DNA of 34,319 nucleotides from Candidatus Woesearchaeota archaeon (lineage in GTDB: Archaea > Nanobdellota > Nanobdellia > Woesearchaeales > GW2011-AR15). Shown here piece by piece: positions 1-34,319 of the stretch. Position 1 is the stretch's first letter; each line of letters opens with the position of its first letter. The notes under the pieces were generated by a model. The model was not told where the DNA came from. It worked only from the letters and a program-made list of their open reading frames with translations, and did not search any database. The DNA is taken from the NCBI GenBank assembly GCA_016935095.1, contig JAFGRO010000071.1, forward strand, positions 1 to 34,319, written 5' to 3'. Both the position numbers and the translations under genes were made by a program.

Positions 1-10
1 GCTCTTTTTT

Positions 11-68
11 TGCATTGTTCTTTCACTTTTTCAACCTCAGAACAATGCACGCCCGTGTAAACACGGGC
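11..68. repeat. Two tandem hairpins at the window edge
   Basis: An 11-bp perfect inverted repeat (TGCATTGTTCT at 11-21, complement at 39-49, 17-nt loop) is followed after one base by an 8-bp perfect repeat (GCCCGTGT at 51-58, complement at 61-68, 2-nt loop). Perfect stems this close together in AT-rich DNA look like part of a folded RNA. The strand is unclear. On the minus strand a TATA-like ATTTAAAT near 106-115 would start transcription near position 85, just before the stems. No known family recognised, and the left end may be cut by the window. Confidence 0.5.
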
Positions 69-106
69 TAGTTGACTTTGCCCTATTCATTAATTAATCC
101 CAACAT

Positions 107-117
107 TTAAATTAAGA
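107..117 (+). promoter_or_regulatory. TATA-like box of lipA
   Basis: ATTTAAATTAA lies about 27 nt before the lipA ATG at 139, the spacing expected for an archaeal TATA box with a transcript starting at or next to the start codon. No Shine-Dalgarno sequence is visible, which fits a leaderless mRNA. The element is nearly symmetric and could also serve the minus strand. Confidence 0.4.
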
Positions 118-138
118 CAATATTTTTTCTTTCTTATC

Positions 139-987
139 ATGAGACCACGTCTTCCACCATGGCTTAAAGTAAAGTTGGGCTCAACTAAAAACTATGGAAA
201 AATAAAAAAACTGCTTTCCCAAGGCTGCCTGCACACGATCTGCGAGGAAGCTGCCTGCCCGAACAGGGGAGAGTGCTGGGATTCCGGAACAGCAACTTTT
301 TTAATACTTGGAGACACATGCACAAGGAACTGCAAATACTGCAATGTCAATCATGGGACTCCAAAAGAGCTGGATGAAGAAGAGCCAAAGAAATTAGCAG
401 AAACTGTTAAAAAACTAAACTTAAAATATGCTGTCATTACTTCTGTCACAAGAGATGATTTAGATGATGGAGGAGCATCTGTTTTTGTTGAATGTGTTGC
501 TGAAATAAGAAAATTAACTCCTAACTGCAGGATTGAGATTTTGATTCCTGATTTCCGGTTCAATGAAAATTCTTTAAATTTAGTAATTAATTCAAAACCA
601 TTTGTCATTAACCACAATATTGAAGTTGTTGAGCTATTGTTTTCTGAGATAAGACCTGAAGGCAATTACAAAGAATCTTTAAAACTATTAAAGAAAATAA
701 AACAGCTTAATAAAGAACAACTGACAAAATCAGGATTCATGATTGGCTTGGGAGAAACAGATGAAAATATAAAAAAAACACTAAACGATTTAAAAGAGCA
801 TGATGTTGATATTATTACAATCGGCCAATATTTACAGCCCTCTTTAAAGAATGCTGAAGTAAAAAAATATTATACTCCTGAAGAATTTAAAGAATTCAAA
901 AAATATGCTCTTTCATTAGGTTTTAAGCATGTGGAATCTGCCCCTTTAGTCAGGAGCAGTTATCATGCCGGAAACACAGTAAAATAA
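139..987 (+). CDS. lipA: Lipoyl synthase (radical SAM)
   Basis: LipA inserts two sulfurs into protein-bound octanoyl groups to make the lipoyl cofactor of 2-oxoacid dehydrogenases and the glycine cleavage system. The sequence shows both cluster sites: C35, C40 and C46 for the auxiliary 4Fe-4S cluster that donates sulfur, and C61-x3-C65-x2-C68 for the radical SAM cluster. The RSSYHA motif at 272-277 supplies the serine ligand typical of LipA. At 282 residues it is compact but complete. It stands alone: the next gene is on the opposite strand and ends 2 bp away. No lipB, lplA or gcv gene is in the window, so the source of octanoyl groups is not visible here. Identification is firm. Confidence 0.95.
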   Translation: MRPRLPPWLKVKLGSTKNYGKIKKLLSQGCLHTICEEAACPNRGECWDSGTATFLILGDTCTRNCKYCNVNHGTPKELDEEEPKKLAETVKKLNLKYAVITSVTRDDLDDGGASVFVECVAEIRKLTPNCRIEILIPDFRFNENSLNLVINSKPFVINHNIEVVELLFSEIRPEGNYKESLKLLKKIKQLNKEQLTKSGFMIGLGETDENIKKTLNDLKEHDVDIITIGQYLQPSLKNAEVKKYYTPEEFKEFKKYALSLGFKHVESAPLVRSSYHAGNTVK

Positions 988-988
988 T

Positions 989-1750
989 TTATTTACTGTT
1001 TTTCTTTGGAAATCCTTCAAATGCCCTCAATACTTCTAAAGGAAGTGCAAATACTACTGTATTGCTTTGGTCAGAGCTTAAATCATTTATGCTTTGAAGT
1101 GTTCTCAGGTGCAGAGCGCCTTTTGACTTTGAAAGCATAGCCGCTGCTTTTGCCATGTTTTTTGCAGCTACTACTTCACCTTCTGCCTTTATTATTACAG
1201 CTCTTCTTTCACGCTCAGCTTCTGCAGCTTTTGCCATAGTCCTTACCATCTCTTTTGGAAGCTCAATATGCTTTAAATCCACGCTTTCCACTTTAATCCC
1301 CCACGGGTCAGTTGCCTTATCTACAATTGTCTGTATTTTATTAGAGACAGCATCTCTATTAGAAAGGAGTTCATCCAGTTCAACCTCTCCAACAACATCC
1401 CTCATTGTTGTCTGGGAGAGCTGCGAAACAGCATAATGATAATCCTCAATATTCAATATAGACTCTTTTGCTCCATGGATTTTATAATACAAAACCGCAT
1501 TTACTTTTACAGAGACATTTTCTTTTGTCATGCAGTCCTGATCAGGCACATCAACAACTGTTGTCCTGATATCAACTTTCTGCCATGTCTGGATAACTGG
1601 CCAGACAAAATTCAGCCCCGGATTCATTAATCCGGAATATTTTCCGACTGTGAACTTGATGCCGCGCTCATACTGGTGTATTACTTTTAATCCTGCCAAT
1701 AAAAAAACTCCAGCCCAGAATAAAACAAACCCTATGCCTAAAAAAGACAT
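989..1750 (-). CDS. SPFH (stomatin/prohibitin) membrane protein
   Basis: Membrane-anchored scaffold of the band-7/stomatin family. An N-terminal hydrophobic segment (first 20 or so residues) is followed by the SPFH core, with typical phrases such as GLNFVWPVIQ, DVPDQDCMTKENVSVKVNAV and DPWGIKVESVDLKHIELP, then an alanine- and glutamate-rich helix (AKAAEAERERRA) that forms the coiled coil. An upstream in-frame ATG exists at 1768, but GGAGGTG (1756-1762) sits inside that extension and is 8 nt from the ATG at 1750, so 1750 is chosen (253 aa). Slipin-type homologues often pair with an NfeD-like protein, but none is adjacent. The exact role is unknown: membrane microdomain organisation or protease control are family-level guesses. 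Confidence 0.88.
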   Translation of the reverse strand: MSFLGIGFVLFWAGVFLLAGLKVIHQYERGIKFTVGKYSGLMNPGLNFVWPVIQTWQKVDIRTTVVDVPDQDCMTKENVSVKVNAVLYYKIHGAKESILNIEDYHYAVSQLSQTTMRDVVGEVELDELLSNRDAVSNKIQTIVDKATDPWGIKVESVDLKHIELPKEMVRTMAKAAEAERERRAVIIKAEGEVVAAKNMAKAAAMLSKSKGALHLRTLQSINDLSSDQSNTVVFALPLEVLRAFEGFPKKNSK

Positions 1751-1792
1751 AATCATCACCTCCCACATTATAAACAGGAATAAAAAGAGTTT

Positions 1793-1801
1793 CCTATATA
1801 A
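1793..1801 (-). promoter_or_regulatory. TATA-like box of the SPFH gene
   Basis: Read on the minus strand this is TTTATATAG, about 45 nt before the chosen start at 1750. That gives a leader of roughly 20-25 nt that contains the GGAGGTG ribosome binding site. Confidence 0.4.
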
Positions 1802-1808
1802 ATCTTTT

Positions 1809-1843
1809 TAACTATAGGGCTGTACTAAAAAAGACTGTAGTTA
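1809..1843. repeat. 9-bp inverted repeat upstream of the SPFH promoter
   Basis: TAACTATAG (1809-1817) and CTGTAGTTA (1835-1843) can pair over nine positions with one G-T wobble across a 17-nt spacer. It lies just upstream of the SPFH TATA-like box and may be an operator or a chance hairpin. Confidence 0.25.
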
Positions 1844-1923
1844 GCTAATATGTGTTTTTAATTAATCAATAAAATTTTTTAGACTTAGAGAAATAAAATA
1901 CAAATTTAATTGAAATTTATTTT

Positions 1924-2066
1924 CAGGCTTGGAGAGATTGGATAATTGCTCCTTAACATTAAACTTGATGTTCCCCAAGCGCTCCTTGCGATTAAATAAG
2001 TGCAGGGAGCTATTGAGGGACGTTTACAATCACATCAAGAGCAACAAGCACTGTCCCTCAATTACT
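1924..2066 (+). ncRNA. Three-hairpin structured RNA, copy 1
   Basis: No coding frame is kept among copies, but structure is. Hairpin 1: GCTTGG 1927-1932 with CCAAGC 1975-1980. Hairpin 2: GCTCCTTGC 1981-1989 with GCAGGGAGC 2002-2010 (9 bp, one G-U). Hairpin 3: ATTGAGGGAC 2012-2021 with GTCCCTCAAT 2053-2062 (10 bp). Hairpins 1 and 2 abut with no gap, and 2 and 3 are separated by one base, so they could stack. The loop of hairpin 1 (TTGCTC, 1946-1951) complements the loop of hairpin 3 (GAGCAA, 2039-2044), a likely kissing contact. A 24-nt block (1959-1982) is identical to copy 2 (11766-11789). It lies between the SPFH promoter and the gene at 2218. Transcription on the plus strand is assumed from the G-U pairs; no strong TATA box is seen. 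Function unknown. Confidence 0.75.
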
Positions 2067-2165
2067 AAAAAATATAATAAATAAAAAAAGAAATTATTAA
2101 AAGAAAATCAATTAAAAAATAAATTCAATTACCTCATATGGCTTGACTTTGCTCTAAAAAAGCAA

Positions 2166-2179
2166 TATTTAAATATAAA
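2166..2179 (+). promoter_or_regulatory. TATA-like box of the gene at 2218
   Basis: The segment around ATTTAAATATAA has the composition of an archaeal TATA box and lies about 45 nt before the ATG at 2218, so a leader of roughly 15-20 nt is expected. Confidence 0.4.
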
Positions 2180-2217
2180 CTGTTATCAACACCAGCAAAA
2201 TCAAAAAAGTGGTTAAA

Positions 2218-2601
2218 ATGCCAGAACTTAACACACTTAATCTGGTGTATATCGGCCTGGGAGTTAAAAAAGAGATTAAATCCGGGCTTAAGCTAGATAT
2301 GAATACTAATGTAAATTCTATTCATATTGATAATAATAATTTTACTTTAAAGATAATAATCCCGGATATTGTTGACCTCGAAGAATTCAGCAGCCTGCTA
2401 AACAGGGATAAAAAAAGAATAGAGATTCTTTCGCATCTTACAAAAGACAATAAAAATTACAGGGGAAAACGCAAATTCCTGTGGAAAAATAACAAGATTG
2501 TGATGTCACAGGGAGGAATCAGGATGGAATTTGATGAAGACTCTGTTGAAAAACTAAAATCAATCACAGAGCTGATAAAAAGATCATATTCTAAATTCTA
2601 G
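2218..2601 (+). CDS. Hypothetical protein, 127 aa
   Basis: Small soluble protein that I do not recognise. It begins MPELNTLNLVYIGLG, has an asparagine-rich stretch (NVNSIHIDNNN), a lysine/arginine-rich middle (NYRGKRKFLWKNNK) and a charged C-terminal helix. There are no cysteines, signal peptide or membrane segment. An in-frame GTG at 2209 would add three residues, but the ATG at 2218 is preferred. It stands alone on the plus strand with its own TATA-like box, between structured-RNA copy 1 and the tRNA-Gly gene. Reality is supported by length, codon use like its neighbours and a promoter. No function is proposed. Confidence 0.6.
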   Translation: MPELNTLNLVYIGLGVKKEIKSGLKLDMNTNVNSIHIDNNNFTLKIIIPDIVDLEEFSSLLNRDKKRIEILSHLTKDNKNYRGKRKFLWKNNKIVMSQGGIRMEFDEDSVEKLKSITELIKRSYSKF

Positions 2602-2638
2602 ATAAAAAATTAGTTAAGTTTTTCTGTATAAATAGAAG

Positions 2639-2648
2639 ATTTTATAAA
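2639..2648 (+). promoter_or_regulatory. TATA-like box before the tRNA region
   Basis: A TTTATAAA core lies about 27-30 nt before the tRNA-like sequence at 2677, and about 125 nt before the complete tRNA-Gly gene. It is the best TATA box in the region, so the primary transcript may carry the tRNA-like sequence and a long leader before tRNA-Gly. Confidence 0.45.
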
Positions 2649-2676
2649 CAATTTAAGTTTCTTTTTCATCATTTGT

Positions 2677-2699
2677 GCGTCAGTAGTCTTAGCGGCTTA
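2677..2699 (+). pseudogene. Truncated tRNA-like 5' part
   Basis: GCGTCAGTAGTCTTAGCGGC matches the acceptor 5' strand and D arm of the tRNA-Gly gene 96 bases downstream (GCGTCGGTAGTCTAGTGGC), with one inserted base and two substitutions in that span. After it the similarity stops, and a palindromic AAACTTTTT/AAAAAGTTT stretch follows (2699-2717). No matching T arm or acceptor 3' strand is seen before 2773. It is most simply the remnant of a tandem tRNA duplication. A split-tRNA half or a structured leader cannot be excluded. Confidence 0.5.
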
Positions 2700-2772
2700 A
2701 ACTTTTTAAAAAAGTTTAATCAAAACATGTGCGACATGCGCTCAACTATCGTTTCGCTTAGTCCCACTTAAC

Positions 2773-2858
2773 GCGTCGGTAGTCTAGTGGCTATGATCGG
2801 CCCCTGCCATTGAACAAGCAGATCGGGCCAGGCCCGGGTTCGACTCCCGGCCGACGCA
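2773..2858 (+). tRNA. tRNA-Gly(GCC) with a 14-nt intron
   Basis: Acceptor stem GCGTCGG (2773-2779) pairs with CCGACGC (2851-2857), discriminator A2858. The D arm is GTC...GAT, anticodon stem GGCCC (2799-2803) with GGGCC (2825-2829), T arm CCGGG-TTCGACT-CCCGG (2834-2850), and the variable loop has 4 nt. The mature anticodon loop reads C-T-GCC-A-C with anticodon GCC at 2806-2808. The tract would be 14 nt too long without an intron between positions 37 and 38. CTGC/GCAG forms the 4-bp helix between two 3-nt bulges (CAT and ATC) expected by the splicing endonuclease, and cutting both after the second base gives exactly this mature loop. CCA is not encoded. Confidence 0.93.
2810..2823 (+). other. 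tRNA-Gly intron, 14 nt
   Basis: Intron TTGAACAAGCAGAT at the canonical position 37/38. It supplies one strand (GCAG) of the 4-bp central helix of the bulge-helix-bulge. With only 14 nt the outer helix beyond the first bulge is reduced to a small loop, so this is a relaxed, minimal form of the motif. Confidence 0.85.
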
Positions 2859-2900
2859 TTTTATTTTTATTGGATTAGTTCTTAAAAAAATCATGTGGTT

Positions 2901-4196
2901 TCAAAGCTTACCACTTATCTCTTCAATTCCCTTCCCCAACCTATCCAATCCAAGATTCCCAGTTCCTCCTATATGATTTCTTTTCTTCAAAACATCTACT
3001 AAATCCGGAACTTTAATCTTGTCAATTTCTTTTGCTGCTTTTTTATAAGCTTCCCTGAAGGGGATTCCTTTTTCAACAAGAGAATAAGCATAATCTGCTG
3101 CAAATAATTCAGGAGTGCATGCTTTTTTGCATATTTCTTCATTTACTTTTAGTGTTGAGATGCATAGATTCATCATCTTTACTGAATCAATTGTTAAATC
3201 AAGCGCTTTCATTGTATGCTCTTTTACAACCTGCGTTTCTTTATTATAGCCGGAAGGTAAATCCTTAATTGCGTTTTTTACTATAGTTTCATAGCCAAGC
3301 ACAACATTTACATTTCCTTTTATTAATTCAGGAACATCAGGGTTTCTTTTTTGTGGCATAATAGAAGAGCCAGTTGAGACTTCATCTCCTAGCTTAAAAT
3401 AGCCAAATTCCTGGGTTGAGAATAATATCAAATCAGCAGATATTCTTCCAAGAGTAATCATGACTTGTGATAATGCTGATAAAATAGCAGCTTCTATCTT
3501 GCCGCGGGAATTCTGGCAATATAATGAATTATTCTGCACTTTTTCAAAGCCAAGCAGTTTTGCAGTATACTCTCTATCAATGTTCTTAGGAACGCCATAA
3601 GATGCAGCGCTTCCTAAAGGGCATTGATCATTTAGTTTATAAGAGGTTTTCACTAATCTCAAATCATCAAGCAAGGATTCAATAAATGCACTGCTCCATA
3701 ATCCAATAGAAGAGAGCATTGCTTTCTGCCTGTGAGTATATCCAGGCATAGCTGTGAATTCATGTTTTTTAGATAAATCTAATAATGATTTGCATAAGCA
3801 AACAACCTCATCCATTAATTCATTTAACTTATCTTTATTATATAATCTTGTATCAACCAATACCTGGTCATTTCTTGATCTGTAAGTATGGATCTTTTTT
3901 CCAGTATCTCCTAATTTCTCTGTCAGATAATTCTCAACCTTTGTATGAACATCTTCATCTGATTTCGTTAAAATAAATCTACCTTTTTTATCCAATTCAA
4001 TAATTTCATTTAAGCATTTCACTAGTCTATCCAGTTCATTTTTATTTAAAATTCCAATCTTATCCAGCATTTTCGCATGTGCTATTGAAGCAATACATTC
4101 ATACCTGACTAAAGCCTGGTCAAAACTGATATCACTAGCTAAATAATCCTCGACTTCTTTTAAAACATCTTTTCCCTTATACCAGAGCTTATTCAT
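2901..4196 (-). CDS. argH: Argininosuccinate lyase
   Basis: Last step of arginine synthesis: argininosuccinate to arginine plus fumarate. The fumarase/aspartase-fold signature GSSIMPQKRNPD is at 276-287, with RSRNDQ at 106-111 and YTHRQKA at 153-159 (the family usually reads YTH-LQ-A here). The length of 431 aa is slightly short of the usual 450-460 aa. It is the last gene of the arginine operon; its ATG overlaps the argC stop by 4 bp, so translation is probably coupled. The gene ends 40 bp beyond the tRNA-Gly gene on the other strand. Identification is firm. Confidence 0.95.
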   Translation of the reverse strand: MNKLWYKGKDVLKEVEDYLASDISFDQALVRYECIASIAHAKMLDKIGILNKNELDRLVKCLNEIIELDKKGRFILTKSDEDVHTKVENYLTEKLGDTGKKIHTYRSRNDQVLVDTRLYNKDKLNELMDEVVCLCKSLLDLSKKHEFTAMPGYTHRQKAMLSSIGLWSSAFIESLLDDLRLVKTSYKLNDQCPLGSAASYGVPKNIDREYTAKLLGFEKVQNNSLYCQNSRGKIEAAILSALSQVMITLGRISADLILFSTQEFGYFKLGDEVSTGSSIMPQKRNPDVPELIKGNVNVVLGYETIVKNAIKDLPSGYNKETQVVKEHTMKALDLTIDSVKMMNLCISTLKVNEEICKKACTPELFAADYAYSLVEKGIPFREAYKKAAKEIDKIKVPDLVDVLKKRNHIGGTGNLGLDRLGKGIEEISGKL

Positions 4197-5122
4197 AATA
4201 ATCCCTCTGTTTCATTAAAGTTAAACATAAGATTCATGTTCTGCACTGCCTGCCCTGCTGCTCCTTTAAGCAGATTGTCAATTACAGATATAACAACAAG
4301 TCTTTTATTTTTATCTGTTTTAAACCCGCCTAAAATGCAGTTGTTTGTATTTCTGACCTGTTTTATCTCAGGAATCTCTTTAGTGATTTTAACAAACTCA
4401 CTGCTATTGAAAAAATCACTATATTTTTTAAGTATCTCATTTTCATTGATATTTTCTTTTAAAAAGATATGCGCTGTAACTAAAATGCCGCGAAAAAATG
4501 GCATTACCTGAGGGGTAAAGCCTGCCTGAACATCTAATTTATCTTCAATCTCCTTTTCATGCTTGTGCTCAACAATTGAATAAACCAGGATGTCATCTTT
4601 AAGATTTTTTAAATCATTTCTATAACATGGATTTTTTCCTGCACCGCTGTATCCTGACTTAGAGTCAAAAACAGCATGCTCAATTAATTCTTTAACAGGA
4701 TAAGCTGATAATATTGCTGCAGTAGCATAGCATCCTGGATTTGCCACAAGCTGTGCTTTTTTTAATTTTTCTTTATTTATCTCAGGAAGTCCATATACCC
4801 AATCTGTATCAAACCTATGGTCATAGCTTAGATCAATTATTTTTGTTTCGCTTAGATCTAATTTATCTAATATTCCAAATGATGCTCCTGTAGGCAAAGC
4901 TAAAAAAATCAAATCAAGGTTCAATTTATTAATCTCTTCAATAGAATATCCGGTAAACTTTAGCTTGGATTGAAACTCAGGATATAATGATTTTACAGGT
5001 TTTCCTTTGTAAGTCTGTGAATTCAGCATAACTAATTCAACATGCTCATGTTTACTTAAAATCTTGATTAACTCAAATCCAGCATATCCTGATGCACCGA
5101 TAATCCCGATTTTTTTTTTCAT
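4193..5122 (-). CDS. argC: N-acetyl-gamma-glutamyl-phosphate reductase
   Basis: Reduces N-acetylglutamyl phosphate to the semialdehyde using NADPH, the third step of the acetylated ornithine route. The nucleotide-binding loop GASGYAG is at 9-15 and the catalytic cysteine is C131 in NPGCYATA. A glycine-rich SGYSGAGKNP segment follows. The protein has 309 aa, close to the short (type 2-like) or archaeal LysY/ArgC size. Overlaps of 4 bp with both argD and argH mark a coupled operon. A LysW-dependent LysY role was considered, but no lysW carrier gene is present and the neighbouring kinase carries an acetyltransferase domain, so the acetyl route is preferred. Confidence 0.92.
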   Translation of the reverse strand: MKKKIGIIGASGYAGFELIKILSKHEHVELVMLNSQTYKGKPVKSLYPEFQSKLKFTGYSIEEINKLNLDLIFLALPTGASFGILDKLDLSETKIIDLSYDHRFDTDWVYGLPEINKEKLKKAQLVANPGCYATAAILSAYPVKELIEHAVFDSKSGYSGAGKNPCYRNDLKNLKDDILVYSIVEHKHEKEIEDKLDVQAGFTPQVMPFFRGILVTAHIFLKENINENEILKKYSDFFNSSEFVKITKEIPEIKQVRNTNNCILGGFKTDKNKRLVVISVIDNLLKGAAGQAVQNMNLMFNFNETEGLL

Positions 5123-6279
5123 TTCAGCTCATCAAATATCTCTTTAAATACATCTACGGCAAAATCAACTTCTTTTTTTGAAATGATTAAAGAAGGCAGT
5201 AATCTAAGAGCAGTTGCAGTGACTTTATTTAATAAAATGCCATGTTCAATGCATTTGCTGAAAACTTTTTTTGCAGTTTCCTCATCATTAAACTCAATTG
5301 CAATCATTAATCCTTTTGACCTTATCTCTCTGATTAAATTGAATTCATTTAATCTCTCAGTAAAATAATCTCCTGTTTCAGCTGCATTTTTCATTAAGTT
5401 GTTTTCAAAAATAAATTCAATTGTTGCAAGAGCTGCACTGCATGCCAGACAATTTCCCCCGAATGTGCTTCCCTGGTCTCCAGGAACAAAGGCATCTGCA
5501 ATTTTTTCAGCAGCAATCGTAACTGCAATCGGCACACCATTAGCCATGCCTTTAGCCAAAGTAACAATATCAGGAAGTATATCTTCATGCTGGTATGCAA
5601 AGAATTTACCAGTTCTGCCATTGCCGCTCTGCACTTCATCCAGAATCAATAATACCTTATTTTGAGAGCAAATCTTCCTTAATTCTTTTAAATAGCCTTT
5701 ATCCGGAATAATAATCCCTGTTTCTCCCTGTACAGGCTCAACAATAAAAGCTGCAGTATGTTCATTAACAGCATTTTTCAAAGCACATGTATCATTAAAA
5801 GGAATGTGCTTAAATCCAGGAACTAAGGGCTCGCAGTATTTTTTATATTTCTCTTTATGTGTTGCACTTAAAGCACCCATTGTCCTCCCGTGAAAGCCTC
5901 CTGCTGAAGAAATAATCTCTTTTTTTCCTGTGAATTTTCTCGCAAGCTTAATTGCAGCTTCATTTGCCTCGCTTCCGGAGTTAGAAAAAAAGCATTTGTT
6001 TAATCCTGAAATCCGAGCTAATTTTTCTGCTAATAATACCTGGGGCTCAGTATAAAATAAATTGCTGGGATTAATCAATTTATCAGCAGCTTCACTAATT
6101 GCTTCATTTACTTTTTCATTGCAATGGCCGACAGTTGTGCACCCAATTCCTGAAATTAAATCAAGATATTTTTTCCCTTCACTATCAAAAACATAACAAC
6201 CCTTTCCTTTTTCCAGAACAATTTCCCTTGAATAAGTATGCATTAAGTATTTTTTTTCTTTGTCAGTAATTTCATTCAT
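5119..6279 (-). CDS. argD: Acetylornithine aminotransferase
   Basis: PLP enzyme that converts N-acetylglutamate semialdehyde to N-acetylornithine with glutamate as amino donor. It is a class-III aminotransferase: the phosphate-binding SNSGSEANE is at 99-107, the PLP-contacting aspartate is D214 in LDEVQSGNGRTG, and the Schiff-base lysine is K243 in LAKGMANGVP. The length of 386 aa is typical. It starts 11 bp after argB-argA and overlaps argC by 4 bp. The paralogue of the lysine pathway (LysJ) is very similar, so use in both pathways is possible. Confidence 0.92.
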   Translation of the reverse strand: MNEITDKEKKYLMHTYSREIVLEKGKGCYVFDSEGKKYLDLISGIGCTTVGHCNEKVNEAISEAADKLINPSNLFYTEPQVLLAEKLARISGLNKCFFSNSGSEANEAAIKLARKFTGKKEIISSAGGFHGRTMGALSATHKEKYKKYCEPLVPGFKHIPFNDTCALKNAVNEHTAAFIVEPVQGETGIIIPDKGYLKELRKICSQNKVLLILDEVQSGNGRTGKFFAYQHEDILPDIVTLAKGMANGVPIAVTIAAEKIADAFVPGDQGSTFGGNCLACSAALATIEFIFENNLMKNAAETGDYFTERLNEFNLIREIRSKGLMIAIEFNDEETAKKVFSKCIEHGILLNKVTATALRLLPSLIISKKEVDFAVDVFKEIFDELK

Positions 6280-6290
6280 GTTTATACCCC

Positions 6291-7583
6291 TTAAAAAAAT
6301 GACTCTTCTCTGTTTAGAGCATAATCAACAGCTGAAACAGATTCATCTAAACCCAGGTTTATACAATAGACATGCCAGTTATCAAATTTAAACATAGATG
6401 TGCTTTTTTTTGCATACCAGTCATTTACTTCATTATTTGGTTTAGCCCTCCAGAATATCTTTTTATGTTTTTTATTGAGCAGCTGCCACAAATCACGGCC
6501 AATGCCTTCTCCCTGGAATTCTTTTATCACAGCAAACTTATCTAAATATATAACATCATTAACCCCTTTAATTACAATAACTCCTTTATAATTTTTTTCT
6601 AAAAAAATCTCTTTTGCATCTTCACTTAAATAAGAGTCTTTCAATTTTTTTGAAAATGCTTTTTCAAGAAGCTCTTTTAATTTATTTTTATCAATTTCAT
6701 TAAAGCTTTTAAAGACATTAATTTCAGATCCTTTTTTAATATAGGTTCCTGAGCCTTTGATTGTGAATAGTTCCTTTATAAGGTTTTCAGGAGAAGTAAT
6801 CTGGACTGAAAAGCCATTTCCTGTTATATCAAGAAGCTCTTTTATCTGCTGTATTTTCAACAGCATGCCTTCATTTATAACATTATTTTCCAGCAGTTCT
6901 TTGTATTCCTGCATGTTTATGTACGAAATTATCTTTTTGTCTTTATCAAGAATGCCTCCTGCTGAAGTAATAAGTATGAATTTTTTTGGATTTAAATCTG
7001 TAATAAGATGCTTTGCAGCGCAATCAGCATTTATATTATACTTCTGGCCATTTTTATCAACTCCGATTGGAGTAATAACAGGAATCTTTTTTTGGTTGAT
7101 TGCATTGAGTATTAATTGTGTATTTACCTTTTTAATATCCCCGACAAAACCAAGCTCCGGGTGCTTTCTGTCTTCAACCTCAAATATGTCTTCAGTAAAA
7201 GAAATAGCCTCTCCATTGCATAAATTGATTTTATTGACTAATTTTATATTCATTTTTTTCATAACTGATAGAATCACAGGAAGCTCTTTTTCAGTTGTTA
7301 TTCTCTGGCCGTTAATCTTTTTTGAGTTAATTCTGTTTTTAGAAAGCTCCTCTTCAATCTGGGGGCCGCCGCCATGTATTAAAACAGGATATAAGCCAAG
7401 TTGATATATATAGGCAATTGTCTCAGCAATCTTATCAATACTATTATGTAAGACAGCACCACCAATCTTAATGACTGCAAACTGGTGCTCTTTTGTCTTC
7501 TTATATAGAGTTAAATACATCAGGGCTTCTCTTTGCTCGCCTACTTTATTAAAAAAATCAAGTAAAAAATGGTATTGTTTCAT
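6291..7583 (-). CDS. argB: Bifunctional N-acetylglutamate kinase/synthase
   Basis: A fusion that makes N-acetylglutamate from glutamate and acetyl-CoA and phosphorylates it, the first two steps of arginine synthesis. Residues 30-290 are an amino-acid kinase domain with IKIGG at 38-42 and HGGGPQ at 70-75. Residues 300-430 are a GNAT domain of the type found in vertebrate-like synthases: YLDKFAV at 346-352, the acetyl-CoA loop QGEGIGR at 357-363 and [10 protein letters not shown] at 377-386. This layout matches the NAGS/K proteins known from Xanthomonas and relatives. It explains why neither a separate argA nor argJ is needed in the operon. It overlaps argG by 4 bp. A fused enzyme in an archaeon suggests transfer from bacteria, but this needs a tree. 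Confidence 0.9.
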
Positions 7584-8812
7584 TGTTTCAATAGCTTGTT
7601 TCTTTTTGCATTTGCCTGCATCCTCAATGCACTTAATCTTATAAAGCCGATGGCATCTGTCTGGTCATAGCCTCCAAGCTCATGCATTGATGCAATCTTA
7701 TCATCATATAAGCTGCAATCGCTTTCCCTTCCCACAATCATTACATTTCCCTTGTATAATTTCAAATACACTTTACCTGTAACATTTTCCTGGCTTTTGT
7801 CAATCATTGTCATCATCAATTCCATTTCAGGAGCATACCAAAAACCAAAATAGATTATCTGCGAGAATCTTGGAGTAAGACTATCTCTGATTAACATCAC
7901 CTCCCTGTCCATTGTCATCCCTTCAATATCCTTGTGCGCTTTTCTGAGTATTGTTCCGGCAGGTGTTTCGTATATGCCGCGGGATTTCATGCCTACAAAT
8001 CTGTTCTCCACAAGATCATCCCTCCCAATGCCGTTTTCACCGCCGATCTTATTAAGATATTTAAACAGTTCAAGAGGCTTTTTCTTAATTATATTATTTG
8101 TCTTATCCTCTACTTTTACAGGAATGCCGTCTTTGAATTCTACCATTAGTTCTGTTTCTTTGTCCGGAGCTTCTTTTGGCGAGACAGTCATTAAATAGCC
8201 TTCTTCAGGAAGAGAGTATTTTGGATCTTCTAAAATGCCCGCTTCATAGCTTATGTGCATTATATTTTCATCAGTTGAATAAGGCGCTTTGGAAGTCTGC
8301 TTTACAGGAATCCCTTTTTCCTCAGCATATTTGAGCAGGTCATCCCTTCCCTTGAACTGAGCCAAAAATTCCCTGTTCTTCCACGGGCTGATTATTTTGA
8401 CATCAGGCATTAATGTATAATAAGTCATCTCAAACCTTACCTGGTCATTGCCTTTTCCAGTTGCGCCGTGCGCAACTATTTTTGTACCTTCTTTTTTTGC
8501 AATCTCAATCTGCCTTTTTGCAATAATCGGCCTTGCTAAAGATGTTCCCAATAAATACTTTCCTTCATAAATCGCATTTGATTTTATTGCAGGAAAAATA
8601 AAATCTGTAATAAACTCTTTTTTTAAATCTTCAATATAGACTTTAGATGCACCTATCTTTAGTGCTTTTTCTTTTGCTGCATCAAAATCCTCTGGCTGAC
8701 CAACATCTGCAATATATGCAACTACATCATATCCTTTGTCTATTAGCCACTTTAGTATTGTTGACGTGTCAAGTCCGCCGGAATATGCTAAAATTACCTT
8801 TTCTTTCTTCAT
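7580..8812 (-). CDS. argG: Argininosuccinate synthase
   Basis: Joins citrulline and aspartate with ATP to form argininosuccinate. The PP-loop AYSGGLDTS lies at 9-17, followed by conserved segments such as [13 protein letters not shown] and SPWKNREF. The length of 410 aa is normal. The start is well supported: GGTGG lies 7 nt before the ATG and overlaps the stop of the small upstream ORF (8816-8968). It is the first large gene of the arginine operon. Carbamoyl-phosphate synthetase and ornithine transcarbamylase are not in the window, so citrulline is made elsewhere. Confidence 0.95.
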
Positions 8813-8815
8813 TTT

Positions 8816-8968
8816 CTACCACCTTGTTCTATTTGTTTCAATGCATTTTTTTAGATGAAACACCGCCTTTTCAAAATGCATAATTGACTTAAAGTCAGCA
8901 TGATCTATGTCAATTAATTCAATCAGTGTTATTGCCATGTCCTTGTCAGGTTTATTTTTTAAAATCAT
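8816..8968 (-). CDS. Small ORF (50 aa) leading the arginine operon
   Basis: This ORF starts at ATG 8968, 5 nt after AGGAAGGA, and ends at TAG 8816 only 3 nt before argG, inside the argG ribosome binding site. It begins MILKNKPDKD and ends CIETNRTRW, and is predicted helical, without signal peptide or membrane segment. The ribosome binding site, fit between promoter and argG, and stop placement support translation, which would be coupled to argG. I do not recognise it. It may be a small regulatory or accessory protein, or only a leader ORF. Confidence 0.5.
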   Translation of the reverse strand: MILKNKPDKDMAITLIELIDIDHADFKSIMHFEKAVFHLKKCIETNRTRW

Positions 8969-8981
8969 CTTAATCCTTCCT

Positions 8982-8992
8982 AAAAAAGAAAA
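8982..8992 (-). terminator. U-rich tract between leader ORF and small ORF
   Basis: On the transcript this reads UUUUCUUUUUU, between the stop of the 20-codon leader ORF (9005) and the small ORF (8968). Archaeal RNA polymerase terminates at such U tracts, so this could be an intrinsic attenuator ahead of argG. No strong hairpin is seen next to it, none being required in archaea. Confidence 0.3.
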
Positions 8993-9004
8993 CCAATGAA
9001 TATG

Positions 9005-9067
9005 CTAGCATCTCCTAAATCTAGAATAAGTCTGACCTGTTTTTATCGGAGATATTATCTGTTTCAT
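9005..9067 (-). CDS. Possible arginine leader peptide (20 aa)
   Basis: A 20-codon ORF begins about 8 nt after the expected transcription start of the arginine operon and ends with SRFRRC, so three of its last five codons specify arginine (AGA, AGG, AGA). A U-rich tract follows 13 nt after the stop. This is the layout of an attenuation leader peptide. Start context has no clear ribosome binding site, which fits a nearly leaderless message. Arginine codons can also arise by chance, so this is a hypothesis. Confidence 0.35.
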   Translation of the reverse strand: MKQIISPIKTGQTYSRFRRC

Positions 9068-9096
9068 TTGAATAAGTTTTAAATTACCTCAAATTA

Positions 9097-9105
9097 ATAT
9101 ATAAA
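9097..9105 (-). promoter_or_regulatory. TATA-like box of the arginine operon
   Basis: Read on the minus strand this is TTTATATAT. Transcription would start near 9075, 8 nt before the leader ORF. It is 55-75 bp from the divergent promoter at 9161, so both could be governed by one regulator. Confidence 0.5.
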
Positions 9106-9122
9106 TCTATCGTCTAATATTT

Positions 9123-9156
9123 GACAAAATTAAACAAAAATGTCCTAAATAAGACA
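9123..9156. promoter_or_regulatory. Candidate operator between arg operon and ACT gene
   Basis: TGTCCTAAATAAGACA (9141-9156) is an imperfect palindrome with TGTC-TA/TA-GACA arms, and a further GACA half-site lies at 9123-9126. GACAAAAT occurs twice (9123, 9153). The palindrome sits directly upstream of the TATA box of the ACT-domain gene cluster and about 40 bp from that of the arginine operon. It is a likely site for a regulator controlling both directions. The regulator is inferred, not shown. Confidence 0.4.
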
Positions 9157-9160
9157 AAAT

Positions 9161-9170
9161 TTAAATATTA
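9161..9170 (+). promoter_or_regulatory. TATA-like box of the ACT-domain gene pair
   Basis: TTAAATATTA is centred about 27 nt before the ATG at 9192, the usual distance for an archaeal TATA box with a leaderless transcript. Confidence 0.45.
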
Positions 9171-9191
9171 GTTTTATTTAAAAAATACAAA

Positions 9192-9296
9192 ATGGAAACG
9201 CAAAAAACACTTTCAGATTATTTTGATATAGCAACACTGATTCTTTCAACAGAGATAATTAATATTCTGTCTAATCACAAATCCAGAAAAGCCTGA
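9192..9296 (+). CDS. Small ORF (34 aa) before the ACT-domain protein
   Basis: The ORF begins METQKTLSDYFDI at the predicted transcription start and ends TGA at 9294-9296, one base before the ATG of the ACT-domain gene. Leaderless placement and the one-base junction suggest translation with coupling to the next gene. The protein looks helical and is not recognised. It might be a separately started N-terminal piece of the neighbour, since a frameshift could in principle join them. Confidence 0.4.
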   Translation: METQKTLSDYFDIATLILSTEIINILSNHKSRKA

Positions 9297-9297
9297 A

Positions 9298-9927
9298 ATG
9301 AAACATACCATCCAAAAACAAACTGAAAAATATATCCGGGAGCATCCCAGTGTAAAGGACTGCCTGAAAAACGGTCTTGTAAATTACTCTGCTCTGACAA
9401 GAGAGATCTCTAAAGAACTTAAAATAAATAATTTTGATGCAATACTTGTTGCCTGCAGGAGATATAAAGAGAAAATCACCCAGGAAAAGACACTGCAAAA
9501 GGAGATTAAAAAAATCCTGAAAAACAGTAAACTGGAAATAAAAAATAAGATGATTATTGCAATAGTGGACAAGCCGAGATATTTTAACCAATTATTTGAA
9601 CTGGAAAAAAAAATAAAGTCAAGAAAAGGAATATTTAATCTGATAGAGGGCACAAATACTGTAACAATAATAACAAATTCTGAATTTAAAGAACTGATTG
9701 AGGGAAAACTGAAAAACAATATCACCAGGATAAACCAAAACCTTGTGCAGATAAATATTATCTGCCCGCCGGAAATTGAAACAACTCCGGGAGTCATATC
9801 CTATATTTATTCTTTTTTTGCGGAAAACGGAATTAACATATTAGAGGAAATGAGCTGCTGGACAGATGTGATGATTATAATTGAAGAAAAGGATTTGGCA
9901 AGGACAATGGAATTCCTTAAATTCTGA
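9298..9927 (+). CDS. ACT-domain putative regulator
   Basis: A 209-residue protein with an N-terminal helical region that could hold a helix-turn-helix (VNYSALTREISKELKIN, about 29-45) and a C-terminal ACT-like ligand-binding domain starting near INIICPPEIETTPGVISYIY and FFAENGINILEEMSCWTD. ACT domains usually bind amino acids. The gene is transcribed away from the arginine operon with palindromic DNA in between, so it probably senses arginine or a related amino acid and controls the operon and itself. This role is inference from domain and position. DNA binding has not been shown, and the helix-turn-helix call is weak. Confidence 0.65.
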   Translation: MKHTIQKQTEKYIREHPSVKDCLKNGLVNYSALTREISKELKINNFDAILVACRRYKEKITQEKTLQKEIKKILKNSKLEIKNKMIIAIVDKPRYFNQLFELEKKIKSRKGIFNLIEGTNTVTIITNSEFKELIEGKLKNNITRINQNLVQINIICPPEIETTPGVISYIYSFFAENGINILEEMSCWTDVMIIIEEKDLARTMEFLKF

Positions 9928-9969
9928 TCAACCAAAAACCATTTATTAAAACTATTATTTCTCCTGGTT

Positions 9970-11190
9970 ATGAAATCACCAGAGCTTTTAGCACCTGCAG
10001 GAAGCTGGGAATGCCTTGTTACAGCAATTAAATCAGGAGCAGATGCAGTTTATGTTGGAGTTAAAGAGCTTAATATGAGGGCGACTGCAAAGAATTTTGA
10101 GTTAAGTGAATTAAAAAAAATAACGGAATATAGCCATAGTCATAAAGTCAAAGCTTATTTAACACTTAATTCAATTATTTATGAAGATGAGCTTGAAAAA
10201 GTTAAAACTATTTTAGAAGAAGCCAAAAACGCAAATATCGATGCAGTCATATGCTGGGATTTTTCAGTAATCAATTTATGCAAAGAATTACAGATTCCAT
10301 TCCATGTTTCAACACAGGCATCTGTCTGCAATTCCAAATCTGCAGATTTTTTCAAAAAATTAGGCGCATCAAGAATTGTACTTGCAAGGGAATGTTCTTT
10401 AGAGCAGATAAAAGAGATTAAAAAAAATACAGATATTGAGATTGAAGTGTTTATTCATGGGGCAATGTGCGTCTCTGTCTCTGGAAGATGCTTTACTTCC
10501 CAGTTTGTTTTTAATAGATCTGCAAACAGAGGGGATTGCATCCAGCCCTGCAGAAGGTCATATATTGTAAAAGACAAAGAAGAAGGCTTTGAACTTGAAT
10601 TGGATAATAATTATGTTATGAGCGCCAAAGACCTGTGCACAATAAAATTCATTGACAGATTAATTGAGTCAGGGATAGATGCTTTTAAAATAGAGGGCAG
10701 GACAAAAACAGCAGAATATGTTAAAATTGTTGTTGAATCATATAGACAGGCAATCGATGCGCATGAAATAAATAGATTAACTGATGAATTAAAAACAGCA
10801 TTATATGAAAAACTAAAATCTGTATATAACAGGGGCTTTTCAGATGGCTTTTATCTTGGCAAACCCGATAAAAAAGATTTTGCTTCCCAGTATGGCGGCA
10901 TACAGAATGAAGTCAAGGTTTATGTCGGCAAAGTCGTTAATTTTTATAAAAAAATCAGTGTGGCTGAGATTAAGATAGAAGATAATCCTGTTAAAGTTGG
11001 AGATAAGATTGTAATAATTGGTCCTACAACAGGATGTGTTATTCAGAAAATAGATTCTATAGAACTGGATAAAGATAAAAAAATTGAAAGCGCAGAAAAA
11101 GGAATGAGCATCGGAATAAAATTAATTAATTCAGTAAGAGAGAATGACAAAGTATATTTGTTAAAAGAGAGTAAGGCAGTTGTGCATTAA
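9970..11190 (+). CDS. U32 family protein (TrhP/RlhA-like)
   Basis: Member of the peptidase U32 family, whose better-studied members (TrhP, RlhA, UbiU/UbiV) hydroxylate tRNA, rRNA or ubiquinone precursors rather than cut proteins. The N-terminal LLAPAGSWECLVTAIKSGAD is typical. The family signature EVFIHGAMCVSVSGRC is at 159-174, and the four cysteines C167, C174, C190 and C194 match those that bind an iron-sulfur cluster in this family. After a TIM-barrel-like core to about residue 310 there is a small C-terminal beta domain. The length of 406 aa is normal. A TATA-like TTTATTAAAA at 9941-9950 precedes it. tRNA uridine hydroxylation is the most likely role, though the substrate cannot be read from the sequence. 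Confidence 0.85.
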   Translation: MKSPELLAPAGSWECLVTAIKSGADAVYVGVKELNMRATAKNFELSELKKITEYSHSHKVKAYLTLNSIIYEDELEKVKTILEEAKNANIDAVICWDFSVINLCKELQIPFHVSTQASVCNSKSADFFKKLGASRIVLARECSLEQIKEIKKNTDIEIEVFIHGAMCVSVSGRCFTSQFVFNRSANRGDCIQPCRRSYIVKDKEEGFELELDNNYVMSAKDLCTIKFIDRLIESGIDAFKIEGRTKTAEYVKIVVESYRQAIDAHEINRLTDELKTALYEKLKSVYNRGFSDGFYLGKPDKKDFASQYGGIQNEVKVYVGKVVNFYKKISVAEIKIEDNPVKVGDKIVIIGPTTGCVIQKIDSIELDKDKKIESAEKGMSIGIKLINSVRENDKVYLLKESKAVVH

Positions 11191-11633
11191 GATAATACCC
11201 CTGCAAGAGTTTCTCCAAACCAGCTTAGCAATAAAAAATTAAAAACAATATTTATTGCATTACCTGGCAGATCTGATAAAATTCTAAAGTCTTTCAATAA
11301 TGCATTAAACAATATATATAATATATTAAGGGCAAGCACAGCCATTCTTCCTGCAGCTACAATGCCCGCTCCTTTAAACATTGCCATCATCAAGCAGACA
11401 ATTGAATACACTCCTATTTTAATGAGGACCCAATAGCAGTACCTGTTTGCAACAACCGCAGCTATTAAAATCATGAATATTGCACATAATAGTGCAGTAT
11501 AAGGATCTATTGCATACGCAATAACAATTGTAAAAAAGGTTTTTAACTCTAATCCCAGTGAAATAGGAATAAATCTCTTGTAAAATTTAGATATGCCTCC
11601 TAGAATAGTAAAGATAATAAGTAAAACATTCAT
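11187..11633 (-). CDS. Small multi-pass membrane protein
   Basis: An unrecognised integral membrane protein of 148 aa with about four hydrophobic segments (around 1-14, 33-66, 70-110 and 128-148). Charged residues are few: KFYKRF near 17-22 and KDFR near 115. It ends convergently with the U32 gene, overlapping by 4 bp. On its minus strand a TTTATAAA box near 11656-11663 lies 25 nt before its ATG, so the mRNA is probably leaderless. No function is proposed. Confidence 0.65.
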   Translation of the reverse strand: MNVLLIIFTILGGISKFYKRFIPISLGLELKTFFTIVIAYAIDPYTALLCAIFMILIAAVVANRYCYWVLIKIGVYSIVCLMMAMFKGAGIVAAGRMAVLALNILYILFNALLKDFRILSDLPGNAINIVFNFLLLSWFGETLAGVLS

Positions 11634-11654
11634 TAAGCAAAAGAAAGATAATGA

Positions 11655-11664
11655 TTTTATAAAG
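11655..11664. promoter_or_regulatory. Near-symmetric TATA box, membrane protein and possibly RNA copy 2
   Basis: TTTTATAAAG lies 22-31 nt before the ATG of the minus-strand membrane protein. Because it is nearly symmetric it could also drive plus-strand transcription starting near 11688, at the AGGCTTAGGAAT that resembles the first bases of the structured RNA. Confidence 0.4.
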
Positions 11665-11732
11665 ATTTAGAATGGAATTAAATAATAATCAGGCTTAGGA
11701 ATAAGTGGGATTAGGTATTTATTTTTAATTTT

Positions 11733-11876
11733 CAGGCTTGGTGAGATTGGATATAGCTCTTCATGTTAAACTTGATGTTCCCCAAGCGCCCCTTGTAAAT
11801 ATTTATTCTAAGGGAGCTATTGAGGGACATCATGTTTTTACAGCAAGGGCAACAAGCGATATCCCTCGATTACTAA
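11733..11876 (+). ncRNA. Three-hairpin structured RNA, copy 2
   Basis: Same layout as copy 1. Hairpin 1: GCTTGG 11736-11741 with CCAAGC 11782-11787. Hairpin 2: CCCTT 11790-11794 with AAGGG 11810-11814, shorter than in copy 1. Hairpin 3: ATTGAGGGACATC 11819-11831 with GATATCCCTCGAT 11858-11870, twelve of thirteen positions paired, one of them U-G. Loop-loop contact: GCTCTT 11756-11761 with AAGGGC 11845-11850, 6 bp with one U-G, made of different bases from copy 1. It lies between a minus-strand promoter and the 3' end of nnrE. A short copy of its first bases (AGGCTTAGG) occurs at 11691-11699. Confidence 0.75.
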
Positions 11877-11941
11877 TTTTCAAAAAAATTAAAACTAAAA
11901 TATTATATAATCTCAAAAAATTAAAAAAGAAAGGATTAAAA

Positions 11942-12556
11942 TTATGATGTGATAATCCCAATATCCACTATAACAACATCCTTCTTATATTTTTCAAGGC
12001 CGGGCTTAATGTCATGGAAAGTAATAATCAGATCAAACCTGCACATCTTGTCATGTATTTCACCTGTATCAGGGTTCAGCCCTGTAGGTATATCAACAGA
12101 AATCACTCTTGCCTTTGAATTATTAATCAAATCAATAACTGAAGAATATGGCTTTCTGATTCTGCCTGCAACGCCTGTGCCGAGCATTGCATCTATAATT
12201 ATGTCGGAAGAGCTAATTATGTTTTCATATTTTTCTTCTTTGTAAAAAATCTCATTGCAGATTTCTCTTAATCTATAGTAATTAAACCCGGATTCTTTTT
12301 TTAACTTGTCTTCTTTGCCTAAAAACAAAACATTAACATCAAATCCCTCTCTATAAAGATACTTTGCAGCAACAAAGCCGTCTCCGCCATTGTTTCCAGA
12401 ACCACAAATAACAAGTATTTTTTTGTTCTCCAGATCAAATCTTTTTTTCAGCTCAGCAAACAACCCCTGCCCTGCATTTTCCATCAGTTTTAGTTTTGAG
12501 ACTCCATGTTTCTCAGAGAGGTCTTCCAACTTTTTCATTTCTTCTGTTGTAAGCAT
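11942..12556 (-). CDS. nnrE: NAD(P)HX epimerase
   Basis: Repairs hydrated NAD(P)H by interconverting the R and S forms so that the dehydratase can act. It is the YjeF_N domain alone: MENAG at 25-29, the nucleotide-binding GSGNNGGDG at 52-60, DAMLGTG near 132-138 and SVDIPTGLNPDTG near 160-172. The length of 204 aa fits one domain; many prokaryotes fuse it to the NnrD dehydratase, which is absent here. A TTTAAAAG box (12580-12587, minus) 25 nt before the ATG gives a leaderless message. The gene is divergent from rad50. Confidence 0.9.
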   Translation of the reverse strand: MLTTEEMKKLEDLSEKHGVSKLKLMENAGQGLFAELKKRFDLENKKILVICGSGNNGGDGFVAAKYLYREGFDVNVLFLGKEDKLKKESGFNYYRLREICNEIFYKEEKYENIISSSDIIIDAMLGTGVAGRIRKPYSSVIDLINNSKARVISVDIPTGLNPDTGEIHDKMCRFDLIITFHDIKPGLEKYKKDVVIVDIGIITS

Positions 12557-12579
12557 AAATTAATATAACACCTGGCTTC

Positions 12580-12618
12580 TTTTAAATCTATTCATTCCAG
12601 CACATAAATCTATTTAAA
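12580..12618. promoter_or_regulatory. Divergent promoters of nnrE and rad50
   Basis: The minus-strand box TTTAAAAG at 12580-12587 lies 25 nt from the nnrE ATG, and the plus-strand box TATTTAAA at 12611-12618 lies 24 nt from the rad50 ATG. Both genes would give leaderless mRNAs. Confidence 0.5.
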
Positions 12619-12641
12619 CTACTAAAAAATAGTATAGATAT

Positions 12642-15110
12642 ATGATTCTTAAGTCTCTGAAACTGGAAAATATTCGGAGCTATGCTTTTGAAAAAATTGA
12701 CTTTCCAGATGACTCTGTCCTGCTTAGCGGGGATATCGGCTCGGGAAAATCATCTATTCTTTTAGCTATAGAATTTGCATTATTCGGCATAAGAAGAGGA
12801 GAACTCTCAGGAAGCTCTCTGCTAAGGCACGGCAAACAAAGAGGCGAGGTTGAGCTTGAATTTGAGATTGACAATCAGAATATAATAATCAAGAGAATTC
12901 TTAAACGGTCCAAAGACAATGTTACCCAGGACTCAGGATACATGATAATCAACAACAGGAAGATTGAAGCCACGCCTGTTGAGCTGAAGTCAAAGATCCT
13001 TGCACTGCTTGGCTATCCAGAAGAGATCCTTACAAAGTCCAAATCATTAATTTACAGATATACTGTATATACTCCCCAGGAAGGCATGAAACAGATTCTT
13101 CTGGAAGAAAAGGACATAAGATTAGATACATTAAGAAAAGTCTTCGGCATTGACAAGTATAAAACAATAAGGGAAAATATTGTAATATTTGTAAGAGAGA
13201 TTAAAAGAAAGGCCTCTGAATTAAAAATAAAAACCCAGGATTTAAATGAAAAATTAAGTCAAAAACGCGAAAGAGAGCAGGATGTAAAAGAAATCAATAT
13301 AAAAATCACTGAGCAGAACTCCCGATTAATAAAAACCAGGGAATTAATCTCTGAAAAAAAACAGGAGATTGAACAAGTCCAGGCGAAGATTAAGCAGATA
13401 AATGAACTAAAAAACAAACTGGATGTAAAAAACACTAAAATAACTGAAAAATCACTGTCAAAAATCAAGACTAATAAAAATATGGATGAAATTACAGCGC
13501 AGATAAATGAATATGAAAAAAAATTAGAGAAATTCAGGCATATAAATGAGCTCATTGATGAAAGAGGATTGGAAAAAGAGCTGAAAAAAAAAGAAGAAGA
13601 ATATAATTTGCTCAACAACCAGGAATCTATTTTTTCTGAAAGGATTAATTCAACGGAAAAAATGATTACACAATTGAAAAAAGAGATCCAGGAATGTGCT
13701 GTTGAAAACAAAGAGCTCATTGTTAAAAAAGCCAGGATTAATGAGTTAGAGGAAAAAATCACTGAAAAAGAATCCCTGTTAAAAGAAAAAATTGAATTAA
13801 ATAAAAAATTAGAGCTCGTAAAACTAAAAATCAATGAAAAAAACATACAGAAAAACAATTCTACTAAAATAAAACAGGATATTGAAAAATTAAGCAAGTG
13901 CCCATTGTGTTTACAGGAAGTAACATCAATGCACAAGCAAGGGGTAATAGAATCACAAAACAAGACAATCAAGCAGGTAAATGAATTCCTTTCAAGGCTA
14001 TTAAGAATCCAGCCAAAATTAGAAAAAAAGATTTCTGAGCTGGAGTCAGGATTAGAAGACATACGCCAATTAGAAAGCAACATAATAAGATTTAAAGCTG
14101 AACTCCAGAGCTTAGAAAAATCATCTAATAAAATCGTTGAAAAGCAGAAATTACTGACCAAATTATCCAATGAAAAACAAACTTATGTTGAAAAATTAGA
14201 TGAGATTAGACAAAAAAATCCAGATAAAATCAGGCAGGAAATCATTGAAGACAGGAAAAAATCCGAGGAGATAAGAAAAAATAATTACGGCTTTATAGAA
14301 AAACAGAACATAATAAAGTCAATAAATGATAAAAAGTCAAACCTTGAAAAACTTAATGATGAGCTTGCTAATATAAAAACAGAGATAAAAAAACTAAGCA
14401 GCGAGGTTTCCGGACTGAATATTGAATTAAAAAAATTCAAAAACACCGAAAAGGAGATGGCTTTAAAAACAGAACAGCTTGAAAATATCCACAGCAGAGA
14501 AAAAGAACTCGAAATAAAAATAGCCGAGCTTTTAAATGAAAAAAAATCCATTTCCCTCTTAATAAATAATATATTAAAAGAGATTGAGGAAAAAACAAAA
14601 GTCAGGGAAACAATCAATTACCTGAATCAGTTAAGAAACTGGCTCGAAGAGTATTTTCTGAATTTAATGGTAAATATAGAAAAACATGTCATGTATTATA
14701 TATATAGTGAGTTCAATTCACTGTTAAAAGAATGGTTTTCAATATTGATAGAGGAGATTGATATCAGCCTTGATGAGGATTTCTCCCTGAAAATTATCCA
14801 GGACGGCTATGAAACTGAATTTGAGAATCTTTCAGGGGGGGAAAAAACCTCTGTAGCTCTGTCATATAGGCTGGCATTAAACAAAGTAATTAATGATTTG
14901 ATTGGAAAGATCAAAACAAAGGATATCATTATACTGGATGAGCCCACTTACGGATTCTCTACTGAGCAGCTTGACAAAGTCAGGGAAGTTTTTGACAGGC
15001 TAGACATGAAGCAGGTCATAATTGTAAGCCATGAACAGAAAATGGAATCCTTTGTCAAAAATATAATAAGAATAAATAAAACAGACAATATAAGCAAGGT
15101 TATTTATTGA
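12642..15110 (+). CDS. rad50: DNA double-strand break repair ATPase Rad50
   Basis: SMC-like ATPase that works with the Mre11 nuclease in end processing and tethering of broken DNA. Walker A GDIGSGKSS is near residue 30-38. A long coiled coil from about 180 to 650 is interrupted by the zinc hook CPLC at 420-423. The ABC signature LSGGEK starts at 730, Walker B IIILDEPTYG follows near 765, and the H-loop SHEQK is near 800. The length of 822 aa is normal for archaea. Archaeal rad50 usually sits with mre11, herA and nurA; none of them is in this window. It overlaps the convergent gene at 15100 by 11 bp at the 3' end. Identification is firm. Confidence 0.95.
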   Translation: MILKSLKLENIRSYAFEKIDFPDDSVLLSGDIGSGKSSILLAIEFALFGIRRGELSGSSLLRHGKQRGEVELEFEIDNQNIIIKRILKRSKDNVTQDSGYMIINNRKIEATPVELKSKILALLGYPEEILTKSKSLIYRYTVYTPQEGMKQILLEEKDIRLDTLRKVFGIDKYKTIRENIVIFVREIKRKASELKIKTQDLNEKLSQKREREQDVKEINIKITEQNSRLIKTRELISEKKQEIEQVQAKIKQINELKNKLDVKNTKITEKSLSKIKTNKNMDEITAQINEYEKKLEKFRHINELIDERGLEKELKKKEEEYNLLNNQESIFSERINSTEKMITQLKKEIQECAVENKELIVKKARINELEEKITEKESLLKEKIELNKKLELVKLKINEKNIQKNNSTKIKQDIEKLSKCPLCLQEVTSMHKQGVIESQNKTIKQVNEFLSRLLRIQPKLEKKISELESGLEDIRQLESNIIRFKAELQSLEKSSNKIVEKQKLLTKLSNEKQTYVEKLDEIRQKNPDKIRQEIIEDRKKSEEIRKNNYGFIEKQNIIKSINDKKSNLEKLNDELANIKTEIKKLSSEVSGLNIELKKFKNTEKEMALKTEQLENIHSREKELEIKIAELLNEKKSISLLINNILKEIEEKTKVRETINYLNQLRNWLEEYFLNLMVNIEKHVMYYIYSEFNSLLKEWFSILIEEIDISLDEDFSLKIIQDGYETEFENLSGGEKTSVALSYRLALNKVINDLIGKIKTKDIIILDEPTYGFSTEQLDKVREVFDRLDMKQVIIVSHEQKMESFVKNIIRINKTDNISKVIY

Positions 15111-15759
15111 AATTATTAAATAATGGCCTCCTTCTCTCATAGCCGAAGCCTTCCCCTTTCTGGGTTTCATAGGCTGTGTCAAAAGAAAAATTAGTTCCAT
15201 GTTCCTGCAGGTCAATCTCAGGCTTATGTTGTTTTAATGCATAATACGCACAAATCTTGAATTCAGGGCTTTCAGGATTAAGCATGTCTGTTTTTTCAAA
15301 TATTAATTCTATTTTATTGTTTTTGTCATTATGCTTAAATGTGAGAGTGTTTTCGTTATTTTCTTCATCAATACAGAGAAGGTTCATCTCTGTTTTCATT
15401 ATTTCTGTTAACTTATCCAGATATTCATTATTCTTGAACTCTATATTGGTATTATTAATCGCCCTTAATCCCTCTATATTACCGGCACTGTTTATAAAAA
15501 GTGATTTTAAATCAGGCTCATTTATCAGAATCCTGATTTTAAATTGGATCCCATTATCAAAATAATTGATTATTAAATCAGGATATTTTTGATTCCATTC
15601 TTCAATAAACCTTTTAAAATGAACAAGATCATGGATAAACTCTATTTTGGCATTTCCATACGCAATATCAATATTGTTAACGATATTGATTAATAAAAAA
15701 AGGTCTTTTTTAAATATACTAATATTGTCTAAAGGTATATCTTTTAATAATTCATTCAT
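15100..15759 (-). CDS. Hypothetical protein, 219 aa
   Basis: Not recognised. It appears soluble, acidic and mixed alpha/beta, with asparagine-rich stretches (NNTNIEFKNNEY, ENNENTLTFKHND) and an odd arginine-rich end (GEGFGYERRRPLFNN). It has a plausible promoter: ATTTATAAA at 15798-15806 on the minus strand gives a leader of about 15 nt with AGGAT a few bases before the ATG. It is convergent with rad50, but nothing links the two functionally. It is divergent from the S-layer gene. Confidence 0.65.
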   Translation of the reverse strand: MNELLKDIPLDNISIFKKDLFLLINIVNNIDIAYGNAKIEFIHDLVHFKRFIEEWNQKYPDLIINYFDNGIQFKIRILINEPDLKSLFINSAGNIEGLRAINNTNIEFKNNEYLDKLTEIMKTEMNLLCIDEENNENTLTFKHNDKNNKIELIFEKTDMLNPESPEFKICAYYALKQHKPEIDLQEHGTNFSFDTAYETQKGEGFGYERRRPLFNNFNK

Positions 15760-15797
15760 ATTTTATATCCTAAGTATAGATACATGTTTTTAAATGT

Positions 15798-15806
15798 ATT
15801 TATAAA
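15798..15806 (-). promoter_or_regulatory. TATA-like box of the 15759 gene
   Basis: Minus-strand TTTATAAAT, about 40-48 nt before the ATG at 15759. It is one of two opposed promoters in this 300-bp gap; the other belongs to the S-layer gene. Confidence 0.4.
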
Positions 15807-15918
15807 CGTCTACAATTTCAAATGTTTCTATTCTAAAGTTATAAACCTTTAAAATCAATAAATTTTTGACTTTTAGAGCTTATAACACTAGATGAATGAA
15901 AGTAAATTGAATTAATTG

Positions 15919-15934
15919 CGAAAACTTTATAAAG
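15919..15934 (+). promoter_or_regulatory. Strong S-layer promoter
   Basis: CGAAAACTTTATAAAG contains a purine-rich BRE-like half (CGAAAA) followed directly by a consensus TTTATAAA box. Transcription would start near 15955, giving an untranslated leader of about 100 nt that ends in GGAGGTG (16040-16046), 9 nt before the ATG. A consensus promoter, long leader and strong ribosome binding site fit a highly expressed surface protein. Confidence 0.6.
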
Positions 15935-16055
15935 GAGTGAGCACATACTTGGACATAATTAGGTAAATTTATAGACCACAGAAATGACTTGGAATAGTAA
16001 TTATTGAGCAACTTGGAAAAATGATAGCCTAAAAAACACGGAGGTGTTAAAAAAC

Positions 16056-18476
16056 ATGAAAGTGAAACAGGCGATTAAAAAAGTAATCGCACTAGCTGCT
16101 GGCGCAAGTATTGTTGGCGCAACTCTAGCAGGAGCTATGGCAGCAGACCTTAGTAACTACCCTGCTCCGTTTGTACAGGATGGGGTATGGTCAGACAGCG
16201 TGATTGTAGTTGGCGAAAAAGCAGCTACATCCGATGTAGTAGGTGCGATTGAAATTGCAGCAAGTCTGCAAGCAGAAGCCTTTTCGTTGGAACCTGTTGA
16301 ATTAGATACAGTTACAGATCCAACTGTAAGCGAAGGCGTAAAAATTGAAAAAAGCGGAGACAAATTTAACTACAATGATGACATATATGATGTAGACAAC
16401 AAATTAACAGACGATGATCTGCCAGATATTCTAGCAGATGGTACCTTCGAGGATACATCAGGAGACCACAAAGGAGATGAAGATTATAAGCAGTATCTTG
16501 AATTTCAGGATGGCACTGCAGCTGTTGTCTATGAAACAGACGAAGACTCTGAAGTTGTCGGAACATACATCAATTTTGACAAAGGCGAAGATGTCTATGT
16601 CTATAAAATTGACTTTGACAACTATGTTGAGTATGACAATTCAACAACTACAACTGCAACAACTGATTTTGAAGGACTTGTTCTTGAGATGCAGGGCAAT
16701 ACCTACACTATAACTGATGCAAAAGTCAGTTCAGGCGTGCTTGATGAGCTTAATATGCTTGCTGGTGAAACAGTAAAATGGCTTCAGCAGGACCAGCCAT
16801 TAACAGTTGGAGATTCAACTATTATGGTTGTAAATGTTGATGAAAACGGAGACAGGTGCGGTATTGAAGTTGACGGAGAATACAAGTGGATTGATGTAAG
16901 CTCAACAGAAGAATTCGGTGATCTGTCAATAGGAGTACTAGACGCAATTCCAGTACACTCAAAAGACTATGACCAGGATACATGTAAAGTTAGCGTTGGC
17001 TCACAGGAAATTGTTTTAAAGCATGAAGATGAAGTCAATGTTAACAGCGGAGATGTAGACGGCTCATTAGCTCAATTCGGATTTAAATCAGGCAGGTCAG
17101 ACAGGCTGGATTATATAAATGTATCATATGATCCTGACGACAATGAATGGCTTGGACCTGGCGATGAGTGGATTGATCCTGTATTCGGAAACTGGAAACT
17201 GGTTTTCGAGGGAATGAGCGCTGTTACCGAAGAAATCAAATTTACTGGTGGATCCTCATCAGGTAAGTTAGTATTTACCAACACAGAAGGAGACGAAGTT
17301 GAGATTCCTTTTGTAGATGATGACGACACTGCAGCTGGAGTAGTCCACATTGGTGATGAGCCTCTTAGTGATTTTACCGCAGCGAACTTCTATTCAGGTA
17401 CAACCAAAATTAACAAGACACTGTTACTTGTAGATAACGAGTACTGTACAGGAGGCAGCAACGATCCTTCCAATTGTGAAGATATGTTAATCTTGGCAAG
17501 AGGAGCAGGAGGAGAAGCAAGGGTTCTCAGGCTGAAAGACATTGACACAACTGATCACGAGATAACAATGGAAGATTTAACCGGCGGCGGAGAATATACT
17601 GATGAATACACTTCAGGAACAACACTGACAATGGATGTAGGATTCATGAATATCCAGGTTAATGTAGATGAAGGCAATGGTAATGTGACCTTTGTTGAAT
17701 TTACAACAACAACCTATGCTGAAACCAAAAAAGGCGGAAGATTAAGCTTTACAGCTGCTTCAGATGGTTCAGTCAGAGTTGACCTCTTAGAGAATGAAGG
17801 CAGTGACGGCGGAGTTTCAATAAACTTCACAGTATCTAGATCTTTCGGAGATGACAATGACGGAGTCGGATTCAGTTCAGTATCCCCATCAGGATCTGAA
17901 TGTGAAGAGGATTCAGATGATTACTGTGCAGCTACCACTTATGGTACAACCTACATGTATGACGAAGAGAACGACGATGACATCCTGTATACATATCCAG
18001 AAGAACAGGCATATGCAAATGTATTTATTGCACCTGTCTCTGCAACAGTCAGTGCTGGTGAAGCAGGCTCTGTAAACAGAGAAAAAATAAATGTTATTCC
18101 TGTTGGAATGGCAGCTTTAGACAAAGACGCACAGGCTATGAACAAGAACATGATTGTTGTTGGCGGCCCATGCGGTAATACAATCGCTGCTGAATTGGCA
18201 GGACACCCAGCTAGCTGTGCTGAAGGATATGAAGCAGGTAAAGCTAAATTAAAGCTTTACGACAGAAACGGAAAAACAGCATTATTGGTTGCAGGTTACA
18301 GTGCTCAGGATACACTTGGTGCATCTTATGTAATAGCTGACTTCAACGATGCAAAATATTCTGCTGATTTATCAGGAGATGAAGTTGAAGTTGTTGTAGC
18401 AAGCTTGACAGATATCAGCTTGACAGCACCTAGCCCTGTAGTAGAAGAAGAACCAGCAGCTGAGGCTGAAGAATAA
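16056..18476 (+). CDS. S-layer protein
   Basis: Main cell-surface lattice protein of the archaeal S_layer_N/S_layer_C type. The start at 16056 is fixed by GGAGGTG upstream; a GTG at 16044 overlaps that site and is rejected. Residues 1-30 form a Sec signal peptide (KKVIALAAGASIVGATLAGAMA) split as a basic end and hydrophobic core, with likely cleavage after AMA. The N-terminal domain begins LSNYPAPFV and VVGEKAATSDVVGAIEIA. The middle is threonine-, glycine- and aspartate-rich beta structure. The C-terminal domain has MNKNMIVVGGPCGN and LLVAGYSAQDTLGA. The end is an acidic tail (EEEPAAEAEE) with no membrane anchor. The 806-aa protein is very acidic, and a few cysteine pairs may form disulfides. 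A glycosyltransferase follows. Confidence 0.9.
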   Translation: MKVKQAIKKVIALAAGASIVGATLAGAMAADLSNYPAPFVQDGVWSDSVIVVGEKAATSDVVGAIEIAASLQAEAFSLEPVELDTVTDPTVSEGVKIEKSGDKFNYNDDIYDVDNKLTDDDLPDILADGTFEDTSGDHKGDEDYKQYLEFQDGTAAVVYETDEDSEVVGTYINFDKGEDVYVYKIDFDNYVEYDNSTTTTATTDFEGLVLEMQGNTYTITDAKVSSGVLDELNMLAGETVKWLQQDQPLTVGDSTIMVVNVDENGDRCGIEVDGEYKWIDVSSTEEFGDLSIGVLDAIPVHSKDYDQDTCKVSVGSQEIVLKHEDEVNVNSGDVDGSLAQFGFKSGRSDRLDYINVSYDPDDNEWLGPGDEWIDPVFGNWKLVFEGMSAVTEEIKFTGGSSSGKLVFTNTEGDEVEIPFVDDDDTAAGVVHIGDEPLSDFTAANFYSGTTKINKTLLLVDNEYCTGGSNDPSNCEDMLILARGAGGEARVLRLKDIDTTDHEITMEDLTGGGEYTDEYTSGTTLTMDVGFMNIQVNVDEGNGNVTFVEFTTTTYAETKKGGRLSFTAASDGSVRVDLLENEGSDGGVSINFTVSRSFGDDNDGVGFSSVSPSGSECEEDSDDYCAATTYGTTYMYDEENDDDILYTYPEEQAYANVFIAPVSATVSAGEAGSVNREKINVIPVGMAALDKDAQAMNKNMIVVGGPCGNTIAAELAGHPASCAEGYEAGKAKLKLYDRNGKTALLVAGYSAQDTLGASYVIADFNDAKYSADLSGDEVEVVVASLTDISLTAPSPVVEEEPAAEAEE

Positions 18477-18484
18477 ATAAAATA

Positions 18485-18508
18485 TTTTTTTCTTTTTTTT
18501 TAATTTTT
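18485..18508 (+). terminator. T-rich terminator after the S-layer gene
   Basis: Long T runs (7, 9 and 5) begin about 8 nt after the stop codon, typical of archaeal intrinsic termination at T tracts. They would separate the S-layer transcript from the next gene, which has its own TATA-like TTTATAAC at 18541. Confidence 0.6.
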
Positions 18509-18568
18509 ATTCAATAATTCTAAAATATTAACAAAAGATTTTTATAACAACAGGAAATAATCCAGGTT

Positions 18569-20035
18569 ATGGATCGTCCTTTAAAAGATATTCATGACAA
18601 AATTTTCCTAATTATTCTAATTCTCTTTTTTTTTATCAAATTAACTGCTGCATTGCTTAAGCCGCATCAGCTATTGTGGGATGAGGCAGTATATATTGGC
18701 ATGGGCAAATACCTTTTTTCAGGGGGCACAATTGGCTTATGGGAAAATATCAGGCCTGTTGCTCTTCCTTTTATACTCGGTCTTTTTTGGAAAACCGGAA
18801 CCGATGTAATTCTATTGGGGGAAATTCTTGAGGCGGTTTTTGCATCCTGCTGCATAATCATGGTTTATCTGATAGGCTGTGAAACCTTCAATAAAAAAAC
18901 CGCTCTGGGAGCAAGTATTCTCCTTGTATTTACACCTATATTCTTTTTTTATTCTTCATTTATCCTTACAGGAATACCTTCAACATTTTTTGCCTTACTG
19001 GCAATATTTTGCTTTATTAAAGAGAAAGAGTTTATAGCAGGGATTTTTACAGGAATCTCTTTTTTATTCAGGTTTACGCAGGGTCTTTTGATTTTATCTT
19101 TCCTGTGCTTTCTTGCATTTAATTCCTTTAAAACCAAGAAAGTTATCTTCTTGAAAAAAGCAATTAAAATAACTTCAGCTATGAGTCTCACAATATTGCC
19201 TTTACTTGTCTTCAATATGTACTTGTACCCAAATGAAAACATTTTAATTCCTCTTACAAAAGCAGCAGAACACCAGGATAGTATTGTGAATAAAGTTATT
19301 ATTCCTGAGAATAAACTGTCCTATCTGTACAATTTAGTTTATTATCCTTTGGAATATGTAAAATCCAATTTTCTGTTCATATTTCTTATATCAGGGGTAT
19401 TTTATTTTATCAAACAGGATTTCAATAAGAGAAATACTAGAATGGTCTTCACAGTAATGCTCATATACCTGTCTTATTTTACATACATTAGCCATAAGCA
19501 GCTTAGATTCGGCCTTGTGTTTTTACCGTATTTTTGTTTAATCAGCTCATATGGGTTTAATATGGCTTTTGCAAAAATCCAAAAACACAGCTTAAAACAC
19601 AGTTTATTAAAGTTTTTATTATTGGTCATAGTCTTAATCGGATTTTTCAGCTCAGGTAAAATAATCCTTGAGCAGTATAACTTAAGAGCAGACAAAGAAC
19701 CTCCTGTTTTTGAATTTTACAGGTATTTTGAATCACACAAAACCGAGGGGACAATACTGACAACAAATCCTGTTCCTGTTGCTTATTCAGATGTAAAAAT
19801 GATTCCTTTTTATAATACTGTAGATGATGCACTGGAAATCTATGAAGAAAAAAAAGAACAAAGCCAGATTATTGTGTATACATCTGAATTCTATCCTTGT
19901 TTTAATGATTTGTGTTATAAAAAAAGGAACTTGTTGTTTGAGGATATAAATTCAAGCTTTAAAGAAATATTCCACAAGAGATTTGACCAGGATTATTTCA
20001 TACTGGAAAGAGCAGAGGAAGCAGAGTTAAAATAA
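18569..20035 (+). CDS. Membrane glycosyltransferase, GT39/ArnT-like
   Basis: A GT-C fold enzyme that uses a lipid-linked sugar donor to glycosylate substrates outside the membrane. About ten membrane segments fill residues 10-360. The first outer loop carries the acidic pair of this family in LLWDEAVYIG (D38-E39). A soluble C-terminal tail of about 120 residues follows, including EFYPCFNDLCYKKRN, whose two cysteines could bond outside the cell. The length of 488 aa fits the family. Position directly after the S-layer gene suggests a role in surface glycosylation. Substrate and sugar cannot be read from the sequence. Confidence 0.8.
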   Translation: MDRPLKDIHDKIFLIILILFFFIKLTAALLKPHQLLWDEAVYIGMGKYLFSGGTIGLWENIRPVALPFILGLFWKTGTDVILLGEILEAVFASCCIIMVYLIGCETFNKKTALGASILLVFTPIFFFYSSFILTGIPSTFFALLAIFCFIKEKEFIAGIFTGISFLFRFTQGLLILSFLCFLAFNSFKTKKVIFLKKAIKITSAMSLTILPLLVFNMYLYPNENILIPLTKAAEHQDSIVNKVIIPENKLSYLYNLVYYPLEYVKSNFLFIFLISGVFYFIKQDFNKRNTRMVFTVMLIYLSYFTYISHKQLRFGLVFLPYFCLISSYGFNMAFAKIQKHSLKHSLLKFLLLVIVLIGFFSSGKIILEQYNLRADKEPPVFEFYRYFESHKTEGTILTTNPVPVAYSDVKMIPFYNTVDDALEIYEEKKEQSQIIVYTSEFYPCFNDLCYKKRNLLFEDINSSFKEIFHKRFDQDYFILERAEEAELK

Positions 20036-20061
20036 ATCTGAATCTGCAAAACCAGGTATAA

Positions 20062-21183
20062 TCATTCATTTAAGGGCTTTGCAATATAAATATTGTCTTT
20101 GTCGCGAATTATTCTGACCTTAATTTTCCTGTTCTTAAAACAGTTTATTACTGTCACAACACGGTTATCTGCAACACCTATTTTTGTATTTCTAATCCTG
20201 GCATTACTTAAAATATCTACTGAGATTATGTCTCTTTTCCTAAATGGCTTGGCTAAAGCTGTATCAGGTTTGATTTCTGGCTCATTTAAGCCGGTTAAAT
20301 TGAGATTATATTTTTTTTCAAGGTATTTCAATTTCTGGAAAAAAAACTTCATGGAAATAGCATTTACAGGCTTTTTCCCGAACCTGTATTCAAGAAAATT
20401 CTGGATTAGTATAGGAGAGTCTATTTCTTTGCTGAACTTAATCAGTTCTTCTATGTCATTATCATTTATACTTGGAATATACACTGGCGCAATTACCAGA
20501 TTCGAGTTTTCTGCTATGTATCTGCAGGAGTTAATTACTTTTTTAAGAGGATACTTTCTATCTGAAATATAATCCGCTCTCTTTACAGTCATTGAATTTA
20601 AGGATATATGGAAATGCGTTATTCCTGCCCTTATTAAAGAATCTATATTTGCTTTATTTAACAGAACACCGTTTGTTGCCATGGAAATATGCCTAATCTT
20701 TTTTATTTTTCTCAGGTCTTTTACTAAATTAAGCAGTTCAGAATACAGAGTCGGGTCTCCCTGGCCACCAATATGAATATTTACCCTGTTTTTTTTAAGT
20801 TCAACAATTTTTTTTAATTCATCAATGAGATACTCCTCTTCAACAACAATATCCAAAACACGCTTATTTCTGGCCACAGAGCAATATATGCAATCCAAAT
20901 TGCAGAGTGTAATAGGCTTTAATTCAATCATATTTGTAGCACGGTCAACAATACCAAACTCATTACTCCCTATTAAAGGAATCCCCGAATTCTTATGTAC
21001 ATACAAACAGGGTTTATTATCAAAAATTGATTTAAGAGCTGTAAATTTCCTCTCTAATAAAAAAAAGAATTTCTTTTCAGCGGTTTTTTTTGCAGATATA
21101 AATTCAATATGACTCTTTTTAACCCTGAATCTGCCAATCTGCTCAAGTTCTTTTTTGGAAATATAAAAATTAAAATAATTCAT
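20062..21183 (-). CDS. Radical SAM protein with C-terminal beta domain
   Basis: The cluster motif CNLDCIYC (C94, C98, C101 from the chosen start) and IGGQGDPTLY show a radical SAM enzyme. An N-terminal region of about 85 residues precedes the barrel. The last 60 residues (RDIISVDILSNARIRNTKIGVADNRVVTV) look like a small beta domain, possibly TRAM-like and RNA-binding. An in-frame ATG at 21249 exists, but GGAG lies 8 nt before the ATG at 21183, so the shorter 373-aa form is chosen. I recognise the general archaeal family but not its reaction. RNA or translation-related modification is a guess from the C-terminal domain. Confidence 0.75.
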   Translation of the reverse strand: MNYFNFYISKKELEQIGRFRVKKSHIEFISAKKTAEKKFFFLLERKFTALKSIFDNKPCLYVHKNSGIPLIGSNEFGIVDRATNMIELKPITLCNLDCIYCSVARNKRVLDIVVEEEYLIDELKKIVELKKNRVNIHIGGQGDPTLYSELLNLVKDLRKIKKIRHISMATNGVLLNKANIDSLIRAGITHFHISLNSMTVKRADYISDRKYPLKKVINSCRYIAENSNLVIAPVYIPSINDNDIEELIKFSKEIDSPILIQNFLEYRFGKKPVNAISMKFFFQKLKYLEKKYNLNLTGLNEPEIKPDTALAKPFRKRDIISVDILSNARIRNTKIGVADNRVVTVINCFKNRKIKVRIIRDKDNIYIAKPLNE

Positions 21184-21290
21184 AAAAATAACTCCGATCC
21201 CTGCATCTTCCTCAAAAAATTTAAGATTCCTGAATTTAAAAATAACCATTTTGTAATTAAAAACAAATGGTTTTTTATGTTTTTTTGTTA

Positions 21291-21300
21291 AGCTTTATAA
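21291..21300 (+). promoter_or_regulatory. TATA-like box of the GINS gene
   Basis: GCTTTATAAA lies about 28-30 nt before the ATG at 21326, consistent with a leaderless or nearly leaderless transcript. Confidence 0.45.
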
Positions 21301-21325
21301 ATCAAGAATATTTTTTATTTAAGAT

Positions 21326-21961
21326 ATGGGGGAGAACTCGATTAGCTTAACTTATGAACTGCTTTATGAAATAGTCAGAAAAGAAAAAACAAATGCAGAT
21401 TTACAGAAGCTAGACCAGGATATTTATGAAAAAATAATAAATTATATTAATGACAAGAAACAGGTATTTAAAACAACTATTAAGGATTCATCTGCTCCTG
21501 AGAATGAAAAAGAAAAGATAAAGACCCAGTTCAATAATATAAGGAGATTAATTAAAGAATTATTTGAAAGAAGAGAAAAAAAGTTAATTGTGCTGGCCAT
21601 TAACAAAAGCAGGACAAATGCAGCCAATCTTGATTTAAGCGCATTAATTGAAGAGGAAAAGGTATTTTTTGATATTGCAGTCTCCATACTTAACAAGTTC
21701 AGAAAAGATGTCCTGCTGAACCTGATAAATGCCTCTATGCCAACTTATATTCCGGATAAGCAGAAACAACCGCAGGAGAACCCAGATCTAAAAAATGATT
21801 CAGAAAATAAAACTCAGGTCAAATTCATTGGTTCAATTCAGAAATTCTTTGGGCCGGAATTAGAAATTTATGGCCCTTTTAAGCCTGGAGATACAGCTGA
21901 ATTACCCAATAAAATTGCAGATTTATTGGTAAGAAAAAACATGGTTTCCATACTAAAATAG
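21326..21961 (+). CDS. GINS complex subunit (Gins51-like)
   Basis: Component of the archaeal GINS complex, which holds the MCM helicase and other factors at the replication fork. The N-terminal helical A domain reads TYELLYEIVRKEK and IRRLIKELFERREKKLIVLAIN, typical of archaeal Gins51. After a linker rich in proline, glutamine and asparagine (residues 143-163) comes the small B domain, FIGSIQKFFGPELEIYGPFKPGDTAELPNKIADLL. The A-then-B order is that of Gins51 rather than Gins23. The length of 211 aa is typical. It sits upstream of L44e on the same strand, 36 bp apart. Euryarchaeal GINS genes often lie near primase or PCNA, which are not here. Confidence 0.85.
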   Translation: MGENSISLTYELLYEIVRKEKTNADLQKLDQDIYEKIINYINDKKQVFKTTIKDSSAPENEKEKIKTQFNNIRRLIKELFERREKKLIVLAINKSRTNAANLDLSALIEEEKVFFDIAVSILNKFRKDVLLNLINASMPTYIPDKQKQPQENPDLKNDSENKTQVKFIGSIQKFFGPELEIYGPFKPGDTAELPNKIADLLVRKNMVSILK

Positions 21962-21965
21962 AAAC

Positions 21966-21976
21966 GTTTTTAAATT
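21966..21976 (+). promoter_or_regulatory. TATA-like box of rpl44e
   Basis: A TTTTTAAATTT segment lies 22-32 nt before the ATG at 21998, directly after the GINS stop codon, so L44e may have its own promoter with a leaderless start. Confidence 0.4.
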
Positions 21977-21997
21977 TGACATTTTTCTGCTAGAACT

Positions 21998-22306
21998 ATG
22001 AAACTACCTAAGACCAGAAAAAAATACTGCCCTAGCTGCAAAAAGCACACGACCCATAAAATAATATTGGGTAAAAAAGGGCAATCCAGCTCGCTTACAT
22101 ATGGTTCTAAGACCAGGGCAAGAGCAAGAGGCAAAGCCAGAGGTTTCGGCAATCTGGGCAGGTATTCAAAGCCGGCAGTTACAAAATTCAAGCGTGCAGG
22201 CAAAAAACAGACTAAAAAAACTGATTTGAAATTCAAGTGCAGTGAATGCAAAAAGACAAATCTCCAGAGAAAAGGTTTTCGTGCTAAAAAAATCGAAATT
22301 GTTTAA
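21998..22306 (+). CDS. rpl44e: Ribosomal protein L44e
   Basis: Large-subunit protein that binds near the E site, specific to archaea and eukaryotes. Four cysteines for a zinc ribbon: C11 and C14 (YCPSCKKHT) and C81 and C84 (FKCSECKK). The middle is strongly basic (KTRARARGKARGFGNLGRYSKPA). The length of 102 aa is close to the usual 92-105 aa. In many archaea it is directly followed by S27e, aIF2 alpha and Nop10; here those genes are displaced by two kilobases with two unrelated genes between. Identification is firm. Confidence 0.95.
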   Translation: MKLPKTRKKYCPSCKKHTTHKIILGKKGQSSSLTYGSKTRARARGKARGFGNLGRYSKPAVTKFKRAGKKQTKKTDLKFKCSECKKTNLQRKGFRAKKIEIV

Positions 22307-22315
22307 TTTTAATTA

Positions 22316-23095
22316 TTACAACTCGTTTTCTAAGATTCTATAAAACTTGTCTTTAGCATATTTTTCTATCCAGGGTTTATGACCGCACTTTTTTAATAGG
22401 AAAAATTTTAAGTCTTTTATGATGGGCAACAATGGTCTAATAACCCCTTCAACCGGATGAGGGTCATAATCACCATGAATTATTATTACAGGACATTTAA
22501 TTTTTTTACCTGACTTTAATAGTTGACCTGTTTTTCTGAGCTTATCAGCTTCGGGCCATACGCTCTGATAAATATCATATTGACATTTTATTAGGGTGTT
22601 CTTGTGTGGAATTGAACAATAAGTATCAGCTTCTGACAACAATTTTCCAAGCTGATTCATATATTTGTCTTTATTTCCGGATTCAGGATTGTTCAAAACA
22701 GCAATTAACTCATTCACTTTTATTGCCTTTTTATTTTCCAGTCTATTCAATCTTATCTTCATAATATTTTCAGCATACTTTGATTCAAAAGGACCACTTC
22801 CTACCAAAATTAATTTCTTAAGAAGCGAAGGATATTTTGCAGCTAAAATGAAACCTAACCACGCCCCCCATGAATAACCAATTAAAATTACTGGTAAACT
22901 GCCCTTTTTTCTAATTATAGAATTTAACTCTTCTGCTTGACTGTTGACAGTGTCTGCTGTTTGAAAAGGTTCTATTACCCCCTTTACTACTGAAAGTTGT
23001 TTTGCAACTGGTTCCATTTCCCCTGGTGCTCCAGGACCACCATGAACAACAACTATTTTTAAAGGGGGTTTCCCATAAATTCTGAAATTTTCCAT
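22316..23095 (-). CDS. Alpha/beta hydrolase
   Basis: Serine hydrolase of the proline iminopeptidase-like branch. The oxyanion motif HGGPG is at 18-22, the nucleophile S75 is in GYSWGA, the acid is probably D in HGDYDPHP (about 211-218) and the base H is in KKCGHKPW (about 238-245). The catalytic triad is complete. The length of 259 aa is short for a proline iminopeptidase (about 290-310 aa), with a reduced lid. It is on the opposite strand to its ribosomal neighbours and separates L44e from S27e, so it is probably a later insertion. The substrate is unknown. Confidence 0.85.
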   Translation of the reverse strand: MENFRIYGKPPLKIVVVHGGPGAPGEMEPVAKQLSVVKGVIEPFQTADTVNSQAEELNSIIRKKGSLPVILIGYSWGAWLGFILAAKYPSLLKKLILVGSGPFESKYAENIMKIRLNRLENKKAIKVNELIAVLNNPESGNKDKYMNQLGKLLSEADTYCSIPHKNTLIKCQYDIYQSVWPEADKLRKTGQLLKSGKKIKCPVIIIHGDYDPHPVEGVIRPLLPIIKDLKFFLLKKCGHKPWIEKYAKDKFYRILENEL

Positions 23096-23204
23096 CTGAT
23101 TCTAAGATAAACTCAATGGATTGACTTTTTATATTTATCTGATTTAAAACAGAGGAATAATTACATCAAAATTTAAATATAAGCTTAATTATAGTGCGTC
23201 CAGA

Positions 23205-24233
23205 ATGCCAAAAAAAAAAGTTTTTCATGCACATGCTTATGATGGAATTCCTTTAGAAGAGATCAGGGCCAGAGAAAAAAAAATTGAAGAAATAGTTGAG
23301 GTTAATGGAGGTGAAATAATAAGCAGAGAACGCGAGCAAATATCTTTGGATACTCTTAGCAAAGAGCATGCTCGTGCAGTTGCTGATTCAATGTTAAGTT
23401 TAGTTTCTCAGGCAGATATTCTATATGTTGATTTATCAATTCATGATAGAAATTATATTGGTTCTTTTTTTGAAATATATGAAGCCTGGAGTAAAGGAAT
23501 TCTAATTATTGCATATGTCGGAAATACAGGTCTTGAAAATAATCCTTTTTTACAATATCACACAGGCAATATGCTATTTACAGGTTATCAGGATTCCATT
23601 GATTGTCTAGTCCAGGCATTAAACTCATGCTGTAAATTTGGATTTATACTAGAAAGAAAAAAAGACATATTATATGAAACAGAACATTTTTTTGTTATTC
23701 CCTCTATAGGCCAATTGGGTATTGAAGGTTATTTATTAATTTGCTCTAAACAACATTTTGAAGGATATGGGACAGTGCTTAAAGAATTTGATGCTGAATT
23801 TGAAACAGTACTTTTAAAAGTAAAAAAAGCCATAGAACAAGAATATAATGCAATACCCTCGGTTTTTGAGCATGGGCCAAAAGGAGGAACAAGCATGGAC
23901 CATATGCACATGCATATTCTGCCTCTTCCAAAAGAAAAAGACATATCTGATTTTTTACAGGGTATTGAAAACCCCAGGATTATTTCAGGTTTTGATGATT
24001 TAAGAGAAATACTTGGCAAAGGAGCAACCTATGTATTTGCCCAGAATATGAAAGGCGAAAGAAAAATTGTTGAAGTTCACGGAGAATTGGAATCACAATA
24101 TATGAGGAAACAGATTGAGCATTGGTTAGGCTATGAGGGATTGCTTGAAAGAACTGGATTGTGGAATTGGAAGACTCACCCAGATTATACAACTTATGAA
24201 AGAACAGTAGCCAGATTAAGAGGCAAAATATAA
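23205..24233 (+). CDS. Deoxyribosyltransferase-like/HIT fusion protein
   Basis: Two domains I can see. Residues 1-145 resemble the nucleoside 2-deoxyribosyltransferase superfamily: KVFHAHAYDG at the start, ADILYVDLSIHD, and YIGSFFEIYEAWSKG, with E90 in the place of the usual catalytic glutamate. Residues 150-300 form a HIT domain: FEHGPKGG followed by HMHMH at 233-237, the His triad whose middle histidine attacks the alpha phosphate. The tail has WLGYEGLLERTGLWNWKTHP. HIT enzymes hydrolyse dinucleotides or nucleotidyl compounds, so the fusion may clear or recycle abnormal nucleotides. That is inference. A TATA-like ATTTAAATAT lies about 28 nt before the start. Its position between L44e and S27e suggests insertion. 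Confidence 0.75.
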   Translation: MPKKKVFHAHAYDGIPLEEIRAREKKIEEIVEVNGGEIISREREQISLDTLSKEHARAVADSMLSLVSQADILYVDLSIHDRNYIGSFFEIYEAWSKGILIIAYVGNTGLENNPFLQYHTGNMLFTGYQDSIDCLVQALNSCCKFGFILERKKDILYETEHFFVIPSIGQLGIEGYLLICSKQHFEGYGTVLKEFDAEFETVLLKVKKAIEQEYNAIPSVFEHGPKGGTSMDHMHMHILPLPKEKDISDFLQGIENPRIISGFDDLREILGKGATYVFAQNMKGERKIVEVHGELESQYMRKQIEHWLGYEGLLERTGLWNWKTHPDYTTYERTVARLRGKI

Positions 24234-24317
24234 ATCCCCTATCAAATTCATCCTGTTCCATAACTTTTATATATTCATGTAATTTCTTTAGATTAAAATT
24301 TTATGGAGGAACTAATC

Positions 24318-24500
24318 ATGCAATCATCAGAACCGACTTCAAAATTCATTAAAGTAAGATGCCCAAAATGCAAAAACGAGCAAATTGTTTTTGGAAAGGC
24401 TGCTTCTGTAATCAAGTGCCTGGTCTGCGGCAGGGTATTAGCTGAGCCTACCGGAGGCAAAATAAAGGTTAAAGCAAGAATTTTAGAGGTCCTTGACTAA
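24318..24500 (+). CDS. rps27e: Ribosomal protein S27e
   Basis: Small-subunit zinc-ribbon protein. Cysteines C15, C18, C34 and C37 (RCPKCKNEQ and KCLVCGRVL) make the zinc site, followed by LAEPTGGKIKVKA, typical of the family. An in-frame ATG at 24303 is part of the ribosome binding site context: GGAGGA (24305-24310) is 7 nt before the ATG at 24318, so that start is chosen (60 aa, the normal size). Its end overlaps the next possible start, marking one operon with aIF2 alpha and nop10. Confidence 0.95.
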   Translation: MQSSEPTSKFIKVRCPKCKNEQIVFGKAASVIKCLVCGRVLAEPTGGKIKVKARILEVLD

Positions 24501-24504
24501 AAAA

Positions 24505-25281
24505 ATGTTTTATAAAAAGACTGGGTTTCCAGAAGAATCAGAACTAGTTATGTGTACTGTAACAAAAATCCAGTATCATTCTGTTTTTGTCACAATAAAT
24601 GACTATGGTTTAAGCGGCATGATACATATTTCTGAAATAGCTCCGGGAAGAATAAGGAATATAAGGGACTATGTAAAGGAAGGCAAGACAATTATATGTA
24701 AAGTCCTCAGGATAAACAGGGAAAGAGGCCATGTTGACCTTTCATTAAGAAGAGTAACAGACGCCCAGAAAAGGAACAAGGCAAACCAGATTAAGCATGA
24801 AAAAAAAGCTGAAAATATTATTGAGCATACAGCAAAAGAGCTCAAGCTTGAGCCTAAAAAATTATATGAAAAAATAAAAGAGCCTGTATTAAAGGGGCAT
24901 GAGTTCTTTTTTGAATGCTTTGAAGATGTTGTTGAAAAAGATTTGAAATTAGCTTCTTTGGGAATAGATAAAAAAATCTCTGAAAAACTGGAACAGGTTA
25001 TCAGGCTGAGAATCAAGCCTAAAGAAGTTGAAATCAGCGGAATATTGAGTCTGATTAGTTATGATGGAAACGGCGTTGAAATTGTCAAAAATGCCCTTAT
25101 AGAAGCTGATAAAGTAGAAGGGGCTGAAATAAGATATATAGGGGGAGGAAAATATAAAATTATCGTTAAATCAAAAGAATACAAATCAGCTGAAAATAAG
25201 TTAGATGAAGCAACAAATGCTGCAATTAAGTATGTAAAAAAACATAAAGGAGAAAGCAAGTTTGTCCGTGAAAATAAATGA
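24505..25281 (+). CDS. Translation initiation factor aIF2 alpha subunit
   Basis: Alpha subunit of the heterotrimer that brings initiator tRNA to the small ribosomal subunit. An S1-type beta-barrel occupies about residues 1-80 (ELVMCTVTKIQYHSVFVTIN, HISEIAPGRIRNIRDYV), then a helical domain, then an alpha/beta domain that binds the gamma subunit. An alternative TTG at 24493 lies only two bases after GAGGT, too close, so the ATG at 24505 is chosen (258 aa, normal length). It overlaps nop10 by 4 bp, and this order S27e, aIF2 alpha, Nop10 is conserved in many archaea. Identification is firm. Confidence 0.95.
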   Translation: MFYKKTGFPEESELVMCTVTKIQYHSVFVTINDYGLSGMIHISEIAPGRIRNIRDYVKEGKTIICKVLRINRERGHVDLSLRRVTDAQKRNKANQIKHEKKAENIIEHTAKELKLEPKKLYEKIKEPVLKGHEFFFECFEDVVEKDLKLASLGIDKKISEKLEQVIRLRIKPKEVEISGILSLISYDGNGVEIVKNALIEADKVEGAEIRYIGGGKYKIIVKSKEYKSAENKLDEATNAAIKYVKKHKGESKFVRENK

Positions 25282-25451
25282 AACATATTCTGAAATGCTC
25301 CAAATGCAATAAATATACTCTTTCTGAAAAATGCGCCTGCAACGGAAAAGCAGTATCCCCCAAGCCTGCAAAGTATTCTCCTGAAGACAAGTACGGAGAT
25401 TATAGAAGGAAAGTAAAGAGAAGTGAATGGGAAAAAAAAGGATTAATTTAA
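25278..25451 (+). CDS. nop10: rRNA pseudouridine synthase complex protein Nop10
   Basis: Small protein (57 aa) of the H/ACA RNP that guides pseudouridine formation in rRNA. Four cysteines bind zinc: C7, C10, C19 and C21 (KCSKCNKYTL and KCAC). After this comes PKPAKYSPEDKYGDYRRK, the conserved linker that contacts Cbf5. The start ATG overlaps the aIF2 alpha stop as ATGA, showing translational coupling. The stop codon is 20 bp from the end of the convergent ftsZ gene. Size and motifs make the call firm. Its presence implies that the cell uses H/ACA guide RNAs. Confidence 0.93.
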   Translation: MKHILKCSKCNKYTLSEKCACNGKAVSPKPAKYSPEDKYGDYRRKVKRSEWEKKGLI

Positions 25452-25470
25452 ATTAAAAAACTAATCAATT

Positions 25471-26595
25471 TTAGTCAACAAACTCTATCCCCAGCTCTGA
25501 CTCGATGTCTTTCTTTTTTTTCTGCTCCATCTTGCTGGTTCTTCCGAATATCTGGGTGCTTTTTACGCCTGTTATTATGAGGATTGTCCTGATTACACCC
25601 TCCAGATCTTCAGAAATCTGTGCTCCCCATATGATCCTTGCATCTTCATCCAGCTTCTGAGAGACAGTCTCAACAACCTGCCTTGCCTCATCAAGGGTCA
25701 TGTCAGAGCCTCCTGCAACATTGATAAGAGCGCCGTTCGCACCGCTGATATCCACATCAAGCAAGGGGTTGGTGATAGCTTTTTCAACAGATTCCATAGC
25801 CCTGTTCTCAGTGTCAGATTCACCAACACCTATCAGGGCAACACCGCCTCCTCCCATAATTGCCCTTATATCCGCAAAATCAAGGTTAACAAGGCCTGCT
25901 TTTGTAACAAGCTCTGCAATGCCCTTAACTGCGTTAGTAAGTATTTCATCCGCAACCTTGAAGGCTGTGTGAAGAGGCAAATCAGGTGCTAATTCAAGTA
26001 ATTTATCATTTGGGATTACAATTAAAGTATCAACATTTTTTTCAAGTTTTTCCAGGCCAAGGAGCGCATTCTCATACCTGCGGTTGCCTTCCATTGAAAA
26101 AGGCAATGTAACTATTCCGACAACTAACGCCCCTACTTTTTTTGCAATTTCTGCCAATACTGGAGCGCTTCCTGTTCCGGTACCGCCACCTAGGCCGCAT
26201 GTGACAAAAACCATATCCGCCCCCTGGACAACATTTCTTATGTCATGCTCATTTTCACGGGCAGCTTCTTCGCCTATTTTAGGAATAGAGCCGGCACCAA
26301 GCCCTTTTGTCAAATCCCTACCAATCAGTATTTTTTTGTCTGCAGTCGAATACAGCAGGTCCTGGGCATCAGTATTCACAGCAATGCATTCCGCACCTTT
26401 AACACCCACTTCCATTATCCTCGTAATAGTATTTCCGCCTGCTCCCCCTGCACCAATAACCTTAATTGTAGCTTTTTGATTTGAAAGGATTTCTTCTAAT
26501 TCTGCATCCAAAACATTATCTTTTTTCATTTGTCCTGAAACGCCTTTTGGTGAATATGAAATCTTTTCAGACATATGTTGAGTATATTCTTCCAA
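25471..26595 (-). CDS. ftsZ: Cell division protein FtsZ
   Basis: Tubulin-like GTPase that forms the division ring. An N-terminal tail of about 35 residues precedes [13 protein letters not shown]. The tubulin signature [11 protein letters not shown], the T7 loop region ([12 protein letters not shown]) and a short C-terminal tail ([17 protein letters not shown]) are present. The longest frame begins with a GTG inside the ribosome binding site. GGAGGTG (26602-26608) sits 6 nt before a TTG at 26595, which is the best start (374 aa); an ATG at 26574 would give 367 aa. UUG starts are unusual but acceptable in archaea. It does not overlap neighbours, and a 95-bp AT-rich gap with promoter-like sequence precedes it. 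Confidence 0.92.
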
Positions 26596-26699
26596 AATAA
26601 ACACCTCCCACCGGTAATTTAATGTTAAAATCTCCCTCTTTTTTTCTCTATTTTAAAATGATGACTAGATATATAAATTTTTTCTTTTTAGAAAAAAAA

Positions 26700-27476
26700 T
26701 TACTCTGAATTGCCTTCCAATTCCTTTAAAACGTCATCTGCAACAGCAGATTCCGGCTTTTTTTCCTTTTTAATCTCTTTTTTTTTGATTTGTTTTCCCT
26801 TATCTTCTCCTGCTTCTTCTTCAGGTTTTTTTTTTTCAGGCTTGATAAACTCTATCTCTTTGATTTCAGGAATTAAGCTGAGCAGCCTGGTTTTAATCTG
26901 ATCTAATAACTCTTTCTGCAGGTCTATGTGAATTATTGCTTTCTTATCATTGATTTCAATATCCGCATCCTGCAGGTTCAGTTCCAGCCTTAAAACAGAT
27001 GATAATTTTTTTTTTGTATCTGTAATTATTTTATTGATTTTTATATTGTATACTAAGTCCCTGCCTGCTAAAGGATGGTTAAAATCAACTATAACGCGGC
27101 CTCCGCTTACACTCCTGACTATGCCAAGCATGCCGTCAATATTAACCTCTAATCCAGGAAAAGGATTTATGTTCTGCTTCCTGAAAATTTTCATTGGTAT
27201 AAGCCTTAATAATTTTGCGGATTTTTTTCCAAAAGCATCTTCAGGATTAAGCTCCACTTCGTATTTGTCAGGCTCTTTACCTATTATATAATTATCTAAC
27301 CCAGGCAATAATTGCTTCTCTCCCAGGCAGATAACAGCAGGGCCGTATTTCATATTTTCATTGTAAACTTTATTTTCCTTGGCAGTTTTCTCGTCTGTTG
27401 TATCAAAGATAATATTGCCATCTTTAATCCTACCTGTATATTCAATTTCAATAAAGTCTCCTTTTTTCAAGCTCAT
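26700..27476 (-). CDS. FKBP-type peptidyl-prolyl isomerase
   Basis: Catalyses proline isomerisation and acts as a chaperone. The FKBP domain is split by an inserted flap as in archaeal FKBP26 and bacterial SlyD: GDFIEIEYTGRIKDG near the start, LPGLDNYIIG near 56-66, then the insert with GMLGIVRSVSGGRVIVDFNHPLAGRDL. A further alpha/beta region and a long charged tail follow (about 210-258, KKKPEEEAGEDKGKQIKKK). The length of 258 aa is typical of the archaeal long form. It precedes ftsZ on the minus strand with a separate promoter region. Identification of the family is firm; substrates are unknown. Confidence 0.9.
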   Translation of the reverse strand: MSLKKGDFIEIEYTGRIKDGNIIFDTTDEKTAKENKVYNENMKYGPAVICLGEKQLLPGLDNYIIGKEPDKYEVELNPEDAFGKKSAKLLRLIPMKIFRKQNINPFPGLEVNIDGMLGIVRSVSGGRVIVDFNHPLAGRDLVYNIKINKIITDTKKKLSSVLRLELNLQDADIEINDKKAIIHIDLQKELLDQIKTRLLSLIPEIKEIEFIKPEKKKPEEEAGEDKGKQIKKKEIKKEKKPESAVADDVLKELEGNSE

Positions 27477-27572
27477 AATACACGCCTCAATAAAATTTAG
27501 GATATAAGATTTAGATGAGATTTAAAAAGCTTTCTGAATGAGAAAATGATTTTTTATAAGAAATGATTAATT

Positions 27573-28148
27573 TTACTTAATCTGTTTAATATGATCCAGA
27601 ATTTCATTAACAGTCCTGTTTATATTTAAATTAGTTGTATCTAAAACCAGGTCATAGTTATTTTTATCCATAAAATCAAAATTATAGTATTTTCTCCAGC
27701 GTTCCCTGTTCAGTTTTTCTTTTTTAAGGAGAGTTTTTTTGGTGTCGTTTACAGAGGAGTATTTTTTATCAGATTCGCGCTTATGGTCTATTCCTGCAAT
27801 GTTTTTTCCTTTTTTCGTCTCTTCATATATCCTCTTAGCTCTTGTATCCAAATCACAATCTAAAAATATCTTAAATGAGCCGGGAATGAATTTAGCTCCA
27901 AGCCAACCATCAATTACAAAATCATCTTTTTTTTCTCCGAGTTCTTTTAAAATATTATCCCTTTCATTATCATACTTCGGGTCTTTTGATTCAATTTTAG
28001 AGAATTCAACTGTTGTCATGCCGTGCTTTTCTGCAAGCTTCCTCTGCAGATCACCCATTGAATAATGCTTATAGTTGAGTTTTTCAGCCAGCAAAACAGC
28101 TGTCGAGCTTTTTCCAGAGCCACTTACGCCAGAGATTGTAATTATCAT
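27573..28148 (-). CDS. cmk: Archaeal cytidylate kinase
   Basis: Phosphorylates CMP and dCMP with ATP. The P-loop GVSGSGKSS is at 7-15, and LNYKHYSMGDLQRKLAEKHGMT is the archaeal CMP-kinase pattern that follows. FVIDGWLGAKFIPGSFKIFLDC is the usual Walker B region. A lid is seen near DHKRESDKKYSSVND. The length of 191 aa is normal. Other members of this branch can act as adenylate-like kinases, so the nucleotide is probable rather than proven. Its start is next to the gap with structured-RNA copy 3. Confidence 0.85.
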   Translation of the reverse strand: MIITISGVSGSGKSSTAVLLAEKLNYKHYSMGDLQRKLAEKHGMTTVEFSKIESKDPKYDNERDNILKELGEKKDDFVIDGWLGAKFIPGSFKIFLDCDLDTRAKRIYEETKKGKNIAGIDHKRESDKKYSSVNDTKKTLLKKEKLNRERWRKYYNFDFMDKNNYDLVLDTTNLNINRTVNEILDHIKQIK

Positions 28149-28308
28149 AGAGATGAAGAGTTAATGAAAGTTTAAAAAGTTTGTTGAATATATCTTAATT
28201 TTACAGTATTGAATTTTCTTTGAAAAACATTTTTTATAAAATTAATTTTTAGGCTTGAAAATAATATAAATTAAATCATTAGAAAAAATAATTTTTTTAT
28301 AATAAATT

Positions 28309-28453
28309 AGGCTTGAGGAGATGCACTGGTTGCTCTTGATAAATAAGCAGGTGCTCCTCAAGGGCTCCTCTTAATTATAATATGTACAGGGAGCTAATGA
28401 GGGACATCATGTTTTTGCAGCGAGGGCATGAAGCTGTTCTCCCTCATTTATGA
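28309..28453 (+). ncRNA. Three-hairpin structured RNA, copy 3
   Basis: The most diverged copy, with the same plan. Hairpin 1: CTTGAGGAG 28312-28320 with CTCCTCAAG 28354-28362, nine perfect pairs, three longer than in copies 1 and 2 with new bases on both strands. Hairpin 2: GCTCCT 28364-28369 with GGGAGC 28389-28394. Hairpin 3: AATGAGGGA 28396-28404 with TCCCTCATT 28440-28448. Loop-loop contact: TGCTCTTG 28331-28338 with CGAGGGCA 28421-28428, 8 bp including two U-G. A 19-nt block (28398-28416) is identical to copy 2 (11821-11839). TATA-like AT-rich sequence lies upstream around 28261-28275. It lies between cmk and the gene at 28599. Confidence 0.75.
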
Positions 28454-28564
28454 AAAATATTAAAAAGATAATAAAAAAAATTAAATTCAACTCTCTCTCA
28501 ATTATAAAAAATCAAAAATAAAAAAAGGTATAATGCTAAAAAACTAAATAAAAATATCAAAACA

Positions 28565-28573
28565 TATATATAC
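28565..28573 (+). promoter_or_regulatory. TATA-like box of the gene at 28599
   Basis: ATATATACT lies 26-34 nt before the ATG at 28599 with no ribosome binding site between, so the mRNA is probably leaderless. Confidence 0.45.
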
Positions 28574-28598
28574 TTAGAATTTATTAAAATATTCAATC

Positions 28599-29081
28599 AT
28601 GCCAACCAAATCAGTTGATACGCCTTTGTCTGAAATCACTTTAAGGAGATATGAAAAGCCCTATGGTCTTTCTAAAAGGGAATTAGCAAGAAAACTATGC
28701 CTAAGCCTGGGGTTGCTGCAGCCTGGTGACTCTAGAGATATAATTGTCGATATTCTTTATGTATTGTTAGAGGCTAAAAAGAATAATAAAAAGCTTTCTT
28801 CTGAAGAGATAAGAGATGAAGTGATTGAATTCAGGAACGCTGAGAAATTAGACTTGAATGGCACGGCCGCCTCTAATATAAGAAGGCAGTTAAAGCGCTT
28901 AAGGAATTTGATTATTGTTGAAAAGATAAAGAATGATTACAGGATAACTGAATTTATTAATTTAGCAGAAACATTTGAATCAAAAATCGAGAGGTTTTTA
29001 ATACCCAGCATAATAGAAAGGATAAAGGAATACATTAATGAAATTGATAATGCTTTTTCTAATCAGGAACAAGAAAACTAG
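28599..29081 (+). CDS. Putative helix-turn-helix protein, 160 aa
   Basis: A small, charged, helical protein. The segment GLSKRELARKLCLSLGLLQPGDSRDIIVDILYVLLEAK (about 23-61, split here by function) looks like a helix-turn-helix followed by a multi-helix region. A second region, AASNIRRQLKRLRNLIIVEKIKNDYRITE, resembles the end of a winged helix, with a wing at residues YRITEF. It may be a transcription regulator of a DPANN-type family that I cannot name. It ends convergently with the next gene, overlapping by 4 bp. It is the first gene after structured-RNA copy 3. Confidence 0.55.
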   Translation: MPTKSVDTPLSEITLRRYEKPYGLSKRELARKLCLSLGLLQPGDSRDIIVDILYVLLEAKKNNKKLSSEEIRDEVIEFRNAEKLDLNGTAASNIRRQLKRLRNLIIVEKIKNDYRITEFINLAETFESKIERFLIPSIIERIKEYINEIDNAFSNQEQEN

Positions 29082-29317
29082 ATTACTATTTTTGTATGGT
29101 GGATTTTTTTATAGGTCATATATAGCCCACCGAGAACAGAACCAATTGCTGAGGTCCATTCAAGAATCTCAAAAGGAATATTATCTAATAAAGAATGTAA
29201 ATTAAGCAGTTTTGCAATCAAAAGACCTCCTCCAAGAATAAGCAAAAAAGGTATTAATAAAGAGCCATCATGCTTAGCCTGCTCTTTGATGATGTCCTCC
29301 ATCCTTTTATTGCTCAT
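29078..29317 (-). CDS. Small membrane protein, 79 aa
   Basis: Two hydrophobic segments at about 20-40 (SLLIPFLLILGGGLLIAKLL) and 52-68 (WTSAIGSVLGGLYMTYK) follow a charged N-terminus (NKRMEDIIKEQAKHD). The topology is an inner-membrane hairpin. Not recognised. It ends convergently with the 28599 gene and overlaps it by 4 bp. On its other side lies the pyrimidine operon on the opposite strand. No function is proposed. Confidence 0.55.
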   Translation of the reverse strand: MSNKRMEDIIKEQAKHDGSLLIPFLLILGGGLLIAKLLNLHSLLDNIPFEILEWTSAIGSVLGGLYMTYKKIHHTKIVI

Positions 29318-29377
29318 AAAAAATCTAATATAATAAGGGTATAAAAAGTTTTCGAAATAAATATATACTCCCTGAAT

Positions 29378-29412
29378 TTTATAAAAAATATATTATATAG
29401 GGGGTTGGTTAT
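29378..29412 (+). promoter_or_regulatory. Promoter and leader of the pyrimidine operon
   Basis: AAAAAATATATTATATAG (TATA-like, about 29383-29400) is followed by GGGGGTTGG, a G-rich segment that may serve as ribosome binding site, 7 nt before the pyrE ATG at 29415. Confidence 0.4.
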
Positions 29413-29414
29413 GA

Positions 29415-30095
29415 ATGGCTGAGTTTAACAAACAGGAATATGACAATTTTTTAATGGAAAATAATGTTGTGGGGTTTTTTGATAAGCCTATTACATTGAA
29501 ATCAGGCAGAATCTCAAACTGGTATGCAAACTGCAGGGATTTGCAGAATTTCTTAAAGCCAATAGAAAAATTAACTGATTTTATTCTTGCTTATATTCGG
29601 GAAAAAAACATTGAGTTTGATTATTTTTATGCTGTGCCAGATGGAGTTACAAAACTTGGCGCAATACTGAATTATAAAAAAGGCAAATCAGATAATAATG
29701 AAAAAATGCCTATTGTCATCGGAAGAAAAACTCCAAAAGAGCATGGCGCTCCAAAAGATAAATATTTTATCGGCCCGGTAAATGATGGCGATAAAGTGAT
29801 TGTCTTAGAGGATGTGACAACTACAGGCGGCTCACTCCTGACATCGATTGCCCAGCTTAAGGAAGCAGGAGTAAATATAGTTGCTGCTCTTGGATTAGTG
29901 AACAGGATGGAGAAAAGAGATGACGGAAAATCTGTTAAAGAAAAGGTTGAAGAAAACGGGTTTCCGTATTATAATTTAAGTGATGCATTTAGTTTATTGC
30001 CTAAAGCAGCTGAAAAAGCAAATATCAGCGAAGAAGTAAAAAAAGATGTTGAATCTTATTTTGATAAATACGGAGTTGAGAAATTTAAATTTTAG
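29415..30095 (+). CDS. pyrE: Orotate phosphoribosyltransferase
   Basis: Converts orotate and PRPP to OMP. The PRPP-binding motif EDVTTTGGS is at 132-140, with FDKPITLKSGRISNWYANCRD near the start and AVPDGVTKLGA for the substrate loop. The length of 226 aa is within range, somewhat longer than typical archaeal PyrE. It begins the pyrimidine operon; pyrF starts 17 bp later. Identification is firm. Confidence 0.92.
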   Translation: MAEFNKQEYDNFLMENNVVGFFDKPITLKSGRISNWYANCRDLQNFLKPIEKLTDFILAYIREKNIEFDYFYAVPDGVTKLGAILNYKKGKSDNNEKMPIVIGRKTPKEHGAPKDKYFIGPVNDGDKVIVLEDVTTTGGSLLTSIAQLKEAGVNIVAALGLVNRMEKRDDGKSVKEKVEENGFPYYNLSDAFSLLPKAAEKANISEEVKKDVESYFDKYGVEKFKF

Positions 30096-30111
30096 TTTAA
30101 AGGTGCAATAA

Positions 30112-30960
30112 ATGAATTTTATTGAAAAACTTAAAGAAAAAGCAAAAGAGAATAATTCAATAGTGTGCATGGGAATGGATCCCTTGCTTAAGAGGATTCC
30201 TTTGCAGGGAAATCCAGAAGAAGTAATAACAAAATTTTATTTTGATATTCTGGAAAGAATGATTAAAGAAAATATAAAGCCTGCAATAGTCAAGCCGAAT
30301 ATTGCATTTTATGAGCAGTATGGCTTTGAAGGGTTAAGAGCTTTAAAAACTTTAATTCAAAAATACCAGGAAGCGGGAATTCCTGTGCTTTTGGATGCAA
30401 AAAGAGGAGATATCGGCAAGACATCAATGGCTTATGCAAAATCACTTTTTGAATTTTGGGGAGCAGATGCAATTACAATTGCCCCTTACATGGGTTCTGA
30501 TTCAATAGACCCTTTTACAGATTGGTGTGAGCAGGGAAAAGGTGTTTATGTGCTTGTAAAAACATCTAATAAAGGAGCTGTTGACCTGCAGAATCTCAAA
30601 GTTGAAAATACTCCGATTTACATGAAAACAGCTGAGAAACTAGCAGGAGAATGGCATAAAACAGGAATTGGTTCTGTGATTGGCGCAACATATCCCCAGG
30701 AATTAGAAGAGATATCAAGATTCTTTGTTGATTCTGGAAAACAAATCCCAATGCTTATCCCGGGAGTAGGTGCGCAGGGCGGCACTGCACAGGATGTTGT
30801 AAATGTTTTAAAGAAGACAAATAATCCTCTGGCTATTCACAGGATAAACAGCTCATCCGGAATAAATTATGCCTATGAAAAAGAAAATTCTAGTGATTAT
30901 GCTGGTGCTGCTGTAAGGGCAATAGAAAAATTAAATAAAGAAATTAATTTTCAAGGTTAA
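30112..30960 (+). CDS. pyrF: OMP decarboxylase, type 2
   Basis: Decarboxylates OMP to UMP, the last step of pyrimidine synthesis. It has the catalytic tetrad of the family: K61 in KPNIAFYEQYG, and D95, K97, D100 in LLDAKRGDIGKTS. The length (282 aa) and the sequences VCMGMDPLL and IPGVGAQGGTAQDV are those of the longer type 2 enzyme common in bacteria. Most archaea have the shorter type 1 form of about 210-230 aa, so transfer from bacteria is possible. It lies between pyrE and pyrD, separated by 16 and 6 bp. Confidence 0.92.
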   Translation: MNFIEKLKEKAKENNSIVCMGMDPLLKRIPLQGNPEEVITKFYFDILERMIKENIKPAIVKPNIAFYEQYGFEGLRALKTLIQKYQEAGIPVLLDAKRGDIGKTSMAYAKSLFEFWGADAITIAPYMGSDSIDPFTDWCEQGKGVYVLVKTSNKGAVDLQNLKVENTPIYMKTAEKLAGEWHKTGIGSVIGATYPQELEEISRFFVDSGKQIPMLIPGVGAQGGTAQDVVNVLKKTNNPLAIHRINSSSGINYAYEKENSSDYAGAAVRAIEKLNKEINFQG

Positions 30961-30966
30961 TTAAAA

Positions 30967-31884
30967 ATGGCAGACCTATCAACAGAATTATGCGGAATAA
31001 AACTAAATAATCCCTTAATCCTGGCTTCCGGAATAATGGGCGTAACAGCTAGTTCTTTAGCCAATGTTGTTAAGAATGGAGCTGGTGCTGTAACTATTAA
31101 AAGCATTGGCCCTGAAGAAAGAAAAGGCCATCCCTGTCCTGTTATCACAACCTGGGAAGCAGGAATGATGAATGCTGTCGGTTTAAGTAATGCTGGAATT
31201 GACAGGGGCATTGAGGAAATTAAAAAATTTAAAGAAATGTGTGATGCGCCAATTATTGGCAGTGTATTTGCATTTAAGCAATCATTATTCGGAGAACTCA
31301 CTGAAAAAATATCTACTGTAAATCCGGATTTAATTGAAATAAACATAAGCTGCCCTAATGTTGAATCAGAAGCAGGAACACCTTTTGCTCTTGATGCAAA
31401 AGCAGCTTATTCTGTTACAAAACATGTTAAAGAAAAAACAAAGATTCCTGTTATTGTCAAATTAAGCCCTAACTCGCTTAATATAAAAGAAATAGCAAAA
31501 GAATGCGAAAAAGCAGGCGCAGACGCAATCAACATGGGAAACACGCTTGGCCCGGGTTTATTGATAAATATTGAAACAGCAAAGCCAATCCTGGCAAATA
31601 AATTTGGCGGCATATCTGGACCTGCAATTAAGCCGATTGCATTAAAACGGGTCTGGGATGTTTATGAAGCTGTAAAAATCCCTATAATTGGCACAGGCGG
31701 CGTAACTAATGGAAGAGACGCTGTTGAGATGCTCATGGCAGGAGCAACTGCTGTCGGCCTTGGCACAGCTGTTTATTCCCGCGGCATTGATGTTTTTAAT
31801 AAGATAAATGATGAAATAAAAGGATTCATGAAAAAGAATAACTATAAGTCAATTAAAGAGATGATAGGTAAGGCACATGTGTGA
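30967..31884 (+). CDS. pyrD: Dihydroorotate dehydrogenase, type 1B catalytic subunit
   Basis: Oxidises dihydroorotate to orotate using FMN. The catalytic base is C129 in EINISCPNVESEAGTPF, and cysteine (not serine) marks the class 1 enzyme. NPLILASGIMG and the C-terminal TGGVTNGRDAVEMLMAGATAVGLGTA bind FMN. The length of 305 aa is normal. It overlaps pyrK by 8 bp, which fits the 1B class where PyrD works with the iron-sulfur flavoprotein PyrK and NAD is the electron acceptor. Identification is firm. Confidence 0.94.
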   Translation: MADLSTELCGIKLNNPLILASGIMGVTASSLANVVKNGAGAVTIKSIGPEERKGHPCPVITTWEAGMMNAVGLSNAGIDRGIEEIKKFKEMCDAPIIGSVFAFKQSLFGELTEKISTVNPDLIEINISCPNVESEAGTPFALDAKAAYSVTKHVKEKTKIPVIVKLSPNSLNIKEIAKECEKAGADAINMGNTLGPGLLINIETAKPILANKFGGISGPAIKPIALKRVWDVYEAVKIPIIGTGGVTNGRDAVEMLMAGATAVGLGTAVYSRGIDVFNKINDEIKGFMKKNNYKSIKEMIGKAHV

Positions 31885-32680
31885 TGATCATAAAACAGAG
31901 CAACCAACAATTGTAGAAATCCTTAATATAAAAGACGAAGCTAAAGACATTAAGACATTTTATTTTAAGTATAATTTGGATGCTAAGCCCGGGCAGTTTT
32001 TTATTTTATGGCTTCCCGGGATTAATGAAAAGCCGTTTGGTGTTTCTTACCAGGATGAAGATAAGTTTGGAGCTACAATTTGCAAAGTAGGACCGTTTAC
32101 AGATGAATTGTTTAAATTAAAAAAAGGAGATAAAATAGGAATAAGAGGTCCTTATGGAACATCATTTGAATTAAAAGGGAAAAATATTGCCTTGGTTGCA
32201 GGAGGCTATGGTGTTGCTCCTTTAAGCTTTTTAGCTGATGAAGCAATAAAAAAAGGAATCATTGTGCATTTTATTTATGGTGCTAAAACCAAAAAAGTAT
32301 TGGTTAATTGTGATAAAAAATCTAAAAAATGCAAAGTACATTATACTACTGATGACGGCACTTACGGCCTGAAGGGATTTACAACAGAGAAATTAAAAGA
32401 GATTCTTGAAAAAGAAAAAATCGACTGCATCTATACAGTAGGTCCTGAAGTAATGATGAAAAGGGTTGTTGAGTTGAGCGATGAATTTAAAGTAGACTGC
32501 CAGTTGTCTTTAGAAAGATATATCAAGTGCGGCTTTGGAATCTGCGGACAGTGTGTTGTTGATGACATCGGCATAAGGATGTGCAAAGAAGGCCCCTGCA
32601 TTGATAAAAAACTAGTAAAAAAGATTTCTGAATTCGGCAAGTATAAGAGAGATGCTTCCGGGAAAAAGGTTGAGTTTTGA
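31877..32680 (+). CDS. pyrK: Dihydroorotate dehydrogenase electron transfer subunit
   Basis: Passes electrons from PyrD to NAD through FAD and a 2Fe-2S cluster. The FAD/NAD reductase fold shows GQFFILWLPG (FAD), GPYGTSFELKGKNIALVAGGYGVAPLSFLA (NAD side, residues split across the linker). The C-terminal cluster site has four cysteines in CGFGICGQCVVDD and GIRMCKEGPC. The length of 267 aa is normal. It is translationally coupled to pyrD by an 8-bp overlap and closes the operon. Confidence 0.92.
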   Translation: MCDDHKTEQPTIVEILNIKDEAKDIKTFYFKYNLDAKPGQFFILWLPGINEKPFGVSYQDEDKFGATICKVGPFTDELFKLKKGDKIGIRGPYGTSFELKGKNIALVAGGYGVAPLSFLADEAIKKGIIVHFIYGAKTKKVLVNCDKKSKKCKVHYTTDDGTYGLKGFTTEKLKEILEKEKIDCIYTVGPEVMMKRVVELSDEFKVDCQLSLERYIKCGFGICGQCVVDDIGIRMCKEGPCIDKKLVKKISEFGKYKRDASGKKVEF

Positions 32681-32724
32681 ATTATAGGCAATTATTCTTC
32701 TAAAAAATAGAAAATTTTATATAC

Positions 32725-32781
32725 TTTTCACATATGTGTAAAATATATTAAAAATAATCTTTGTTTTCAAATATGTGAAAA
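32725..32781 (+). promoter_or_regulatory. Duplicated operator-like site around the HEPN promoter
   Basis: TTTTCACATATGTG (32725-32738) and TTTTCAAATATGTG (32764-32777) differ by one base and are 39 bp apart. Both belong to near-palindromes: CACATATGTG is perfect, and TTTTCAAATATGTGAAAA at 32764-32781 pairs in eight of nine positions. A TATA-like AAATATATTA (32741-32750) lies between them, and the second site overlaps the start codon. This is the layout of an autoregulated toxin-antitoxin type promoter. The binding protein is unknown. Confidence 0.5.
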
Positions 32782-33173
32782 TGAAAAAAGAACAGCACAA
32801 GATTGCAGCCAAAAAGCATTTTTCAATAGCTAAAGAAATTGACAAAGATATAATTTCTGAAACAGATGAAGATATAAAACTAGCTTTGATAACAGTTTCA
32901 GCCCAAAATTATTTTTATGCTGCAATAAATGCTGTTGAATATGTTTTTGCAGGACTAAAAGACCCTGTTCATTCTAATGACCATAAAAGCAGAACATCTA
33001 ATCTATATTCTAACACTCAATTTTTTAAAAATAAGGAGATATATTTTGATTATAAAACAATAAATATTGAGACTAGAAGACAAGTAGCTTATAGGGCTGC
33101 AAATGGTAAAAAATACAAAAAACTAAAGCAATTTGCAGAAAAATGCATGGAGGAGTTAAATGAACAAATATGA
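32781..33173 (+). CDS. HEPN-like protein, partner of a nucleotidyltransferase
   Basis: Small helical protein of 130 aa. Family-like features are AQNYFYAAINAVEYVFAG, PVHSNDHKSRTSNL and YRAANGKKYKKLKQFAEKC. HEPN proteins are often RNases in toxin pairs, but the Rx4-6H catalytic motif is not evident here: the R in YRAANGKKY is followed by a tyrosine, not a histidine. It could be a substrate-binding or inactive member. A GTG at 32775 gives two more residues, but the ATG at 32781 is preferred. It overlaps the nucleotidyltransferase by 14 bp, so the two are co-translated. Confidence 0.65.
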   Translation: MKKEQHKIAAKKHFSIAKEIDKDIISETDEDIKLALITVSAQNYFYAAINAVEYVFAGLKDPVHSNDHKSRTSNLYSNTQFFKNKEIYFDYKTINIETRRQVAYRAANGKKYKKLKQFAEKCMEELNEQI

Positions 33174-33780
33174 TTTTGTAATTAACAATATAAAAAAAAA
33201 ATATAAAAATGATGAGCGCATATTAAAAATTTTAATCTATGGGTCAGTTGCAAGAGGTGATTTTTCTGAAAGGCACTCTGATTTGGATTTATTCATTGTC
33301 CTTAATAATGAAGAGCCTAATAAAAAAATAACAAAAAAATTGATTTTTGAATTAGAAAAAATCGCAATTAAATATTCTGTTAAAATACATGCAGAATTCC
33401 AGGGAAAATCTACAACTACTGAGGACCATACTCTTCTTCAGAAATTGCTTATTGAGGGAAAAATAATTGTTGATAATTACAATAAGCTAATATTTAATAC
33501 AAATGCTTTTGGCTTAAAGCCTTATTATGTCTTTGAATACAATGCATATAAATCAAAAAAAAGAACTTTGTTTTCCAAGCTGTTGCATGGAAAAAAAGTG
33601 AATTATCTAAAAAATGGAAAAAAACTAATAATAAACTATAAAGGGATAGCTGACAATAAAAATATAATTATTCTGGGAAGAAATGTTTTGATGATTATTG
33701 CAGGATTTGAAGCTGAAATAAGAAGAATATTTAAGAATTTTGATGTTGAGTATAATTTTAAAGGGATTGTTTTTAAGTAG
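33160..33780 (+). CDS. Minimal nucleotidyltransferase-like protein
   Basis: Residues 1-100 form a Pol-beta type nucleotidyltransferase with YGSVARGDFSERHSDLDLF: G28-S29 and metal-binding D41 and D43, the full GSx(11)DxD pattern, and a possible third acidic residue in HAEFQG. The C-terminal half (from about 110) has KSKKRTLFSKLLHGKK, NYKGIADNK and ILGRNVLMIIAGFEAEIRRIF, a region seen in other archaeal nucleotidyltransferases but of unknown role, possibly DNA binding. In HEPN/MNT pairs the nucleotidyltransferase adds nucleotides to the HEPN protein and silences it; that is the model here. Substrate not shown. Confidence 0.75.
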   Translation: MNKYDFVINNIKKKYKNDERILKILIYGSVARGDFSERHSDLDLFIVLNNEEPNKKITKKLIFELEKIAIKYSVKIHAEFQGKSTTTEDHTLLQKLLIEGKIIVDNYNKLIFNTNAFGLKPYYVFEYNAYKSKKRTLFSKLLHGKKVNYLKNGKKLIINYKGIADNKNIIILGRNVLMIIAGFEAEIRRIFKNFDVEYNFKGIVFK

Positions 33781-33791
33781 ATTAATTAGGA

Positions 33792-34211
33792 TTAGTCCAT
33801 TTCTACCCTATACTTTATTCTTATCTGATAAGTTTTGTTTGAATCTGTTTTTGAAAACTGCGCCGTAAAAATGCCTTTTTCTGGGGTTGAAAGGTCTTCA
33901 AATCCCCATTCATGCTGAAGAACAACATCATATAATTCATTTTGTTTTTTCATATGTTTTCTGACGAATTGTTGTTGGGATCCATAATACCTAACATCAC
34001 TAAGATGTAATTGAACAGTATCATCTTCCACAATGATATCTTCAATCGAAAGGACATTCTGTGTTCGTTTCGGGCAGTAACCGTTTGCTTGTTCTGCAAC
34101 GCCTTCATCTAAAAGAAACCTTCTTAAATCATCTGATAATAAATGATAGTTATCTCTATGACCATATAATTCAATCAATCTATCTATTTCCTTTACTTGT
34201 TGTCTGCTCAT
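33792..34211 (-). CDS. Hypothetical protein, 139 aa
   Basis: Unrecognised soluble protein rich in glutamine and charged residues (YYGSQQQFVRKHMKKQNELYD) with an N-terminal helix (MSRQQVKEIDRLIELYG) and a beta-rich end (FTAQFSKTDSNKTYQIRIKYRVEMD). It has a clear promoter: TTTATATAAT on the minus strand at 34235-34243, 24-32 nt before the ATG, so leaderless. It ends 12 bp from the nucleotidyltransferase gene, convergently. No function is proposed. Confidence 0.55.
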   Translation of the reverse strand: MSRQQVKEIDRLIELYGHRDNYHLLSDDLRRFLLDEGVAEQANGYCPKRTQNVLSIEDIIVEDDTVQLHLSDVRYYGSQQQFVRKHMKKQNELYDVVLQHEWGFEDLSTPEKGIFTAQFSKTDSNKTYQIRIKYRVEMD

Positions 34212-34234
34212 TTGTTTTTATTGAACACAAATCA

Positions 34235-34274
34235 TTATATAAACTTTTCTATTTTTACTACTTAAATGTAGTAA
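34235..34274 (-). promoter_or_regulatory. Promoter with 7-bp inverted repeat
   Basis: The minus-strand TATA box (34235-34243) is preceded by TTACTAC (34255-34261) and GTAGTAA (34268-34274), a perfect 7-bp inverted repeat with a 6-base spacer at the place where TFB binds. It could be an operator for the gene at 33792-34211. Confidence 0.4.
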
Positions 34275-34319
34275 TCCATTTAGCCCCTATAAAAAACATA
34301 AACTTTATAAATAAAAACC

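Follow-up and report, generated by a model that had tools for sequence, protein, structure and literature searches.

The window analysed here, a stretch of 34,319 nucleotides, holds three related intergenic elements of about 140 nt. The sequence-only reading preferred to regard them as a new multi-copy RNA class or as a set of regulatory RNAs, and it also allowed for a mobile-like element. Which of these are they? The observations described below suggest that the elements very probably belong to a family of dispersed mobile DNA repeats that are palindromic and free of any transposase gene, like MITEs, REPINs and PATEs.

Sequence comparison shows that the three elements, each about 150 nt long, are real homologues. 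They were placed with a covariance model (R1) built from 32 copies of the family:

1920-2072, plus strand: family copy 1, a quasi-palindromic core element (alignment A1 and model R1, 165 bits)
11729-11880, plus strand: family copy 2 (R1, 151 bits)
28304-28458, plus strand: family copy 3, the most divergent of the three (R1, 110 bits)

The common plus-strand orientation had been remarked on and is true in the window, but it has little meaning, as both orientations relative to genes are found genome-wide. As the element is nearly palindromic, early nhmmer models merged both strands, and the orientation of the copies was then set by BLAST. The prediction that the genome would hold many more copies is borne out. 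In the window's own genome (G000; 1.77 Mb in 82 contigs), DNA search gives 40 matches, and the R1 search gives 42 copies of at least 100 bits together with about 14 fragments that are truncated or lie at contig ends, where the counts are approximate. Truncated copies are present on contigs C39, C43, C69, C8 and C54. The copies are spaced at about one per 40 kb and form no arrays; their pairwise identity ranges from 61 to 94% (median 74%), and their length is nearly constant. Only two of the 42 overlap an ORF of at least 90 aa, the others being intergenic. The family has no common ORF, its unit of about 150 bp being too short to encode a transposase, and none of the matches in the genome is an autonomous, transposase-carrying copy. 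Rfam gives no match for the element, in agreement with the earlier statement that no known motif explains it. Because numerous contig ends fall within copies, the fragmentation of the assembly is partly due to the family.

The structure of the element can be described in two ways, as three adjacent hairpins or as one long hairpin. The relevant features of copy 1 are:

1927-1980, plus strand: hairpin 1, the left arm; stem 1927-1936 / 1971-1980, paired in 91% of cells across 32 copies
1981-2010, plus strand: hairpin 2, the centre, directly abutting hairpin 1; 1981-1989 pairs with 2002-2010
2013-2061, plus strand: hairpin 3, the right arm; 2013-2021 pairs with 2053-2061 (folding and pair counts)
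1970-2021, plus strand: alternative central stem, GTTCCCCAA / TTGAGGGAC, in which 1970-1978 pairs with 2013-2021 (RNAalifold consensus and pair counts)
1946-1951, plus strand: UUGCUC, the 5' side of the reported loop-loop contact; in most copies it belongs to a stem nested within the long hairpin
2039-2044, plus strand: GAGCAA, the 3' side of the same contact, GGGCAA in most copies

The segment 1924-2066 folds better than all of 200 dinucleotide shuffles (z = -4.5), and in copy 1 folding confirms the three adjacent hairpins, the first two without a gap, at their proposed coordinates. The complementarity of the loops of hairpins 1 and 3 is also present. It does not hold, however, that all copies fold alike. 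The fold of lowest energy has three hairpins in only about 8 of 34 copies and consists of a single long imperfect hairpin in most others. The RNAalifold consensus is likewise not three hairpins but the central stem GTTCCCCAA / TTGAGGGAC around hairpin 2. This stem is the most conserved pairing of the family (98.8% of cells), whereas column 14 of hairpin 1 is unpaired in 14 of 32 copies. Once reverse-complemented, the right arm roughly reproduces the left, so that the reverse complements of most copies also score with R1, at roughly 22-59 bits. The element is thus a palindrome of palindromes, and the reported loop-loop contact is, for this reason, a nested stem of the long hairpin.

The family has a very narrow distribution. 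A search for homologues in related genomes covered 353 genomes of the order, including two of the same genus and seven of the same family. The element is absent from 351 other genomes, among them both same-genus and all seven same-family genomes. Besides the window's own genome, only G326, which is the same genome as G010, gives matches, and all of these lie on one 15-kb contig:

JAFGLI010000009.1: contig C16 of G010/G326, with S8e and TFB genes, in MAG Zod_Metabat.396 (Candidatus Woesearchaeota)

The gene for ribosomal protein S8e is missing from the window's genome and present twice in G326. The S8e on C16 is 73-80% identical to orthologues from the genus of the window's organism and 56% identical to the other copy in G326. 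Moreover, C16 shares ends of 83-87 bases with three contigs of the window's genome. By these gene and end comparisons C16 is most likely a misbinned piece of the window's organism. The family is therefore known from one species only, and a second carrier species (G326/G010) can be rejected. Phages and plasmids give no match to the family. In viral contigs a long pattern and one 18-nt pattern have no match, and the match of another 18-nt pattern to a single viral contig was not confirmed by the covariance model. An origin from a phage or plasmid is rejected on these grounds.

The sites occupied by the copies indicate that they behave as insertions. G008, a genome of the same genus, keeps the gene pair that flanks copy 1 in synteny (contig C122), with a short intergenic region that lacks the element; one such site was aligned. 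Another copy lies inside a DUF5654 gene:

C43:4400-4553 of the window's genome: family copy abutting coding DNA without the usual AT-rich flank
L116 4450-4779 (contig C43): DUF5654 ORF of 109 aa crossing the copy, its first 35 codons derived from the repeat

The Pfam match to DUF5654 (E 7e-10) begins at residue 36, the first codon after the element, and enters the profile at position 12 of 71. The copy has thus replaced the start of this gene. The resulting ORF is a pseudogene or, alternatively, a fusion whose start the element encodes.

The left end of the element at this site is TTTTTCAGG. Elsewhere, alignments of the flanks give blurred boundaries in AT-rich DNA. The outermost terminal inverted match is only TTTTYAG / CTAAAA, which is short and imperfect. 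No excess of flanking direct repeats was found at any offset in a test to which an invariant TA duplication is invisible; as no target-site duplication is detectable, the boundary is fixed only on the left and in one copy. A degenerate second left terminal motif lies 30-95 nt upstream of 15 of 46 copies (with at most three mismatches), compared with about 2% in shuffled sequences. Such outer motifs are seen in the window as well:

1876-1888, plus strand: outer left-motif repeat of copy 1, TTTTTAGACTTAG, with two mismatches to TTTTYAGGCTTGG, 31 nt upstream
28246-28258, plus strand: outer left motif of copy 3, TTTTTAGGCTTGA, one mismatch
28494-28510, plus strand: outer right motif of copy 3, TCTCTCAATTATAAAAA, one mismatch

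Relative to the neighbouring genes the orientation of the copies is unbiased: same/same in 11 cases, opposite/opposite in 9, opposite/same in 7 and same/opposite in 6. This bears on the possibility that the element acts in cis on transcripts, as a bidirectional terminator, a 3'-end protector or an RNase site kept between genes, comparable to REP, ERIC and Correia sequences. An intergenic location and strong hairpins that can be read on either strand would suit such a role, and MITE insertions are known to affect transcripts (PMC10969869). The copies, however, occur in all gene arrangements, including the seven divergent opposite/same sites, and the sister species does without the element at the same gene pair. 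A run of five T within 30 nt downstream on the plus strand is found in none of 35 copies, and a terminator function is rejected for lack of this U-run. A cis-acting transcript element is therefore very unlikely to be what the family represents, and an effect of the copies on transcripts would be secondary at best.

The copies are mosaics of one another. Variable sites up to about 6 nt apart are strongly linked, and past about 20 nt the linkage is no more than background, a decay equalled in none of 500 permutations. Short alleles are common to copies in changing combinations, a pattern suggesting that short segments are exchanged between copies, probably by gene conversion. Together with the conserved palindrome, this mosaic pattern, which suggests recombination at or between copies, might point to a site on the DNA at which a host protein acts in recombination, replication or chromosome folding, such as an attC-like site of an integron or a nucleoid site. 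The absence of arrays at a spacing of about one copy per 40 kb, the disruption of a gene by one copy and, unlike core chromosome sites, the absence from sister species speak against it, and this explanation is highly improbable.

A family of small or regulatory RNAs that fold into three hairpins and make a kissing-loop contact would be expected to leave its mark in covariation. A covariation test of all pairs, with a tree-based null, ranks neighbouring loop alleles highest and supports neither the helices nor the loop-loop contact. The other copies had been described as pairing at the contact with other bases. The contact is indeed paired in 94% of cases over 32 copies, but mostly by the same bases or by G-U, and none of its six pairs has changed on both sides. 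It is part of the palindrome and lacks significant covariation, and so is not supported as a conserved RNA feature. The RNAalifold consensus has two-sided changes in none of its 20 pairs, and the long-hairpin model shows no excess of such changes. For the three-hairpin model there is a weak excess, 6 pairs against 3.4 expected, which was reached by 5 of 500 shuffles and which, as the tool itself warns, the relatedness of copies alone can produce. Among mispairs on the plus strand, G-U (G-T in DNA) is far above A-C in five of six candidate helices. This excess hints that it is the plus strand, in the form of RNA or single-stranded DNA, that folds.

The strong folding of the segment, the weak two-sided excess and the mispair excess can all be cited for an RNA family. 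Against it stand the covariation, which is not convincing and largely undermines the RNA interpretation, the many copies without the three-hairpin fold, the missing downstream U-run, the random orientation relative to genes and the confinement to one species, without members in the rest of the genus. With copies that also look like insertions, the two RNA options preferred at first are unsupported, and an RNA family is quite unlikely.

The mobile-like option is, by contrast, supported. Many copies, their confinement to one species, an empty site in a related genome, a disrupted gene, random orientation relative to genes and a palindromic build together argue for a mobile repeat, and no host function is needed to explain the copies. 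A selected function would also fit the conserved stems next to variable loops, the nearly uniform length and the almost wholly intergenic sites of the copies. A family that is both mobile and functional can be imagined, in which a strand-specific transcript or single strand switches between the three-hairpin and one-hairpin forms and the pairing of the arms is a switch read by a protein; this combination is improbable.

If the family is a mobile repeat, its movement might proceed as follows. The unit is about 150 bp long, with two inverted arms, each able to form a hairpin (1 and 3), flanking the central hairpin 2. A single strand of it can adopt the form of three hairpins side by side or that of one long, imperfect hairpin. 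A transposase acting in trans would recognise the folded end or ends and copy or move the unit into AT-rich intergenic DNA. A single-strand route through an IS200/IS605-group transposase (HUH/Y1), the kind of route suggested for REPINs and PATEs, can be put forward tentatively; a DDE-type MITE route is possible, if doubtful. The former is somewhat more likely, as there are no detectable target duplications and the excess of G-T over A-C mispairs is on one strand.

The window's genome carries four Y1_Tnp genes, and the element ends have no recognisable copies at their loci. The Y1_Tnp gene on contig C76 has end hairpins of its own and a family copy 285 nt upstream. The leader of this IS200-type tnpA contains TCAGGCTTTGGG (L079 2525-2536), a 12-nt stretch that some copies have, letter for letter, at their left end; about 160 nt upstream of TCAGGCTTTGGG there is a full family copy. 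This match was noticed post hoc and is judged near chance, other parts of the end differ, and mobilisation by this tnpA is rejected. Nor does the presence of Y1_Tnp explain the presence of the family, for G008 has 13 Y1_Tnp matches and no element.

Some copies have themselves been invaded. An insert, whose length of 132 nt was assembled from overlapping contig ends, is found at the same place in the hairpin 2 loop on C71, at the end of C69, on C81, on C64 and at the end of C14. It is shortened at C14:59-262, and the beginning of C5 reads through most of it. The hairpin of the insert, GTGCGACATGCGC...GCTTAGTCCCAC, differs by 3 mismatches in 25 from a hairpin upstream of the IS200/IS605-type tnpA on C49 (the best of 200 shuffles has 7), and compensating changes preserve the stem. 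The insert thus shows, through the left flank of this tnpA, the IS605-like near-terminal palindrome typical of PATEs.

Related sequences occur elsewhere in the genome. In the window, a hairpin at 2729-2767 on the plus strand, GTGCGACATGCGCTC...GCTTAGTCCCAC, matches both the C49 tnpA-upstream hairpin and the 132-nt insert and is probably a decayed IS200/IS605-derived piece. It adjoins a tRNA-Gly(gcc) gene at 2773-2858 on the plus strand, which has a 14-nt intron (ARAGORN, introns allowed) and an intronless orthologue on C122 of G008. Just upstream of the hairpin is a partial tRNA-Gly-like start (GTGCGTCAGTAGTCT). A tRNA-like gene on C2 (L113 3140-3390), not recognised by ARAGORN, seems to have two extra segments, one of which holds an IS200/IS605-like hairpin, GTGCGACATGCACTCC...GGAGCCTAGTCCCAC; it may be a tRNA gene that has several introns or that was struck by an insertion. 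Finally, a different sequence, GATCGCCAAGAGTTCGTCAAGTCTGAAAGACTTGATGG..., is identical at several contig ends (L095 7081-7167; C65:1-86, C64:6640-6726 and C15:9957-10039 of the window's genome) and probably marks the terminus of yet another insertion sequence.

Comparison with known systems places the family among repeats of several kinds. REPINs are REP doublets that form hairpins (PMC3116915). Like them, the element has two inverted hairpin modules around a spacer that together make one long hairpin, and the copies are dispersed, almost only extragenic, species-specific and without coding capacity. The arms here, however, are about 50 nt with 30-nt loops instead of REPs of 16-40 bp, and there are about 42 copies rather than hundreds. 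The GTAG tag is absent at the module ends of the family consensus, and none of the four Y1_Tnp genes of the genome is a RAYT flanked by the repeat.

The PATEs and SMR-A of Haloquadratum walsbyi are small mobile repeats, among which nested insertion into palindromes is common (PMC3119063). The present family resembles them as an archaeal, transposase-free palindromic repeat with tens of copies, without detectable target duplications and with elements nested in the palindromes of others. In Haloquadratum it is an SMR that has entered a PATE; the palindrome of the present family has taken up an IS200/IS605-like piece. The ends of PATEs match IS605-type transposons, whereas the ends here match none found. 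MITEs of the ERIC, Correia and RUP type are also intergenic imperfect palindromes of 100-200 bp, mobilised, if at all, in trans (PMC10969869), ERIC being nearest in size and symmetry. No sequence relation to them has been shown; the present family has short, imperfect terminal repeats, and the search for target duplications gave none. The SM1-SM4 MITEs of Sulfolobus have 25-44 copies per genome (PMC10969869). In copy number and archaeal host they are like the family described here. The Sulfolobus elements have known parent insertion sequences, whereas none is known here.

The family may thus be said to work like REPINs, ERIC/Correia MITEs and PATEs/SMR-A. It does not count as a REPIN or PATE proper, as it has no GTAG tag, no repeat-flanked RAYT and no IS605-like ends. 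In the literature searched, no palindromic mobile repeat family from Woesearchaeota was found; the family is new, and the class of mechanism (MITE/REPIN/PATE-like) is already known.

These results carry a caution: a strong fold and many copies in one genome are not evidence for an RNA class. The family explains many of the assembly breaks, and it also aided the recognition of a contig wrongly assigned to another bin. For the organism itself, the results show a repeat family that has spread and recombines within a 1.8-Mb DPANN genome. A second, IS200/IS605-like repeat sits inside its hairpin loop, a nesting that parallels the nested small repeats of Haloquadratum.
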